A stretch of DNA of 64,000 nt from positions 1,984,001-2,048,000 of the forward strand of contig NZ_CP134146.1 of assembly GCF_031583575.1 (NCBI RefSeq). Direction: 5' to 3'. This DNA comes from Thalassotalea nanhaiensis. GTDB taxonomy: Bacteria; Pseudomonadota; Gammaproteobacteria; Enterobacterales; Alteromonadaceae. Each line of letters begins with the position of its first letter. Position 1 is the first letter of the stretch. The position numbers were made by a program, and so were the translations under genes. Shown here piece after piece: positions 1 to 64,000 of the stretch. The notes under the pieces are model-generated. The model saw only the letters and a program-made list of their open reading frames with translations, was not told the DNA's origin and searched no databases.

Positions 1-1074
1 GACTACGCAGAGCAATTACTGCCTCTACCTGAAGAACAAGTGCTCGAATTAAGTTTAGTGCAAATAAACCGATTTTTAACGAATCCTGCGCAGGTATTTG
101 CAGAGCAACGGCTTAAACTATTTTTCAATAAAAACGAACAAAACATTGATGATGCTGAACCATTTACCTTCAGCCATTTAGATAAATACTTATTCCAGCA
201 AAATGTGTTGGTTGAAGATATTGCCCAACGTCGCGATATTCAATCATGTGACCTGTATCAACAAGCGCTATTATCAGGAGACTTTCCTGATAACCCATTA
301 TTTGCACAAGAATTATCAGATTGGCAAGTAACAATGCATAATTTCTCAAAGGCCGTTTATGGAAACATGCAAACTACGTTAGATTCCCAGGGCTCAATTG
401 AACCGTTACTATCAAATTTAGAACAGAGCATTCAACTCAATCCATGTGATGAAGTGCTTGGTGAAATCGTCGTTATGGATCCTGCTTTGACATGGCAAAT
501 TAGCGCTGAAATAACTCTTTATCAAACCGCAAACAATCTGGTGCATTTCAGTTATCGTCCAGCGAAAGTAAAAGCAAAGGATCTAAGCCAATTATACCTT
601 AATCATTTATTGTTATGTGCGTTATGTCCAAGTGATAAAGAAGTCTCTAGCTTAGGCTATTACCTAAATGAAAAAGATAATAAATTACAAATGGTTAGTT
701 TTAACTATATTGATGGTGCCAAAGCGCAACTTTCTAAAATACTCGCTTACTATCAACTCTCGTTAACTAAGCCGCTTTTGTTAAACAGCATTATTGCCGA
801 TAAACTGTTTTGGAAGTCGGGTAAGGGCGGTGGAAAATTTATCGAGCCAGAGTTTAACCAAGCCCAGTTAACAAAGCTTTGGCAAGATGGTTATAACATT
901 GACGGGTTAGAAAGTGATCCTTACCTGCATTATATTTGGAAAGAATGTCCTAATTTACAAGAGTTCAGCCAAGGATTTACTGACATCTACCAGACTCTTT
1001 ACCTCAATCTAAGCATCACAGAACAAGAATTGAACGCATCAGAAACCTCAACAACAGAGGTTAGCTATGAATAA
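1..1074 (+). CDS. recC: RecBCD subunit RecC, C-terminal part (partial)
   Basis: The reading frame is open from the first base of the window, so this is the 3' end of a longer gene (about 357 codons visible). RecC is the Chi-recognition and scaffold subunit of the RecBCD helicase-nuclease that processes double-strand breaks. The visible part begins with the segment LVQINRFLTNPAQVFAEQRL, typical of the start of RecC's C-terminal, nuclease-like but inactive domain, which in E. coli contacts RecD. It overlaps the recB start by 8 nt (ATGAATAA), implying translational coupling in a recC-recB-recD operon. The N-terminal helicase-like domains lie outside the window, so integrity of the whole protein cannot be judged. 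Confidence 0.93.
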   Translation, partial: DYAEQLLPLPEEQVLELSLVQINRFLTNPAQVFAEQRLKLFFNKNEQNIDDAEPFTFSHLDKYLFQQNVLVEDIAQRRDIQSCDLYQQALLSGDFPDNPLFAQELSDWQVTMHNFSKAVYGNMQTTLDSQGSIEPLLSNLEQSIQLNPCDEVLGEIVVMDPALTWQISAEITLYQTANNLVHFSYRPAKVKAKDLSQLYLNHLLLCALCPSDKEVSSLGYYLNEKDNKLQMVSFNYIDGAKAQLSKILAYYQLSLTKPLLLNSIIADKLFWKSGKGGGKFIEPEFNQAQLTKLWQDGYNIDGLESDPYLHYIWKECPNLQEFSQGFTDIYQTLYLNLSITEQELNASETSTTEVSYE

Positions 1075-4000
1075 CGTAAATTCTATTAGCAAACAGACGT
1101 CACAGGCTCTACACGCAGAAACGCTACCATTAAATGGTTGTCATCTTATAGAGGCAAGTGCAGGTACTGGTAAAACCTTTAACATTACTCGTATATACCT
1201 GCGAATGTTGTTAGAGCGAAGACTTAGTGTTGAAAACATTTTAGTAATGACGTTTACCAAGGCCGCAACAGAAGAAATACGTGGTCGAATTGACGAGTTT
1301 TTGCGGGACGTATTAACCCATTGGCAAACGTATACCAATGATGAAAATAATCATTACTTTTATACGCTAAAGCAAAATTTAATGGTTGATGGCATTAGCG
1401 ATGATGCCGTTAAAGTTATCATTAAAAATGCATTAATTAATCTTGATGAAGCGTCTATATTCACCATACATGGCTTTTGTAAGCGTGTTTTATCAGAGCA
1501 GGCGTTTGCTTCTGGAATGAATTTTAACGCTCAAATGGAAGCTGATGACAGTGAAGTCGTACTGCAAGCTTGTCAAGATCACTATCGGATACTAGCCCAT
1601 GCTGATTCATTGGATGATTACCAACTATTTGTTCAACACTGGGCAACCCCAGAAGCGTTTTTAGCGAGTTTTAAAGGATTACTTTATGATGACAACTTAC
1701 CCACTATTAGTGATAAGCAAAGTTTAGTTAGCTCATTACAAGTTCTTGCAACTGTTGCTGAACAAGAATTACTTGAGTTTGAACAATGTATTTTTCAAGC
1801 ATTAATTGATAGTAAAAAAGGCAAGGCTCGTGACACTAGAGTTGCCGAGTTCGAGCAACTTTTACAATTTTTAAAGCAGTTACAATCGACAAACTCAGAT
1901 ATTGAAAATCAACTTTCAAATGCACCTGACTTTAAATTTATTGCTGCAAATCGTTTCTCCAAATCGCCTGTTAAAGCAGAGTTAAAACAAGCATTTAAAA
2001 CCACCGGTGAACTGAGCAAACTTATCAAGGGTTTTGGTGCCGCGTTACTAAAGTCTGAAGCGTATTCTTTAGCTGTTGTTGCTGTTAAGGCTATTAAATT
2101 CAAAGTGTTAGAAGCAAAGCGTCTGAAAAACATGTTGAACTTTGATGATTTGATATCTGAGCTTGCACGGGCCTTAAAAAATGAACAAAACTCTAATGAA
2201 CAACCTTTAACTAATGCATTAATAGAACAATATCCTGTAGCACTTATCGATGAATTTCAAGATACAGACCCAAAACAGTTCTCCATATTAACGCAACTGT
2301 ATTTTGATCATTCTAAAGATGATTCAGGAGCAATTAAGCAAACAGCTTTGTATCTAATTGGCGATCCTAAACAGGCCATTTACGGTTTTAGAGGTGGTGA
2401 TATTTTTACCTATTTGAGCGCCGGTGAGTTGGTTGATCAACAATGGGTTATGGATACTAACTGGCGTTCATCAGCAATGATGATTGAAGGTTATAACCAC
2501 TTATTTTATGGAAATGAACTTACCAGTAGTGCAAAAGATGTATTTGGCTTTGGCATACAATATCAGCCCGTACAGGCTTCTATTAATGCTGATAAAGAAC
2601 GGTTGATTGATAATAAAGATCATAAAGCCCTGCAGTTCGTTGATTTTAAAGCAAGTGAAGAGTTTGAATACAGAGGTTATATTAAAACCGACTTTCGTAA
2701 ATCGATGGCACATTGGGTTGCTGCAGAGGTTGGTCGGTTATTAAGTGAAGCGTTATTAGCCACAACCGTTGGCTCAGAGCCAGTAAAAGCTGCAGATATT
2801 GCCATTTTAGTTAGAGATGGTGGTGAAGCCGAAGATATAAAACAAGCGCTAAACACATTAAATATTGCCAGTGTTTATAAGTCACAGCGAGCTAATTTAT
2901 TTTTAAGTGACATTGCCCAGCAATTTGTTGCGGTGTTGAATGCCATTATCAATCACGAAGATGACAGAGCATTTATCCAAGCGTTGTCAGGTCCATATTT
3001 TTCTTATTCTCCGAGTAAACTCTATGAAGTTCAAAATGATGAAATAGTATGGGAAAGAGTACGCAGTGAATTTAATCGATTAAAAGCAATTTGGTTTAAA
3101 CGTGGTTTTATGGCCATGGCGCTGAAAATATTGCATGATTATTACCCTGGCAGCCAGCAAGATAACGAACGCCAACTCACTAATATCATACACTTATTTG
3201 AGTTATTACAAACGGAAAGCCAACGGTTAAAGCAACCGCAGGAGCTAATGGCTTATTTGACCGAACAATGTCAAAACCCTAATCAAAATGAAGCCGAACT
3301 TCGTTTGGAAAGTGATGCGGACCTTATTCAAATTGTTACCCAACATGGCTCTAAAGGGCTTGAATATCCTGTCGTGTTTGTGCCATTTGCAAGTCGTCAT
3401 AAAAACCCGGTTAAATTTGGGGCATCATTTAAAGAAGTTTTAAGGTTTCATCAACAAGAAGGGGACTTCACAGTCCATTTAGGCGATGATGCACTTGCTC
3501 GGCAACGTATGGCTGATGAAGGCTATGCAGAAGACGTACGTTTGCTGTATGTTGCTGTGACCCGAGCTAAACATCGTTGTTACTTAGCTTGCACTACATT
3601 TCAAGAACATGACAAGTCGCCACTTGGTAAAGCATTACAATTATCGAATGGCCAATCGTTTTCAGAGGGCATACAGCCTCTTATAGCATATGCACCGCAA
3701 GCCATCGGTTTGACAATTGCCGAAGGTGCCGACTTTAAAGGCAGCCTTGTTGAAACGGTAACCCAACTTGAACAATTTACTGAACAAGAATTTACTGGTC
3801 GAATAGAGCGCGATTGGTGGTTAAGCTCATTTTCAGCCCTAACTCGAAATGTACGTCATGGTGGTAGAAATGAGCCAGACAGGGATCCCGATGAAGTCAG
3901 TTTAAATCAGTTAGTATCGAAGAAAGATGTCATTCGCTTTGCCTTTCAAAAAGGAGCTAAGACCGGTAATTTATTGCATGATGTCTTTGAGCGTATCGAT

Positions 4001-4714
4001 TTCGAACAACCAAACTGGCAAAAAGATGCCAGTTACAATCTAACTAAGTTTGGGGAATTACCGAGCGGCTTTGAGCAAAGTGATGTGTATGACTGGTTAG
4101 AAGATTGTTTAAATACACCATATAACGAGCACAATCACACTCTAGCGCAGTTATCGGTTGAAGAAACACTCAGAGAGGCTGAATTTTACTTTCCTATGGA
4201 AAACGTTGATTTAGGCGGTTTAAAGCGTTTGTTAACCCAGTTTAGAAAATCCTTAGGGTTACCAGAGGAGGAGCTAGCGCAAATCAATTCAGAATTACCT
4301 GCATTTGGCCAATTAAAAGGTATGATGCATGGCTTTATTGATTTAATTTTTTGCAAGGATAATAAATATTTCGTTTGTGATTATAAATCTAGCCATCTCG
4401 GTGATAAATTCAGTGATTACCTACCTGAACGACTTAGCATTAATGTCATTAAGAACTTTTATGACTTACAGTTTTTAATTTATTCTCTGGCGTTGCATCG
4501 ATATTTAAAGCGTAGAGTACCTAATTACTCGATAGAAACTCATTTTGGTGGCGTTTATTATTTATATCTTCGTGGCATGAGTGCTGATAATAACGATTTT
4601 TGCGGTGTTTTCTTTAATAGCTTAACAGCAGAGTTGTTGCAAAAACTCGATCATTTATTTTCTGGAACCAAGATATCCCTAGAGGTTGATACCAAGGAAT
4701 TTAGCAATGAATAG
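1067..4714 (+). CDS. recB: RecBCD subunit RecB (helicase-nuclease)
   Basis: A 1215-residue superfamily 1A (UvrD-like) 3'-5' helicase joined to a C-terminal RecB nuclease domain; it unwinds and degrades DNA ends and loads RecA after Chi. The Walker A motif ASAGTGKT lies at residues 30-37, Walker B is LIDEFQDTDP near residue 397, and the helicase motif GDPKQAIYGFRGGDIF follows. The nuclease triad reads D1092, D1105 and K1107 (FIDLIF and CDYKSS), with the same spacing as E. coli D1067, D1080 and K1082, so the nuclease should be active. Length matches the family (about 1180 residues). The ATG overlaps the recC stop by 8 nt, and its own stop overlaps recD by 8 nt. Confidence 0.97.
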   Translation: MNNVNSISKQTSQALHAETLPLNGCHLIEASAGTGKTFNITRIYLRMLLERRLSVENILVMTFTKAATEEIRGRIDEFLRDVLTHWQTYTNDENNHYFYTLKQNLMVDGISDDAVKVIIKNALINLDEASIFTIHGFCKRVLSEQAFASGMNFNAQMEADDSEVVLQACQDHYRILAHADSLDDYQLFVQHWATPEAFLASFKGLLYDDNLPTISDKQSLVSSLQVLATVAEQELLEFEQCIFQALIDSKKGKARDTRVAEFEQLLQFLKQLQSTNSDIENQLSNAPDFKFIAANRFSKSPVKAELKQAFKTTGELSKLIKGFGAALLKSEAYSLAVVAVKAIKFKVLEAKRLKNMLNFDDLISELARALKNEQNSNEQPLTNALIEQYPVALIDEFQDTDPKQFSILTQLYFDHSKDDSGAIKQTALYLIGDPKQAIYGFRGGDIFTYLSAGELVDQQWVMDTNWRSSAMMIEGYNHLFYGNELTSSAKDVFGFGIQYQPVQASINADKERLIDNKDHKALQFVDFKASEEFEYRGYIKTDFRKSMAHWVAAEVGRLLSEALLATTVGSEPVKAADIAILVRDGGEAEDIKQALNTLNIASVYKSQRANLFLSDIAQQFVAVLNAIINHEDDRAFIQALSGPYFSYSPSKLYEVQNDEIVWERVRSEFNRLKAIWFKRGFMAMALKILHDYYPGSQQDNERQLTNIIHLFELLQTESQRLKQPQELMAYLTEQCQNPNQNEAELRLESDADLIQIVTQHGSKGLEYPVVFVPFASRHKNPVKFGASFKEVLRFHQQEGDFTVHLGDDALARQRMADEGYAEDVRLLYVAVTRAKHRCYLACTTFQEHDKSPLGKALQLSNGQSFSEGIQPLIAYAPQAIGLTIAEGADFKGSLVETVTQLEQFTEQEFTGRIERDWWLSSFSALTRNVRHGGRNEPDRDPDEVSLNQLVSKKDVIRFAFQKGAKTGNLLHDVFERIDFEQPNWQKDASYNLTKFGELPSGFEQSDVYDWLEDCLNTPYNEHNHTLAQLSVEETLREAEFYFPMENVDLGGLKRLLTQFRKSLGLPEEELAQINSELPAFGQLKGMMHGFIDLIFCKDNKYFVCDYKSSHLGDKFSDYLPERLSINVIKNFYDLQFLIYSLALHRYLKRRVPNYSIETHFGGVYYLYLRGMSADNNDFCGVFFNSLTAELLQKLDHLFSGTKISLEVDTKEFSNE

Positions 4715-6602
4715 TTCTATGTCATGTTTGCCTTATCAAACCTTTTATCAAGCTGAGCAAGTACTTGAGGGCATTCAAGCGATTGACTATTACTTAGCAT
4801 GCAACTTGTATGAGAACAGTCAGAACAAATCATCTCTGCTATTTCATTTGTATTTGGCTCTGAGTGCTAGCCAACGGGATGGACACAGTTGTTTGGATGT
4901 TAGCGCATTAAACGAGCAGACTCTATGGCAGACTAAAACAGAAGGTACTGAAAACAATAGATATTACCAAGAACCAGTTGAAGAAAAACCAGGCTACTCG
5001 TTTCCTGTTTTTGATACTTTGTTATCTAGCTTGAGTGAATTTGAAGTAGCGAGTAAAGATTGCAAAGAACAACTGATTGTTTTAGAACATCAAAATTTAT
5101 ATTTGCGCCGTTATTGGCAGTTTGAAGTAGAGCTCGCAAACTATATTGAGCAAAGGTTATTACAAACTGAAGCTGTTGATGTAAGCCAAACAGCAAGTAT
5201 AATTCAATCGTTATTCTCAGAAGCTAACGAGGATGTCGATTGGCAACTTACCGGAGTTGCCAATGCGTTAAATAAAACATTTTCAATTATTGCCGGAGGA
5301 CCTGGTACTGGTAAAACTTATACGGTAACTAAATTATTAGCAGGGTTATTAATGCAAAATGCTAATATTCGTATCGATATGGTTGCGCCAACCGGGAAAG
5401 CTGCTCAGCGTTTATCTGAATCAATTGTAAGTGCTGTTAATTCGTTTAAACAGCAACAAGTAATTGATGACTCTATATTAGAAAAAATACCAACGACAGC
5501 GTCTACTATACATCGTTTATTGGGGGTCATTAAAAATAGCCCTAATTTCCGTCATCATCAACAAAATAAGTTAAACACTGATGTTGTTTTAATTGATGAA
5601 GTTTCGATGGTCGATTTACCTATGATGACTCGTATATTTAGAGCCTTACCGAAAGATTGTAAAATTATTTTACTTGGTGATGGTGATCAACTTCCTTCTG
5701 TTGCAACAGGAAGCGTACTCGCTGACTTGACGCCTTGGCCTGACACCCAATACAGTGCTACCAACAAAGATTTTGTCGAGAAAACAACGAACCAAACGTT
5801 GCCTGACTTTGATAGTTCACCAAGCGTAGATTATTTAACCTATTTAACCTTAAGTCGTCGCTTCAGTGGTGATGGTGGTATCGGTAGAATTGCTAAGTTG
5901 GTCATTGCGTCTGAAACGGAGCCGTCGTGGTCTTTGTTAACTGAAAAATCAAACCAAGAACTCGATTTTATTGGTGATAAACCATTAACAGAAACAATTA
6001 AACGCTTGACCGAACAATTTTATGCGCCAATCTTTTCAGCTAGCACTATAGAGCAAGCTTTTTCACTTTTAGTTAAGTTTAGAATACTTGTTCCGACACG
6101 TATAGGTGAGTCGGGCTTAGAGAATATCAATGAGTTGGTAGAGAACTATTTAACAAAACAGCATTGCATTACAAACAAACAAGAAAATTATCACGGCAGA
6201 CCCATTATGATCAGCCAAAATCATTATGGTGTAAATCTATTTAATGGGGATATTGGTCTGTTGTTTAAGGATAATTCTGGCCGATTAATGGCGTACTTTC
6301 CTGAAGGAGATGGTTATCGGGCTATATCCATTGCCCGCTTGCCTAGTTTTGAAACGGTATATGCAATGACAATACATAAAACTCAGGGGTCTGAATTTGA
6401 AAATGTTGCATTAATTCTTCCAGAGTCAGGGGCAAATCGTTTATTATCCCGGGAACTAATATATACCGGAATAACTCGAGCTAAAAAACACTTGCAAATA
6501 TTTTGCAGTAAATCAGTTTGGCAGACAGCTGTTAGCCAAAAAGTAAGCCGAGCGTCAGGATTAACTACACGACTCATGTCGTTTCTCACGAGCAGTCATT
6601 AA
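4707..6602 (+). CDS. recD: RecBCD subunit RecD (5'-3' helicase)
   Basis: The 631-residue superfamily 1B helicase of RecBCD, the fast motor on the 5' strand that also controls the nuclease. Walker A is GGPGTGKT near residues 197-204, Walker B is LIDEVSMVD, and the C-terminal motif AMTIHKTQGSEF (helicase motif V/VI region) is intact. A longer frame opens at a TTG at 4686, but the ATG at 4707 is preferred: AAGGA lies 10 bases upstream, and ATGAATAG gives the same 8-nt overlap as between recC and recB. An acidic, non-conserved N-terminus is normal for RecD. It is followed after 5 nt by a DUF3087 gene. Confidence 0.96.
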   Translation: MNSSMSCLPYQTFYQAEQVLEGIQAIDYYLACNLYENSQNKSSLLFHLYLALSASQRDGHSCLDVSALNEQTLWQTKTEGTENNRYYQEPVEEKPGYSFPVFDTLLSSLSEFEVASKDCKEQLIVLEHQNLYLRRYWQFEVELANYIEQRLLQTEAVDVSQTASIIQSLFSEANEDVDWQLTGVANALNKTFSIIAGGPGTGKTYTVTKLLAGLLMQNANIRIDMVAPTGKAAQRLSESIVSAVNSFKQQQVIDDSILEKIPTTASTIHRLLGVIKNSPNFRHHQQNKLNTDVVLIDEVSMVDLPMMTRIFRALPKDCKIILLGDGDQLPSVATGSVLADLTPWPDTQYSATNKDFVEKTTNQTLPDFDSSPSVDYLTYLTLSRRFSGDGGIGRIAKLVIASETEPSWSLLTEKSNQELDFIGDKPLTETIKRLTEQFYAPIFSASTIEQAFSLLVKFRILVPTRIGESGLENINELVENYLTKQHCITNKQENYHGRPIMISQNHYGVNLFNGDIGLLFKDNSGRLMAYFPEGDGYRAISIARLPSFETVYAMTIHKTQGSEFENVALILPESGANRLLSRELIYTGITRAKKHLQIFCSKSVWQTAVSQKVSRASGLTTRLMSFLTSSH

Positions 6603-6607
6603 ATACC

Positions 6608-7123
6608 ATGAAATTATTAGATATTGATAAAAAACGTTATCGTCAACACCTTAATAAAGTTATTGCCGGCTTTATTTTTACTTTTATGATTTTAGCCTTG
6701 GCTTTAGGGCAGTTGTTTATTTTTCTGTGGGCAGAGCCTGGAGGAACGGGGGATAATTTTTGGTTCAACTTTTCTGGCGTTGCTTTGGCCTTAATATTGT
6801 CATTAAGTATTATCAATAGATTTAAAACCCACGAGTTCATGAAAGAAGTACTTTACGTGTGGCAGTTGAAACAACAAATTAATTTGGTTTACCGAAAATT
6901 GAAAGTTGTAAAGAATAAAGCTTTTACAGATAAAAACATTGATGCCTTAATTATCCTCAGCTTTTATTATAAAGCTTGTCGTCAACTATATAATCTAGAC
7001 GATAATACCATCACGATCTTCTCTTTAACGAGAGAGGAAAATACTTTGTTACAGTTTATTCAATCCCATAATTTATCGATAAACAGTGAAGATTATCAGC
7101 AAAAACTTATAAAAGATGTTTAA
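6608..7123 (+). CDS. DUF3087-type inner-membrane protein, function unknown
   Basis: A 171-residue protein with two hydrophobic segments (about residues 19-41 and 53-68) followed by a soluble helical C-terminus. The opening (LLDIDKKRYRQHLNKVIAGF) resembles the DUF3087 family of Alteromonadales and Vibrionales; the role of that family is not known to me. It starts 6 nt after the recD stop with no obvious Shine-Dalgarno sequence, so it is probably translated by coupling with recD. The operon position may be incidental, and no repair function is claimed. No terminator is evident downstream before 7345. Confidence 0.7.
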   Translation: MKLLDIDKKRYRQHLNKVIAGFIFTFMILALALGQLFIFLWAEPGGTGDNFWFNFSGVALALILSLSIINRFKTHEFMKEVLYVWQLKQQINLVYRKLKVVKNKAFTDKNIDALIILSFYYKACRQLYNLDDNTITIFSLTREENTLLQFIQSHNLSINSEDYQQKLIKDV

Positions 7124-7345
7124 TAACAGTAGTTTGAAATAATCCACTAGATTAGACATCACAATTTTCATGTTTTTATGTGGTTTTTTTCAGAAATAAA
7201 TTGGTAAATATCAGTACAAACACTAAAATTATTCTAGGGATTTTTATTTTCCCGTATTTAGTCGTAACCTATTCGTAGCAAGGCAATTAGCTTATTTCAG
7301 AGTGATTCTGGCGATGTAGGTTACTTAAAATACTAAGGATAGTAT

Positions 7346-8755
7346 GTGAAGGAGTCCGACAAAGAGTTTGTTTTGGATGAATGGTTTATTTATCCTGAAA
7401 AATCGACGATAAAACGTAATGATGAACTGATCCATTTAGAGCCTAAAATAATGGAGGTGTTAGTTTATCTTATTCAAAATGCCAACCGTGTTGTTTCCAG
7501 GGAAGAGCTTACTGAAAAAGTATGGCAATCAAAATTTGCTTCCGATGAAGTGATCACTCGAGCAATATCAGTTCTGCGTAAGAAGCTAGATGATACAGGC
7601 AAAGTACACCGCTTTATTAAAACTATCCCCAAACATGGCTACGTTCTTGAATATTCAAATCACATTGAGGCGCATGTATTGCCTCCATTTGAAATTGAAA
7701 GTGAGCCTAATGGTATAGCACCAACGATAAATAAACTTATTAACCCCATGTGGGCATTGATTATAGCCGTAGCGGCAATAGTAATGTTAGTTACGGTTTT
7801 AGCTGTAAATTTATTTGATAACCGAGCGCATCAAGAAAGTGACAAAATTTATATTAAAGTAGATGACTTTGAGGCATTAGATAACCTATCTTCAAGCGAA
7901 ATGGTTGCTAGAGTTTTATCTGAGCAGTTAATCACTACGTTAAGCAATTCCGAGTTTGCTAAAATCAGTATGCAGACAGAGTCCATTGTAGAAATAGTTA
8001 ACGAAGTCGATTTTATCATTAATGGCGGAGTTAAAGAGCTTGAACATGAATACCACGTGAACTTACATTTTGTTGACGGCAATTCTGGTGATGTGTTGTG
8101 GAGTCAATCGTTTGCCGGTGATAAAAAAATGTGGCATCAATTGGTCAACAACATCAGTAAAACGATTGATTACTTTATAAGTGTTGCTTATAAGGATAAT
8201 TTAAATTTGAAAAAATTATCTTTAAGGAATTTACAGGCGGCTATTCTTATTCATCAGGCGAGGGAGTTGAGATTTACCGAAGAGAAAGATAGTTTAGATT
8301 TATCGATAAATATTTTACAAAACGCCCATGTTTCTTACCCAAATGAAAAACAAATTATGATGGAGCTTGCTTTAGCCTATTTTAAAAATAAAGATGGTTA
8401 CTCTTCTGTTGAACATCTTCAGCTAGTAAAGCAGCTTCTAGAGCGAGCTGAACAGGCTAAATATAAAAAAGGCATTTATTGGCTGGTCAAAGCGTTATAT
8501 CAAAAAATAAATAAAGAAATAAATATTAAGCAAGCTATTGTGTTAATAGAAAAAAATAGGTTGTCAGAGCCTAAAAACATAGAACTGTTAGCTATTTTAG
8601 CTTCATTTTATCAAGCTAACGGCCAATATGCTGAAGCGATGACCTTATTTTCAAATGTATTAGCACAAGAGCCAAACTTTTCATTTGCTCTTTCACATAG
8701 AGCCAAAATAGTGAGTGCCAAAAATAAACAAACTCCCAAACTAATGACTAATTAG
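7346..8755 (+). CDS. Membrane-anchored winged-helix transcriptional regulator (CadC/ToxR type)
   Basis: A 469-residue one-component regulator. Residues about 8-103 form an OmpR/ToxR-type winged helix (LEPKIMEVLVYLIQNANRVV, then REELTEKVW and FIKTIPKHGYVLEY). A single membrane segment follows at about 135-157, and the remaining 300 residues would be periplasmic, with helical TPR-like repeats near the end (LAILASFYQANGQYAEAMTL). Proteins of this build sense envelope or external signals and act directly on promoters. The start is GTG at 7346, supported by AAGGA 8-12 bases upstream; an ATG at 7344 is out of frame. The target is not evident; the DUF3718 gene is convergent and a hairpin lies between them. 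Confidence 0.85.
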   Translation: MKESDKEFVLDEWFIYPEKSTIKRNDELIHLEPKIMEVLVYLIQNANRVVSREELTEKVWQSKFASDEVITRAISVLRKKLDDTGKVHRFIKTIPKHGYVLEYSNHIEAHVLPPFEIESEPNGIAPTINKLINPMWALIIAVAAIVMLVTVLAVNLFDNRAHQESDKIYIKVDDFEALDNLSSSEMVARVLSEQLITTLSNSEFAKISMQTESIVEIVNEVDFIINGGVKELEHEYHVNLHFVDGNSGDVLWSQSFAGDKKMWHQLVNNISKTIDYFISVAYKDNLNLKKLSLRNLQAAILIHQARELRFTEEKDSLDLSINILQNAHVSYPNEKQIMMELALAYFKNKDGYSSVEHLQLVKQLLERAEQAKYKKGIYWLVKALYQKINKEINIKQAIVLIEKNRLSEPKNIELLAILASFYQANGQYAEAMTLFSNVLAQEPNFSFALSHRAKIVSAKNKQTPKLMTN

Positions 8756-8766
8756 AATGGGAGTTT
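8730..8766. terminator. Possible bidirectional hairpin between convergent genes
   Basis: Inverted repeat with arms AAACTCCCA (8730-8738) and TGGGAGTTT (8758-8766) and a 19-nt loop. It covers the 3' end of the winged-helix regulator and precedes the end of the DUF3718 gene on the other strand. The minus-strand side is followed by a T-rich run. The loop is long, so this is a weak terminator call. Confidence 0.4.
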
Positions 8767-8784
8767 AATTGTGGCTTTTATTGA

Positions 8785-9147
8785 TTAAAAGTTTACATAT
8801 AGTTTATCTGATTCATTTAATGCAACATCCTCAATACTTACATCACCTAGAGCGTTATTTAAACGGTCTGCTGTTTTATTTGCTCCATGGTTAGCTGCAA
8901 ACTCAGAAATGTTTTCTCCATTACATACAACTTTAAGAGCGACTGTTTTTGTTTTTAAACGGTAGCCATCAACAGTATTGTCAAAACGGATAGTATTATT
9001 AGATTTTGCCGCCTTACATACATCAATTAATGCATTTTCCATGTAGTTTGACATGCTGTCTGCTTGAGCTCCATTTGACAGTAATAGTGATGAAGCAATA
9101 ATTAATGCGCTAGTGGTAGTAGTTAATGTTAGTTTAGTAGTGTTCAT
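8785..9147 (-). CDS. Secreted DUF3718 protein
   Basis: A 120-residue protein with a signal peptide (MNTTKLTLTTTTSALIIASS, cleavage near SNGAQA-DS) and a short mature domain with two cysteines. The segment VCNGENISEFAANHGANKTA matches the DUF3718 family seen in Alteromonadales; function unknown. The gene at 18935 in this window is a diverged paralogue (ICNNQDITNFAASFQAYKTT). The start ATG at 9147 is chosen over 9168 because AAAAGGAAAA precedes it and the signal peptide begins there. The two cysteines, about residues 42 and 74, are conserved between the paralogues and could form a disulfide. Confidence 0.75.
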   Translation of the reverse strand: MNTTKLTLTTTTSALIIASSLLLSNGAQADSMSNYMENALIDVCKAAKSNNTIRFDNTVDGYRLKTKTVALKVVCNGENISEFAANHGANKTADRLNNALGDVSIEDVALNESDKLYVNF

Positions 9148-9738
9148 GATGTGTTTTCCTTTTCTCAATGTTTTAATTTGGTTCTGTTAATCGTTTTCTT
9201 TAAATTAATTTACAGTTTTGTATTTATATTTAAATTATTCACTTTTTGTTGAATCGTTTATAAAACTGCTTTAATTCGTACTTGTCTGCGTTGACCTATT
9301 AATTAAAGGATTATTTAACATTAAAAACCTGATGAAAACATGATGAATATCTATTTTATATCTATAAGAAACATTATCAATCAAGAGGTTATGGTGTTAG
9401 TTGTGTGGGGTGTGTGTAAAAAGCTTAAGAAACCTTACATTTTTATATAAAAGAGTATTATTTGCTTAAATGTTACAAAATATGTAAATCGATTTTGGGT
9501 AATTATTCTCTTTTTGTGAAATAGTATTGCAATCTGTTGTGGGAAGAATTTCTAAAATTTGCTTGGTATTTACAAATTGATGTGTAAAAGTAAAAAAAGT
9601 GAAGGTTTTATCTTATAAAATTAGGTATTTATAAAATATAAGCTAATCTAAAGGTAAGCATTACATGATCTAAATGCTTAACAAAAAGTATTGTCGGATT
9701 AAATGCGAATTCTAAAATAAAGAGAATGGGGAACGCGA
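9148..9738. other. Long AT-rich intergenic region between divergent genes
   Basis: About 590 bases without a convincing gene, separating the DUF3718 gene (minus) from the CBS gene (plus). It must contain both promoters. One short inverted repeat, TTTACA / TGTAAA with an 8-nt spacer (9569-9588), is visible upstream of the CBS gene; otherwise I see no RNA gene, riboswitch or repeat that I can support. Confidence 0.5.
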
Positions 9739-10167
9739 ATGCAATCATTACAAGTAAGAGATTATTTAAATACTCATCCTGTTACTTTTACACCTGATAT
9801 GGCGATAGAAGAAGCCAGTGAGATGATCACTAAAACTCATGAGTTAGGGGGACCTGTTTTAGATACAAACGGAAATTTAGTAGGTTTTTTATCAGAGTCA
9901 GATATTTTAGGAAAAATGCTTGAAACTGGGTACTACAGTGAGCATGTTAGTTCCGTAGATCAGTTAATGAGAAAAGATGTGCTGGTAATGAAACCTTACG
10001 ACAGTATTGTTGAACTGGCCCAAACAATGATGCAAGCAAAACCTAAGGTCTACCCTGTAACTGATGATGATGGAAATTTATTGGGTACCATATGTCGTAA
10101 TGATGTATTAGCTGCTTTGGATTCACATATTAGGGCTTCATTTCATGTAACCACTAAAACTGGTTAG
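9739..10167 (+). CDS. CBS-domain pair protein
   Basis: A 142-residue stand-alone CBS pair (Bateman module). CBS1 spans about residues 8-60 (VTFTPDMAIEEASEMI through GFLSESDIL) and CBS2 about 78-132 (DVLVMKPYDSIVELAQTMMQ through GTICRNDVL). Such proteins bind adenine nucleotides and act as energy or redox-linked regulators of unknown partners. The start is set by GGGGAACGCGA directly upstream of the ATG. It is a single-gene unit: a long AT-rich region precedes it and a strong terminator follows at 10212. Confidence 0.85.
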   Translation: MQSLQVRDYLNTHPVTFTPDMAIEEASEMITKTHELGGPVLDTNGNLVGFLSESDILGKMLETGYYSEHVSSVDQLMRKDVLVMKPYDSIVELAQTMMQAKPKVYPVTDDDGNLLGTICRNDVLAALDSHIRASFHVTTKTG

Positions 10168-10211
10168 AAAGTAAATTACTTAACTATTATCGTTAAATTA
10201 TTTTAATTGCT

Positions 10212-10240
10212 AAAAAGCAGCGTTTACGCTGCTTTTTTCA
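10212..10240 (+). terminator. Rho-independent terminator after CBS gene
   Basis: A perfect 11-bp stem, AAAAAGCAGCG / CGCTGCTTTTT, with a TTTA loop, running into a T tract. It lies 45 bases after the CBS-protein stop and just before hrpA. Confidence 0.9.
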
Positions 10241-10297
10241 TTTTAAATTTCTGTTAATATTGGCGCAGTTTTTTAAGTTACACGTTATGAGAAAATT

Positions 10298-13200
10298 TTG
10301 TCCGAACAGCCATCAGATTTTAAACCTTTAGTAGACTCTTTATTTCAACAATTACGTAATACGCGTAATTGTGATCGAGGTATTCTAAAAAAACGCCTGC
10401 ATGGCCTGAAGCATATTAAAAATGAGCAAAAGAAGTTAAACGCTTTATCCAATATTGAGCAAGCCATAAATCAATCAATTACTAATAAAGTTCATTTATT
10501 AAAAGCTATCCCCAAAATAACATACCCAGAGCAACTGCCTGTTTCGCAGAGTGTAGATAAAATAACCAAAGCGATTAAAGACAATCAAGTTGTGATCATT
10601 GCTGGTGAAACTGGCTCAGGTAAAACCACACAAATACCAAAGATATGTTTGGAACTAGGGCGTGGTATTGAAGGTTTTATTGGTCATACACAACCAAGAC
10701 GAATTGCTGCAAGAACTGTGGCAAACCGCATCGCTGAAGAAATGCATGGCAAATTAGGTGAACAGGTTGGTTATAAAGTTAGATTTACCGATCAAGTATC
10801 ATCAAACACTTATATAAAATTAATGACCGATGGCATTTTGTTGGCTGAGATGCAGCGCGATAGGTTACTAAGACAGTATGACACGATTATTATCGATGAA
10901 GCGCATGAACGCAGCTTAAATATTGATTTTATATTAGGGTATTTAAAACAAATCCTTCCTAAGCGTCCTGACTTAAAGATTATTATCACCTCAGCTACGA
11001 TTGACCCGATGAAATTTTCTAAGCATTTCAATAATGCGCCTATTATTGAAGTGTCAGGTAGAACATACCCGGTAGATATTCACTACAGCCCTTTAGATGA
11101 ACAAGATGGCGATTACATCAGTGGTATTATTGATGCGGTAGGGCAATTAGATAATTTACCTATGGGCGATATTTTAGTGTTTTTAAACGGTGAGCGTGAA
11201 ATTAGAGACGTTGCCAGCGCATTAGAAAAAGAAAATTTAAGAGATACACAAATACTGCCGTTATTTTCAAGATTAACAGTTGCTGAACAAAACAAAATAT
11301 TTGCTCCCCATCGAGGACGTAATATTGTTTTGGCGACTAACGTTGCCGAAACGTCATTAACTGTCCCAGGTATTCGTTATGTTATCGACCCTGGAACTGC
11401 AAGAATATCTAGATACAGCTACCGTACAAAGGTCCAACGTTTACCAATTGAGCCTATATCACAAGCAAGTGCCAATCAACGCTCTGGGCGTTGTGGTCGT
11501 GTTGCTGCCGGTGTTTGTATCCGTTTATATTCTGAAGAGGACTTTTTATCTAGAGCAGAATTTACAGATCCTGAGATTTTACGAACAAATTTAGCGACGG
11601 TAATACTGCAAATGCTAGCGCTAGGTCTTGGCGATATTGGCATGTTTCCATTTCTGCAAGCGCCTGATAGTCGAAATATAAATGACGGTATGCGTTTGTT
11701 GGAAGAATTAGCCGCCATTAAGTCAGCTAAATCAGTCAAACCGTTATTAACCGATACCGGTCGAAGTTTATCTAAATTTCCGATAGATCCACGTTTGGCT
11801 AAAATGTTACTCAGTGCTAAAGAACTGGGCTGTTCGCAACAAGTTGCAATTATTGTTGCCGCTTTGAGTATTCAAGACCCTCGAGAACGACCGATGGAAA
11901 AACAGCAGGCTGCGGATCAAGCACATAGCCGTTTTAAAGATAAAGAGTCTGATTATATTAGCTTACTCAATTTATTTAATTACATCAGGCAGAAACAACA
12001 AGAGCTTTCTAATAACCAGTTTAGACAATTATGTAAAAAAGAATATCTGTCGTATTTACGTATTAGAGAGTGGCAGGATATTATTTCGCAGTTAAAGCAA
12101 ACCTTTAATGAAAACAAATGGTCATGGCCAAAATTTGACCCTGAAGATGAATCTAAGCATGATATTTTGCACCAAGCGATTCTTTCGGGGCTATTGAGCC
12201 ATATTGGCAATTTAGATGAAAACCGAGAATATAAAGGCGCCCGTAATAGTAAGTTTTATATTTTTCCAGGATCTGGTTTAGCTAAGAAAACACCAAAATG
12301 GATAATGGCAACAGAGCTTGTTGAAACAAGTCGTTTATTTGCCCGTATGTGCGCAAAAATTGATCCTGCTTGGCTAGAGTCATTAGGGGCACATCTACTT
12401 AAACGCAGTCACTCTGAACCTCACTGGGAGAAAAAGCGTGGTGAAGTTCAAGCGTTTGAACAGGTGAGCCTATATGGATTAGTCATAGTACCTAAACGTA
12501 AAATAGCGTTTAGCCCTATAGAACCTGATACCTGTCGTAAAATCTTTATTCGTGAAGCTTTAGTTAATGGTGATTGCAGTATTAATGAAAAGTTTCTTCA
12601 ACAAAATAATAAACTTGTTGCTTCAATAGAAGATCTGGAAGATAAAGCGCGTCGTAAAGACTTTTTAGTGGAAGAAGAGGAGTTGGTCGATTTTTATTTA
12701 CAACGTATACCTGAAGATGTTGTAGGGCAAATAAGTTTCCTCAGCTGGTGGAAGAAAACTAAAGCTAAACAACCGGAATTATTAAACTTTTCTAAACAAC
12801 AGTTACTAAAACAGCAAAGCCAAACAATTAGCGCAAAAGATTATCCAGTTGTCTGGCAACAGGGCAATATTAGTTTAGCATTAACATATAATTTTGAACC
12901 AGGCGCGGATGATGACGGGATCAGTATAAATATTCCTGTAGGGGTATTAAATCAAATTGAAGATGTTGGGTTTGAATGGTTGATACCTGCGCTAAGACTT
13001 GAACTCATTACCGCATTAATCCGCTCACTGCCTAAACAGCAACGTAAAAACTTTGTACCTGCACCAAATTATGCCAATGCATGTTTTGAAACGATAGCAC
13101 CTAGTATGGGGAGCCTAGTTGATGCTATTGAAAAGCAACTATTAAGAATGACGGGTGTGCGTATACCTGAAAATAGTTGGGACTTCTCCAGCCTTACTGA

Positions 13201-14197
13201 ACACCTTAAAATGAATTTTAAGGTGCTAACTAATAAAGGCAAGCTATTAAAACAGGGGCGCGATTTAACTGCACTGAAAGAGCAGTTACAAGGTAAGGTA
13301 AAAGAGTCGATTAAATCAGTTGCCGAAAAGGGCATTGAGAGAGAAAATATTAAGCAATGGGATTTTAATGATATTCCCAAAGCCTATGAGAAAAAAGTTG
13401 CTAATTTAGTGATCCAAGCGTTTCCTGCATTGGTAGATAAAAACAAAGATGTTGCAATAGAGTTATTTGAACATAAAAGTTTAGCCGAACAAGCAATGCT
13501 TAAAGGGTTAACGCGTTTAGTGCTGCTTAATATCCCATCGCCAATAAAATACCTGGAAGCTAAATTACCTAATAAGGCTAAGTTGGGTCTGTATTTTAAT
13601 CCTTTTGGTAAAATTTCAGACCTATTGAACGACTGTATTGAGGCCTGTGCACAGCAATTAATTAAAGACAGTGGCGATTTACCGTACGAGCAAGCTGGAT
13701 TTGATCAAGCCCGAGATTTAGTGAGAGCCGAAATTGCTGATAAAGTACTTGCCAGCGCGATTAAACTCGAACAAATACTATCATTAAGACATGACATCGC
13801 TAAAAAAATGAAAGGTAATATTGGATTAAATATTATTCAAGCGCATGGTGATATTAAGCAGCAACTTGAAACGCTTGTTTTTAAAGGCTTTGTCAGCAAA
13901 AGCGGTGTAGATAAGTTGGACAATATTGTTCGCTATTTAAAAGGTATTCTTCGCAGAATGGAGAAACTTCCAATCGACCCAAATCAAGATCGTTTGAAAA
14001 TGATTGAAGTTCAAAAAGCAGAAGAGCTTTATACCGCTTTGTTATTGCAACAACCAAAAAACAAACCGACAAACAGCGATATAGTTGAAATTAAGTGGAT
14101 GATAGAAGAATTCAGAGTCTCTGTATTTGCCCAAAATCTGGGGACATCATTACCTATTTCGTTAAAACGGATAAAGAACAAAATTGCTGAATTTTAA
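10298..14197 (+). CDS. hrpA: ATP-dependent RNA helicase HrpA
   Basis: A 1299-residue DEAH-box helicase, the same size as E. coli HrpA (about 1300), linked to mRNA processing and rescue of collided ribosomes. Motif I GETGSGKT is at residues 103-110, motif II DEAH at 200-203, motif III SAT (TSATIDPMKF), and motif VI QRSGRCGRVAAG. The helicase-associated and OB-like regions follow, with a large C-terminal DUF3418 region (from about 700) characteristic of HrpA. The predicted start is TTG at 10298, preceded by a weak TGAGA; the ATG at 10287 is out of frame. It is transcribed alone. Confidence 0.95.
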   Translation: MSEQPSDFKPLVDSLFQQLRNTRNCDRGILKKRLHGLKHIKNEQKKLNALSNIEQAINQSITNKVHLLKAIPKITYPEQLPVSQSVDKITKAIKDNQVVIIAGETGSGKTTQIPKICLELGRGIEGFIGHTQPRRIAARTVANRIAEEMHGKLGEQVGYKVRFTDQVSSNTYIKLMTDGILLAEMQRDRLLRQYDTIIIDEAHERSLNIDFILGYLKQILPKRPDLKIIITSATIDPMKFSKHFNNAPIIEVSGRTYPVDIHYSPLDEQDGDYISGIIDAVGQLDNLPMGDILVFLNGEREIRDVASALEKENLRDTQILPLFSRLTVAEQNKIFAPHRGRNIVLATNVAETSLTVPGIRYVIDPGTARISRYSYRTKVQRLPIEPISQASANQRSGRCGRVAAGVCIRLYSEEDFLSRAEFTDPEILRTNLATVILQMLALGLGDIGMFPFLQAPDSRNINDGMRLLEELAAIKSAKSVKPLLTDTGRSLSKFPIDPRLAKMLLSAKELGCSQQVAIIVAALSIQDPRERPMEKQQAADQAHSRFKDKESDYISLLNLFNYIRQKQQELSNNQFRQLCKKEYLSYLRIREWQDIISQLKQTFNENKWSWPKFDPEDESKHDILHQAILSGLLSHIGNLDENREYKGARNSKFYIFPGSGLAKKTPKWIMATELVETSRLFARMCAKIDPAWLESLGAHLLKRSHSEPHWEKKRGEVQAFEQVSLYGLVIVPKRKIAFSPIEPDTCRKIFIREALVNGDCSINEKFLQQNNKLVASIEDLEDKARRKDFLVEEEELVDFYLQRIPEDVVGQISFLSWWKKTKAKQPELLNFSKQQLLKQQSQTISAKDYPVVWQQGNISLALTYNFEPGADDDGISINIPVGVLNQIEDVGFEWLIPALRLELITALIRSLPKQQRKNFVPAPNYANACFETIAPSMGSLVDAIEKQLLRMTGVRIPENSWDFSSLTEHLKMNFKVLTNKGKLLKQGRDLTALKEQLQGKVKESIKSVAEKGIERENIKQWDFNDIPKAYEKKVANLVIQAFPALVDKNKDVAIELFEHKSLAEQAMLKGLTRLVLLNIPSPIKYLEAKLPNKAKLGLYFNPFGKISDLLNDCIEACAQQLIKDSGDLPYEQAGFDQARDLVRAEIADKVLASAIKLEQILSLRHDIAKKMKGNIGLNIIQAHGDIKQQLETLVFKGFVSKSGVDKLDNIVRYLKGILRRMEKLPIDPNQDRLKMIEVQKAEELYTALLLQQPKNKPTNSDIVEIKWMIEEFRVSVFAQNLGTSLPISLKRIKNKIAEF

Positions 14198-14401
14198 ATT
14201 ATATTGATTAGTACTTTAGAGATAAAATTGACAACAGCGTCACAAGTCCTTATAAAAGTAGGGTGTTTATTTTTGTGTTTTTTTAAGATCTTTGTACAAA
14301 TAAAAGATTTAAAGAAATATGGTACTAATTTTATAATTTATCGAATAATCAGATAGTTAATTAGTATTGAATAAGTTGTCGCAGTAGTTATAGAGGTATC
14401 T

Positions 14402-14716
14402 ATGCACAAATTTGATCAAGATTTTGATGAAAGTCGCTCAATGTTTAGAACTATGGTTAATCAGCAAATCACCATCACCTTGCTTGATGAAGAAACCAAT
14501 ATGGATGTGATGGTGAATTGTCGTGACATTAGTGCCACAGGGATCGCTCTAGAAATAGAACACCCTGTTGAGGTAGGCACGATAATTAAATTTCATAATG
14601 AATGTGATGAACAACTATCAGCGCCCTTGACTGATTGCAAGGGTAAAGTATTACGTTGCGAACAAGAAAGTAAAGACTTGTTCTTATTAGCCATTGAAAT
14701 TATAGACGTCGAATAA
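14402..14716 (+). CDS. PilZ-domain protein (probable c-di-GMP binding)
   Basis: A 104-residue single-domain PilZ protein. The N-terminal RSMFR motif and the downstream motif DISATGIALEIE (the D/NxSxxG element) are the two signatures that clamp cyclic di-GMP. The remainder is the expected small beta barrel. A good Shine-Dalgarno (AGAGG) precedes the ATG. It is monocistronic and ends 8 bases from the convergent rlmI stop. The effector controlled is unknown; small PilZ proteins act as adaptors in motility or surface attachment. Confidence 0.8.
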   Translation: MHKFDQDFDESRSMFRTMVNQQITITLLDEETNMDVMVNCRDISATGIALEIEHPVEVGTIIKFHNECDEQLSAPLTDCKGKVLRCEQESKDLFLLAIEIIDVE

Positions 14717-14724
14717 TTCTTGAG

Positions 14725-15915
14725 TTAATCCATTTGGCAGACTAAGCCTTTAAGGTAATAGCCTTCTGGATAGTTCAACGAAATAGGGTGGTCTGCTGCT
14801 TGATGTAAACGTTCAATTATTCTACCTTCACGTTTTGCATCTAATGCTGCATCGGCAACAATTTTCTGAAATAAACCTGCGTCCATCAAACCTGAACATG
14901 AAAACGTAAGCAGTAAGCCGTTTTTATTCAACAGTTGCATCGCCAACATATTAATGTCTTTATAACCCCTACATGCCCCTTTTAATTGCGCTTTCGATTC
15001 TGCAAATTTTGGTGGATCAAGAATGATCATGTCAAACTTTTTACCTTGTTCACGATATTGACGAAGCAATTTAAATACATCTTGTTTTACAAACTGCACG
15101 TTTTTATCTTGTAAATTGTTTAACTCAAGGTTTTCCTTTGCAAGGTCTAACGCTGTTTGAGATACGTCAACGTTTATCACTTCTTTGGCACCTGCTTTAG
15201 CACAATGGAGTGAAAATGTGCCTGTATAAGAAAAACAATTTAAAACAGTTTTATCTTTCGCGTATCGTCCCGCAGCTAAACGTGAGTCACGTTGATCAAG
15301 ATAGAAACCTGTTTTATGGCCTTTCTCTACATCAACCTTGATCTTAATACCATGCTCTTCAATGACACATTCAGTAGAATCTAACGGTGTGCTGATCCAA
15401 CCTTTGCTTAGTTCTAAACCTTCTTTTTTACGTACATCAACATCTGAGCGTTCATAAATTGCGTGTGTGGGATATAGCTCGGCTAAGATCCTAAAGATTG
15501 TATGGCGATGATAATCTGCTCCAGCACTTAATAACTGACAGCTTAATATGTTGTCATACACATCGATGGTAAGACCTGGTAAGTTATCTGATTCGCCAGC
15601 AATTAAACGAAAGCCATTTAAGCCGCCATCGGCTATAGGTCTTTCTCTTAGTGTTGCTGCATTGATAAATCGAGTTCTAAAAAATTCATCATCAATGTTT
15701 TCATGTTGATTAAACGTCCAAACTCGAACTCTAATTTGTGAGTCTGGTGAATATGCTCCTTTAGCAAGCCAGTTACCCTTACTATCAAAAATTTCAACGG
15801 TTTCACCGGGGAGTGGTTTTCCAACAATTTTGTTGACTGCTTTGGAAAAAATCCAAGGATGACGACGTAAAAGTGATTTTTCTCGCGCAGGATTTAACAT
15901 TATTCGTGCAGACAT
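14725..15915 (-). CDS. rlmI: 23S rRNA m5C1962 methyltransferase RlmI
   Basis: A SAM-dependent rRNA cytosine-5 methyltransferase of 396 residues, the same length as E. coli RlmI. The N-terminal PUA domain ([20 protein letters not shown]) is followed by a central EEHGI linker, the SAM-binding motif [20 protein letters not shown], the substrate motif ILDPPKF and the catalytic Cys motif TFSCSGLM. The frame extends upstream to 16161, but that extension would overlap the whole acyP promoter and start; homology to the PUA domain begins at the ATG at 15915, so that start is used. It is divergent from acyP. Confidence 0.93.
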
Positions 15916-16074
15916 ACTATATTCTTTATGTAAGGTAAAAAGAGCACTGATTGTAAACAAAGCTGGCGCAGTTAACAATATACCCATGACCATTGAATAT
16001 ACAGGTTTTCGTATGTTTGGAGTTCTTACATGGTTACGGCTATTCGATCGGGCGAAAATAACAAAGGATAAACT

Positions 16075-16344
16075 ATGAAAGTTTGCTATATAGCGAAAGT
16101 AACTGGTGTTGTACAAGGTGTATATTTTAGAGCCAGTGCCCAAAATATCGCCATAGATCATGCACTAAGTGGCTATGCACATAATCTTGAAGATGGTAGT
16201 GTAGAGGTTATGGTGTGTGGCGATGAAGATAATGTTCAACATATGCTCGACTGGTTACATCAAGGTCCAGATGAAGCAGAGGTTGAAAATGTTACAGTCG
16301 ATCAAACTCACCCACGAGATATTAATCATTTTTCTATTGGATAA
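16075..16344 (+). CDS. acyP: Acylphosphatase
   Basis: An 89-residue acylphosphatase that hydrolyses acyl phosphates such as carbamoyl phosphate. The signature GVVQGVYFR supplies the phosphate-binding loop and R19; the catalytic Asn is N37 in [13 protein letters not shown], in which Ala-His replaces the more usual Val-Arg. Length and motif order match the family. It is divergent from rlmI with a 159-nt shared upstream region, and 42 nt from the following quinone oxidoreductase gene on the same strand. Confidence 0.92.
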
Positions 16345-16386
16345 ATTGCGTATTTGCAATTAAACCTGTTTTTATTAGGATGACAA

Positions 16387-17361
16387 GTGAAGTTTATAGA
16401 CGTAACTGAACAACAAGAACTAGTATTTAACCAAACACCAACTCCGACTATTACCAATGACGAATGCCTAATAAAAGTGCATGCGCTGGGTGTTAATCGT
16501 GCCGATTTATTACAACGTGCTGGCAAGTATCCACCACCACCGGGTGAGTCACCTATTTTAGGTCTTGAAGTTTGCGGTGAAATTACAAAACTTGGCGATG
16601 ACGTAAGTGGGTTTGACTTAGGCGATAAGGTCTTGGGCCTTGTTGGCGGAGGCGGATATAGCGAGTATGTAAAAATTAAAGCCTCACATATGATTTCGTT
16701 GCCTGAACAGCTTAATTATTCTCAAGGTGCCGCCATCGCGGAAGTTTATTTAACTGCCTTTCAAAGTTTATTCTCTATTGCTAATGTACAACCCAAAGAA
16801 CACGTGCTCATTCATGCTGGTGCGAGCGGGGTAGGTACTGCTGCAATTCAATTATGCAAAGCGATAGGCGCTGAAGTTACTGTTACGGTTAGCTCTGAGA
16901 AGAAAGCCCAAGCGTGTAAGGCTTTAGGTGCAGATAACATCATTAACTACAAAAATGAAGACTTTGTAGCATGGAAGAAACAACACCTTAAAGCTGGTTT
17001 TAATGTGATTTTAGATGTTGTTGGTGGTGATTATTTATCTAGAAATATCGATGTTGCCGCTTTAGACTCAAAAATTGTTATGTTAGCAATGTTGGGCGGT
17101 CGATTTTGCGAACAAGTTGATGTCGCCAAGATGTTGCTTAAACGAGTTAATATTCATGCGACTACGTTAAGAAGTCGTTCTGATAACTATAAAAGTAAGC
17201 TCGTAGCTGATTTTAATGCAAAGTTTTCACAAGCGTTAAGTGATGATTCGGTAAAGCCGGTGATTGAACAAGAGTTTGACTGGAGCGAAGCGGATCAAGC
17301 TCACCAGTTAATGAGCCAAAATAAAAATATTGGTAAGTACATTCTAACGATTAATCACTAG
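16387..17361 (+). CDS. NAD(P)H quinone oxidoreductase, PIG3-type zinc-independent MDR
   Basis: A 324-residue medium-chain dehydrogenase/reductase of the quinone reductase (QOR/PIG3) branch. It opens with the GroES-like fold (NRADLLQRAGKYPPPPGES is typical of PIG3), lacks the structural zinc cysteines, and has the NADPH-binding motif HAGASGVGTAAIQL at about residue 140. It probably reduces quinones or enones using NADPH. The GTG start at 16387 is supported by TTAGGA seven bases upstream. It follows acyP closely and is followed by a long hairpin. Confidence 0.88.
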   Translation: MKFIDVTEQQELVFNQTPTPTITNDECLIKVHALGVNRADLLQRAGKYPPPPGESPILGLEVCGEITKLGDDVSGFDLGDKVLGLVGGGGYSEYVKIKASHMISLPEQLNYSQGAAIAEVYLTAFQSLFSIANVQPKEHVLIHAGASGVGTAAIQLCKAIGAEVTVTVSSEKKAQACKALGADNIINYKNEDFVAWKKQHLKAGFNVILDVVGGDYLSRNIDVAALDSKIVMLAMLGGRFCEQVDVAKMLLKRVNIHATTLRSRSDNYKSKLVADFNAKFSQALSDDSVKPVIEQEFDWSEADQAHQLMSQNKNIGKYILTINH

Positions 17362-17380
17362 TTAATTTTCTGATATTCGA

Positions 17381-17413
17381 ATGCCAAGACAAGATAAACA
17401 CTTGTCTTGGCAT
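17381..17413. terminator. Strong hairpin between convergent genes
   Basis: A perfect 13-bp inverted repeat, ATGCCAAGACAAG (17381-17393) and CTTGTCTTGGCAT (17401-17413), with a 7-nt loop. It sits between the quinone oxidoreductase and the convergent DUF1653 gene. There is no T tract on either side, so it may act in mRNA 3'-end protection rather than intrinsic termination. Confidence 0.6.
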
Positions 17414-17430
17414 CAAGTTAAGGCCACTAA

Positions 17431-17643
17431 TTAATCTGCTACCTTTGTAAACCTTAATAGCGTTTTTCCATCTCTTTCAATGGTTTCATTAAACATGGTG
17501 AGGGGTCTTATCCATACGTTTCTATCACCATATAAGGGGTGATAAACAACAAACTCCTCTTCAGTTTCACTATGTTTGGCAATATGTAAAACCTGATAAA
17601 AATTGCCCTTAAAATGTTGGTATTTACCTGTTGGTATGCTCAT
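17431..17643 (-). CDS. DUF1653 protein
   Basis: A 70-residue protein. The pattern GKYQHFKGNFYQVLHIAKHS, then VVYHPLYGDRNVWIRPLTMF and KTLLRF, is the full DUF1653 signature. The family is widespread in bacteria, is small and SH3-like in its beta pattern, and has no established function that I can name. Monocistronic; the predicted ATG is at 17643. Confidence 0.85.
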   Translation of the reverse strand: MSIPTGKYQHFKGNFYQVLHIAKHSETEEEFVVYHPLYGDRNVWIRPLTMFNETIERDGKTLLRFTKVAD

Positions 17644-17832
17644 ACAATACTAGTCTTAATTCAATCGGTGGTTAAGTTTACCCTAATCAGTACTAAAGCC
17701 AAACATAACTGACCCCGTTTATGTTCTTTGAATGAGATGAATGTGAAAACGTTAAACATCTTCTATTATTAGCATTATTAAATAAGGGTTTTATCCCGAT
17801 CGTTCAGTGTGTTGGTATCAAATGAGGAATTT

Positions 17833-18075
17833 ATGGCAAACTTTTTTAACTTTTTATGGGCATTTATTCTTTTATATAGTGTTGTAGCCGCGCTGTTATT
17901 AGTTACCGGCAAAGCCAAACCGGGTATGCAGGTTGGTTACTCACTATATGGCCACTTAGTGACTTCAGCTGGTGCATTAATAAATGGCTTAGGGTTAAAC
18001 CCAACAATAGGAGTAATTGTTATTTTGTATGGGGTATACCTTCATTATAAAGAAATGATAAAACAGCAAAATTGA
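17833..18075 (+). CDS. Small membrane protein, unknown
   Basis: An 80-residue protein with two or three hydrophobic stretches (about 5-23, 34-52 and 55-71) and a short basic tail. I do not recognise the family. The start at 17833 is chosen because GAGGAATTT lies directly upstream and the hydrophobic segment begins there; the frame runs back to 17809. The gene is 42 nt from the DUF4242 gene and on the same strand, so the two could be co-transcribed. Confidence 0.65.
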   Translation: MANFFNFLWAFILLYSVVAALLLVTGKAKPGMQVGYSLYGHLVTSAGALINGLGLNPTIGVIVILYGVYLHYKEMIKQQN

Positions 18076-18117
18076 CAGGGTAACCTATAATGAAATAGAT
18101 TTTTCAAGGAGCTTGTC

Positions 18118-18390
18118 ATGCCAAAATACATTATTGAAAGAGAAATACCAGATGTTGGTCAGTTATCCTGTGAAGATTTTACCGGAATAGCGCAAAAGTC
18201 GTGTTCTGTACTCAATGAAATAGGTACGAGCATACAATGGTTGGAAAGTTATGTTACTGATAACAAAATATACTGCGTATACATAGCACCCAATGAAGAT
18301 GTCGTTATGGAACATGCTAATAAGGGCGGATTTCCAGCAAACAGTATTCAACAAGTGCGCAGGATAATTGATCCAACCACTTCAGAGTGA
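18118..18390 (+). CDS. DUF4242 family protein
   Basis: A 90-residue ferredoxin-like protein of the DUF4242 family; it reads MPKYIIEREIPDVGQL, then QKSCSVLNEIG, then DNKIYCVYIAPNED and GGFPANSIQQVRRIIDPTT. One member of the family (Streptomyces SCO4226) has been reported to bind nickel; whether this one does is unknown. A clear AAGGAG precedes the ATG. It is the last protein gene before the tRNA-Asn array remnants. Confidence 0.85.
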   Translation: MPKYIIEREIPDVGQLSCEDFTGIAQKSCSVLNEIGTSIQWLESYVTDNKIYCVYIAPNEDVVMEHANKGGFPANSIQQVRRIIDPTTSE

Positions 18391-18410
18391 TATGAAAATT
18401 ATTTAACACT

Positions 18411-18436
18411 CACGTTGCTCTACCAACTGAGCTAGT
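18411..18436 (-). pseudogene. tRNA-Asn remnant (5' / D-arm part)
   Basis: Twenty-odd bases read on the minus strand as the D-arm half of the tRNA-Asn found intact at 19467 (plus strand GTTGCTCTACCAACTGAGCT). The rest of the tRNA is missing or unrecognisable. It is followed by the same tail (TTTTTCTTCAGAAAGCAAA) seen after the remnant at 19342-19408. Confidence 0.75.
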
Positions 18437-18509
18437 TTTTTTCTTCAGAAAGCAAATCAGAAAATAAACCATCCATGGCATTTCTGCATATAGTTCTTCC
18501 ATGAACAAA

Positions 18510-18540
18510 AAGGCCTGTAACTATTTCTAGCACAGGCCTT
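18510..18540 (-). terminator. Terminator hairpin, minus strand (copy 1)
   Basis: Stem AAGGCCTGT / ACAGGCCTT with a 13-nt loop; on the minus strand it runs into TTTTTG. It is a near-identical copy of the hairpin at 19428, which terminates the live tRNA-Asn array, so this is a relic of an ancestral array end. Confidence 0.7.
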
Positions 18541-18548
18541 CTTTAATG

Positions 18549-18577
18549 TGGTCATTAACCTAGATTTGAAATCCTAA
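18549..18577 (-). pseudogene. Highly decayed tRNA-Asn 3' end
   Basis: TGGTCATTAACCTAGATTTGAA is alignable to the intact 3' half TGGCTCCTCAACCTGGACTT of the neighbouring tRNA-Asn, with several substitutions and a lost T-arm pairing. The left flank (CCTTCTTTAATG) is identical to that of the live copy at 19467, which supports the call. Confidence 0.55.
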
Positions 18578-18934
18578 TCATTCTCAATTATTCATCTTCA
18601 TTGATTCGTAATTACAAAATTTACATAAAGTTTTTAGATACGCCTCCCATAAAAACAGAGCAAAAGGTTAACCTAATAAGATTCAAATATAATAAAGCCA
18701 ACAGTTATAAGAAGCTCCTGCGGTAATTGCTAATTAAGTTGTTGATTATAAAAGGACTAAATAAAAATAAACTTTATATTACATGGTCAAAAACTTTTTA
18801 AAAATCTCATGTAATAATTTCATTTACAGGATATTTTGTATTTCTAAATTACTATACTGGTTTCAGTTTGAGGGTGTAAAATTTAGTTTTGTATTTTGCT
18901 ATCCATATTTAGTAAAAATATAGGGAATCATAAA

Positions 18935-19330
18935 ATGAAAACATTTATTAAAACACTGTTTGCAGTGACGATCACTTTTGGGTCTTATCTATCAGTAGCG
19001 AATGAAAGGAATGTGACTTTTAAAGCCGGAGATTCTAGTCGAGGAACACAAACTTGCATAGCTGCGGCTCAAGATGACTTATTTAAATTAAAAGCATGGG
19101 GTAGGTTTGACGGTAACGGTCCAAAGGATACAACTAGAAATTTAATTTGTAATAATCAAGATATAACAAACTTTGCAGCTTCTTTTCAAGCCTACAAAAC
19201 GACAAAATATTTATCTCGATATGCTCCTGGAAAGTACAAGGTAGACGTAGATAAAGTAAGGATTATTGATTTAGCAAACAGTAAAACTCAATCATATAAA
19301 CATGTAATCATATTAGTAAGTAGCAATTAA
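18935..19330 (+). CDS. Secreted DUF3718 protein inside the tRNA-Asn array
   Basis: A 131-residue protein with a signal peptide (MKTFIKTLFAVTITFGSYLS, cleavage near SVA-NE) and a DUF3718-like core: TCIAAAQDD, then LICNNQDITNFAASFQAYKT. It is a diverged paralogue of the protein at 8785-9147; the two cysteines are kept, and the C-terminus is longer and basic. The ATG at 18935 is chosen because AGGGA lies nine bases upstream and the signal peptide begins there. It lies between two decayed tRNA-Asn copies and opposite to their direction, suggesting insertion or duplication at this locus. Function unknown. Confidence 0.72.
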   Translation: MKTFIKTLFAVTITFGSYLSVANERNVTFKAGDSSRGTQTCIAAAQDDLFKLKAWGRFDGNGPKDTTRNLICNNQDITNFAASFQAYKTTKYLSRYAPGKYKVDVDKVRIIDLANSKTQSYKHVIILVSSN

Positions 19331-19341
19331 GTTTTGTATTA

Positions 19342-19408
19342 GACTTGAACCAGGGACAAACGCTGACTTTACAAATAGTACAGTCCGTTGCTCTACCAAC
19401 TAAGCTAG
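19342..19408 (-). pseudogene. Decayed tRNA-Asn with disrupted anticodon arm
   Basis: The T-arm half (GACTTGAACCAGGGACAAACG) and the D-arm half (CAGTCCGTTGCTCTACCAAC) of tRNA-Asn are both recognisable, but between them the anticodon arm is replaced by about 18 unrelated bases (CTGACTTTACAAATAGTA), and the acceptor stem ends are lost. Confidence 0.8.
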
Positions 19409-19469
19409 TTTTTCTTCAGAAAGCAAAAAGGCCTGTAACTATTTCTAGTACAGGCCTTCTTTAATGTGG
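19386..19469. repeat. Direct repeat, copy 2 (tRNA-Asn remnant, tail and terminator)
   Basis: The second copy of the composite described at 18411-18551: D-arm sequence, tail TTCTTCAGAAAGCAAA, hairpin, then CTTCTTTAATGTGG leading directly into the intact tRNA-Asn at 19467. Together the copies flank about 0.83 kb carrying the DUF3718 gene. Confidence 0.75.
19428..19458 (-). terminator. Terminator of the tRNA-Asn array
   Basis: A 10-bp stem, AAGGCCTGTA / TACAGGCCTT, with an 11-nt loop. Read on the minus strand it ends in TTTTTGCTT, nine bases after the 3' CCA of the last intact tRNA-Asn, so it is the intrinsic terminator of the array. Confidence 0.85.
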
Positions 19470-19542
19470 CTCCTCAACCTGGACTTGAACCAGGGACAAA
19501 CGGATTAACAGTCCGTTGCTCTACCAACTGAGCTATTGAGGA
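19467..19542 (-). tRNA. tRNA-Asn (GTT)
   Basis: A 76-nt tRNA with encoded CCA. On the minus strand it begins TCCTCAATAGCTCAGTTGG, has the anticodon loop CTGTTAATC (anticodon GTT, Asn), the T arm GGTTCAAGTCC and the 3' end GAGGAGCCA. All four stems pair. It is identical to the copies at 19675 and 19835. The GUU anticodon is a queuosine target, relevant to queC/queE at 28 kb. Confidence 0.97.
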
Positions 19543-19580
19543 ATAATTTTTTAGAGTAGTATTATTTTCTACTTTTAATA

Positions 19581-19653
19581 TGGCTCCTCAACCTGGACTT
19601 GAACCAGGGAGGAACGGCGATTTTATATTAATCAGTCCGTTGCTTTGCAACTT
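19581..19653 (-). pseudogene. Degenerate tRNA-Asn copy
   Basis: The 3' acceptor and T arm are intact (TGGCTCCTCAACCTGGACTT), but the variable and anticodon region is altered (GAGGAACGGCGATTTTATAT before AATCAGTCCGTTGC), with extra bases, and the D arm and 5' acceptor strand are lost after TTTGCAAC. No functional cloverleaf can form. Confidence 0.88.
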
Positions 19654-19674
19654 TCTGTATATCATCACCAAATA

Positions 19675-19750
19675 TGGCTCCTCAACCTGGACTTGAACCA
19701 GGGACAAACGGATTAACAGTCCGTTGCTCTACCAACTGAGCTATTGAGGA
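19675..19750 (-). tRNA. tRNA-Asn (GTT)
   Basis: Same 76-nt sequence as the copies at 19467 and 19835, with encoded CCA and anticodon GTT. It is the middle intact copy, separated from its downstream neighbour by the degenerate copy at 19581. Confidence 0.97.
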
Positions 19751-19834
19751 ATTGTTCTTTTTTGATTTATAAAAGTCTTACTTGAATGCTTTCTAAATCT
19801 TAATAATCGTTATCGCTAACCATTACTTTTAATA

Positions 19835-19910
19835 TGGCTCCTCAACCTGGACTTGAACCAGGGACAAACGGATTAACAGTCCGTTGCTCTACCAACTGAG
19901 CTATTGAGGA
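19835..19910 (-). tRNA. tRNA-Asn (GTT), promoter-proximal copy
   Basis: First copy of the minus-strand array, identical to the other two intact copies. A promoter and a 21-nt palindrome lie just upstream (19916-19972). Confidence 0.97.
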
Positions 19911-19915
19911 ATTGT

Positions 19916-19936
19916 CGTTAAGCAACTTGCTTAACG
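19916..19936. repeat. Palindrome in the tRNA-Asn leader
   Basis: Perfect inverted repeat with 10-bp arms CGTTAAGCAA / TTGCTTAACG around one base. It lies between the tRNA promoter and the first mature tRNA, so it would form a hairpin in the precursor 5' leader; it could also be a protein-binding site. Confidence 0.65.
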
Positions 19937-19945
19937 GGGCGGAAT

Positions 19946-19972
19946 ATTATATTTCTATATCGAGCCTGTCAA
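19946..19972 (-). promoter_or_regulatory. tRNA-Asn array promoter
   Basis: Read on the minus strand: a perfect -35 TTGACA (19967-19972) and a -10 TATAAT (19946-19951), 15 nt apart (17 nt if TAATAT is taken as the -10). It is followed by the GC-rich discriminator TTCCGCCCCG, the pattern of growth-rate and ppGpp-controlled stable-RNA promoters. Confidence 0.75.
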
Positions 19973-20432
19973 CACTAAAAATAAGATTAATTTCAATTGT
20001 TGTATCGTTTGCTTGTTTTGCATACAAATTGTCGCTGAATTAGCCGCCTAGAGACAAGTTGATTGTTAAAAATAATTTAACAATTATCAGGATTTCATTG
20101 AAAAGTTATCCACTGTTTCTGTGGATAACTGTGTGCATTGAAGTGTAAACATTTTGTACGGGGCTGTTTCTATTGATTTTTATAAATAGAACACATTGAA
20201 TGATGCCCTGTAAACTTGTTAATTTACAATGGCTTATGTTCTAATTGGTTATTATTGAATCTATCGGACTGTTTTATAAGCAATCGAATGTTTTATGTTC
20301 TGAATGTGCATAAATTATTTGTTTTACGTTAAATGCTGATTAATTAGCTATAAATCTAATAATTAATAGCTAGTGCGGTTACTATCTTTTACAATAATAA
20401 ACTTTCCATTTCTCCAAAGTATTATTTTATCG
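19973..20432. other. AT-rich intergenic region with a DnaA-box hairpin
   Basis: About 460 bases between the tRNA promoter and the MATE gene. The only strong element is the inverted DnaA-box pair at 20104-20130 (separate entry). The word TTATGTTCT recurs at about 20231 and 20290. No gene, riboswitch or LexA box was seen. Confidence 0.5.
20104..20130. promoter_or_regulatory. Inverted DnaA-box pair
   Basis: Arms AGTTATCCAC and GTGGATAACT (10 bp, perfect) with a 7-nt spacer. The right half (20120-20128) reads on the minus strand as the perfect consensus DnaA box TTATCCACA; the left half is TTATCCACT, one mismatch. Two head-to-head boxes are a plausible DnaA-binding site; a plain RNA hairpin is the alternative. 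Confidence 0.5.
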
Positions 20433-21806
20433 ATGACAAAAAAAAATAAACGGACTAATCAAGATTTATTGAATGATCCAGTCAATAGCACACTAAAAAA
20501 TATGACCATACCGATGATCTTTGGCATGGTGTTGTTAATGACGTTTAACTTAGTCGATACATTTTTTGTCAGTTTGCTCGGCACGCAACCATTAGCGGCG
20601 ATAAGTTTTACTTTTCCAATAACGTTTACCGTTATTAGTTTATCAATAGGGCTAGGTATTGGTACCTCAGCGGTAATTGCGAAAACGTTAGGTAAAGGTA
20701 ATACAGAAGATGCACGCAATGCGGCAACAGTTGCGTTATTGATTACATCAATCATTGTTATGATCCTGTCCTTTTTTGGTTATGTATTTTCTGATCAAAT
20801 ATTTACTTTATTGGGCGCTGAAGATCACCTATTAGAACTTATTCATGATTATATGGATTTATGGTTTTTAGGAAGTGTTGGTTTAATTGGTCCAATGATT
20901 GGCAATGCCGTTTTAAGAGCTTCAGGTGATACCCATACCCCCAGTATTGTAATGGGAAGTGCCGGTCTAATAAATGCGATTTTAGATCCAATACTTATTT
21001 TTGGTTTTGGTCCTATACCAGCTATGGGGATTCAAGGCGCTGCATTGGCTACTGTGATTTCTTGGGGCTTTGGCTTAGCGTTTATTACTTATGTACTTGC
21101 GTTTCAACGTAAACTCATACATTTATCCTTACCTGAATGGTCTGTGGTAAAACAATCAGCAGGGCAGATACTGCAAATTGGTCTACCCGCTGCAGGGGCC
21201 AATATGCTTACCCCTATTGCTGCAGCAGTAATGACAGCAATTGTTGCTGGTTATGGTGAATCAGCTGTAGCGGCGTTCGGTGTAGGTTCCCGCATTGAAT
21301 CAATAGCTTGTTTAGTCGTGCTGGCAATGTCGATGACATTACCACCATTTATCAGTCAGAATTTTGGCGCTGGCAATATCGAACGAGTAGAGCAAGCGTT
21401 TAATGCTTCGGCTAAATTTGTCATATTGTGGCAAATTGTTATTTATGTTGTGCTTATTATAATTTCCCCTCTAATTAGCTCTGCTTTTGCAAAAGAACAA
21501 AGTGTGGCAGACATCATCACTTTATTCATGTGGATTCTGCCATTAGGATATGGTTTACAAGGTATTGTTATTTTAACTAATTCTTCATTTAATGCCTTAC
21601 ATAAACCAATGGTTGCATTAGTATTGAGCATTATTCGTTTGTTTGTATTTTATGTCCCTCTAGCATACGTTGGCAGTATATTTTTCGGTTTAACTGGGCT
21701 CTTTGTTGGTGCGTTATTGGGGAACTTATTTATGGCCGTTGTTTCTTATTACTTATTTAACAAGCAGTTTAAGAATCCTGAAACATTAAGTTCAGCGGGA
21801 GCATAA
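20433..21806 (+). CDS. MATE family efflux transporter
   Basis: A 457-residue MATE (NorM/DinF superfamily) drug or cation antiporter with the usual twelve hydrophobic segments and an internal two-fold repeat. The first repeat starts [20 protein letters not shown] and has [18 protein letters not shown]; the second has [18 protein letters not shown]. The frame opens at 20373, but the ATG at 20433 fits the family N-terminus; the ribosome site is weak. The stop is only 2 nt from the uvrB start, so the two are probably co-transcribed. The substrate cannot be told from sequence. Confidence 0.88.
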
Positions 21807-21808
21807 TC

Positions 21809-23806
21809 ATGACTAAAGAATTTCAAATAGTTTCTGATTATACGCCAAGCGGCGATCAACCAACTGCGATTGCTAAATTAATGGATGGTTTAGACTCTGG
21901 CTTAGCTCATCAAACCCTACTTGGAGTTACGGGCTCGGGTAAAACGTTTACTGTTGCAAATGTTATTGCAGAACAACAACGCCCAACAATGATTTTAGCG
22001 CCTAATAAAACGTTGGCCGCTCAGCTGTATGGTGAGATGAAAGAGTTTTTCCCTCATAATGCGGTTGAGTACTTTGTATCGTACTATGACTATTACCAGC
22101 CAGAAGCCTACGTACCAACTACCGATACATTTATTGAAAAAGACGCATCAATTAATGAGCATATTGAACAAATGCGTTTATCAGCCACTAAGGCACTATT
22201 AGAGCGACGAGATGTTGTTATTATTGCCTCTGTTTCTGCAATTTATGGTTTAGGTGACCCAGACTCTTATTTAAAAATGATGTTGCACCTCAGGCAGGGC
22301 GATATTATCAATCAGCGCGACATTTTAAGGCGTTTAGCTGAATTACAATACACTCGCAATGATGTTGCGTTTCAGCGCGCTACATATCGTGTCAGGGGCG
22401 ATGTGATTGATATATTTCCGGCTGAATCAGACCGAATTGCTATTCGTGTTGAATTGTTTGATGAAGAAGTAGAGCGCATTAGCCAATTTGATCCACTTAC
22501 CGGTCAAGTAGAGCGTATATTACCAAGAGTCACCATATACCCAAAAACTCATTACGCCACACCACGCGAAAAAATACTCGCTGCAGTTGATAAAATTAAA
22601 GTTGAATTGAAAGAGCGTGCTACCCAATTAAAAGAAAATAACCGCCTTGTAGAAGAGCAGCGAATCGTACAGCGCACTCAATTTGATATTGAGATGATGA
22701 CTGAGCTCGGCTATTGCTCTGGCATCGAAAACTATTCCCGTTATTTGTCAGGGCGAGAGCCGGGTGATGCGCCGCCAACCTTGTTTGATTATTTACCAGA
22801 TGACGGTTTACTTATATTAGATGAGTCGCATGTAACCGTCCCTCAAATCGGTGCTATGTATAAAGGTGACCGTTCACGTAAGCAGAACCTTGTTGAATAC
22901 GGTTTTCGTTTACCTTCTGCGCTTGATAACCGGCCGATGAAGTTTGATGAATTTACTGCTATTTCACCACAAACAATCTATGTTTCAGCTACACCAAGTG
23001 ATTATGAAATTGATAAGTCTTCAGGTGAAATAGCGGAACAAGTCGTTAGGCCTACCGGCTTATTGGATCCTGAAATTGAAGTTCGACCTGTAGAAACACA
23101 AGTTGATGATTTACTCTCAGAAATAAATGTTAGGGTGGCTAAAAATGAACGAGTTCTCGCGACGACATTAACGAAAAGGATGGCTGAAGATCTTAGTGAA
23201 TATTTGACCGAACATGGCGTAGCCACTCGTTATTTACATTCAGATGTAGATACGGTTGAGCGTATGGAAATCATACGTGATTTACGCTTAGGTAAGTTTG
23301 ATGTGTTAATCGGCATTAACTTGTTGCGTGAGGGACTAGATCTACCCGAAGTATCTTTAGTGGCTATTTTAGATGCTGATAAAGAAGGTTTTTTACGTTC
23401 AGAACGTTCACTAATTCAAACCATAGGCAGAGCGGCGCGTAATTTAGAAGGTAAGGCTATTTTATACGCTGATAGAATTACTAAATCGATGAAAAAAGCT
23501 ATCGATGAAACTGAACGTCGTCGTGCTAAACAACATAACTATAATGTAGAAAATGGTATCACTCCTAAAGGATTAGTTAAGAAGATACAAGATGTTATGG
23601 GTGTAGGTAGTGGATTAAAAGAAGGGGACTCGAAGGTAGCTTCTCCAGCGGCAGAGCAACATATTTTAACTACGACAGAAATAGATAAAAAAGTTGCCAG
23701 CCTTGAAAATGAAATGTTTGATCATGCACGCAATTTAGAGTTTGAGAAAGCCGCTGCATGTCGAGATGAAATATCGAAACTACGAAATTTACAACTAAAA
23801 ACGTAA
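21809..23806 (+). CDS. uvrB: Excinuclease ABC subunit UvrB
   Basis: A 665-residue UvrB, the damage-verifying subunit of nucleotide excision repair. Walker A GVTGSGKT is at residues 39-46; the damage-probing beta-hairpin has [12 protein letters not shown] around 92-103; helicase motifs include ILDESH and the YVSATP element; motif VI is QTIGRAARN. The C-terminal UVR motif that contacts UvrC is present ([20 protein letters not shown]). The length matches E. coli (673). Unusually, it sits 2 nt behind a MATE gene with no LexA box visible immediately upstream. Confidence 0.97.
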
Positions 23807-23820
23807 CCAGTTTTAAATAG

Positions 23821-24027
23821 TTAAACTCTAGAACTATAAAACGTAATTATTTCTGCAATCTCATCGGTATTGCATTTACGTAAACTGGAGATCTCATTAA
23901 TGATTTTGTCCTGGATATCAACAGGAAATAACATTAATTGTTCTAAATACAAGTGTGCTTGTAACTCGTCTTTTGCACTAATGAGATCGGCTAAATGAAT
24001 AGCATGATGTTCCCAAATAGAGCCCAT
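23821..24027 (-). CDS. Small conserved-looking hypothetical protein
   Basis: A 68-residue acidic, mostly helical protein (HHAIHLADLISAKDELQAHL, then FPVDIQDKIINEIS) without signal peptide or membrane segment. I do not recognise the family. It is believed to be real because a perfect AGGAGG lies five bases before the ATG, and the gene fills the space between uvrB and the two-component system. It ends 14 nt from the convergent uvrB stop. Confidence 0.6.
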   Translation of the reverse strand: MGSIWEHHAIHLADLISAKDELQAHLYLEQLMLFPVDIQDKIINEISSLRKCNTDEIAEIITFYSSRV

Positions 24028-24146
24028 ACGTCCTCCTATAAATAACTAAGACATATGATAAGTTTAGGCTAGAAATTCACTTTTAGCCTAATAATTATGG
24101 GGCTTGTGGGCATTTATACATAGAGCTTTAATTTTAAAAAGCTAAG

Positions 24147-25523
24147 TTATTTATTTAATTGGTATTTTTCTAATCGGTATAAAAATGCTTTGTACGACAT
24201 TTGTAAATGTTTAGCAGCTTTGGTTCTATTTCCATGATTTTTGCTTAATGCACTCGCTAAGCATTGTTGTTCAAAACTGTCCCAGCTAAAGCTCTCATCT
24301 GGAAAACTAAAATCAGGCGTATTGTCACAATTTTGTCCATCTGGAACATGCAATGCACTGATCAATTCTTGTTCATCATCTAACAATACAAACCGTTCAA
24401 GCCTATTGGATAATTCCCTTACGTTTCCTGGCCAGTGATACTCTAGTAACGACCGATAGGCAGATGCAGATAGTTTGGCAATGTTTATGTTGTGGCGTTT
24501 GCTGTGTAACGATAAAAAGTGTTCGCACAATGAGGCAATATCTTCACTGCGATCTCGTAAGGCAGGCATGTTTATAGGAACAATGTTTAAACGATAAAAA
24601 AGATCTTCTCTAAATTGGCCTGTTTTTACTTCTTGGTCTAAATCCCGGTGTGTTGCTGCAATTACCCTTACGTCGAGTGTCAGTTCTTTATTACTTCCAA
24701 CTCGAGTAATTGTACCTTCTTGTAAAAACCGTAATAACTTAACTTGGGTGTTTAATGATAACTCACCAACTTCATCTAAAAATACCGTGCCATGATTGGC
24801 AGCTTCAAATTTACCTATTTTGGTTGTATTTGCGCCAGTGTAGGCACCTTTTTCAGCACCAAATAATTCTGATTCGGCTAATGAATCGGTAATTGCACCA
24901 CAGTTAATGGCAATAAATGGTTTATTTTTTCTGTCAGACGACTGATGCAAAGCTCTTGCAGCGAGTTCTTTTCCTGTACCTGTTTCTCCAAGGATCAAGA
25001 TTGTTGCATTGGTAGCCGATACACGTTCGATCCGTTGATAAACCTTTTGCATGCATGGGGCTTTGCCAACTAAACCGATCAGTTGGTTTTGTTCGCCAAG
25101 CTGTTGGTTTAAGTTCAAATTCTGTAAGCGCAGTGATTTAGCTGTAAGCGCCTTTTCGATAGTAAGCAGCAGTTCTTGTCGTTGAAAAGGTTTAGCGATG
25201 TAATCATCGGCACCTTGTTTAAGTGCTTCTACTGCATGGCTTATGGTTCCATGAGCCGTAGCAATAATAAAGCCGTGTTCGGCACTTGCTTTTATCGTTG
25301 TCTTGTTTCTAACGTAATTGAGTAAATCAATCCCAGATAGTTTGCCTAATTTCCAATCTGAAAACACTAGGTCAACAGGCTGCTCTTTTAGTAATAGAAT
25401 TGCTTGTTCAACACAATCGGCACTGATCACTTGATAATTAGACGCACTGAGCAAACTAACAATTAATTCCCGTTGCTGTTGCTCATCTTCAACGACTAAT
25501 ATGAGCACATCCTGATTATTCAT
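24147..25523 (-). CDS. Sigma-54-dependent response regulator (NtrC/ZraR type)
   Basis: A 458-residue activator with the full NtrC plan. The receiver domain spans 5-120, with phosphoacceptor D56 (FSDWKLG) and acidic pocket E12-D13. The AAA+ domain (about 145-385) has Walker A GETGTGKE, the sigma-54 contact loop GAYTGA (a tolerated F-to-Y variant of GAFTGA) and Walker B LDEVGEL. A Fis-type helix-turn-helix ends the protein (NRTKAAKHLQMSYKAFLYRL). The ATG at 25523 overlaps the kinase stop by 8 nt (ATGAATAA), so the frame's upstream extension to 25556 is rejected. The likely target is the divergent gene at 27339, which has a sigma-54 promoter. Confidence 0.93.
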   Translation of the reverse strand: MNNQDVLILVVEDEQQQRELIVSLLSASNYQVISADCVEQAILLLKEQPVDLVFSDWKLGKLSGIDLLNYVRNKTTIKASAEHGFIIATAHGTISHAVEALKQGADDYIAKPFQRQELLLTIEKALTAKSLRLQNLNLNQQLGEQNQLIGLVGKAPCMQKVYQRIERVSATNATILILGETGTGKELAARALHQSSDRKNKPFIAINCGAITDSLAESELFGAEKGAYTGANTTKIGKFEAANHGTVFLDEVGELSLNTQVKLLRFLQEGTITRVGSNKELTLDVRVIAATHRDLDQEVKTGQFREDLFYRLNIVPINMPALRDRSEDIASLCEHFLSLHSKRHNINIAKLSASAYRSLLEYHWPGNVRELSNRLERFVLLDDEQELISALHVPDGQNCDNTPDFSFPDESFSWDSFEQQCLASALSKNHGNRTKAAKHLQMSYKAFLYRLEKYQLNK

Positions 25524-26976
25524 TATCATCACCGCTGCTAAATGTTGCACTGGCAAGGCAACCTGTTTTTGAATTAGTTAATTTAATTTTTCCATTATAG
25601 TTTAAATTAATCAGACGGTTAGCAATATATAGTCCCATGCCAGAGCCTTCGGCTTTATTGGTAACGTGAGGTTTAAATAAGTCTTCTTTTATATTTTCTT
25701 CAACACCGCCGCCGTTATCTTCAACAATTACTTTTACCGCGTTATTTACTGCCGTAGTGCTAATGTTTACGGTTCCATTAAGTGTTGATGCTTCGCACGC
25801 ATTAATAATTAACGTATGCAGGATTGAGCGGATCTCAGATTCACTACCTTTAATTATTAGATTTTCATCACCCTCACAGCTGATGTTTAGTTGCTTGTCA
25901 TCGCTGGCTTTGTATTCAAGAATGATATCTTGTATCACAGCATGTATCGGTACTTGCTGATCTCTTGTTAAGCCGGCCGTGGTAAGTTGTAGCAATGCGC
26001 TGATCGTTTTATTCATATGTTTAATTTTGGCTGTTACAGCACTGATTAATTCTGTTCGAGTTTTAGCCGTGATGGACTCATCATTAAGCTGTTCAATAGC
26101 AAGGCCTATTGTATGAATAGGATTTCGTAATGCGTGGGCCAAGCCCTGGCTTACTTCGCCAAGCTCGGCCAATTGTTGAATTTGTTGGTGTTTTTTCTCT
26201 GCTTTGCTAAATTCCTCTAGTTTTTCTTTAGTCGCATTAAAATGCTGAATGGTTTCTCTGATCTCTGTAACCCCTTGTTCACCAACATGATGATGATAGT
26301 CACCAGACGCTAATTTTTTAAACCCTAATGATAGTGCTTGTAATGGCTTGTTAAATTGGTGACTTAACCAGTACGCGAAACATAATGCTAATGCTGCTGA
26401 TACGATGATCATTAATAGTATTTCTTCCATTAATGATGTTATTTTTGTATTGCTATCGCTAAAGTTAAAAACAAAGTCTTTGTTTAAATGTTTAACATGG
26501 GTCGCCTTATTTGAATTTTCTCTATGTAAGTCTTGTACTATTTCATTAAACTCTTTTAAAACCACGGCTTTACTAACCTGGTGCGGTTGATTTTCTACAT
26601 TATTATCATCTACGCTGTCGAAAGAAGAGCTTTGAATTTCAGCTTTTGTTATAAACTTTATCTTTTCATCTTCTTTATTAACTTCCCGAATAATGTGAAC
26701 GTCTTCATCATTGTGCAGTTCAGTATCTGAACTCGAGTTTTGATGAATAATTTTAATGTTTCTATGAAGGTTTTCTTGTGAGTTACCTTCATCCTCTACC
26801 ACAACCTCTATTCGTTCTGCCGCCATTGCTATAACACGTTGCGACATATGTTTTGCTTGTAAATTAACTTCTTCATTGAAGTTTTTTGCCATCCAGTTGA
26901 CCAGTGCTATTTGGCTTAATGCTAACAGCAGGATTAGGCATCCAATTAATGAAAATAAGTAGGTTTTTAAAGACAT
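25516..26976 (-). CDS. Sensor histidine kinase paired with a sigma-54 regulator
   Basis: A 486-residue membrane kinase. TM1 is about residues 5-27, TM2 about 183-205, and the roughly 150-residue periplasmic sensor between them is rich in Asp, Glu, Asn and His (nine or so histidines). HAMP follows, then a HisKA box with phosphoacceptor H281 (GLAHALRNPIHTIG), then HATPase_c (VEDNGGGVEENI and GSGMGLYIANRL). The sensor contains LHRNIKII at residues 70-77, echoed by LHRNIEVI at the mature N-terminus of the divergent secreted protein. Together with the regulator and that protein the layout resembles ZraSR/ZraP, though the sequences of the sensor and partner are different. Confidence 0.92.
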   Translation of the reverse strand: MSLKTYLFSLIGCLILLLALSQIALVNWMAKNFNEEVNLQAKHMSQRVIAMAAERIEVVVEDEGNSQENLHRNIKIIHQNSSSDTELHNDEDVHIIREVNKEDEKIKFITKAEIQSSSFDSVDDNNVENQPHQVSKAVVLKEFNEIVQDLHRENSNKATHVKHLNKDFVFNFSDSNTKITSLMEEILLMIIVSAALALCFAYWLSHQFNKPLQALSLGFKKLASGDYHHHVGEQGVTEIRETIQHFNATKEKLEEFSKAEKKHQQIQQLAELGEVSQGLAHALRNPIHTIGLAIEQLNDESITAKTRTELISAVTAKIKHMNKTISALLQLTTAGLTRDQQVPIHAVIQDIILEYKASDDKQLNISCEGDENLIIKGSESEIRSILHTLIINACEASTLNGTVNISTTAVNNAVKVIVEDNGGGVEENIKEDLFKPHVTNKAEGSGMGLYIANRLINLNYNGKIKLTNSKTGCLASATFSSGDDNE

Positions 26977-27047
26977 ATCAGAATATAAAATAATAAATGC
27001 ATAGTGTTAATATAACAACAAATGTGCCAATCGCTAATATAAAAATA

Positions 27048-27068
27048 AACTCATTAAAACAATGAGTT
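27048..27068. promoter_or_regulatory. Inverted repeat, candidate activator site 1
   Basis: Arms AACTCATT (27048-27055) and AATGAGTT (27061-27068), a perfect 8-bp pair with a 5-nt spacer. It is about 70 bases upstream of the kinase start and about 180 bases from the sigma-54 -12/-24 elements. Confidence 0.45.
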
Positions 27069-27111
27069 ATCTAGGCATAATATTTTGTGAATTATCTTTT
27101 CAAAGCAAAAG

Positions 27112-27125
27112 TCCTGATATCAGGA
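27112..27125. promoter_or_regulatory. 14-nt palindrome, candidate activator site 2
   Basis: Perfect palindrome TCCTGATATCAGGA. It lies about 120 bases upstream of the sigma-54 -24 element, the usual place for an NtrC-family enhancer site. Confidence 0.5.
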
Positions 27126-27243
27126 TATTTGTTACTTATATAAGTACATTAAACAATGAAAATTATTCAATAAAGAATCAAAGTAGCATTTAAATGGCTG
27201 CTAATACCGTGTGTTTTCTTATGTTTAGGCTTGTGTTATAAAC

Positions 27244-27260
27244 TTGGTATGGATTTCGCA
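27244..27260 (+). promoter_or_regulatory. Sigma-54 (-24/-12) promoter
   Basis: TTGGTATGGATTTCGCA has the invariant GG (27246-27247) and GC (27258-27259) with exactly ten bases between them. It lies about 80 bases upstream of the ATG at 27339. The neighbouring regulator is a sigma-54 activator, which strengthens the call. Confidence 0.65.
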
Positions 27261-27338
27261 ATCATGATATTGCAATGACAAAACTCGCAGTTAAATAATT
27301 AACCAATTGTCATCATAATAAATACAACGGAGTAATAC

Positions 27339-27941
27339 ATGAACAAACAATTTAAAGCATTTAATAAAACATTCTTAGCAACAACGTTAGCATTCGGCCT
27401 ATCTACACTAGCTGTTGCACCAAGCTTTGCTGCAGAAAAAGAACTGCACAGAAATATTGAAGTTATTGCCAGTGATGATGTTAACGCACAAGTAACGATA
27501 AACGTAAATGGCGAAACTTCAGAATATACTTTACCTAGAGAAGCTTTGCATGATCCGAGTAAATTAAAATCAGCCATTTCAGATTTACCAGAAGAAGATC
27601 AACAGCTTATATTAGAGTCTTTAGGAAATATGCCAAAGTTACATGAAGCCCATGGTGAAAACGTAATGGTGATTAAATCAGGCGCGGAAGACATTGAGTG
27701 GGTGAGTGAAGATGGTGAACACAAAAGGGTAATGGTTATTGCAATGGATCATAATGACAGTGACAAAGTCATTCATAAAGTTGTACACAAAGAAATGCCA
27801 AAAGATAAAAACCATGTATTTGTCAAAGCGGATGACCTGCAAGGCAGCCATGCTAAGGCGATAAAACATTTAATCAGTAAAGGTAAGTTTACTGCAGAAG
27901 AGCTGAATGATATTCAACAAGCTTTAGACGAAAAACGTTAA
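27339..27941 (+). CDS. Secreted acidic protein, probable output of the adjacent two-component system
   Basis: A 200-residue protein with a clear signal peptide (cleavage near APSFA-AEKE). The mature part is acidic and His-rich and begins ELHRNIEVIASDD; the C-terminus has KGKFTAEELNDIQQALDEKR, a helical charged tail. I do not recognise the family, and it is not an obvious ZraP or Spy homologue. The start has CGGAG upstream. It is transcribed from a sigma-54 promoter divergent from the kinase/regulator pair and ends at a strong terminator, so it is a single-gene unit. A periplasmic binding or chaperone partner of the sensor is an inference. Confidence 0.72.
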   Translation: MNKQFKAFNKTFLATTLAFGLSTLAVAPSFAAEKELHRNIEVIASDDVNAQVTINVNGETSEYTLPREALHDPSKLKSAISDLPEEDQQLILESLGNMPKLHEAHGENVMVIKSGAEDIEWVSEDGEHKRVMVIAMDHNDSDKVIHKVVHKEMPKDKNHVFVKADDLQGSHAKAIKHLISKGKFTAEELNDIQQALDEKR

Positions 27942-27977
27942 AGATTACAGCGCACAAGCTCAATATAATATGTTAAT

Positions 27978-28002
27978 AAAAGCCACATTTGTGGCTTTTT
28001 TT
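27978..28002. terminator. Bidirectional terminator
   Basis: Stem AAAAGCCAC / GTGGCTTTT with an ATTT loop and T runs on both strands. It serves the secreted-protein gene and the convergent queC. Confidence 0.9.
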
Positions 28003-28023
28003 ATACTAAAATTAAGCGTGTGG

Positions 28024-28704
28024 TTATTCGTACTCTAATGGGTCAACTACTTTGTTTAGCTCAAATGCTTCGAGGCGCTCTTGGCAAGCTCCACACTTAC
28101 CACATGCTTTTTCTCGACCGTTATAACAGGTCCAAGACTTGCCATAATCTAATCCCATCGCTAAACCGTCAGTTAAGATATCTATTTTAGTTTGGGTCAA
28201 GTAAGGGCTAAATATCTCTACAGGTTGGTAGTTTGCTATTTGACAAACGTCATTCATTTTCAATACGAATTCAGGGCGACAGTCAGGATAAATAGCGTGA
28301 TCGCCAGAGTGAGCACCATAATATACTTGACTTGCTTCTACTGAAACGGCATAACCTACAGCTAGAGATAATAAAATCATATTACGATTAGGAACAACCG
28401 TAGACTTCATGCTGTCTTCTTCATAGTGGCCTTCAGGTATGTCAATGTTGTCGGTAAGTGATGAGCCGGCAAGTAATTGATTAATTGCAGAAATATCAAT
28501 TACTTTGTGTTCAATATTTAGCTCTTTACAAACATTGGCTGCATATTCAATTTCTTTCACATGCTTTTGCCCATAGTCAAATGTTAAGGCATAAACGTGT
28601 TTACCATCTTTTAAAGCTCGATTTAAAACCGTAAAAGAATCCATGCCGCCAGAGTAGATCACAACTACTTTATTAACACTGTTTTCTGCCATTTTTTCAG
28701 TCAT
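28024..28704 (-). CDS. queC: 7-cyano-7-deazaguanine synthase QueC
   Basis: Converts CDG (7-carboxy-7-deazaguanine) and ammonia to preQ0 with ATP in the queuosine pathway. The PP-loop motif YSGGMDSFT is near residue 16, and the zinc-binding cysteines are at the C-terminus ([20 protein letters not shown]). The frame begins at a TTG at 28743, but that would include a likely -10 box (TATAAT at 28745-28750 on the minus strand) too close for an mRNA leader, so the ATG at 28704 is used; an ATG four codons later is also possible. Length is then about 226 residues (E. coli 231). It is divergent from queE. Confidence 0.92.
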
Positions 28705-28806
28705 TTCTTGTTGCTCTTGAGTTATACTATGAATAATTAACAATATTATACCAAGTTAAATTAATTGGTATTACTTAAAATTAAAAGATCCAAAAGATTA
28801 TTTACT

Positions 28807-29478
28807 ATGAGTCACTATAAAATTAATGAATTGTTTGAAACTATCCAGGGAGAAGGGTCATTCACCGGACAACCGTCTATTTTTTTGCGGTTACAGGGGT
28901 GTCCTGTTGGTTGTAGTTGGTGCGATACCAAGCATACATGGGAGATAAATTTAGACAGTGAAGTTTCAAGTGATGTGGTTTTACATAAAACAGCAGAAAC
29001 TGACGAGTGGGTCGATCTAGATTGTGACGCTATTCTAAGAATTATTCACAGCAAAGGCTTTAAAGCCAAGCATATTGTTATTACTGGTGGTGAGCCTTGT
29101 ATGGTTGACCTTAAACCCTTATGCGAAATGTTTGAGCAGCATGGTTATTCTTGTCAGGTAGAAACCTCTGGTACATTTGAAATTTTAGTGTCAAACAACT
29201 GTTGGGTTACAGTGTCGCCAAAAGTAAACATGCGTGGTGGTTATGAAATATTGTCATCAGCAATGGTTCGTGCCAATGAAATAAAGCACCCTGTGGGTAC
29301 AGAGCAGCACGTTGACGATTTAAAGGCATTGCTCACCCTGCATAATATTACCGATACACCGGTTTACCTGCAGCCAATAAGTCAAAAAGAGCGAGCAACC
29401 AAGCTCGCGATTGATACCTGTATTGCTAATAACTGGCGTTTATCTGTACAAGTTCATAAATACATCGGAATTGAATAG
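28807..29478 (+). CDS. queE: 7-carboxy-7-deazaguanine synthase QueE
   Basis: The radical-SAM enzyme that makes CDG from CPH4, one step before QueC. The cluster motif is C32-x3-C36-x2-C39 (GCPVGCSWCDTKH), matching E. coli C31, C35 and C38; the substrate-site opening ETIQGEGSFTGQP and the GGEP motif (VITGGEPC) are present. The ATG at 28807 gives 223 residues, the E. coli length; the frame's extension to 28765 has no homology. It is divergent from queC, with only about 100 bases between their starts, and 12 nt from the convergent dinG stop. Confidence 0.95.
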   Translation: MSHYKINELFETIQGEGSFTGQPSIFLRLQGCPVGCSWCDTKHTWEINLDSEVSSDVVLHKTAETDEWVDLDCDAILRIIHSKGFKAKHIVITGGEPCMVDLKPLCEMFEQHGYSCQVETSGTFEILVSNNCWVTVSPKVNMRGGYEILSSAMVRANEIKHPVGTEQHVDDLKALLTLHNITDTPVYLQPISQKERATKLAIDTCIANNWRLSVQVHKYIGIE

Positions 29479-29490
29479 CCCTGATATTTT

Positions 29491-31572
29491 TTAGTACTCA
29501 ATATTACGATTAAACGGTGGCAAAGAATCAAGTAAATCTTTGCCGTAACGTTTTGAAACCAGGCGTCTGTCTAAAATGGTGATCATGCCAGTGTCTTTTT
29601 CATTTCTTAATAAACGACCACAAGACTGGATTAACTTTTTAGATGCATCAGGCACAGACAACAACATAAATGGATTACCACCTTTAAGCTTAACGTATTC
29701 AGCTTGTGCCTGATCTACCGGTGATGTTGGTACTGAGAAGGGCAGCTTGGTAATAATTAAATTGGTTAGGTATTTGCCGGGTAAATCGAGTCCTTCAGAG
29801 AAACTTTGGCTACCAAAAATAATGCTTGTTTTACCCTCATCACAAAGTTCTTTATGAGTTTTAATTATTTCCTGACGAGAGTTTTCCCCTTGTACTTGCA
29901 CCTTAAATTTTGGTTTCTTGCGCAACGCTTCTGCAACTTTTTCCATTTGCCAATATGATGAGAACAGTACCAAGTTGGCTTGTTTTTCTCTTAATAATGT
30001 TGGCAGCTTTTTGATGATCTCCTCGGTAAACTCATCACTTACGTTTGGCTCATATTGCATTTTTGGAATACTAAGTACTGCATTTTCTTGGTAATTAAAC
30101 GGTGAATCGAGCTTTTTGTACTGAGTACCGTCGTTATTTCCCAGTCCCGATTGTTTTCGAAAGTGATCGAAGGAGTTTAATGCACAAATAGTAGCAGAAC
30201 ATAACACTGCAGCTTCACATTTACTCCATAAGTTATCTTCAAGAAAAAAACCGACTTCAATAGGTGATGCTGAAATTAAATAATCATCTTTTTTACTCGA
30301 TGTTTTCTCTAACCAGCGAGCAAGTGGGGCGCCTTTTTCAGAATCTGTTTTAGCATACATATACCAAATTTTTTCTAAGTTTTCTAAACGTTGAATTTCA
30401 AAGCCTGATTCAGCCAGTAATGGCTCTGCGAGATACATTTGTACCTCGCCGTCTTTTACTTCTTCCATGAGTAAATTGTAAAGCTTATTTATTTCACTTA
30501 ACGCTTTTTTAGCCGTTGATGAAATATCTTCTGCTAAGTTCTTCAAGTTTTGCGGAATAATGCCATTTTCAAATCGATATTGTTTTTCTTTGGCAAAATA
30601 TACTTGTTGGTTGGCATCTAAAAATGAGTTTACTTTTTGTAAATCTGCAATGAGCTCCTGAGTAAAGTCTGCCAGTTTTAATGCTGGAGATATTGCCCGT
30701 TGACTCTTACAAAGTTTACCTATTTTATCACTGGTGACTGCTACTTTAGCTAACCATTCAATCGCACCTTTTACCGTAGCCATCGCGGAAGAATGATCGC
30801 GAGTTATATCAGGCAAATGATGAGCTTCATCAATAATATATATACTGTCTTCTGGTTCGGATAGTATTTTACCACCGCCAAGCTCTAAATCAGCGAGCAA
30901 CAAGCTGTGATTAACCACTAGTACATCGGCAACATCCATCAGCTCGCGTGCTTTATGAAATGGGCAGTGAGTGTGCTCACTTAAATGTCTTAAACAGCTG
31001 TGCTTATCGCTTTGTATATGTTTCCAAATGTGGTTTGGAATAGGCGTAGGCCAGGAATCTCTATCACCTTGCCATTTACCGGAGCTTAGTTTTTCATTTA
31101 ACCGTTTGAGCAGTTTGATGTCGCTAACTTTAGGTTTTTCAGTAAACATTGCAACTTGTGCGGTATCACTGTCGGTATTGCATGCAAGGGCTAAACGATG
31201 TTTACAGACATAACGCTGACGACCTTTAACTAAGCAATATTCAAAGGCTAACCCTGATGTTTCTAATAAAAAGGGTAAGTCTTTTAAAACTAGCTGCTCT
31301 TGCAAGGCAACCGTTGCGGTAGAGATCACAACCTTTTTTTGACGGGAAATAGCTAAGGGAATAGCACCTAGGCAATACGCTAATGACTTTCCTGTACCTG
31401 TGCCGGCTTCAATAACAATATGTTTTCTGTCTTTTGAATATTCACCTGCAATAGTTTTGGCAATTTCTGCGATAAGGTAAGCTTGCTGTTTTCTTGGCGT
31501 AAAATTTTCAAGTTTATCACCTATGTTTTTATATGCTTTGCGGATAATTTCCTTGGTTTTATCACCTAACAT
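29491..31572 (-). CDS. dinG: SOS-linked ATP-dependent DNA helicase DinG
   Basis: A 693-residue superfamily 2 XPD-like 5'-3' helicase that resolves R-loops and D-loops. Walker A is GTGTGKS at 57-63; the DEAH box is in IIDEAHHLPD; the C-terminal motif FGSQSFSEGLDLPG and QSCGRLLRNEKD are intact. In the iron-sulfur domain C123 (GRQRYVC), C193 and C203 (CPFHKAREL) match the E. coli ligands, but the cysteine matching E. coli C199 is not seen: the stretch reads CLRHLSEHTHC, with His residues nearby. A LexA box lies 41 bases upstream of the start. It is divergent from polB. Confidence 0.93.
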   Translation of the reverse strand: MLGDKTKEIIRKAYKNIGDKLENFTPRKQQAYLIAEIAKTIAGEYSKDRKHIVIEAGTGTGKSLAYCLGAIPLAISRQKKVVISTATVALQEQLVLKDLPFLLETSGLAFEYCLVKGRQRYVCKHRLALACNTDSDTAQVAMFTEKPKVSDIKLLKRLNEKLSSGKWQGDRDSWPTPIPNHIWKHIQSDKHSCLRHLSEHTHCPFHKARELMDVADVLVVNHSLLLADLELGGGKILSEPEDSIYIIDEAHHLPDITRDHSSAMATVKGAIEWLAKVAVTSDKIGKLCKSQRAISPALKLADFTQELIADLQKVNSFLDANQQVYFAKEKQYRFENGIIPQNLKNLAEDISSTAKKALSEINKLYNLLMEEVKDGEVQMYLAEPLLAESGFEIQRLENLEKIWYMYAKTDSEKGAPLARWLEKTSSKKDDYLISASPIEVGFFLEDNLWSKCEAAVLCSATICALNSFDHFRKQSGLGNNDGTQYKKLDSPFNYQENAVLSIPKMQYEPNVSDEFTEEIIKKLPTLLREKQANLVLFSSYWQMEKVAEALRKKPKFKVQVQGENSRQEIIKTHKELCDEGKTSIIFGSQSFSEGLDLPGKYLTNLIITKLPFSVPTSPVDQAQAEYVKLKGGNPFMLLSVPDASKKLIQSCGRLLRNEKDTGMITILDRRLVSKRYGKDLLDSLPPFNRNIEY

Positions 31573-31612
31573 TATTTTTTTGTTTCCATTAGCGTGTTGC
31601 TTTAATATACTG

Positions 31613-31628
31613 CTGTATATATTAACAG
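31613..31628. promoter_or_regulatory. LexA (SOS) box shared by dinG and polB
   Basis: CTGTATATATTAACAG fits CTG-N10-CAG with an AT-rich centre. It lies between the divergent dinG (start 31572) and polB (start 31653), both SOS genes in E. coli, so one box can repress both. Confidence 0.85.
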
Positions 31629-31652
31629 GTTTTTATATTAATTCGACTTTTA

Positions 31653-34049
31653 ATGTCTCAACAGCTTCAAAAAGGTTTTCTCCTCACAAGGCAAGTGCAA
31701 GACACTCGCCACGGCATGCTTTTGACCTACTGGTTAAAGGGCGTTGATGGCCCGATAAAAATTACCGTAAATAACGAATTAGCCGTATTTTTTGTCGAAG
31801 ATGCTAATGCGTTACAGGCCCATGACTTTTTAACTCAAAACAATATAAAACATCAATATAAACAATTGAATTTAAAAAACTTCAGTCAAAATCAAGTGCA
31901 TGGATTTTACTTTGCCAAGTTGAAGCTTTTTTATAAAGCAAGAGAGCTTTTAAAAGAGCTCGGTATAAAATGTTTTGAAGATGATATTAGGCCTGAAGAC
32001 CGATTTTTAATGGAACGTTTTATTACCGGAGCAATGGAGTTTACCGGTGTAAAACAAAGCGCTGTTGGCTTCAGTCAATATCAGCAAGCCAAAGCCCGAA
32101 AAACTGAATATACTCCCAATTTAACCATGCTTTCTATTGATTTAGAGTGTTCTTTTGACGGTGACTTATTTTCTATTGGTGCTTATAGCAACACCATAAA
32201 GAAAGTTTTTATGATAGGTGATGTGGAAGAGAGTGCCGATGAGTATATTGAATGGGTAGAAGATGAGTACGATTTATTACTCAAGTTTATTCGCTGGTTA
32301 AATGAGGTTGATCCCGACATTATCATTGGTTGGAACGTAATAAATTTTGATTTTAAATTACTGCAAAAGCGTTGTGACATTAATAACATTAAATTTGCCA
32401 TAGGTCGTGATGGCAGTGCCCCTTATTGGCGACAAAATCGTTTAAGCCCTGAGCAAAACTTTATTTTAGTTGCTGGTCGAGTCATTCTCGATGGTATTGA
32501 TTTACTTAAATCAGCAACGTATTCGTTTCCTAGCTTTTCACTTGAGTACGTATCTCAACATCTACTTGGTATTGGCAAAGATATCGAAGACGTAGATAAT
32601 CGGGTTGAGGAAATTAAACGTAAATTTTTATATCACAAACAGCAGTTGGCAAGTTACAACCTTGAAGATTGCCGCCTGGTCTGGCTGATTTTTGAAAAAA
32701 CGTTATTATTAGATTTTGCCGTATTACGCTCTGCGTTAACCGGGTTAGAACTAGACCGTGTTGGTGGTAGTGTTGCAGCGTTCACAAATTTATATTTACC
32801 AAAACTGCATCGTAGTGGCTATATTGCTCCGAATATGGGCGATGGTGACAGTGGGTTAGTGTCACCGGGCGGTTATGTGATGGATTCTATACCCGGTTTA
32901 TATAAAAACGTATTAGTACTTGATTTTAAAAGCTTGTATCCCAGTATTATTCGTACCTTTAACATCGATCCTATGGGGTTAATTGAAGGATTGTTAGAGC
33001 AACAGCTAGAAATTGAACAACCAAAACCCGACATGTACAAAACCATCCCTGGTTTTGATGGCGCTTTTTTCTCCCGTAACAAACACTTCTTACCAGAAAT
33101 AATAGAAAACTTATGGGCAGAGCGGGACAAAGCTAAACAACATAAGAATGCACCGTTATCGCAAGCCATTAAAATTATTATGAATTCTTTTTATGGAATT
33201 TTAGGCTCTACTGGCTGCCGTTTTTTTGATCCAAGGCTGTCGGGCTCAATTACAAAACGCTCACACCAACTCTTAAACCAAACCAAAGATTGGATAGAAG
33301 AATTAGGCTACACGGTTATTTATGGTGATACGGACTCCATTTTTGTCAGTGTTGGTGAAGATAAAACCGACAAGCAAAGTGTGTCTGTCGGTAAAGAGAT
33401 GATGGCGTTTATCAATAAACGTATGAATCAAGAACTCACAGATAAATACCATATAAACTCTGCATTAGAAATTGAATTTGAAACTCATTTTCATCAGTTT
33501 TTGATGCCAACAGTACGTGGTCAAGATATTGGTACCAAGAAGCGTTATGCGGGCTTAGTAGGGCGTGGGGAGCAAGAGAAGCTTGTTTTTAAAGGCTTAG
33601 AAAGTGTTCGTACCGATTGGACCGAGCTTGCAAAAGAATTTCAGCAAACACTGTATTTAAAAGTATTTAAAGGTGAGCCGGTAGAGGATTACATTTTAAC
33701 TACCGTAGCCGATACGTTAGCGGGTAAGTTTGATGGGCAGTTAATTTATCGAAAGCGTTTACGCAGAAAGTTAGAAGATTACCAAAAAAATATACCTCCT
33801 CATGTAAAAGCTGCTCGCCATGCTGATCACCTAAATGAAAAGCTTGGCAAACCTTTACGTTATCAAAATAAAGGCTGGATAGAGTATGTTATGACTGTAA
33901 ATGGTCCGCAGGTAAAGGAACATCTAAGTTCAGCGATAGATTACCCTCTATATATTGAACGTCAATTGGGGGCGGTGGCTGATGGAATATTACCCTTTAT
34001 AGGCAAATCGTTTGGTAATATAACAGATGAGCAGTTGCAACTATTTTAA
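31653..34049 (+). CDS. polB: DNA polymerase II
   Basis: A 798-residue B-family polymerase (E. coli Pol II is 783) used in damage bypass and replication restart. The proofreading exonuclease is intact: Exo I SIDLECSFDG (D, E), Exo II GWNVINFDF, Exo III YNLEDCRLVW. Polymerase motif A is LDFKSLYPSI, motif B KIIMNSFYGILGS, motif C YGDTDSIF. The KKRYAGL element follows near residue 630. The ATG lies 25 bases beyond the LexA box; no strong Shine-Dalgarno is seen. Confidence 0.96.
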   Translation: MSQQLQKGFLLTRQVQDTRHGMLLTYWLKGVDGPIKITVNNELAVFFVEDANALQAHDFLTQNNIKHQYKQLNLKNFSQNQVHGFYFAKLKLFYKARELLKELGIKCFEDDIRPEDRFLMERFITGAMEFTGVKQSAVGFSQYQQAKARKTEYTPNLTMLSIDLECSFDGDLFSIGAYSNTIKKVFMIGDVEESADEYIEWVEDEYDLLLKFIRWLNEVDPDIIIGWNVINFDFKLLQKRCDINNIKFAIGRDGSAPYWRQNRLSPEQNFILVAGRVILDGIDLLKSATYSFPSFSLEYVSQHLLGIGKDIEDVDNRVEEIKRKFLYHKQQLASYNLEDCRLVWLIFEKTLLLDFAVLRSALTGLELDRVGGSVAAFTNLYLPKLHRSGYIAPNMGDGDSGLVSPGGYVMDSIPGLYKNVLVLDFKSLYPSIIRTFNIDPMGLIEGLLEQQLEIEQPKPDMYKTIPGFDGAFFSRNKHFLPEIIENLWAERDKAKQHKNAPLSQAIKIIMNSFYGILGSTGCRFFDPRLSGSITKRSHQLLNQTKDWIEELGYTVIYGDTDSIFVSVGEDKTDKQSVSVGKEMMAFINKRMNQELTDKYHINSALEIEFETHFHQFLMPTVRGQDIGTKKRYAGLVGRGEQEKLVFKGLESVRTDWTELAKEFQQTLYLKVFKGEPVEDYILTTVADTLAGKFDGQLIYRKRLRRKLEDYQKNIPPHVKAARHADHLNEKLGKPLRYQNKGWIEYVMTVNGPQVKEHLSSAIDYPLYIERQLGAVADGILPFIGKSFGNITDEQLQLF

Positions 34050-34069
34050 ATAACAGGTATAAAACATTT

Positions 34070-34085
34070 AGATGGCTAGATAGCT
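34070..34085. promoter_or_regulatory. Possible MetJ operator before metC
   Basis: Two tandem 8-mers, AGATGGCT and AGATAGCT, with six and five matches to the MetJ consensus AGACGTCT. They lie about 55 bases upstream of the metC ATG. Weaker 8-mer repeats continue to 34101. Confidence 0.4.
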
Positions 34086-34137
34086 ATATTAGTTAGATTA
34101 AGTTTTTAAATAATTCAAACCTCAATTGAGTAACAAG

Positions 34138-35316
34138 ATGAAAGATAAAACAAAAATTGTTAATGCCGGTCGTTCAAAAAAATGGACTCAAGGTATCGTT
34201 AACCCACCAATTTATCGTGCATCAACGGTAGTATTTGATTCAGTCGCTCAAATGAACAGCGCGGTTAAAAAACGTCAACAACAAGAATTATTTTACGGTC
34301 GTCGTGGCACGCCAACTACCTTTGCTTTCGCGAACGCGATGAACGACTTAGAAGGCGGAGTGGGCTGTTATGTATATCCTTGTGGTACTGCTGCAATCAC
34401 CGCTGCAATTTTAGCGTTTGTAAAAGCCGGAGATCATTTGTTGATGGTTGATTCAGTGTATGAGCCAACACGAGATTTTTGTGAGCAAACGTTAAAGTCG
34501 TTTGGTGTTGAGGTTACCTATTATGATCCACTTATTGGCAAAGGTATAAAGAACCTAATTCAAACTAATACCAAAGTTATTTTTCTAGAATCTCCTGGCT
34601 CTATTACCATGGAAGTACAAGACGTACCGGGGATATGTGACGTTGCGCATGCGCTAAATCCAGACATTACCGTTATCTTAGACAATACTTGGGCCTCACC
34701 AATACATTTTCAACCATTTGAGCATGGGGTTGATGTTTCAGTGCAAGCAGCAACCAAATACGTAGGTGGGCATTCAGATGTCATGTTAGGTACGGCTACA
34801 GCGAATGAAAAAAGCTGGCCTGTACTTAGAGAAAAGTCATATCTACTTGGGCAATGCGCTTCACCAGATGATATTACCTTAGCGTTAAGAGGAATAAGAA
34901 CGCTAGATTTAAGGCTTAAACAACATGAGCAAAATGCGTTAAAAGTAGCAACATGGCTGCAAGGACGTAGTGAAGTGGATACTTTATTTCATCCCGCGTT
35001 TGAGTCCTGTCCGGGACATGAATTTTTCAAACGAGACTTTGTTGGTGGAAATGGTTTGTTTTCATTCTCTTTAAAGCAAAGTAATCCACAAGCGTTAACA
35101 GAATTTTTAGATGGTATGACTCACTTTAAAATGGGCTTTTCTTGGGGCGGTTTTGAAAGTTTAGTCATGGCTTACAGTACAATGAAGAACAGCAGGCCTA
35201 ACGCCACTGTTGCGCTTGATTCCCCTGTGATCCGATTACATATTGGTTTAGAAGATGTTGATGATTTAATTGACGATTTAGAACGTGGATTTGAACGGTT
35301 GAATAAAGCGTTATAG
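34138..35316 (+). CDS. metC: Cystathionine beta-lyase
   Basis: A 392-residue PLP enzyme cleaving cystathionine to homocysteine, pyruvate and ammonia in methionine synthesis. The PLP lysine is K207 (QAATKYVGGHSD; E. coli K210). The YGRRGTPT motif near residue 53 and the LDNTWASP motif near residue 181 are typical of the MetC branch rather than MetB or MegL. The ATG at 34138 is preferred to the TTG at 34126. Possible MetJ repeats lie upstream. Confidence 0.9.
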   Translation: MKDKTKIVNAGRSKKWTQGIVNPPIYRASTVVFDSVAQMNSAVKKRQQQELFYGRRGTPTTFAFANAMNDLEGGVGCYVYPCGTAAITAAILAFVKAGDHLLMVDSVYEPTRDFCEQTLKSFGVEVTYYDPLIGKGIKNLIQTNTKVIFLESPGSITMEVQDVPGICDVAHALNPDITVILDNTWASPIHFQPFEHGVDVSVQAATKYVGGHSDVMLGTATANEKSWPVLREKSYLLGQCASPDDITLALRGIRTLDLRLKQHEQNALKVATWLQGRSEVDTLFHPAFESCPGHEFFKRDFVGGNGLFSFSLKQSNPQALTEFLDGMTHFKMGFSWGGFESLVMAYSTMKNSRPNATVALDSPVIRLHIGLEDVDDLIDDLERGFERLNKAL

Positions 35317-35564
35317 CGAACACCAAACTAACTAGTAGTTTGAGCCATTTATAATACGATAAATGCAAACCAACAAGGATATATGTGGGTTTGTATTAAA
35401 CTCTTTAATTTTTTCATCGATAGTTTTAACTTCCTCCTCCTTACAAATTCTTATTGTAAAATTCTGATAAACATTGGTTTTTTTAAATTCTCTGATACTG
35501 TTAATACTAAGTTTACATATTTGTTAACGCTAATTAAAAATAAAAACATAGAAAGGGGAGTTTC

Positions 35565-36314
35565 ATGTTCATTAAAACTATTATATTAAGCGCCTTATTA
35601 ACCGTGAGTTCAGTAGCAGCAGCTGACGATTGGAAATTTGGTATTGGTACGGGATTCTTTGCTTTAAATATTGACGGTGATATTGGTTTGAATACTGGTG
35701 CAGGACCTGTATTAACACCTCTTGATTTAAGCTCAAGTGATGTCAGTGACCTTATGGAAAGTGCGTTTGGTTTTACGGGGTTTGCACAAAAGGGTAAATG
35801 GAAAATCAGTTATACTGTTTCACACCTTGAGCTAGCAGGCTCAGAAACGTCTGAGTTAGAAAATAGCGGAGAGTCAATTGCAACAAAGTTAAACTTTGTT
35901 GCTGATGGTTTAGATGTCAATGTGGCTTATCAATTTGACAACGGATTTAGTGCTTATGCAGGCGTTCGCAATACAACGCATGAAATTGACTTTGATCACA
36001 ATGGTCCGGTACATGTTATTGATCGAACGGTAGAAAATGACTGGACTGATGCATATGTTGGGGTGGCTTATGCTATGACAATTGGAACAGACAAAGCCTG
36101 GGTTACTCATATAGATGCTGGAGCCGGTGGCTCTGAAGGCAGTGTTACCATTAATACTGCGCTGGCTTGGCAGTTTTCACCGTCATGGGCAGCGTCTATT
36201 TATGCAAAGCATTATTCTGTAGAGTTTGAAGAAGGCAGCATAGGTGATAGTGATTGGTACTTTTACGATTCGGCAGAGTTCGGTGCTGGGTTAGGTATTA
36301 TGTACAGTTGGTAA
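35565..36314 (+). CDS. Outer-membrane beta-barrel protein, unknown
   Basis: A 249-residue protein with a signal peptide (cleavage after SSVAAA) and a run of alternating hydrophobic/polar strands; it ends in a C-terminal aromatic (GLGIMYSW), the signature recognised by the BAM machinery. Predicted barrel of about eight to ten strands. No specific family or substrate is recognised. A very strong GAAAGGGGAG ribosome site precedes the ATG. Monocistronic, with a terminator at 36340, convergent with the sulfatase. Confidence 0.75.
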   Translation: MFIKTIILSALLTVSSVAAADDWKFGIGTGFFALNIDGDIGLNTGAGPVLTPLDLSSSDVSDLMESAFGFTGFAQKGKWKISYTVSHLELAGSETSELENSGESIATKLNFVADGLDVNVAYQFDNGFSAYAGVRNTTHEIDFDHNGPVHVIDRTVENDWTDAYVGVAYAMTIGTDKAWVTHIDAGAGGSEGSVTINTALAWQFSPSWAASIYAKHYSVEFEEGSIGDSDWYFYDSAEFGAGLGIMYSW

Positions 36315-36339
36315 ATTAGTGTATTAATTGTATTAATAA

Positions 36340-36368
36340 AAAAAACAGCCAATTCAGGCTGTTTTTTT
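36340..36368. terminator. Bidirectional terminator
   Basis: Stem AAAAAACAGCC / GGCTGTTTTTT with a 6-nt loop and T runs on both strands, between the convergent barrel-protein and sulfatase genes. Confidence 0.9.
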
Positions 36369-36383
36369 AAGTTTAAAACTAGG

Positions 36384-37826
36384 TTATTTTTTATCGTAAC
36401 CTTTGAACTCTTCACCCGGTTGAATGTTTCGATACACTGCCATGCTCTTTTTAAGATCAACAATCTTCTTCATTATTGGCTCCATTACCCAGCCGTGTAC
36501 ATAGCCCTGATTTCCCCATAACTCATAAGCTTCTTTGGGATCATTTTTAATGTCAAAAAGTTGTGGGAAGGTAAATTTAGTTACCGCCACTGAATGAGTT
36601 GATTCTGTTGCCATAAAATGCATTTTCATATTACGCCACTTGATGGCAAACAAATCATCACCAACAAAAACAATAAAATGATCTCGATTAGATGTCTCTT
36701 GTTTGCCAAGGAAAAAGTCCTTTTGATTTACGCCGTCAATAGGACGATCTGTAGGTACCAGTTTATCTGCACCAGCAAAACTGGCAATAGTGGTGTACAT
36801 ATCAATATCACCTACGATTTCATCTGATACACGACCAGCCTTAATTTTATTTGGGTAGCGGATCATTGCTGGAGTCCGTAATCCGCCTTCGTAGGCGGTA
36901 CTCAATCCACCACGCCAAGGGCCATTTGAACCACCTCCACCGTCTTCACCGGCAGCTAGAGCACCTGTTTGTGGGAAATTTCCTGCACCATTGTCTCCGG
37001 TAAGAATAACCACTGTATTATCAGCAATGCCTGCATCATCTATCGCTTTTAAAACTTGACCTATATTGTGATCAACTTCCATTTGTGTATCAGCATAAAT
37101 GCCGGCTTTAGAGGCGTTTTTAAAGTCTGGGTGCACAGTAAAAGGAGGATGAAAATGAGTAAAAGCAATGTAGCTATAAAAAGGTTTGCCAGTTTTAGCT
37201 TGCTTTTTAATATTTGCTATCGCTTTTTCGGTTATCTCACTATCTAAGGTTATTTTTGCAGGAATATCGAATTTTCTAACCTTTGTCGCATCCTTACCTT
37301 TTACGCCCTCATAAATATAAGGGGTAGTAGCAACAGTCGGATCCCATTGTGGTGTTGCTGTATAGCCTGAAGCATTGGTGCCTTCTTGCGTTCCCCAAAA
37401 GTAATCATACCCCTGATAATTAGGAAGCTTTTTAATGCTTGCACCAACATGCCATTTGCCAAACAGTGTTGTGTGATAACCTGCATCAGAAAGAAGTTCG
37501 GGTAAGGTATACTCCCAATAGGCTAAACCATCAGGCTCTCCAGGGGCTGGTACTTTTTGATTACCGCTACGAATTGGTAGCCTACCAGTGTGTAACGCGG
37601 AACGAGTAGGGGTGCATTGGTTTTGAACATTAAAGTTTGTAAGTCGTAACCCTTGGTTTGCAAATTTATCAATACTAGGTGTTTCAATGGTACTGCCTTG
37701 AATACTCAGGTCTCCCCATCCCCAGTTATCCACTAAAATATAGACAATATTTGGCTTATCTTCTGCAAAGGTATTAAAAGATAATACTAATACGGTACAA
37801 ACTAACAATCGCTTAAAAAAATTCAT
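36384..37826 (-). CDS. Secreted type I sulfatase
   Basis: A 480-residue sulfatase with a signal peptide (cleavage near NTFA-ED). The formylglycine motif is C71-T-P-T-R75 (QCTPTRSALHTGR), so it needs a maturase encoded elsewhere. The first metal site reads VDNWGWGD: the second of the usual two aspartates is N34; the second metal site TGDNGAGN and the FGKWHVG motif are conserved. It would remove sulfate esters from a carbohydrate or other ester outside the cytoplasm. The start is supported by AGGAAAC. It is divergent from the SDR operon. Confidence 0.9.
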   Translation of the reverse strand: MNFFKRLLVCTVLVLSFNTFAEDKPNIVYILVDNWGWGDLSIQGSTIETPSIDKFANQGLRLTNFNVQNQCTPTRSALHTGRLPIRSGNQKVPAPGEPDGLAYWEYTLPELLSDAGYHTTLFGKWHVGASIKKLPNYQGYDYFWGTQEGTNASGYTATPQWDPTVATTPYIYEGVKGKDATKVRKFDIPAKITLDSEITEKAIANIKKQAKTGKPFYSYIAFTHFHPPFTVHPDFKNASKAGIYADTQMEVDHNIGQVLKAIDDAGIADNTVVILTGDNGAGNFPQTGALAAGEDGGGGSNGPWRGGLSTAYEGGLRTPAMIRYPNKIKAGRVSDEIVGDIDMYTTIASFAGADKLVPTDRPIDGVNQKDFFLGKQETSNRDHFIVFVGDDLFAIKWRNMKMHFMATESTHSVAVTKFTFPQLFDIKNDPKEAYELWGNQGYVHGWVMEPIMKKIVDLKKSMAVYRNIQPGEEFKGYDKK

Positions 37827-38240
37827 TAATCTTGTTTCCTATACTACTGAATTCAATAGAACTTATTGAACTATGTGAGAATATAATCAAGTTAAGTATT
37901 ACTCAGCATTTGTAGTTTTGCTTGATAATTCAGACCATTTTTTAATTAATTTAATCAGAGTGCTGTTTTAAGTTTAGTTATTACTCAGTTATATTCGCCC
38001 AGATGCCTAGTAACAATAGCAAAGCATCCTCAATTTTTTGCATAAACCTCCTTTAGAATCAAACCAATCCATCAATTTAATAATTGAGCCAAATTATCAA
38101 GCTTATCGGTCTTGCATTCTTATACTTGAGCTAATTTTTAACATTAGCTAAAAATTAATGAAATTAGAGTATGCATTGATAACTGTAATCAAATAAACGC
38201 AATTAAGTATTTATAAAATTACATCTGCAGGAATTTTTAT
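37827..38240. promoter_or_regulatory. Control region between sulfatase and SDR operon
   Basis: About 410 AT-rich bases between divergent starts. An inverted repeat, TTCAATA / TATTGAA with a 5-nt spacer (37852-37870), lies 26 bases before the sulfatase start and is a candidate operator. Nothing else recognisable was seen. Confidence 0.4.
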
Positions 38241-39056
38241 ATGAAAAATCAATTTTACAATAAAGTATGTCTGGTTACTGGATCTGCATCTGGCATCGGA
38301 AAAGCCGTTACTCAATTACTTTCCAGTCGTGGTGCAAGGGTTGTAGCCGTTGATATTAATATCACTCAATTACAGCAATGGGTCGATTCATCTAATAACA
38401 ACATAACGGTTAAACGTTTAAATGTTATTGAACACGAGGATTTTTCTCAATTAATCAAAGAGATCATAACTGAGTTTGGTCAGTTAGATTATTTATTCAA
38501 TATTGCTGGCATTACAGTTGCGGGCGAGGTTGTTAATTTAACTATCGAACATTGGAAAAAGGTTTTGTCGGTAGATTTAGATGGTGTCGTAAATGGATCA
38601 ACATTAGCGTTTAAACAAATGGCTAAACAGGGGGGGGGTCATATTATCAATCTTGCTTCTATTCAAGGTTTGGTGCCACTACCTATGGAAGCACCATATG
38701 TTACTGCAAAATTTGGGGTTGTTGGCTTGTCACAGGCGTTACGTGTTGAAGGTGCTGATTTGGGCGTTAAGGTAAGTGTTGTTTGTCCAGGTTATGTCAA
38801 AACCCCAATTTTTGAAAAAAGCGAAATGATGAATTTAGATCGTGATAAGCACCTTAAGTCACTAGAAGGCTTTGAAAAATCAGGAATATCCCCAGAAGGC
38901 TGTGCTGAAGTTATTTTAGCTGGTGTTAAAAAGAACAAAGCAATAATCCCAGTAACAACTCCTGCTAAATTTTTATGGATGTTAAGTCGTCTTTCACCAA
39001 GTTTTTTAATCAAGTTATTAACCAAAGATTTAGCAAAATCAAGATTAAACAGATAA
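38241..39056 (+). CDS. SDR family oxidoreductase
   Basis: A 271-residue classical short-chain dehydrogenase. Cofactor loop TGSASGIG is at 13-20, NIAG at 87-90, catalytic S140, Y153 and K157 (YVTAK). An Asp after the second strand (VAVDIN) suggests NAD preference. A run of nine G (38630-38638) encodes Gly131-133 and is a slippage-prone spot. The first of four genes (SDR, saccharopine-dehydrogenase-like, crotonase, and after a gap an acetoacetate decarboxylase). An AGGA site precedes the ATG. Substrate unknown. Confidence 0.87.
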   Translation: MKNQFYNKVCLVTGSASGIGKAVTQLLSSRGARVVAVDINITQLQQWVDSSNNNITVKRLNVIEHEDFSQLIKEIITEFGQLDYLFNIAGITVAGEVVNLTIEHWKKVLSVDLDGVVNGSTLAFKQMAKQGGGHIINLASIQGLVPLPMEAPYVTAKFGVVGLSQALRVEGADLGVKVSVVCPGYVKTPIFEKSEMMNLDRDKHLKSLEGFEKSGISPEGCAEVILAGVKKNKAIIPVTTPAKFLWMLSRLSPSFLIKLLTKDLAKSRLNR

Positions 39057-39071
39057 ATAGGAATATTAAAA

Positions 39072-40196
39072 ATGAATGATAATTATCAAGTTGTCGTCTA
39101 TGGCGCGAGTGGCTATACCGGACGTTTAGTTGTTGAGTTTTTAAGGGAATATAACATTCCTTTTATTGCTGCTGGTAGGAATTGTAGCCGCATCGAAGAA
39201 GCAATGAAAACAATTCCCGGAATTGAAAATGCCGACTACAAAATAGTAGAGGTTGAGCATACCGTTGAAGCTTTAACTGCGCTATTAAAGGGCAAAAAGG
39301 TCGTTTGTAACACGGTAGGCCCTTTCTCTCGATTTGGTGAAGAAACCATCCAAGCAGCATTAAATAGCGGTTGTCATTATTTAGATACAACGGGTGAGCA
39401 AAATTGGATGTTGGAAATGGAAGCAAAATTCCATGATAAATTTGAGCAGGCTGGTTTAGTCTGTGCACCTGCAACGGCATATATGTTTAGTGTGAGTGAT
39501 ATTGCAGCTCGTGTTTGTTTAGAAACTCCAGGTATTGATAGCCTTGATGTTAGAGTTTTTACTTTTGGTACACCTACTGTTGGTTCTACCCAATCAGTGT
39601 TTGATATGTGCCGTAACCCGTCATTCAAAATTGTTGACCACCAGTTACAACAGTATGAAAAAACATTTGTTAGGCAAGAGCTGGCACTTCCTTATAGCGG
39701 TGACATTGTTATGGGAAACCAATGGGGAGGCGGATCACACGTTGTTTATTTTAAAAATGATGGCCGAGTTCGTAACTGTAATATGGTACTTGCCATGGGT
39801 AATCAAAATATCTGGAAAGGTTGCGAAGAACTGGAAGTTGCTTACAACGTACAGCTGCAATGGCTTAATGATGAGCAATTGTTTCCGGTTTTGGACCATT
39901 TAGCGGGTCAAATGCAAAGTACTATGCCACCGCGTGAGAATCGACATAAAAATCGATTTATTGATTGGTGTGTCGGTCGAGGTAATAACAAGTCTGTTCG
40001 TTGTGAAATTTCTGGCAATAATGCCTATCAAATCACCGGTTTATTACAAGCTTATGCTGCTATGCGCCTTATTAAAGATAAGCCAAGTAAAGCGGGTTTT
40101 CGTTCAATTAATGAAGTATTAGGGCATCGTGACGTATTTGGCGCAATTCAAGCTTATGGGTATGCCACTATGAAAGAACAACAGGAGACACACTAA
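39072..40196 (+). CDS. Saccharopine dehydrogenase-like NAD(P)-binding protein
   Basis: A 374-residue protein with a Rossmann start (VVYGASGYTGRLVVEFLREY) and the features NTVGPFSRFGEETIQAAL and GCHYLDTTGEQNW of the saccharopine dehydrogenase / trans-acting enoyl reductase superfamily. The C-terminal half (from about 180) is not the lysine-pathway domain, so it is not a true saccharopine dehydrogenase; the reaction is unknown. It is 15 nt after the SDR, with AGGA upstream, and overlaps the crotonase start by one base (TAATG). Confidence 0.75.
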   Translation: MNDNYQVVVYGASGYTGRLVVEFLREYNIPFIAAGRNCSRIEEAMKTIPGIENADYKIVEVEHTVEALTALLKGKKVVCNTVGPFSRFGEETIQAALNSGCHYLDTTGEQNWMLEMEAKFHDKFEQAGLVCAPATAYMFSVSDIAARVCLETPGIDSLDVRVFTFGTPTVGSTQSVFDMCRNPSFKIVDHQLQQYEKTFVRQELALPYSGDIVMGNQWGGGSHVVYFKNDGRVRNCNMVLAMGNQNIWKGCEELEVAYNVQLQWLNDEQLFPVLDHLAGQMQSTMPPRENRHKNRFIDWCVGRGNNKSVRCEISGNNAYQITGLLQAYAAMRLIKDKPSKAGFRSINEVLGHRDVFGAIQAYGYATMKEQQETH

Positions 40197-41038
40197 TGAA
40201 CTTTTCAACATTTTCCACTAAAAAAGATGATGCAACTTTAACCGTTACTCTTAATTACGGAGACGTTAATATGATGTCAGCTACTATGGTTGCAGAGCTT
40301 TTTTCTTTAGTTGGACAGCTAACGATCGACACATCAACTAGGGTAGTAGTGTTTGAAAGTGCAAATACAGATTTTTTTGTTGCTCATTTTGACATTAACG
40401 ACATTTTAAAATTAATTGATGGTGACCCTACAATTCCAGTAAGTAAAAGTAAGGATTTGAATATATTACAAGCCCTTGGTTTATCACTTAATAGTTTGCC
40501 GCAGGTCACTATCGCTAAGGTAGATGGCATATGCCGTGGTGGTGGCTTTGAAATGATGCTGGCGATGGACATGTGCTTCGCCACCGAACATTCTAAATTT
40601 TGTTTTCCTGAAGTCAGTGCCGGCTTTTTACCATCAGGAGGTGGGTCTACACTCCTTCCTCTTAAAGTTGGAAGTGCTAGAGCATTAGAAATTATGTTAA
40701 CTGCTAGAGACTTTTCAGGAGCTGAAGCCGGGCTTTACAATGTCGTGAATAAAGTTTTCTCAAATAGCGAGCAATTAGATGACTATGTAAAAAGTACTGT
40801 GGCATATATGTCTACTAATAGCTTGGCTTCAATTCAAGGAGTTAAGTCTGTATTAAAACAAACAATGTCAGGTTTTAAAAATGGCTTGTTTTCTGGTTTA
40901 GCCCAAGAAAACACAGTAATGGAACAATGTTTTTCAAACCCGAAAACTATACAAACACTGCGTTTACTTGCAGATAATACCGGTGCTGTGGAGCAAGAGT
41001 TGGAACTTGTTAATACCATTAGAACTTTAGTGAACTAA
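40196..41038 (+). CDS. Enoyl-CoA hydratase/isomerase (crotonase) family protein
   Basis: A 280-residue crotonase. The oxyanion-hole loop reads GICRGGGFEM, and both hydratase glutamates are present at the family spacing: E119 (GGGFE) and E139 (FPEVSAG), equivalent to E144 and E164 of rat enoyl-CoA hydratase. The first loop (FFVAHFDINDI) differs from the usual CAGAD-type. It follows the saccharopine-dehydrogenase-like gene with a one-base overlap and a good GGAG site. Substrate unknown. Confidence 0.85.
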   Translation: MNFSTFSTKKDDATLTVTLNYGDVNMMSATMVAELFSLVGQLTIDTSTRVVVFESANTDFFVAHFDINDILKLIDGDPTIPVSKSKDLNILQALGLSLNSLPQVTIAKVDGICRGGGFEMMLAMDMCFATEHSKFCFPEVSAGFLPSGGGSTLLPLKVGSARALEIMLTARDFSGAEAGLYNVVNKVFSNSEQLDDYVKSTVAYMSTNSLASIQGVKSVLKQTMSGFKNGLFSGLAQENTVMEQCFSNPKTIQTLRLLADNTGAVEQELELVNTIRTLVN

Positions 41039-41219
41039 GCATAGTAATGATAAAGAAGGAGGAAGATATTTAACGTGCCTTTAATTGACGAATAAAGACC
41101 TTAAAAATTAAGGTAATACAATTTTTGTGAAATATGAGCTTTAATATCAAGTTAAATATCCTCTCTATATTAACCTATCGAATGAAACTAACAGCCATCG
41201 ATAAATAGAGAGAACAGAT

Positions 41220-41975
41220 ATGGGAAAGTTTACAGTAAATCGATTTGGTCAAAGTGGTCCTGCACACAGTCCACTTTACCAGGTTCCCCTACAAGTGAAA
41301 AACACCACCAACATAATCTATCGTTACCAAGCTGATCCAAGTGAAATAGAAGATATATTACCGGAGGGCTGTGAGCTTAGATCTGATGGCAGTGCAGTCG
41401 TACAGGTACTTGTTCAAATTTGTGATCATTTACCTATGCCTTATATTGGCACTTATGTTTTCCCAGAATGTACCTTTGATGGCAAGGATTATTGCTTTGA
41501 ATATTTCCTAATGGTTAACAGCGATGTGGCAATGGCATCGGGTAGAGAATATTGGGGAGATTCTAAAAAAATATGTTATGCAGAAGTTAGTTTTGAGAGT
41601 AATGAAATTTATAGCAAATGTCAGCGTCCTAAAGGTTTGTCATTGGTTGAAACTCACTTTAGAACTGAGGTACAAATACCTGCCGAAGAAGCGCCAGAAA
41701 TGCCGCCGGGTTTATGTTTGAAAATGATCCCTAATGTAGAAGGTAAAGGCTTTGATGTACATCAGTACGTAGAAGATGATGCGCAATTTGTACCCTCTAC
41801 TGATGCTGCAGGTCGGTACGAAATTTATAAAGGTACTGGATCTGTGTGGATGCCTGCTGAAACTGACGTTTGGCCAATACATAAATTAAAGCCGATTAAA
41901 ATGCTAGACTGCTATCTGGTCAAAGGGGATATGGATTTTAATCCAGGCACTATTTTAAAAGACTTCAATAAGTAA
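41220..41975 (+). CDS. Acetoacetate decarboxylase family protein
   Basis: A 251-residue protein. The Schiff-base motif SGREYWGDSKKI places K116-K117 next to one another, as Lys115-Lys116 in the Clostridium enzyme; an Arg (R35) and Glu (E83) lie where that enzyme has Arg29 and Glu76. The core suggests a Schiff-base decarboxylase or aldol/hydrolase variant, not necessarily acting on acetoacetate. There are 181 bases before it, with AGAGAGAAC upstream of the ATG, so it may have its own promoter while belonging functionally to the same group. Confidence 0.82.
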   Translation: MGKFTVNRFGQSGPAHSPLYQVPLQVKNTTNIIYRYQADPSEIEDILPEGCELRSDGSAVVQVLVQICDHLPMPYIGTYVFPECTFDGKDYCFEYFLMVNSDVAMASGREYWGDSKKICYAEVSFESNEIYSKCQRPKGLSLVETHFRTEVQIPAEEAPEMPPGLCLKMIPNVEGKGFDVHQYVEDDAQFVPSTDAAGRYEIYKGTGSVWMPAETDVWPIHKLKPIKMLDCYLVKGDMDFNPGTILKDFNK

Positions 41976-41994
41976 AAAATAGAAAAGGGCAGTC

Positions 41995-42014
41995 ATTCCC
42001 GCTGAGGCGGGAAT
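41995..42014. repeat. Short GC-rich hairpin (REP-like)
   Basis: Perfect 8-bp stem ATTCCCGC / GCGGGAAT with a TGAG loop in otherwise AT-rich sequence. The word resembles dispersed REP-like hairpins of marine gammaproteobacteria; only one copy is seen here. It also could end transcription of the decarboxylase gene. Confidence 0.5.
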
Positions 42015-42097
42015 ACTTTATTTTGCCTATTTTTGACACAAGTAGTTTTAACCAAATATCACATAAACCTCTGCGTTCACATTCAGTGAGATGGTTT

Positions 42098-43471
42098 TTA
42101 ATTTAGCTTCATATTAAATTTAACGGGTGTAAAAAAGTGAGTTTCAAATTTTTTATCGATAATGGTTTGTAACAACGCTTTAGCGCTTTGTTTTGAAACA
42201 GAGTCTGTCATCTGTTTTTTGTCATAGGCTAAAGTAAATAGCAGCTGGAGCGTTGCTTGTTCTTTATCATTTTGAATCAAAGCCTTTAGTGCCGGCTTGT
42301 TATTATGTTTAATATCGGCAATTTGATATAAGCAAGCAAGTGCGACTTGGTGTTCGCTTTGTTCAATAGCGTATAGGTAACGATTAACTAACGCCTTAAA
42401 ATGTATACGTTGATTAAAATGCGCTGTTATTACTTGTTTGTTTTGCCTGATAACTTTAATAATCGCCAAAAGAAACAAAAGCGCAGTACAAATCACAATT
42501 ACTAACCACCAATTAATAGTCGATGTGCTAGTTTGTGGTTGACTCTCTGCTTTTTGTGGTGCGTTTGCGATGATTTCTTCACTAGACTCTCCCACTTGAA
42601 AGCTCATCTCTGGCATTGTCACAGTCTTAAGTCGTTTTTTGGTCGTGTCCCACCAAAGGACGGTTTCAGCAGGAAGTTTATAGAGTCCTTCTTGCTGAAA
42701 AATCAGTGTAACTGATGAGGTTAAACGAGTCTGACTTATGTCGCTGAGAACATCGTAACCATCTGATTTGTTAGTTGGTTTTTCATAAGTTTGCGCGCCG
42801 TCAAACTGAATGGGCTCAAAGTCAGGTAACATAACGCCATGTAAATTATCGCCGTGGATCTCTCTTTTTATGGTAATAGCGCTTCCAATGGCAAGCGCCT
42901 GTTCAGGTTGCTCAGTAATTTCACGGACAACGTCTAATTTCGAACTAGCAATATAACCCTTTACCTGTTTAAGTTTCTCGGTTTGAGTGATATTAAACGT
43001 GTATGCTTGTGTCTGTATTTTGCCAGAAACCACATTTCCTTCGATGTTAATGAAGGCTTCTGTAGCAATGGGGGCAACGTTATATTCCCCTTCCTTTAGT
43101 GGGTACAGGGCGACTTCTTTGGTTTGTATGTACCATTGTTTGCCTTTTATGGTTTTTGTTTTAAAGCCTGTTCTAGCAAAAGGTTTAGAGACAATAGCAT
43201 TTTCGATATCGAAAAAGTCTATTTTCATATTGTCGCTAAAATCATGGTAACTGATTAACTCTATTTCCAATATCGCTTGCTGGCGAGGGACAATTTGGCT
43301 TTGCTCTTTTAGGTTTACTGATACCTTTAGCAATCCATCTTGCATTAAGTCATCAACCGATAGCGGTGCATTCGCTGAACTAACAGTACTAAAAGTCACT
43401 AATAAAGCGAGTAAAAACAACTTGGACATTGTTTTAGTTGAGTATTGATATAGTGCTTTAACGGTTTGCAT
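42098..43471 (-). CDS. batD: BatD-type envelope protein
   Basis: A 457-residue BatD (oxygen tolerance) homologue: N-terminal signal segment (LFLLALLVTFSTVSSANA), extracytoplasmic beta-rich domains with VSVNLKEQSQIVPRQQAILE, an internal DISQTRLTSSVTLIFQQEGL segment, a single TM near 325-345 (NWWLVIVICTALLFLLAIIK) and a cytoplasmic helical tail. The start ATG at 43471 is chosen because AGGAG lies seven bases upstream, rather than the ATG at 43477. Last gene of the MoxR/Bat operon, overlapping the TPR gene by 14 nt. Confidence 0.85.
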   Translation of the reverse strand: MQTVKALYQYSTKTMSKLFLLALLVTFSTVSSANAPLSVDDLMQDGLLKVSVNLKEQSQIVPRQQAILEIELISYHDFSDNMKIDFFDIENAIVSKPFARTGFKTKTIKGKQWYIQTKEVALYPLKEGEYNVAPIATEAFINIEGNVVSGKIQTQAYTFNITQTEKLKQVKGYIASSKLDVVREITEQPEQALAIGSAITIKREIHGDNLHGVMLPDFEPIQFDGAQTYEKPTNKSDGYDVLSDISQTRLTSSVTLIFQQEGLYKLPAETVLWWDTTKKRLKTVTMPEMSFQVGESSEEIIANAPQKAESQPQTSTSTINWWLVIVICTALLFLLAIIKVIRQNKQVITAHFNQRIHFKALVNRYLYAIEQSEHQVALACLYQIADIKHNNKPALKALIQNDKEQATLQLLFTLAYDKKQMTDSVSKQSAKALLQTIIDKKFETHFFTPVKFNMKLN

Positions 43472-44132
43472 CCACATACTCCTGTTGGAACTTCTTCTTT
43501 AAAAATTTAGTGGGGTTTTGTTCTACTTGCTGCAACCACATTTCTCCTGTCATTTTTGCTTTATTTTTTTGTGGTTGGTCTTTAATTTTCGCCAACTCTT
43601 CTTTGCTCATTTGTACCGCGTTGTCAGGCGATGGGCTACCGCCACCTTTTGTTTTGGTTTTTACCTGATTTTTTGCCAGTTCTTTTACAATCGCTAAGTT
43701 ATGCTGAGCTTGAACATGATTTCTATTATTTTCTAAAAGCTTTTCATATTTTGTAATGGCCAAATTGATATTTCCCGCATGTGCTAGGGCATTGGCTTCG
43801 CCAAATAATGCTACTTCACCAGGAATTTGAGAGTAAACGCTAGCAGCTTGTAAAAACTCACCGTTGGCATAGTAGCTATAAGCGATCCAGTGTTGATTAG
43901 AGAACGTAAGTGCTGCTTTAGCAAACTCTTCACGTTCAACCATTAGCATGGCTTGTTGGTCTCGACTAAGCCATAAATTAACAAATGGCTGAGGATTGCT
44001 ATAAATTATTGTCGTAATTAGCAAAAGAGCAGTTAATAACCAGCGCGATTTGTAAGCTTTGACATTTTTTATTAACTTAGCAAAAGCACTTGGATTAGAA
44101 GGCTGATTTACGATGTTGATATGATTTACCAT
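43458..44132 (-). CDS. TPR membrane protein of the Bat operon
   Basis: A 224-residue protein with one TM (WLLTALLLITTIIYSNPQPF) followed by TPR motifs (EEFAKAALTFSNQHWIAYSY, NINLAITKYEKLLENNRNHV) and a disordered linker (KTKGGGSPSPDNA). In many relatives this region is fused to the second vWA protein; here it is a separate gene overlapping the vWA gene by 7 nt. The ATG at 44132 has better AAGGA spacing than that at 44144. Likely anchors or scaffolds the vWA/BatD complex. Confidence 0.75.
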   Translation of the reverse strand: MVNHINIVNQPSNPSAFAKLIKNVKAYKSRWLLTALLLITTIIYSNPQPFVNLWLSRDQQAMLMVEREEFAKAALTFSNQHWIAYSYYANGEFLQAASVYSQIPGEVALFGEANALAHAGNINLAITKYEKLLENNRNHVQAQHNLAIVKELAKNQVKTKTKGGGSPSPDNAVQMSKEELAKIKDQPQKNKAKMTGEMWLQQVEQNPTKFLKKKFQQEYVDANR

Positions 44133-45121
44133 TGCATTGTCCATCCTTTTCTAAACCAAAGAGCTTGTAATGGGATCAATAAAAACAATAATAAGTAGCC
44201 TGCATCAAACCAAGGTAGTGAGTTGTCATCAACATTTTGCAAGGTATTGTTTAGTGAACGTAATACCATTTCTACATCATCAGAGTTATGAGTAAAAGGT
44301 ACCATATTACCATTGCCTACATCTGCTAACTCTCCAAGCAAGTTTAAATCATTTGCGCTTAACCCGGCGCTGCTGGCCAAGCCGCTATCTGGATTTTCAC
44401 CAATCCCCCAGACAACGAGTTGGTGGGGAGTGCCTGTTAATAGGTTTCTAAAGCCGGTAACCGCTAACTGGTTGGTTTGATCAGTTAACAGCAAAATACT
44501 TGATGGTGCTTTGACCTGCGCCAGTAAAGCTTCTGCTGCTGGTAATACGGATTGTGGTATTTTACCACTGGCTGGCATTATGCTGCTATCTAAGACATCG
44601 AGAAAATGGCGTATCATTTCGTTGTCTTGAGTAATGGGCATAGCTACATGAGCAGATCCTGCAAACGCAATTAGGGCTGTTTTAGCATCACCACGCTTCT
44701 GTAATACCTCATTAATTTTTTGCTTGGCACGAAGTAATCTTGATGGTTGCAAATCGCTCGTGTTCATACTGGCAGAAACATCTAAGCCAATAATCAATAC
44801 CGACTCATCAGTAAAAAATGGCGTAGGTTGTTGTTTCCATGTTGGTCCTGCCATGACTAGCGTGATGATCACAGCAAACAGCATAAATAACCTTTTGGGA
44901 GTGAGCCGCCTTTTTTGTTGTTCTTTGATGGCTAAGTGGTAAATCATTGCGTCTGACATATGACCTTGCCATTGCGACAATGAATCCTCACTCTTTACCA
45001 CAAAGCGCATAAATAAATACATAGGAATGATGGCCAATAGCCACCATGGACGTAAAAAGTGAAAGCCGGCAAGTTGGTGCAAGGCTAGAATATCAATAAA
45101 ATCGAGCAATAAATCAGGCAC
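44126..45121 (-). CDS. vWA protein, BatB-like
   Basis: A 331-residue inner-membrane protein: TMs near 27-40 and 78-91, a von Willebrand A domain with MIDAS D-V-S-A-S at 114-118 and LLLTDQTN, and a C-terminal TM (FDAGYLLLFLLIPLQALWF). It overlaps the first vWA gene by 8 nt and the TPR gene by 7. Compared with typical BatB proteins it lacks the C-terminal TPR region, which is the next gene. Confidence 0.88.
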   Translation of the reverse strand: MPDLLLDFIDILALHQLAGFHFLRPWWLLAIIPMYLFMRFVVKSEDSLSQWQGHMSDAMIYHLAIKEQQKRRLTPKRLFMLFAVIITLVMAGPTWKQQPTPFFTDESVLIIGLDVSASMNTSDLQPSRLLRAKQKINEVLQKRGDAKTALIAFAGSAHVAMPITQDNEMIRHFLDVLDSSIMPASGKIPQSVLPAAEALLAQVKAPSSILLLTDQTNQLAVTGFRNLLTGTPHQLVVWGIGENPDSGLASSAGLSANDLNLLGELADVGNGNMVPFTHNSDDVEMVLRSLNNTLQNVDDNSLPWFDAGYLLLFLLIPLQALWFRKGWTMQW

Positions 45122-46160
45122 GATTCACCTCACTTATATCATCTGTTGTGTTAGTTGATGAACCTGATATAAATATCGCCTCTTTTCTTCTAAACAAATT
45201 AGCGATTAAAAATAAAATGGCAATCAGCAGATTTGTGACAAAATAAATACCGATTGTCCAGTGGTGTAGGCTGGTTCTTGGACGATATGAGGATGTTTCA
45301 TAAAGCTCTTGTTCTAGCTCATCAATGGTATCGTATGCTTGGCTTAACTCAACTTTGTTGAGTGCTTGGAAGTTTTTTCCGCCAGTAATACTAGCAACTG
45401 TTTCTAGGGTTTTAATATCCATTTTATAGTCGCCCTCACTAGCAGGATCACCAACAGCGATGGTGTAAATCTTGATATTATTTTCGGCTGCTATTTCAGC
45501 GGCTTTAATTGGTGGCATGGCTGAGCCTGTATCCTCTCCATCGGTTAGGAGAATAAGTACTCGTTGCTTTTTACTGTCTTGTTTAAAAATATTAATTGCT
45601 AAGCCAATAGCATCACCAAATGTTGTTTTGAAACCAGCGTAGCCTAATTTAGTTTGGTTGAGTAGTTGCTGCCAAGTTGCAGTATCCTCGGTAAATGGCG
45701 CTTGTAAATAGGGAGCATCAGCAAAAAGGATTAAGCCTAATCGGTCATGTTGACGTCGGCTGGCAAACTCATTTAATACATTTTTGGCGGCTTCTAAACG
45801 GGTAATTTTATTCCCCGCTTCATCAGTAAAATCTTTTTCAGACATAGAGCCCGATAAATCAAGGGCAAACATAACTTCGCGTGCAGACTTCTTCTGCTCT
45901 ATAGGCTCTCCAACCCATTCAGGTTTGGCAATAGCTACTATTAAAGCAACCCAACCAATAACCAATAAAATACGCTGTAGCATGCGTCGATTAAGCTTCA
46001 CTGCTCCTTGCTTAGGTTGTTCTCCTGATAAAGCAGCCAAACGTTGAAAATAAGGTACTTGAATCGAATCTTTTTGCTCTTTATAGGTTGGGAACAACCA
46101 ATAAACAAGAAAAGGCAAAGCAATCAGGCTAAGCAACCAAGGGTAGGCGAGTTCAATCAT
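45114..46160 (-). CDS. vWA protein, BatA-like
   Basis: A 348-residue inner-membrane vWA protein: N-terminal YPWLLSLIALPFLVY, TM near 63-79, MIDAS D-L-S-G-S at 101-105, ILLTDGEDTGS, and a C-terminal TM (IGIYFVTNLLIAILFLIANL). The ATG at 46160 forms an ATGA overlap with the DUF4381 stop, and GGGGG precedes it, so the frame's extension to 46187 is rejected. It works with BatB and the MoxR ATPase in this operon type; the client is not known. Confidence 0.9.
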   Translation of the reverse strand: MIELAYPWLLSLIALPFLVYWLFPTYKEQKDSIQVPYFQRLAALSGEQPKQGAVKLNRRMLQRILLVIGWVALIVAIAKPEWVGEPIEQKKSAREVMFALDLSGSMSEKDFTDEAGNKITRLEAAKNVLNEFASRRQHDRLGLILFADAPYLQAPFTEDTATWQQLLNQTKLGYAGFKTTFGDAIGLAINIFKQDSKKQRVLILLTDGEDTGSAMPPIKAAEIAAENNIKIYTIAVGDPASEGDYKMDIKTLETVASITGGKNFQALNKVELSQAYDTIDELEQELYETSSYRPRTSLHHWTIGIYFVTNLLIAILFLIANLFRRKEAIFISGSSTNTTDDISEVNRA

Positions 46161-46663
46161 AATTCCCCCTGATGATATTTTATCCACTGACTAATTTGTT
46201 GTTTAAGCTCATTAAACTGCATGGTTGTTAACTCAGGTGTTGGGCTATAAGCTAGGTGGTTAAGTAATCCTGAAATAGGCGTTTTCGAAAACTCTGTTTG
46301 TGAACATTCTTGATCTAACCAAGTCTCCAAAGCCAAACCAGTAAGTTCAGCTACACTCTCTCTTTTATATGCATATATAGCTGTTTTTTTGAGTAAAATT
46401 GGCAGCTTTTGAAGATCTTCTGTGCTTTGTGTTAATAGGCTTAGTTGTAAATTTGCCCAGCGTCTGTAAGCATTATCCATATAATGTTTAAATACACGGT
46501 AAAAGCGATAACAAATAAATAGCACGAAAAGAAACAGTAATATTTGCCAACCGAGCGTTTCAGGCCACCAACTGATATTCTCTGGGCGTGATACTTCTAT
46601 AAATTCTTCAACCATGGGGTTGCCATTTTTGGGCGTAAACGAGTTACTTGCTTGCGTTTGCAT
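46157..46663 (-). CDS. DUF4381 membrane protein
   Basis: A 168-residue protein with one TM near 36-58 (LGWQILLFLFVLFICYRFYR) followed by a cytoplasmic helical domain including LPILLKKTAIYAYKRE. This is the DUF4381 family, found in MoxR/vWA operons between the DUF58 and vWA genes, exactly as here. Function unknown. Confidence 0.87.
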   Translation of the reverse strand: MQTQASNSFTPKNGNPMVEEFIEVSRPENISWWPETLGWQILLFLFVLFICYRFYRVFKHYMDNAYRRWANLQLSLLTQSTEDLQKLPILLKKTAIYAYKRESVAELTGLALETWLDQECSQTEFSKTPISGLLNHLAYSPTPELTTMQFNELKQQISQWIKYHQGEL

Positions 46664-46686
46664 TTTAAAAATTACTCCTGCTACCT

Positions 46687-47637
46687 TTATTCAACAACTA
46701 AACCTAACGCCTTCCTAAGCTGAGTTTCAGTAGGAAGTAAGGTGTTAAAAGGTAAAAGCGGTATTCGGTATTTACGTGCCGTTACTCTAAAGTTATCAAT
46801 TGCTTGCTTAACATCTTTCTGGAAGTCTTGTTTCAATTGGGATTTGTCAGAGGAAACTTCTATTTGCATAGCACCATCACTGACCACCATTTGCTTCATA
46901 CTCGCTAACTGATGTTCTAGTGGATCGGTAACATGACAGCAAATAATATCGTTGTGCTGGCTAATGTTTTTAACTAATTCTGCACATTTATCATTCCAAC
47001 CCATACCATCACTTATAAAAATAACTAAAGCATCGTGGCCAACAATTCTCATCGTCTGCTCAAACATGTTTTCCAATGACACACTGGCATTAGTATTAGC
47101 CACACCACTGTTTAATGCTTGATTTTGCTTACAAACTTCAGCTAAAAACTGCAATACATGGTGCTTACTGCGTTTGGGAAGAGTGGTCAGACAGTTTTGG
47201 CTATTAAAAACAATACCTCCGACTCGGTCCGTAGCTTCTAGCGTACGCCAAGCAACCAGGGCGGCGATTTCGGCTGCGATAACAGATTTTGTTTTGCCTT
47301 TGCTACCAAAGAACATAGATTGTCGTTGGTCGACCAACAAAAACACGTTGCGTTCGCGTTCCTCTGTATATACTTTTACGTGTGGTTTGCCAGTTCGCAT
47401 AGTAACTTTCCAGTCCATGGTGCGTATATCGTCACCCAACTGGTACTGGCGCATTTCTTCAAAATTTAAACCGCGACCTCTCAATTTAGATACATTTTTA
47501 CCTGCCAAAATACTGTTAATTGGCTGCTTGGGGTTAAATGAAAAGCCATGGGCTTTAAATTGTAGCCGTGTAAGTACATCTAAATTGGTATAGATATTAA
47601 GATCAAATTCATCTACTTTTTCTGGTGTTTTAGCCAT
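46687..47637 (-). CDS. DUF58 protein
   Basis: A 316-residue DUF58 protein with the core NVSKLRGRGLNFEEMRQYQL then GDDIRTMDWKVTMRTGKPHV and a degenerate vWA fold (LLVDQRQSMFFGS). It is always linked to MoxR ATPases in such operons and is thought to be an adaptor. 47 bases separate it from moxR; the following DUF4381 gene is 24 bases away. Confidence 0.93.
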   Translation of the reverse strand: MAKTPEKVDEFDLNIYTNLDVLTRLQFKAHGFSFNPKQPINSILAGKNVSKLRGRGLNFEEMRQYQLGDDIRTMDWKVTMRTGKPHVKVYTEERERNVFLLVDQRQSMFFGSKGKTKSVIAAEIAALVAWRTLEATDRVGGIVFNSQNCLTTLPKRSKHHVLQFLAEVCKQNQALNSGVANTNASVSLENMFEQTMRIVGHDALVIFISDGMGWNDKCAELVKNISQHNDIICCHVTDPLEHQLASMKQMVVSDGAMQIEVSSDKSQLKQDFQKDVKQAIDNFRVTARKYRIPLLPFNTLLPTETQLRKALGLVVE

Positions 47638-47683
47638 GTGTAGAGTCTCTCAGGTCATCATAAATAAGTAGTTAACTTGAAGG

Positions 47684-48652
47684 CTAAGCCACTGCAACTT
47701 GCTTTAATATTTCATCAATTACTTGGTCGGGCGTAACGCCTTCAGCAAGGGCATCATAGCTTAGCATCAACCTGTGACGTAACACGGCATGAACAACTTG
47801 GCGAATATCATCTGGATCGACAAACTCCTTATTGTTTAGCCAAGCCATTGCACGTGCGCTTTTATCTAATGCCAAACTTGCACGTGGGCTTGAACCTACG
47901 CGTATCCATTTTGATAAGGGTGAATCAGGGTAATTCTCTGGCTCACGTGTTGCAATAATAATAGACACCATGTAATCAAGCACTGAATCACTGCAATGAA
48001 TATCAAAGATTTGTTCTCGAGCGTCAAAAATACATTGTGGGTCAATTGGTTGAAATGATTCTTGGGTTGGCTTTTCTTCGCCACGAACCAATTTGATAAT
48101 TTGGGCTTCAGCAGCCTTATCAGGGTAATCCAAGTTAATTTTCATGAGAAAACGATCCATTTGAGCTTCAGGTAAAGGATAGGTTCCTTCTTGCTCTACT
48201 GGGTTTTGTGTTGCTAGGACCATAAATAGTTCGGGTAATTTATGGGTTTTACCAGCAACGGTAACTTGCCTTTCTTCCATAGCCTCTAGCAGGGCAGCTT
48301 GTACTTTTGCCGGAGAACGATTAATTTCATCTGCTAGCAACAAGTTGTTAAATATCGGTCCCTGTTGAAACGTCAGTGTTGGTTTTCCTTCAACTTCTTG
48401 ATAAACCTCTGTGCCCGTTACATCAGAAGGTAATAAATCAGGTGTAAACTGCACACGACCTAGGTCAACCGACAAGGCTTTAGCTAATGCTTTGATAGAA
48501 CGGGTTTTTGCTGTTCCAGGAAGGCCTTCTAACAGCACGTTACCATTAGTTAAAAGTGAAATTAATAAGGTTTTGACCATATGCTTTTGGCCAATAACAG
48601 ACTTTTCCATTTGGACTTGTAGTTGCTTGATGGTATTCAACGTATCGCTCAT
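47684..48652 (-). CDS. MoxR-family AAA+ ATPase
   Basis: A 322-residue AAA+ chaperone. Walker A is GLPGTAKT at 43-50, Walker B LLADEINRSPAKVQAALLEA, sensor 1 LATQNP, and the arginine-bearing PEAQMDRF motif. First gene of the operon moxR-DUF58-DUF4381-batA-batB-TPR-batD. The ATG at 48652 is preferred to 48673 because GGAGTAGCA precedes it. A strong inverted repeat 45 bases upstream may control the operon. Confidence 0.95.
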   Translation of the reverse strand: MSDTLNTIKQLQVQMEKSVIGQKHMVKTLLISLLTNGNVLLEGLPGTAKTRSIKALAKALSVDLGRVQFTPDLLPSDVTGTEVYQEVEGKPTLTFQQGPIFNNLLLADEINRSPAKVQAALLEAMEERQVTVAGKTHKLPELFMVLATQNPVEQEGTYPLPEAQMDRFLMKINLDYPDKAAEAQIIKLVRGEEKPTQESFQPIDPQCIFDAREQIFDIHCSDSVLDYMVSIIIATREPENYPDSPLSKWIRVGSSPRASLALDKSARAMAWLNNKEFVDPDDIRQVVHAVLRHRLMLSYDALAEGVTPDQVIDEILKQVAVA

Positions 48653-48696
48653 TGCTACTCCTAAATAAAACAAAATATTGCTATTAATCTTAAACT

Positions 48697-48722
48697 GTCA
48701 TAGTTAAATTAATAACTATGAC
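48697..48722. promoter_or_regulatory. Inverted repeat upstream of the MoxR/Bat operon
   Basis: Perfect 10-bp arms GTCATAGTTA / TAACTATGAC with a 6-nt AT spacer, 45 bases upstream of the moxR start. It lacks a T tract, so an operator is more likely than a terminator. Confidence 0.45.
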
Positions 48723-48751
48723 AAATAATGATTTGTTTAAAAACTTAATAG

Positions 48752-48778
48752 AAAGCTTACTGCATAGCAGTAAGCTTT
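48752..48778 (-). terminator. Hairpin after the DUF1254 gene
   Basis: A 12-bp stem, AAAGCTTACTGC / GCAGTAAGCTTT with a 3-nt loop, 15 bases after the minus-strand stop at 48793. The following T-rich stretch is imperfect (TCTATTAAGTTTTT), but the stem is strong. Confidence 0.7.
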
Positions 48779-48792
48779 TATTAATTATTGAA

Positions 48793-49815
48793 TTACTTCT
48801 GTGCTTTAACAGCAGAGATGATTGGGTCTTCAGGAGCATCCATAACTTTTTGGTTCACACCATAATGACGACTGGTAAATGTAAAGTCAGTGCCTTTGGT
48901 ATCGATGTTATTTTTAGCATTGTCACCACAGTTAAATGAAACGGTAATAGTGCCATCGGCGTTCTTATCCCATCGATGAGAGTTAATATTGTTAACCCCT
49001 TCCATTAAGTATTTGCTGCTGTCATAAGCGGTAATTGAAGTGAAAAACGCGTTCTTAGGATCTTCAAAGGTTGATGTATAACAAATACTTGCTTTCATTT
49101 TTGGACTGTTTGCGTATTTATTGCCCACCATAGCTTCAGGGCTTGCGCCACCCCAGCCAGCCGCATTTTCTAAGTTCCACTGATGTAGGTCGGTAACTGT
49201 ATCTGAGGTGCGTGGAAAGGTATAAGTAAACTTACTCAAATTATTTACTTCTTCGGTGTACTTTTTAACCCACGCCTCTACTTCTTCGTAGTTGTATGGT
49301 TGCACTTGGTAGTCGACTGCATAGTTAAACTGGCTAACATCCACTTTTTCCAATTCTGCACGAGCTGCTTCAATGCCGTTTTCAGTACCTGAGCGATAAA
49401 TAAAGAATGCGTAGTCTGATTCAATCGGTAAATTATAGTTGCCATCTTCAACGACATAATGCTGGCCATGACCACGCTCAGTTACTACTTGCACAGCCAT
49501 GTAGTTATCTGTTTCAGGGATGTTAAAGGTTACTTTACCGTCTACCGCTTTTACAATTGCAATACCGTAAAGAGTATCATCGTTCATTTGTACAGTTGGT
49601 GCATCCTTTCCACGAGGCGGTAAGCCTTTCATTTTTGCAAATTGCTTGTTTGCCCCCAATGCTACCCAATTACGAAAATTACGAGCAGTCTCCGCATGAG
49701 TGAAATTATCTTCAGTCACAGTTAATGATTTTGCTTGCTCTGAGCTGGCGATTGGAGTGTAAATTGAGAAAACTGTAGTAATAGATAATGCAATAATAGA
49801 AGTCTTAAAGTTCAT
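48793..49815 (-). CDS. Secreted DUF1254/DUF1214-like protein
   Basis: A 340-residue protein with a signal peptide (MNFKTSIIALSITTVFSIYT, cleavage near SSEQA). The sequences MNDDTLYGIAIVKAVDGKVT, DNYMAVQVV and FFTSITAYDSSKYLMEGV plus DGTITVSFNC are the DUF1254/DUF1214 pattern. The family is periplasmic and widely distributed, without a settled reaction. A weak ribosome site AAGGT precedes the ATG. It is divergent from the LysR gene, which is a likely regulator. Confidence 0.78.
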   Translation of the reverse strand: MNFKTSIIALSITTVFSIYTPIASSEQAKSLTVTEDNFTHAETARNFRNWVALGANKQFAKMKGLPPRGKDAPTVQMNDDTLYGIAIVKAVDGKVTFNIPETDNYMAVQVVTERGHGQHYVVEDGNYNLPIESDYAFFIYRSGTENGIEAARAELEKVDVSQFNYAVDYQVQPYNYEEVEAWVKKYTEEVNNLSKFTYTFPRTSDTVTDLHQWNLENAAGWGGASPEAMVGNKYANSPKMKASICYTSTFEDPKNAFFTSITAYDSSKYLMEGVNNINSHRWDKNADGTITVSFNCGDNAKNNIDTKGTDFTFTSRHYGVNQKVMDAPEDPIISAVKAQK

Positions 49816-49876
49816 GTGGTTACCTTTTTAAAAGCTTAAGTAATTGATATTCATACTAAACTATAGTGTAGTTTTT

Positions 49877-49900
49877 CACGAATGCCATAAAAATTTCGTG
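49877..49900. promoter_or_regulatory. Possible LysR-type operator
   Basis: Inverted repeat CACGAA / TTCGTG with a 12-nt spacer, in the 288-base region between the DUF1254 gene and the divergent LysR gene. Dyads of this size in divergent LysR promoters are commonly the regulator's site. Confidence 0.35.
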
Positions 49901-50103
49901 CACTAAAAATTGAATATAAAAATCCTATCAGATGCTTAAATCCTTCAAGAGTATAGCCCTTGAATTTTCTTTAAACAGTCAACCTTTTCAGGATTGTAAA
50001 GTTCAATATTTGTTCAGATGGGGCTAGTATAGATACTTTTGATTTATTCGTAAAATGAGTTATTCTTATTTATCAATATAACCAAATGGAATAGTGGGTA
50101 AGA

Positions 50104-51042
50104 GTGGAAAGTGAACAAATACTATCCAGAATAGATTTAAATTTACTAATAGCGTTAAGTGTATTGTTAAAAGAGCGCAATGTGAGTAGGGCTGCTGATA
50201 AATTGTTTATCAGTCAACCAGCGATGAGCAAAACTTTACAAAGGCTCAGGGACACATTTGACGATCCAATGTTTTATCGAACTAGCGACGGCATGATGCC
50301 TACAGAGAAGGCGCAATACATTGGTAAACAATTGCCTTATATTATTGCCAGATTGGAAAAGCTAGTTAGTTCACCTGATTTTAGTGCGGCTTTATGTGAT
50401 AAAACCTTTTCAGTATCTATTCCACCATTATTAGCTCATGGCTGCATTTTAAATTTATATGAACGTCTCGCTATTGATGCTCCAAATGTCAGCATTAGTG
50501 AGCATCCTCCCATGTCTAATCCATTTCAGTTATTGGAGAGTGGAGAATTAGATTTTGCGGTTTATTCAACTAATGATGTGCCTGCATTATTTAATGCGAC
50601 TTACATAGGAAATGTTGACTTAAGTATCTATGCTGGGCCACGACACTCGTTGACCTTAAAAGATAAGGTTACTTTAGAGGATTGTTTACAATACAAATTT
50701 GTAAATTTAATTGTGGAGTCACGCTCAAAGATGAGTTTTTCTCACCCAGTAGATAACTTGCTTATCAAAAAAGGAGTAGAGCGTAAGATTAAGTTTGCAA
50801 GTCACCAATTACAAGTGCTAGTTGATATCTTACAAACAACAGATAATTTACTTATAGGCCCAGCAAAATTTACTTCACAACTAAATACTGTTACTAATTA
50901 TGTTCCTGTTTTTAACTTTGGTTTACCCGAAAGGGAACGGATAAAATTCTATTTACTCGAGCATAAGCGTACACAGGAAAGTGCAGCTCATGCTTGGTTT
51001 AAACAATTATTAATAGATAGTTTATCAAACTTTAATCGTTAA
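50104..51042 (+). CDS. LysR-family transcriptional regulator
   Basis: A 312-residue LysR regulator. The winged HTH (LNLLIALSVLLKERNVSRAA then LFISQPAMSKTLQRLRDTFD) is in the first 65 residues, followed by the periplasmic-binding-like effector domain (SVSIPPLLAHG through PVFNFGLP). The GTG start at 50104 lies 11 bases into a weak GGTAAGA. It is divergent from the DUF1254 gene, the probable target. Confidence 0.92.
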   Translation: MESEQILSRIDLNLLIALSVLLKERNVSRAADKLFISQPAMSKTLQRLRDTFDDPMFYRTSDGMMPTEKAQYIGKQLPYIIARLEKLVSSPDFSAALCDKTFSVSIPPLLAHGCILNLYERLAIDAPNVSISEHPPMSNPFQLLESGELDFAVYSTNDVPALFNATYIGNVDLSIYAGPRHSLTLKDKVTLEDCLQYKFVNLIVESRSKMSFSHPVDNLLIKKGVERKIKFASHQLQVLVDILQTTDNLLIGPAKFTSQLNTVTNYVPVFNFGLPERERIKFYLLEHKRTQESAAHAWFKQLLIDSLSNFNR

Positions 51043-51128
51043 CAATTTAAGAGGTTGAAGCCGTATGATTGTTTAAGTTACGAGGGATCCTAGCTTCGTA
51101 CTCTAGTTATACCAATAAAGCAAAGCCA

Positions 51129-52148
51129 TCATATCAATTTCGCTTTAGCTTGTTTTCTATAATAGCTAGGTGAATGATTTGTTTTTCGAAGAAAGAAATG
51201 ATTAAAGGCACTGTGTTCTGAATAACCTAGTGATAACCCTATTTGATTAATCGATAATTTATTCTCAGAAAGCAGAGATTTTGCAATATATAACAAAACT
51301 TCTTCTTTAACTTTTCTAAAGCTTAAGCCTAATTTTGCTAATCTACGCTTTAATGTGCTGATTGACATAAATAATTCTTTAGCAATAACTTCGCTGGATA
51401 ACATATTATCGCTGAGGTTTTTCATGATCAGAATTCTGACCTTTGCTTCAAAACATTCTTCTATCACCATTTTATCTATTATTTGATCTGCAATAGGCTT
51501 AATAACATTGATTAAGTTCTCATTTACAGAGCTATATCGACGTAACAGTAATTTGGTTTCTATATCAAAACTATTATAGGGTTGATTGAAAAATAAGTTT
51601 TCACCAAACACTTCAGTTAACGGTGTAATATCAGTAGGTGCTGGATTTGAAAAGCATACTTTAAGTGGTTTCCAATCAAAGTCTAATTTTTGCGATATTT
51701 GATCGACAAACCAAGCCAATGTCCACTCGTTGTCATGTCTGTGAGAATTCTTCGTAGGAATTGAGTCGCTATATCTGAAACTCATATACGATTTTTTGGG
51801 TAGCAGTTCTAATTTTGCCGGTCGATACAGTATTGGGTAGTACTTTATCGATGTTTCTAAAAACGTCTTTATGGTGTTTGACTGTTCCAACAGATAACCA
51901 TAAATCCCAAGGTCTTTGATAAGAGTGCCTTTGGCAAGTTTAATGCCTATATGATGATCAGATGTTATATCCTCCAATACGCTCAGTATTACTTCCAACT
52001 CATCAATTGATATTTCAGCACTGTTAGTAAGCATAGACTCGAAATGCTTTGGCAGTTTATTTTGTAAAACCTCGCAATCAATACCTACATTTTCAAGTAA
52101 CTGCAGTAACCACTTTTCATTTTTTTCTATTTGAGAATTAGGGCTCAT
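51129..52148 (-). CDS. AraC-family transcriptional regulator
   Basis: A 339-residue AraC regulator with the N-terminal sensing domain of the arabinose-binding-like (OruR/PF12625) type and a C-terminal pair of HTH motifs (VIAKELFMSISTLKRRLAKL, LSINQIGLSLGYSEHSAFNH). A FFLRKTNHSPSYYRK tail is typical. It is divergent from the TonB receptor 190 bases away, so it may control uptake of the receptor's ligand. Confidence 0.92.
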   Translation of the reverse strand: MSPNSQIEKNEKWLLQLLENVGIDCEVLQNKLPKHFESMLTNSAEISIDELEVILSVLEDITSDHHIGIKLAKGTLIKDLGIYGYLLEQSNTIKTFLETSIKYYPILYRPAKLELLPKKSYMSFRYSDSIPTKNSHRHDNEWTLAWFVDQISQKLDFDWKPLKVCFSNPAPTDITPLTEVFGENLFFNQPYNSFDIETKLLLRRYSSVNENLINVIKPIADQIIDKMVIEECFEAKVRILIMKNLSDNMLSSEVIAKELFMSISTLKRRLAKLGLSFRKVKEEVLLYIAKSLLSENKLSINQIGLSLGYSEHSAFNHFFLRKTNHSPSYYRKQAKAKLI

Positions 52149-52339
52149 AAAATTCCAATGTTTTGAAATCGACTCATCTTTTATATTTTAGCGTTGATTG
52201 AGCTGTTTTATCAAGTTTTCAGTGCGTTGCCTTGTTATTAATACCCTTGGTTACAAAAAATCACGCATAACAACAATTTAATTATAAGTGTGAACATCGT
52301 TAAAAGTCGCTATTACACAGATTTGAGGAAGTACTAGAA

Positions 52340-54709
52340 ATGAAAAAAACGCTAACAGCCGTATCTATCGCTCTTGCATTAAATTCAATTGGTGTTTACG
52401 CAGCAGTGAGTATAGAAAGCACTGCTACTCCGAATACAAGAAGCATTGAAGTAATTGAAGTAAAAGCCCAAAAAAGAACACAGAACGTGCAAGAAGTAGG
52501 TATTGCCGTATCCGCTTTCTCAGGGGATGACTTACGTTCTATGGGGATCACTCAATCAAATGAAATCGCTGCACAAGTACCCAATGTTACAATTGGCAAT
52601 AATGGCGGCTCTGATGGCTTACCTTTATTTTTTATCCGCGGTGTTGGTTTAACTGACTTTTCCAATGCGAACTCTGGGCCTATTGCCATTTATTCTAACG
52701 ATGTATATTTAAAAGCTCCTCGCAGCCAAAATTTTGCGTTATTTGATATTGAAAGTGTCGAAGTTTTAAAAGGGCCACAAGGAACATTATTCGGTCGAAA
52801 CACATCTGGTGGTGCCATTTTATTTAATTCAGTCAAACCTACCGATGATTTTGAAGGAAACATTAACATTGATGCTGGCAGTTTTGGCACCTATGCCGTA
52901 GAAGGGGGGATTGGGGGCGCATTAACCGAAAACTTAAATGCTCGCCTTGCTGCTAGGTACTCTGAGAGTGAAGGTCATCAAGATAATTTATTCACTGGCG
53001 ACACACAAGCTCAACCAAAAAAATGGGCTGCTCGTACAACGTTTATATATGAAGTCAGTGCAGACTTAAATATTACCGCAACCTTGGAAGCAGGTTCAAA
53101 AGATGGTGCTAACACCGCAGGTAAGTTTAGAGGAATAATTGACCCTGCCACAGGGGGGCTTTGTTCTCCAAAGCATTCGCAAACTTATACATGTATGAAT
53201 GCATTAGGAGAGTTTCCTGTATCTGACGATCCATTAGAAGTAGAAAACAACTTGGTAATGGACCACACCGAAGATTACTCTTCGGCAACATTACGCTTAG
53301 ATTGGGATTTAACCGACAATATCAGTTTTGTATCGATATCAAACTATATGGAGTTAGAAGCATTTCAAGCGGATGATACTGATGGTGGGTCAACTCAAAT
53401 ATTGGAGTTATTTTTAGATGAAGAGTCTGATCAAGTAACACAAGAGTTGCAGTTGTTAGGTCAATACGACGATAGCTCTTGGGTTTTAGGTATGTATTAC
53501 TTAAAGGATTCAGCTAAAGCAAATCATGATTATGCCATTTTACAAGAGTTTGCCCCTATATTTAACAGTATACCTACAGACACACTCGTTGATTATGTGC
53601 AAGGTGCTTTAGGTGGCTTGTATGGCTTAGCTGGTTCAACCGGTGTATTTAATGAAATATATGATCAGGAAGTGGAAAGTGTTTCAATTTTTGGTCAATA
53701 CGAAACTAAATTATCTGAAAAATGGAACTTAACCATTGGTGCCCGTTATACCGACGAAAAAACTACAATGTTATTAGACACAGTATTGGATGCTAATTTA
53801 TTACCTTTCGATGTAAATGGTGACGGTAGTGCTGATATGTTTTTGAGAGGAGCAATACCGGTAGTTCATTTAGATGATGAAGTGTCTGATTCAAATTTAT
53901 CGGGTAAAGTCGGTTTAAATTACCAAATTGATGAAAACGTCATGCTTTACTCTTCAGTGAGTACAGCATTTAAAGCACCAGGCTTTAATACCTCTGCAGT
54001 GTTTTCTAATAATGAAGCAAAATCGTTTGATTCAGAAGAAGTTACAGCCTATGAGTTTGGTGTTAAATCTGACTTGTTAGACAATCAACTAAGGGTAAAT
54101 GCCAGTATTTTTAGTTACGATTATGAGAATATGCAAGTGTATACTTCTCGCGTTACTCAAAGTGGAGTTCCTGCTCGTTTTATAGATAACGCCGCCGAAG
54201 GTGAGTACCAAGGTGCGGAATTAGAAGTTATCACTATGCTTACCGAAGATCTAAAATTCCAGTTTGGTTTTGGTTATATTGATGCTGAACTAAAAGACTT
54301 TTTAAGCGAAACATCAGTTGACCCAGTAACTGGAGTACCTGTAGTTGAAGATTTATCTGGCGCAACAACAGCATTTACGCCTGAGTATACTGCTAATGTT
54401 ATGCTTAACTATTACTGGGAAATGCAAGTTGGGCTCGTTGATTTCCAAGTAGATTATAGCTGGCAAGATGAGGTTTATCACAATACCGACAATACGCCTT
54501 ACAAAATGACCGATGCTTATGGGTTGTTAAATGCACGCGTTATGTGGACCAATGAAGAAACAGATTTAAGTCTTTCTGTTTGGGCAAAAAACATTACTGA
54601 TGAAGAATACGTTTCTTACACTTCTGGCTTGGAATCATTAGGGATCCTTAATGACTCTATTGGGTTGCCAAGAACAGTGGGTGTTTCTCTTTCTTATCAA
54701 TTTAATTAA
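52340..54709 (+). CDS. TonB-dependent outer-membrane receptor
   Basis: A 789-residue receptor with signal peptide (MKKTLTAVSIALALNSIGVY), TonB-box-like IEVIEVKAQ, a plug domain with LPLFFIRGVGLTDFSNANSG and VEVLKGPQGTLFGRNTSGGA, and a 22-strand barrel ending in an aromatic-rich strand (PRTVGVSLSYQFN). The pattern is that of the sugar/steroid-type receptors of marine Alteromonadales rather than classic siderophore receptors; the ligand is unknown. GAGGAAGTACTAGAA gives a good ribosome site. A terminator follows. Confidence 0.93.
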   Translation: MKKTLTAVSIALALNSIGVYAAVSIESTATPNTRSIEVIEVKAQKRTQNVQEVGIAVSAFSGDDLRSMGITQSNEIAAQVPNVTIGNNGGSDGLPLFFIRGVGLTDFSNANSGPIAIYSNDVYLKAPRSQNFALFDIESVEVLKGPQGTLFGRNTSGGAILFNSVKPTDDFEGNINIDAGSFGTYAVEGGIGGALTENLNARLAARYSESEGHQDNLFTGDTQAQPKKWAARTTFIYEVSADLNITATLEAGSKDGANTAGKFRGIIDPATGGLCSPKHSQTYTCMNALGEFPVSDDPLEVENNLVMDHTEDYSSATLRLDWDLTDNISFVSISNYMELEAFQADDTDGGSTQILELFLDEESDQVTQELQLLGQYDDSSWVLGMYYLKDSAKANHDYAILQEFAPIFNSIPTDTLVDYVQGALGGLYGLAGSTGVFNEIYDQEVESVSIFGQYETKLSEKWNLTIGARYTDEKTTMLLDTVLDANLLPFDVNGDGSADMFLRGAIPVVHLDDEVSDSNLSGKVGLNYQIDENVMLYSSVSTAFKAPGFNTSAVFSNNEAKSFDSEEVTAYEFGVKSDLLDNQLRVNASIFSYDYENMQVYTSRVTQSGVPARFIDNAAEGEYQGAELEVITMLTEDLKFQFGFGYIDAELKDFLSETSVDPVTGVPVVEDLSGATTAFTPEYTANVMLNYYWEMQVGLVDFQVDYSWQDEVYHNTDNTPYKMTDAYGLLNARVMWTNEETDLSLSVWAKNITDEEYVSYTSGLESLGILNDSIGLPRTVGVSLSYQFN

Positions 54710-54730
54710 CTGCAATAAAGGTTTAACTGA

Positions 54731-54758
54731 AAGTGCTGATATATAGTCAGCATTTTTT
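54731..54758 (+). terminator. Terminator after the TonB receptor
   Basis: Stem AAGTGCTGA / TCAGCATTT (one G-T pair) with a 7-nt loop running into TTTTT, 21 bases after the stop. Confidence 0.85.
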
Positions 54759-54901
54759 ATAAGTTCATTGCTTGACCTTATTTAGAGCTAATTTATCAAT
54801 TAAGCATAAATTTAGCCTATATACTTATTCAAGTTACATTATTTATCTTCAAACTTTATTAGATGCTTGGTTAAGTGACATATAGATTGTAAAGGAAGAG
54901 T

Positions 54902-56443
54902 ATGGAATACATAGATTTTATCAATAACGCTCGTGCAGAGTTTGCCCTCAGTATGATGGCGCACCATGTCTGGGTTCCTATTTATATAGGGGCAGTGCTC
55001 GTTGCTGCTATATTAGAAACATTGTATGTTCGTACTGGTGAAATTCAATATAAATCATCGGCAATATTTATTGGTCGCATGATGCTGCCTACGTTTCTAT
55101 TTATTGTTCTGTTGGGTATTGCTACGCCACCTTTCTCTGAGGACTGGGCACAGTGGTGGCGATATGTTCAAATCCTAGACCCAGAAGATCTAACTGGTCG
55201 TATTCCATCAACTTTGATCGTAGTAACGATAATTGCCTTTATCATCAACCAAACATGCTGGGATCGTATCCCACCAAAAGCACACTTAATTTCGTCTTGG
55301 ATTTTACCTATTATGCCCGCTTTGGCTGAATCTTCTGCTGTTGCAGTTAATGGTTGGATGCAAGCACCCCATGCAACTTCGGTGTTTGACTTAGATACAT
55401 TTGCTTATGTTAGAGAGAGCATGGCTGCATATTTCTTACAACCTATGACATCAATACGATTCTTGCACAATTTTTCTGCTACCTATCTAGTTGGAGTAGG
55501 GGCAATATTAAGTTTGTCTTGTTATTTTTTGTTAAAGAATAAACATCAGTTCTTTACCCAAAAGGCAATTTTAATCTCTTCGATAGTAGGTGTTGTGTTT
55601 ACCATTTCAGTTATCGCTGGAGGGGATGCTCAGGGACGTGCAGTACATGAAACACAACCGATGAAACTAGCATCCTTAGAAGCCTTGTGGGAAACAGAGG
55701 CAACTCCTCATTTTGTTCTGTTTGCTATTCCTGATGTAGAAAATATGAGAAATAAATATGAAATTGCCATTCCTCACATATTAGGATTTATGCTAAGCAG
55801 TAGTGAAGATCAACCTGTAAAAGGCATTAAACAGTTATTAATCGAGAATGAACGCAGAATTCGTAATGGCTTAGTCGCTTATCAAGCAATGAATTTGTTT
55901 GAACAAGACCGTTCAAACGAACAAGCTAAGCAATCGCTATTAGAAAACCATAAGGATCTTGGTTATGCCTACTTACTTCATAAATACACCGGTAACATTT
56001 TAACCGCAACTGATGCCGATATTAAAAATGCAGCCAAAGATACTATGGCAAATATAACGTTTTTGTTTTTCAGTTTTCGTATCATGGTTGTAGCAGGGGT
56101 CTTATTACTCATCATTTTCTCTTATTGGGCTGTGAGAAGTTATAAAAATGATTTAGCATCGGCTTCTGGGTTTATTATCAAAGCTTCAATATTCACACTA
56201 CCAATCGCTTTAACAGCATACCTACTAGGTTGGGCTCTTTCAGAAGTAGGTCGACAGCCATGGATTATTTATGAAGTTTTACCTACGATTTCTGGTGGTG
56301 GTTCATACAAAAATGGGGAGTCTGCTGGCTTTTCATTTAACGAGTTAATATTGACTACTATCGTAATATTTACTTCGTTAACGGCACTCATTGTTAGGCA
56401 AGTTCGCAAGGGACCACCGCATCTTGAACCTCGTGTCGATTAA
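54902..56443 (+). CDS. Stand-alone divergent cytochrome bd subunit I (CydA-like)
   Basis: A 513-residue CydA-like protein. Aligned without gaps to E. coli CydA between H19 and W118: H21 matches heme b595 ligand H19; H189 and M395 match heme b558 ligands H186 and M393; K255 and E260 match quinol residues K252 and E257; R393, W444, E448 and R451 match R391, W441, E445 and R448, and a long Q loop like E. coli's is present. But E99 and E107, of the proton path, correspond to I101 and T109, and the conserved GLTMEFQFGTNW block is absent. No cydB lies nearby. A 28-residue membrane microprotein follows 21 bases on. It may be a non-canonical bd-type protein. Confidence 0.82.
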   Translation: MEYIDFINNARAEFALSMMAHHVWVPIYIGAVLVAAILETLYVRTGEIQYKSSAIFIGRMMLPTFLFIVLLGIATPPFSEDWAQWWRYVQILDPEDLTGRIPSTLIVVTIIAFIINQTCWDRIPPKAHLISSWILPIMPALAESSAVAVNGWMQAPHATSVFDLDTFAYVRESMAAYFLQPMTSIRFLHNFSATYLVGVGAILSLSCYFLLKNKHQFFTQKAILISSIVGVVFTISVIAGGDAQGRAVHETQPMKLASLEALWETEATPHFVLFAIPDVENMRNKYEIAIPHILGFMLSSSEDQPVKGIKQLLIENERRIRNGLVAYQAMNLFEQDRSNEQAKQSLLENHKDLGYAYLLHKYTGNILTATDADIKNAAKDTMANITFLFFSFRIMVVAGVLLLIIFSYWAVRSYKNDLASASGFIIKASIFTLPIALTAYLLGWALSEVGRQPWIIYEVLPTISGGGSYKNGESAGFSFNELILTTIVIFTSLTALIVRQVRKGPPHLEPRVD

Positions 56444-56464
56444 TTATATTTGGAGATTTAAACC

Positions 56465-56551
56465 ATGATGTCATATGTTATTTTTTATTTACTTACAATT
56501 ATTGCAGTGTTTATTATCTTTAAAGTTGATGATAAACAACAGCGTAAGTAA
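56465..56551 (+). CDS. 28-residue single-TM microprotein (CydX-like position)
   Basis: Reads MMSYVIFYLLTIIAVFIIFK and a short hydrophilic tail ending in QRK. It is nearly all one membrane helix. It lies 21 bases after the CydA-like stop with a good GGAG site nine bases before the ATG. CydX, the small subunit of bd oxidases, also is a roughly 30-40-residue single-TM protein encoded downstream of cydB, but this sequence does not resemble E. coli CydX. A genuine subunit is an inference from position and length. Confidence 0.6.
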   Translation: MMSYVIFYLLTIIAVFIIFKVDDKQQRK

Positions 56552-56612
56552 ATAGTTCAGAAGCGAAGGTCTAATAAACCCTAAAGGACAATTTTAGGTG
56601 GCAATTTTAAAA

Positions 56613-56860
56613 TTATGTAGGTTTAATTTTTCGACGCTTATAGTTGATTAGGCTGACTATGGCAGCAATAACCCAGAAAATATCAATAACGAAACTCGCC
56701 AAATTAAAATTAATGCAAAGGCTGGTAAAAAGTAGGATAGCGCCCACTAAATTTGATAAATTATAATTCAACCCTTTTGGAACAATCTTATCCATTTGAA
56801 TTAAGTAAAAGCCAAAACAACCATTATTGTTCCAGCCATACCGACGATATCAGCCAACAT
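56613..56860 (-). pseudogene. CBU_0592-type membrane protein, interrupted by a frameshift
   Basis: The 3' part reads MDKIVPKGLNYNLSNLVGAI, LLFTSLCINFNLASFVIDIF, as in CBU_0592-type proteins. The 5' part begins at an ATG at 56860 with AGGGG upstream (MLADIVGMAGTIMVVLAF) but hits a stop in another frame. Adding one T at the run 56807-56810 would give the continuous AFYLIQMDKIV, as in the family. A loss of one T, a sequencing slip, or programmed slippage would all fit. Confidence 0.6.
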
Positions 56861-57192
56861 AAATCCCCTTAGATGAACCTTTTAATTGGTTCTTGGTCAT
56901 ATAAATCTCGGTTCCTTGAAGAAACAACTTATTATTCCAAAAAGTGAGGTTAACCTTTTAACAAACCGCACTATTTTAGGTGTTTAGGTATAATTAACAA
57001 GCAAGAAACTGTTCTGTATTGTTAACTGCAAATGTATTTAACGTTAACTTATTGAATTAGTTGCCAGAAACGGGTGGTTTTTAGTAACTAATTGTTAAAA
57101 ACAAACTAAAATTAATCCAAGTTTTGTTATTATTCGTGATACTTAACAATTAAGTGCATTCCCAATTTTATCTCTAACTACAATGGAGCGTT
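56861..57192. other. Upstream region of nhaA
   Basis: About 330 AT-rich bases between the frameshifted gene and nhaA. It must hold the nhaA promoter; no recognisable binding site, RNA gene or repeat was found in it. Confidence 0.5.
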
Positions 57193-58392
57193 ATGAACAA
57201 CCAAGATAATTTTATTAGCAGCTTTTTTAAACTTGAATCAGCCGGTGGCATCATATTGATGATGGCGGCAGTTCTTGCCATGATTTGTGCCAATTCTTCT
57301 TTAGATATTTATTACAACCTACTTTTAGATACTCCGGTTGAAGTTAGAGTAGGCCCTTTAGAAGTGGCTAAGCCCTTATTATTATGGATAAATGATGGCT
57401 TAATGGCGATATTCTTCTTTTTAGTGGGCTTAGAGCTTAAACGAGAATTAAAAGAAGGCGAACTCGCCGATAAACGAAATATTATACTGCCAGGCGTTGG
57501 GGCTATTGGTGGTATGTTAATTCCAGCACTTGTTTACGTGTACTTTAATTATGATGATCCTGATGCAATAAATGGTTGGGCCATTCCTGCTGCTACTGAT
57601 ATTGCTTTTGCGTTAGGTGTGTTAACGTTGCTTGGCTCTCGTGTGCCAACCTCGGTTAAAATATTTTTAACATCACTTGCTATTTTTGACGATATTGGTG
57701 CAATTATTATTATTGCCTGTTTCTATACTGACGATATTTCCACTACCGGTTTGATCATAGTTGCCTGTTGTTTGCCTATCTTGTATCTGTTAAATCGCAA
57801 TAAAGTTGAAGCACGAAGCTTATATATGGTTATAGGCGCAATTATGTGGGTTGCCATGCTCAAATCTGGTGTTCACGCTACGTTATCTGGGGTATTAGTT
57901 GCTTTATTCATCCCTATGCGCTCAAAAATAAACCCAGATTATTCACCGTTAAAAACCTTAGAGCATGATTTACATTCAGTGGTGGCCTTTATTGTGCTAC
58001 CAGTATTTGCCTTTGCCAATGCAGGGATAAGCTTAAAAGGTGTAGGGTTTGAAGATGTCATGCACAGTGTGCCAGTTGGTATTGCCTTAGGCTTACTCAT
58101 TGGTAAACAAATAGGGGTGTTTGGTTTTTGTTGGTTAGCAATCAAGCTTAACTTTACGCAACTGCCTAGTGGTATGAATTGGAAAACGCTCTACGGTACT
58201 GCCGCATTGTGTGGTATTGGTTTCACGATGAGCTTGTTTATCGGCTCTTTAACATTTGAAGCGAACGCAATGGTTAAGCTATTTGATGAACGTTTAGGTA
58301 TTATTGTTGGCTCTTTACTGTCAGGAATAATCGGATTCTTGGTGTTGAAGTATTCATTACCCAAAGAATCAAAAACTAACGAAAACCTATAG
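57193..58392 (+). CDS. nhaA: Na+/H+ antiporter NhaA
   Basis: A 399-residue inner-membrane antiporter exchanging Na+ (or Li+) for protons. The paired essential aspartates D166-D167 (IFDDIGAIII) match E. coli D163-D164; ATDIAFALGVL and LKRELKEGEL are also conserved, as is HATLSGVLVA with the pH-sensing histidine. TM count and length match the family. GGAGCGTT precedes the ATG. Monocistronic, with a strong terminator. Confidence 0.96.
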   Translation: MNNQDNFISSFFKLESAGGIILMMAAVLAMICANSSLDIYYNLLLDTPVEVRVGPLEVAKPLLLWINDGLMAIFFFLVGLELKRELKEGELADKRNIILPGVGAIGGMLIPALVYVYFNYDDPDAINGWAIPAATDIAFALGVLTLLGSRVPTSVKIFLTSLAIFDDIGAIIIIACFYTDDISTTGLIIVACCLPILYLLNRNKVEARSLYMVIGAIMWVAMLKSGVHATLSGVLVALFIPMRSKINPDYSPLKTLEHDLHSVVAFIVLPVFAFANAGISLKGVGFEDVMHSVPVGIALGLLIGKQIGVFGFCWLAIKLNFTQLPSGMNWKTLYGTAALCGIGFTMSLFIGSLTFEANAMVKLFDERLGIIVGSLLSGIIGFLVLKYSLPKESKTNENL

Positions 58393-58447
58393 TTGTTATA
58401 GATTTAAAAAGGCTTATTAATTAAGCCAATTATCTAACTTAGTTTAT

Positions 58448-58483
58448 AAACTCCTTATACTGCAGGGTATAAGGAGTTTTTTT
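58448..58483 (+). terminator. Terminator after nhaA
   Basis: A 13-bp stem, AAACTCCTTATAC / GTATAAGGAGTTT, with a 6-nt loop and a seven-T tail. It also faces the convergent mepA-like gene. Confidence 0.92.
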
Positions 58484-58493
58484 ATATTAAACC

Positions 58494-59177
58494 TTATTTA
58501 CAAGGGATATCAAAATCAACATGGTAGTGTTCATCATGCCTGACCCAAGATCGTTTTTGAGAAAACTGTATGTTAGCTTTTAAGTAGTTGGCATACTTTG
58601 TTTTGAATAAATGTGGTTGTAATTTAGGATCAAATATTACACGCCACAAATCATAGCCTTGTTTAACGGCTTCTTTATGTAATGAAACGATGTGTCCAGC
58701 TAAAGCATCATAATCAATTTTATATTCATCAAAATTGCCTACTTGGTCAAACTCAATGCTATATCCAAATTTGTTGAATGGGTGGGTAGGAAGGTGTACG
58801 GAGTTACCTTTAGCATCAAGTACTGGTGTCATGAAATCAACGGACAAGCCATTTTGATGAGTTTTGTGTGGACTAAACTTTCCACCATCTTCAAAGCCGG
58901 TTTCTGCATATTTAAACACTTTATCAGGCTCGGTTTGTTCTAGATTAGAATATGAGTTAACTATGATATCGTTAACTTTGGAATGAACATAAGTTCTGCC
59001 TGCTAATCTAGCGACATTACTATACGCAACAAAGTTATTCCCTTCACTGGGTAACTCAACTCCTTTTTTTAAGCTGCCTGCGGAAGTTGTGCCATAACAA
59101 ACACTTTCCTTCGAGGTAAAATCCGAGGCAGTTAATACAAATGGTAATACAGCAATGGAAGTTAGATGTCCTAACAT
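58494..59177 (-). CDS. mepA: Penicillin-insensitive murein endopeptidase (MepA-type)
   Basis: A 227-residue M74-family metallo-endopeptidase that cleaves D-Ala-mDAP cross-links in the periplasm. The pattern CYGTTSAGSLKKGVELPSEG, YVHSKVNDI, the zinc motif HKTHQNGLSVDF and the second motif RHDEHYHVDFD are all conserved. The signal peptide is short (MLGHLTSIAVLPFVLT), and the ribosome site is far (AAGGA about 13 bases upstream), so the start is less sure than the family. An in-frame stop excludes an extension past 59198. Confidence 0.9.
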   Translation of the reverse strand: MLGHLTSIAVLPFVLTASDFTSKESVCYGTTSAGSLKKGVELPSEGNNFVAYSNVARLAGRTYVHSKVNDIIVNSYSNLEQTEPDKVFKYAETGFEDGGKFSPHKTHQNGLSVDFMTPVLDAKGNSVHLPTHPFNKFGYSIEFDQVGNFDEYKIDYDALAGHIVSLHKEAVKQGYDLWRVIFDPKLQPHLFKTKYANYLKANIQFSQKRSWVRHDEHYHVDFDIPCK

Positions 59178-59239
59178 TATTTTAACTAAATCCTTTTATC
59201 AATGTCATCGCAGACTAATAGCAAATGAGTTTTGAAAAA

Positions 59240-60691
59240 TCACTCTCTACCCATCAATTTAAACAACTTGTCTGCAATTTCAATGTTGTCTTGGTAGCCA
59301 TAAAACTCTTCTTTACCTTGGCCAACGGCATAAACAGGGACATCAATTCCTGTGTGGCCGCCTGTTGTCCAGCCACTATGGGTACGTAAATCGATAATGT
59401 TTTTAATTGCTTTATAATATTGTTTGGTTAACGCTTTCTCTGCTTCAATCGGCGTTTGTTTTTGTTGACTTGCAGCTAAGGTCTGTTCAAGTTTAATGAC
59501 ATTAAACTGTAAAACTTCGTCATCTGTAATAGGAAACCCTAATAATTCAGTAATTTGTTGATCGGTAATCTTATTTGTTGCTAAAAGTGAGGCTATTTTT
59601 TCTGGTGACTTTTTTAATAACTGAATAAAGTGAGGTTTCCACTGATAAGTATTTTTCGAACCAATACTAAGGCCACCAGTATTGTGATCAGCAGTAAGTA
59701 CGACTAAGGTGTCAGGGTGTTGCTTTACATAGTCATCCAGAAATTCCATGGTTGCAGATAAGTCATCCATTTCACCCATGGCATAGGCGATATCATTACT
59801 GTGGCCACCCCAGTCAATTTGGCTCGCTTCAACTAATAAAAAGAAGCCCTTATCATTTTCTAATTGCTTTATGGCAGTTTGAGTTAATGTTTTCAGTCTA
59901 TATTTATCTTCATCATCTAGCGCAGCAGGTAAGGCAACATCAGCAAATAAACCTAGCACTGGTTGGTTTTTGTCTAGAGTACTTAATTGACTGAACTGAT
60001 CGATATATTGATAGCCGGCTGCAACAAATTCATCTTTTAGGTTTCTATCATCTCTAATAAAATATTTAGTGCCACCGCCGAGCATTACATCGGCTTTAAA
60101 TTTACCATCAACTTTTAAATCATAATAGTTATCAGCGATAGCATTATAATTTCCACGCTTTTCATTTTTAGCTATGTACGAAGCAGGCGTGGCATGAACA
60201 ATTTGTGAAGTAACGGCAATGCCCGTTGTTTTGCCAATAGATTTAGCCCATTCAAGCACGGTTAAGTGGGCTTTCTTTTGTTGGTCTATACCAATGGCGC
60301 CATTATAGGTTTTAATCCCAGCAGCAAGCGCAGTTGCACTAGCCGCAGAGTCAGTAACAAAGAAGTTATTTTTTTTAACACCACTGGCCAACGCTGCGGC
60401 ACTAGCATCTGACGTCGAGATATACCCTGATTCTGATGCAGGATATGTACTTGCAGAGCCAACTAGAAGCTTATCAAATATTGTCCGTTCAACTAATGGC
60501 GTATTTGGGTTGTCATGATAATAACGAAATGCAGAAGGGTAGACAGGACCCATGCCGTCGGCTACAACCATTATGATATTTTTAGGTTTTACTTGGCTTT
60601 GTGGTGAAACAGTATCTTTCGAGCCACAAGCGCTTAGAGTTAATACAGAAAAGCTTATGGCTAATAAGCTTGGAGTAAGTTTGAAATTCAC
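59240..60691 (-). CDS. Lipoprotein alkaline phosphatase
   Basis: An alkaline phosphatase of about 483 residues. A lipoprotein signal ends in LSAC22 with GS behind it. The metal and nucleophile motifs are present: VVADGMG (D45), the nucleophile S115 in TDSAASATALA, QIDWGGHSND and TADHNTGG, and the C-terminal zinc His in GGHTGIDVP. The start is GTG at 60691 with CAGGG seven bases upstream; the frame's extension to 60739 has no signal-peptide logic. Phosphate release from organic phosphates at the inner or outer membrane is the likely role; no Pho box was identified. Confidence 0.92.
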   Translation of the reverse strand: MNFKLTPSLLAISFSVLTLSACGSKDTVSPQSQVKPKNIIMVVADGMGPVYPSAFRYYHDNPNTPLVERTIFDKLLVGSASTYPASESGYISTSDASAAALASGVKKNNFFVTDSAASATALAAGIKTYNGAIGIDQQKKAHLTVLEWAKSIGKTTGIAVTSQIVHATPASYIAKNEKRGNYNAIADNYYDLKVDGKFKADVMLGGGTKYFIRDDRNLKDEFVAAGYQYIDQFSQLSTLDKNQPVLGLFADVALPAALDDEDKYRLKTLTQTAIKQLENDKGFFLLVEASQIDWGGHSNDIAYAMGEMDDLSATMEFLDDYVKQHPDTLVVLTADHNTGGLSIGSKNTYQWKPHFIQLLKKSPEKIASLLATNKITDQQITELLGFPITDDEVLQFNVIKLEQTLAASQQKQTPIEAEKALTKQYYKAIKNIIDLRTHSGWTTGGHTGIDVPVYAVGQGKEEFYGYQDNIEIADKLFKLMGRE

Positions 60692-60807
60692 GACAACACC
60701 CTGAAAAAATTCATTTTTTAAGGATGAGAATACTAACATGCTTGTCTATAGGGTTAAATCTTACTTTTAATAAAATAACTAATTATTAAAGCCGCGTTCA
60801 CAAACAG

Positions 60808-61392
60808 TCATTTTTTGTTCCAAACAAGGGCTTTAAAGTGCTGCCGGCAAACAGACTCATACACATCATTACCACCTATCTGTACTTGCTCTCCTTGCGT
60901 CACCGCTTTGCCTGCTTCATCAAAGCGAATAATAAAGTTTGCTTTACGGCCACAATGACACACAGTTTTCAGCTCGACCAATTTATCTGCCCAGGCAAGT
61001 AAACATGCACTACCTGTAAATGTTTCCCCTAAAAAATCGGTTCTTATGCCATATGCAAGTACAGGTATAGATAATTTATCAACAATTTCAGTAAGTTGTA
61101 TAACTTGCCGTTTGGATAAAAATTGCGCTTCATCGATAAGAATACAATGAATTTGTTCGTTGGTAAGCATTTCATTGGTTTGTTGAAACAGATCTGAGTT
61201 TTCATCAAACAGTATGGCATCTGATTCAATACCGATACGAGAGGTTACTTTACCAACACTAAATCGATTATCGAGCTGAGCAGTAAATACCTTAGTATTC
61301 ATGCCACGTTCAATGTAATTATATGACGATTGCAGTAAAGAGGTCGACTTACCGGCATTCATTGCCGAGTAATAAAAGTAGAGTTGTGCCAT
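60808..61392 (-). CDS. tdk: Thymidine kinase
   Basis: A 194-residue type II thymidine kinase, phosphorylating thymidine or deoxyuridine with ATP. Walker A is MNAGKST at 11-17, LIDEAQFL gives the catalytic and Mg residues, the zinc-ribbon cysteines are in [11 protein letters not shown] with a later SVCRQH, and YESVC ends the lasso. Salvage of thymidine fits the deoC/nupC/udk neighbours. A GGAGC precedes the ATG. Confidence 0.95.
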
Positions 61393-61415
61393 AAAATTAA
61401 GCTCCAGAAAGCTAA

Positions 61416-61454
61416 AAGCCTATTTTTTACCACTATTGTGGTTCAAATAGGCTT
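61416..61454 (-). terminator. Nested hairpin terminator between deoC and tdk
   Basis: Outer arms AAGCCTATTT / AAATAGGCTT with an inner stem CCAC / GTGG and TATT loop. On the minus strand the outer stem ends in TTTT, 28 bases after the deoC stop. It may also act as a leader attenuator for tdk. Confidence 0.65.
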
Positions 61455-61481
61455 GATCAATATCTTATTCTATAAATTTTG

Positions 61482-62249
61482 TTAGTAACCAGACGTAGGT
61501 TTTGCTGCACCATGGCCAAGGGTTGCAAGCAAGTTGCCTAATAAACCACTAGCACCAAATCTAAATGTTTTAGCAGAAATCCAAGCATCGCCCAAAATAT
61601 CATTTGCTAAATCAATATAAACTTTGGCATCTTCAACACTTCGTACACCTCCTGCGGCTTTAAAACCAACGTTGGGGTTTGTGTCTTTAATTACTTGTAG
61701 CATTAATTTTGCTGCATGGGGAGTTGCATTAATAGGGACTTTGCCGGTAGATGTTTTAATAAAGTCTGCACCGGCGTTGATTGAAATCTCACTCGCCTTT
61801 TTTATAAGTTCATCGGTAGCTAATACACCGGTTTCAATAATGACTTTTAATAGTACATTATCAGGGCAGGCCGCCTTACAAGCTTTTACCAAATCGAAGC
61901 CAATATTTTCATTGCCGCTCATTAACGCGCGGTAGGGGAATACTACGTCAACTTCATCAGCACCATAGGCAACAGCGGCATTGGTTTCTGCTACAGCAAT
62001 ATCTATATCATCATTACCGTGGGGAAAGTTTGTTACTGTGGCGATCAAAATACCGCTATTGTTTAATAACTTTTTCGCCGCGGGTATAAATCTTGGATAA
62101 ATACAAATAGCAGCTGTGTTGCCCGCTGCTGACTTTGCTTGTACGCATAGCTTAGCAACAATCTCATCAGTATCATTGTCATTTAACGTGGTTAGGTCCA
62201 TGTAGCTTATTGCTTGTTTAGCAACTGCATTCATGTTTTCAGGAGTCAT
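61482..62249 (-). CDS. deoC: Deoxyribose-phosphate aldolase
   Basis: A 255-residue class I aldolase splitting deoxyribose-5-phosphate to glyceraldehyde-3-phosphate and acetaldehyde. The Schiff-base lysine is K165 ([10 protein letters not shown]. coli K167), K197 (FKAAGG; K201) and D101 (DEVDVVF; D102) complete the active site. The start has GAGG upstream. It follows nupC on the minus strand past a terminator-like hairpin. Confidence 0.96.
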
Positions 62250-62260
62250 ATTTACCTCGA

Positions 62261-62290
62261 ATAAAAAAAGCCCGCAAACTATGCGGGCTT
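62261..62290 (-). terminator. Terminator (or attenuator) between nupC and deoC
   Basis: On the minus strand, AAGCCCGCA / TGCGGGCTT with a 5-nt loop followed by TTTTTTT. It sits 11 bases after the nupC stop and before deoC, so deoC either has its own promoter or receives limited read-through. Confidence 0.85.
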
Positions 62291-62300
62291 ATAAAGTAGT

Positions 62301-63548
62301 TTACGCTAGAGAGATGAACACACCAGCAATTGCAGCACTCATTAAGTTGGCTAGGGTAGCCGCAAATACCGCTTTCATGCCCAGTTGAGCAATATCATGA
62401 CGGCGTGAAGGCGCTAATGTACCTATACCACCAAGTAAAATAGCAATAGAGGCTAAATTAGCAAAACCACAAAGAGCAAAAGTAATAATGGCTTGTGTGC
62501 CAGAGCTTAATTGATCTTTGATATCCATGAAATTGATATAGGCAACAAATTCGTTAACCACTACTTTTTGACCAAGTAAACTACCTGCATGGAATGCTTC
62601 ACCCCATGGAACACCTAACATATAGGCAACAGGTTGAAGGGCGTAGCCGAGGATCATTTCCAATGTTAAGCCATCAACACCAACCAAGCTGCCTAGCCAG
62701 CCTATTAGACCATTTAATAATGCAATTAGTGCAACAAATGCCATTAGCATAGCGCCAACATTAAGGGCAAGCATCATACCTTTACTTGCACCTTCAGCTG
62801 CGGCATCTATAACATTAACAGCATCTTTTTCTTTACCTTCATCAGGTACTTCTTCAAAGTCATTGGTTGGTTCTTCAGTTTCTGGCATGATGAATTTTGC
62901 CATTAATAAACCACCTGGAGCGGCCATGAAACTTGCTGCAATAAGGTATTTTAATTCAACACCCATCCCAGCATAGCCAACCAGCACAGCACCAGCAACC
63001 GAAGCCAATCCACCTACCATTACTGCAAACAGCTCAGAGCGAGTCATTGTTGGTAAGAAAGGGCGCACCACTAAAGGCGCTTCTGTTTGACCGACAAATA
63101 TATTCGCCGTTGCGGATAATGATTCTGGATGGGAGGTTTTTAATATTTTGGCTAAACCACCACCTAAGAATTTTACAACTTTATCCATAATGCCTAAGTA
63201 ATAGAGTACAGCGATTAACGATGAAAAGAACACGATAACAGGTAAAACACGTATCGCGAAAACAAAGCCCACGCCATTGGCAAACATTGCATCGGTACCT
63301 AATCCACCAAATAAAAAGCCAATACCAGCCGCAGAGTAATCAATGATACTCGCCACTGCATCAGATACACTTTCTAATACAGCTCTACCGCCATCGCTAT
63401 AAAGCACCAACGCAGCTAAAAACACTTGGATTGCAAATGCACCGCCAACAGTACGCCAGTTAATATTTTTTTTGTGTGAGCTTGCTAAATATGCAACGCC
63501 TAGAATCAAGAAGATTCCAATCACACCACGTAAAGTATCAAAGTCCAT
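62301..63548 (-). CDS. nupC: NupC-type concentrative nucleoside transporter
   Basis: A 415-residue concentrative nucleoside transporter (CNT family) with ten or so TMs and motifs GQTEAPLVVRPFLPTMTRSE and NEFVAYINF typical of NupC. The ATG at 63548 is chosen because AGGTG lies five bases upstream. It follows udk by 20 nt on the minus strand, and both serve nucleoside salvage; the next gene is deoC. Confidence 0.94.
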   Translation of the reverse strand: MDFDTLRGVIGIFLILGVAYLASSHKKNINWRTVGGAFAIQVFLAALVLYSDGGRAVLESVSDAVASIIDYSAAGIGFLFGGLGTDAMFANGVGFVFAIRVLPVIVFFSSLIAVLYYLGIMDKVVKFLGGGLAKILKTSHPESLSATANIFVGQTEAPLVVRPFLPTMTRSELFAVMVGGLASVAGAVLVGYAGMGVELKYLIAASFMAAPGGLLMAKFIMPETEEPTNDFEEVPDEGKEKDAVNVIDAAAEGASKGMMLALNVGAMLMAFVALIALLNGLIGWLGSLVGVDGLTLEMILGYALQPVAYMLGVPWGEAFHAGSLLGQKVVVNEFVAYINFMDIKDQLSSGTQAIITFALCGFANLASIAILLGGIGTLAPSRRHDIAQLGMKAVFAATLANLMSAAIAGVFISLA

Positions 63549-63568
63549 CAATTCACCTATGGGTTAGT

Positions 63569-64000
63569 TTATAAATTCGCTAGTTCGCGAACTTTTGCTT
63601 TTATTAATTCAAGAGCCATTCTATTGCGGCCCCCTTTAGTTATTACTATATCGGCATGCTCTCGCGATGGTTCAATATAGCGGTAATACATTGGACGAAC
63701 AGTGTCTTGGTACTGGTTAGTCACTGATTCTAAATCTCGGCCACGCTCTTCTAAATCCCGTTTTATACGGCGGATCAAACAAATATCTAATGGTGTATCC
63801 ATGAAAATATTTATATCAAATCGCTTACGTAACGCTTTATCAGTAAGTAATAAAATACCTTCTACTAATACAACTTTTGCAGGGTTTATCACTTCAACCT
63901 CATTACTACGAGTATGTTCAGTATAGCTGTAAACGGGCACGTTAATGGGCTGGCCTTGACTTAATTCTAATAAGTGCTGTGCTAACAGCTCATGTTCAAA
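63569..64000 (-). CDS. udk: Uridine/cytidine kinase (partial)
   Basis: The C-terminal 143 residues of a uridine kinase, open to the right edge of the window, so the P-loop is missing. The visible part has FEHELLAQHLLELSQGQPIN, the VLVEGILLLTD strand, the arginine-rich FMDTPLDICLIRRIKRD lid and YYRYIEPSREHADIVI, matching Udk throughout. It is the upstream gene of nupC on the same strand and probably in the same transcript. Confidence 0.93.
   Translation of the reverse strand, partial: FEHELLAQHLLELSQGQPINVPVYSYTEHTRSNEVEVINPAKVVLVEGILLLTDKALRKRFDINIFMDTPLDICLIRRIKRDLEERGRDLESVTNQYQDTVRPMYYRYIEPSREHADIVITKGGRNRMALELIKAKVRELANL

Follow-up and report, generated by a model that had tools for sequence, protein, structure and literature searches.

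An orphan CydA of the long-Q-loop type in Thalassotalea nanhaiensis and three Vibrio genomes, with a probable redox role apart from cytochrome bd

Introduction

What can a CydA protein do when both its partner subunit and the acidic residues that would feed it protons are gone? Canonical bd oxidases combine CydA and CydB with the glutamates E99 and E107, both acids being present in 50 of the 50 canonical sequences compared here. The question is raised by a 64,000-nucleotide stretch of the genome of Thalassotalea nanhaiensis (contig NZ_CP134146.1; hereafter the window), where an earlier note, made by eye from the letters, had described a stand-alone CydA-like protein missing those two glutamates, with no cydB beside it and a microprotein gene following instead. 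Such a gene could be a decayed paralogue, or a member of the bd superfamily put to another use.

The published roles of the residues concerned set the frame for an answer (E. coli numbering, unless the window protein is named). PMC8585947 assigns H186 and M393 to heme b558, E445 to heme b595 and H19 to heme d. PMC6853902 names E99 as the axial ligand of heme d, reports that E99 and E74 variants lose this heme, describes contacts of CydX with TM1, TM5 and TM6 of CydA, and traces the oxygen channel and a water chain along CydB. For Mycobacterium tuberculosis, a solvent channel has been placed in a four-helix bundle built from TM2/3 of both subunits (PMC8413341). Lastly, PMC13189123 (2026) assigns primary proton donation to E107, counting K53, K57 and E74 among the residues on the CydA side, describes Y243 and R298 as forming the primary quinone site in an E. 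coli structure, and has K252 and E257 stabilising the Q-loop.

Results

A single CydA-like gene in a complete genome

The features discussed are collected in Table 1. The sole Pfam domain of the CydA-like protein is PF01654 (Cyt_bd_oxida_I), matched over profile positions 2–418 of 418 with an E-value of 6e-78, which settles the identity first proposed for this frame. Its closest solved relatives are the CydA subunits of E. coli bd-I and bd-II, and about a third of its residues are identical to E. coli CydA. The predicted structure has the bd fold (TM-score 0.88 to 7ose_A) and is uncertain at residues 71–100 (block means of 49–51, then 75 and 88), the stretch that leads into the predicted TM3 helix. 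Pfam finds no signalling domain attached to the protein, and its sequence contains neither a CxxCH motif nor a c-heme domain.

Table 1. Coordinates of the features discussed (window positions, or locus and position for Vibrio)
Feature	Position	Strand	Basis
CydA-like gene, long-Q-loop type, 513 aa	54902..56443	+	ORF and Pfam, alignment, tree, model
Codons H21 (Ec H19) and H22 (Ec F20)	54962..54967	+	alignment
Predicted TM3, residues 97–118, no acidic residue; would hold Ec E99 and E107	55190..55255	+	phmmer, MAFFT, model
Codon E143 (Ec A141)	55328..55330	+	alignment
Codon R246 (Ec Y243, primary quinone contact)	55637..55639	+	alignment and PMC13189123
Codon S300 (Ec R298, primary quinone contact)	55799..55801	+	alignment and PMC13189123
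28-aa single-TM microprotein gene	56465..56551	+	ORF; GGAG ahead of ATG; homologues at the corresponding position in 3 Vibrios
Window sulfatase	36384..37826	-	79% identical to the sulfatase beside orphan cydA in 2 of 3 Vibrios
Vibrio sulfatases beside orphan cydA, 79% identical to the window's	L048:10871-12346, L070:11266-12702
DUF4345 membrane protein genes, Vibrio	L047:7547-7951, L048:7559-7948, L070:8119-8508		Pfam on the L047 and L048 copies

The genome is a single contig of 4,311,067 bases (4.31 Mb), 99.99% complete. Profile searches of it returned one PF01654 match, namely the gene at 54902–56443, and none to CydB (PF02322), in a search that was positive in 10 of 14 control genomes. The reported lack of a cydB within 1 kb of the gene thus extends to the whole genome; no normal cydABX set was found elsewhere either, and the PF01654 search found no second CydA paralogue. 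We give next to no credence to an assembly artefact with a cydB lying just beyond a contig end: the gene sits well inside its one contig, and the orphan arrangement recurs in three Vibrio genomes. The genome also has four heme-copper oxidase family matches, among which there may be a NO reductase, so the cell has other oxidases at its disposal.

CydDC is required for the maturation of bd in E. coli (PMC10374445). Judged from its CydC half only, CydDC falls below the cut-off in T. nanhaiensis (best score 257.8 against 329.05 bits, with 56 of 68 first-look candidates scored); CydC exceeds the cut-off in none of the nine genomes of the genus tested, the source genome included, and in all three Vibrios. 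The genes found around the cydA-like gene code for regulators, a TonB receptor, an antiporter and sulfatases, not for respiratory functions. Scans of positions 54600–57250 gave six promoter-like sites against a shuffle mean of 10.4 and two terminator-like sites against 1.7, neither above chance, and comparison with PHROGs returned only families of unknown function.

Residues kept and lost

Four orphan copies, from the window and three Vibrio genomes, were compared with 50 canonical rows of the long-Q-loop type, after removal of the own-genome rows L001 and L002, the duplicates L048 and L061, and the fragments L058–L060, which the residue counts list under 'far' only and which were also left out of the tree. 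Canonical counts at R9–I35 are out of 44 because six canonical rows have no residue there.

All four copies keep R9, H19, H186, D239, Q249, K252, E257, R391, M393, W441, E445 and R448, as well as the GRQPW block. In the window protein, H21, H189, M395, K255, E260, E448 and R451 correspond to H19, H186, M393, K252, E257, E445 and R448, so the heme and Q-loop residues listed as kept in the earlier note are indeed in place in the alignment; its naming of H21 as the ligand of heme b595 has to be changed, H19 being now assigned to heme d (PMC8585947).

This pattern bears on whether the protein is an oxygen enzyme at all. It could instead be a redox or gas sensor, or a b558 electron relay serving another membrane system, a reading with which the retention of the b558 ligands and R391 in all four copies and the non-respiratory neighbourhood agree. 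We consider it unlikely, since E445 and H19, equally kept in 4/4, would be superfluous in a relay that used b558 only, and since no signalling domain is attached.

The losses are as uniform as the retentions: E74, G78, N80, E99, E107, S140, I144, Y243, R298 and K53 are missing from all four copies, with E74, E99, E107 and S140 each present in 50/50 comparison rows. Of these, E74 and E99 face heme d, and S140 is a neighbour of the proton donor E107. Isoleucine or methionine stands at K53, and arginine or lysine at K57. The conserved E74–N80 block had been described as gone, and indeed reads ATPPFSEDW in the window protein against TMEFQFGTNW. The residues opposite E99 and E107 are I101 and T109 in the ungapped alignment first used, T98 and V107 with phmmer, and V108 and N116 with MAFFT, none of them acidic. 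Whichever alignment is chosen, the loss stands, because the predicted helix 97–118 has no D or E at all, which also rules out equivalents of the two glutamates shifted within TM3. A conserved acidic DPED stretch (residues 93–96) lies just ahead of this helix. Both missing glutamates were therefore rightly noticed, but the change is wider than the pair, taking in E74, G78, N80, S140, I144 and K53 as well.

By this comparison, the changes are densest in TM2–TM3, the side that faces CydB in the solved enzymes: positions invariant in canonical rows are kept at 12 of 53 there against 71 of 147 elsewhere (Fisher p 0.001), a count of changed positions inflated by the gap-prone alignment of this region. 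Read against the published residue roles, the protein has lost most of the CydA half of the oxygen and proton apparatus, together with CydB, which carries the other half. The picture drawn earlier, of a CydB-less member of the bd superfamily whose active-site region has been rebuilt, is strengthened by this pattern of losses being shared with the Vibrio orthologues.

Residues gained

Some replacements are as constant as the losses. Next to H21, the window protein has H22 where E. coli has F20, and this histidine is found in 4/4 orphans against F or Y in the 44 comparison rows covering the site. A glutamate, E143, is likewise found in all four copies, adjoining the S140 position of the proton path, and may be a relocated acid that partly replaces those lost. 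At the quinone site, the statement that quinol residues are kept holds for K252 and E257 but fails for Y243 and R298, which have become R and S in all four orphans (canonical rows: Y in 48/50, R in 49/50). An arginine and a hydroxyl are still available in the R/S pair, which might restore quinone binding.

These gains are what one would look for if the protein were still a quinol:O2 oxidase reducing oxygen to water, its acids having moved from E99/E107 in TM3 to E143 in TM4, its quinone contacts from Y243/R298 to R246/S300, and a second copy of itself having replaced CydB. E143, R246 and S300 are the same in 4/4, the residues H19, H186, M393, E445, W441 and R448 and the long Q-loop are kept, and CydAA' is described as a member of the superfamily that does without CydB (PMC12342949, PMC10839748). 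We nevertheless regard a conserved oxidase as rather improbable, as K53, E107 and E74 of the CydA-side proton wire are gone and CydB with them, E107 is part of the E. coli proton path (PMC13189123), and CydC stays below the cut-off in the source genome.

Distribution, phylogeny and selection

Within the genus, a CydA-like match occurs in one of 15 genomes, that of the source, 13 of the 15 being at least 90% complete. In the order, 269 of 394 genomes have a match at E <= 1e-60; among the matches listed, one genome alone (G145) stands at 67% identity, the next best E-value is 2.5e-88 and the others lie at 30–36%. The source genome alone passes 1e-95 in overlapping samples of the family (395 genomes) and the class (369 genomes). 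G145 is a Vibrio, and in its genus an orthologue at E <= 1e-110 is present in 3 of 227 genomes (G145, G539 and G457). A contig scan with short peptide patterns returned 14 loci, two of them at 67% identity, in Vibrio rotiferianus CAIM 577 and in Vibrio splendidus MOR1. Both encode proteins already counted, those of G539 and G145, which leaves four distinct orphan sequences: one from the window and one each from G145, G539 and G457. The 617 plasmid records matched are all below 60% identity, and the six pattern matches on viral contigs include no relative. The combination of an orphan cydA, no cydB match on its contig and a microprotein is found again in three Vibrio genomes, and in none of the other 14 genomes of the genus.

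The Vibrio orthologues are 66–67% identical to the window protein. No cydB match lies on the contigs that carry them, normal cydB matches being on other contigs. G145 has, besides its orphan, two cydB matches (L068, L069), each beside a canonical cydA.

In a tree of 61 rows, restricted to long-Q-loop and short-Q-loop sequences, the four orphans group together with 100/100 support, next to the canonical long-Q-loop rows. The place of this clade relative to canonical CydA is not firm: its stem is very long and support for the canonical group is only 95/78, so it may be nested inside the long-Q-loop group.

Pairwise dN/dS among the three Vibrio orphans is 0.029, 0.029 and 0.053, and 328 of 513 columns are identical in all four copies; between the window and Vibrio, dS is saturated over the whole CydA-like gene. 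Judging from these values, the orphan is maintained by selection and not decayed. A horizontally acquired cydA that lost its cydB and is now decaying would explain why no CydA-like match occurs in the remaining 14 genomes of the genus, of which two are less than 90% complete. Such decay is very improbable, however, given the intact frame of 513 codons, the same losses in three Vibrio genomes, the dN/dS of 0.03–0.05 between these and the microprotein conserved alongside; the earlier preference for a functional protein over a decayed paralogue was well founded.

A microprotein downstream

The microprotein said to follow the gene is presumably the one at 56465–56551, whose homologues occupy the same place in three Vibrio genomes, 9 nt behind the cydA-like stop codon there and 21 nt in the window. 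In all four genomes it is 28–29 amino acids long, with one hydrophobic helix, a charged tail and a ribosome-binding-like sequence ahead of the gene. Local scores between the window and Vibrio forms are 52, 53 and 55; the highest score among 128 TM-like background ORFs is 32. A dN of 0.16–0.17 and a dS of 1.3–1.5 between the diverged Vibrio forms point, in so short a sequence, to a milder constraint than that on the cydA-like gene.

A 60-codon frame on the opposite strand (56613–56795) was considered as the microprotein and set aside in favour of 56465–56551. It encodes a membrane protein of the CBU_0592 family, matching profile positions 22–71 of 72 only, and may be 5'-truncated, since an in-frame stop lies upstream.

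Is the microprotein a CydX? According to PMC4325964, CydX accompanies CydA of the long-Q-loop type. The CydX profiles PF08173 and TIGR02106 match none of the four microproteins while both match E. coli CydX as a control, a miss that weighs little because the Pfam model, called too stringent in PMC4325964, fails on some working CydX proteins. The motif YxxWxxGx15E/D is partly present: the Y is kept, the W has become F, the G is absent and the acid comes 3–4 residues early. Scored against CydX, the Vibrio forms are equalled by 1, 1 and 6 of 125 background ORFs and the window form by 49 of 125; shuffle scores against E. coli CydX (z 3.0–4.8) are not specific, as any single-helix peptide tends to outscore its shuffles. 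Profile, motif and background scoring hence do not establish it as CydX. Going by its locus, the microprotein is CydX-like in place and size only, occupying the spot that CydX would have were cydB cut out, and it is the only candidate partner present at all four loci.

Neighbourhood in Vibrio and the sulfatase link

In the Vibrio genomes, a gene without Pfam match, a sulfatase and a radical-SAM/SPASM gene, sulfatase-maturase-like by its context, come first; on the other strand there follow a DUF4345 gene, the orphan cydA with its microprotein gene, and a LysR gene. Two genomes of the three then have a second sulfatase. The DUF4345 gene lies about 43–52 nt upstream of the orphan cydA in 3/3 Vibrios and has no homologue within the 64 kb of the window, and its product is a possible extra subunit in Vibrio.

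The window has its own sulfatase 17 kb from the orphan cydA. A relative at E <= 1e-130 occurs in 4 of 227 genomes of the genus Vibrio, all three orphan carriers included, one of which (G539) has a relative of 51% identity only; the remaining genome, G429, has one at 80% and no orphan cydA. This suggests shared transfer or shared physiology, and no more. A DUF1254 gene (48793–49815) sits between sulfatase and orphan cydA in the window, and in G429 (L082:8859-11633) the sulfatase adjoins a gene 27% identical to this DUF1254 protein. The three sulfatase matches at 79–80% (L076–L078) each have one TAG inside the matched stretch.

Discussion

The orphan CydA is kept, on the strength of its substitution pattern, by selection in a few marine Gammaproteobacteria. 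Because it is under selection and yet has neither CydB nor the proton-feeding acids, it probably does a different redox job from cytochrome bd. That it has another partner and performs another reaction, as the earlier note had proposed, we also infer. The explanation that we prefer, with a probability of about one half, is that it represents an offshoot of long-Q-loop CydA that would be independent of CydB, would contain b-type hemes only and would carry out non-canonical electron transfer without a proton wire.

The complex would consist of the orphan CydA and the microprotein, as a monomer or perhaps as a homodimer formed through the face once turned to CydB. The b558 and b595 sites would each hold a b-type heme, and the d site would either hold one too or stand empty. 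Electrons would come from quinol, or from another donor, through the rearranged quinone site in which Y/R has become R/S, and would be passed to a small oxidant such as O2, H2O2 or NO, or to another partner, without the normal electrogenic reduction of oxygen; the conserved E143 may stand in, in part, for the lost acids. Some observations pull against this b-heme, CydB-free account. With H19 kept, the d site could still hold a heme; E143 or DPED could act as acids, so that oxygen may still be reduced; and a distant partner may be encoded elsewhere in the genome. As for the donor, it may not be quinol, since Y243 and R298 are lost.

More tentatively, and still from genomic data, the orphans could stand for a functional class within the bd superfamily: a CydB-free, long-Q-loop CydA with a microprotein, rebuilt both where electrons enter and at the oxygen/proton end, acting as a b-heme oxidoreductase for quinol or another donor, not as a proton-motive oxygen reductase, and travelling with a sulfatase module. 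The orphan offers a natural test of which parts of CydA bind heme and which do the oxygen chemistry, and of whether CydB serves proton and oxygen access only. In genome surveys, the presence of cydA by itself should not count as a bd oxidase.

Comparison with known systems

No paper on such a CydA was found by title or abstract, and it may correspond to an unnamed clade in the classification of the superfamily. The closest comparison is with CydA of E. coli bd-I and bd-II (qOR1; 6rko, 7ose), with which the orphan shares the fold, H19, H186, M393, E445, R391, R448 and W441, the long Q-loop with K252 and E257, and a single-TM small protein encoded nearby. Unlike these enzymes, it has no CydB and has lost E74, E99, E107, S140, K53, Y243 and R298, its small protein is missed by the CydX profiles, and CydC is below the cut-off in the source genome. 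The microprotein resembles CydX, CydY and CydZ as a short single-TM protein encoded beside oxidase genes, but it follows cydA and not cydB, has no Pfam or NCBIfam CydX match and agrees with the motif in part.

Other members of the bd superfamily dispense with CydB. CydAA', reported in archaea and, as OR-N pairs, in Nitrospirota and Nitrospinota (PMC12342949, PMC10839748), is made of two CydA paralogues, against one CydA found in the genome here. The fusions of CydA to a c-type cytochrome in Deltaproteobacteria, as described in PMC5322542, are also CydA relatives without cydB; unlike them, the orphan has no c-heme domain or CxxCH, keeps the long Q-loop and belongs to another lineage. CydA relatives without cydB are thus already known, and the orphan differs from both the c-cytochrome fusions and CydAA' in the features tested.
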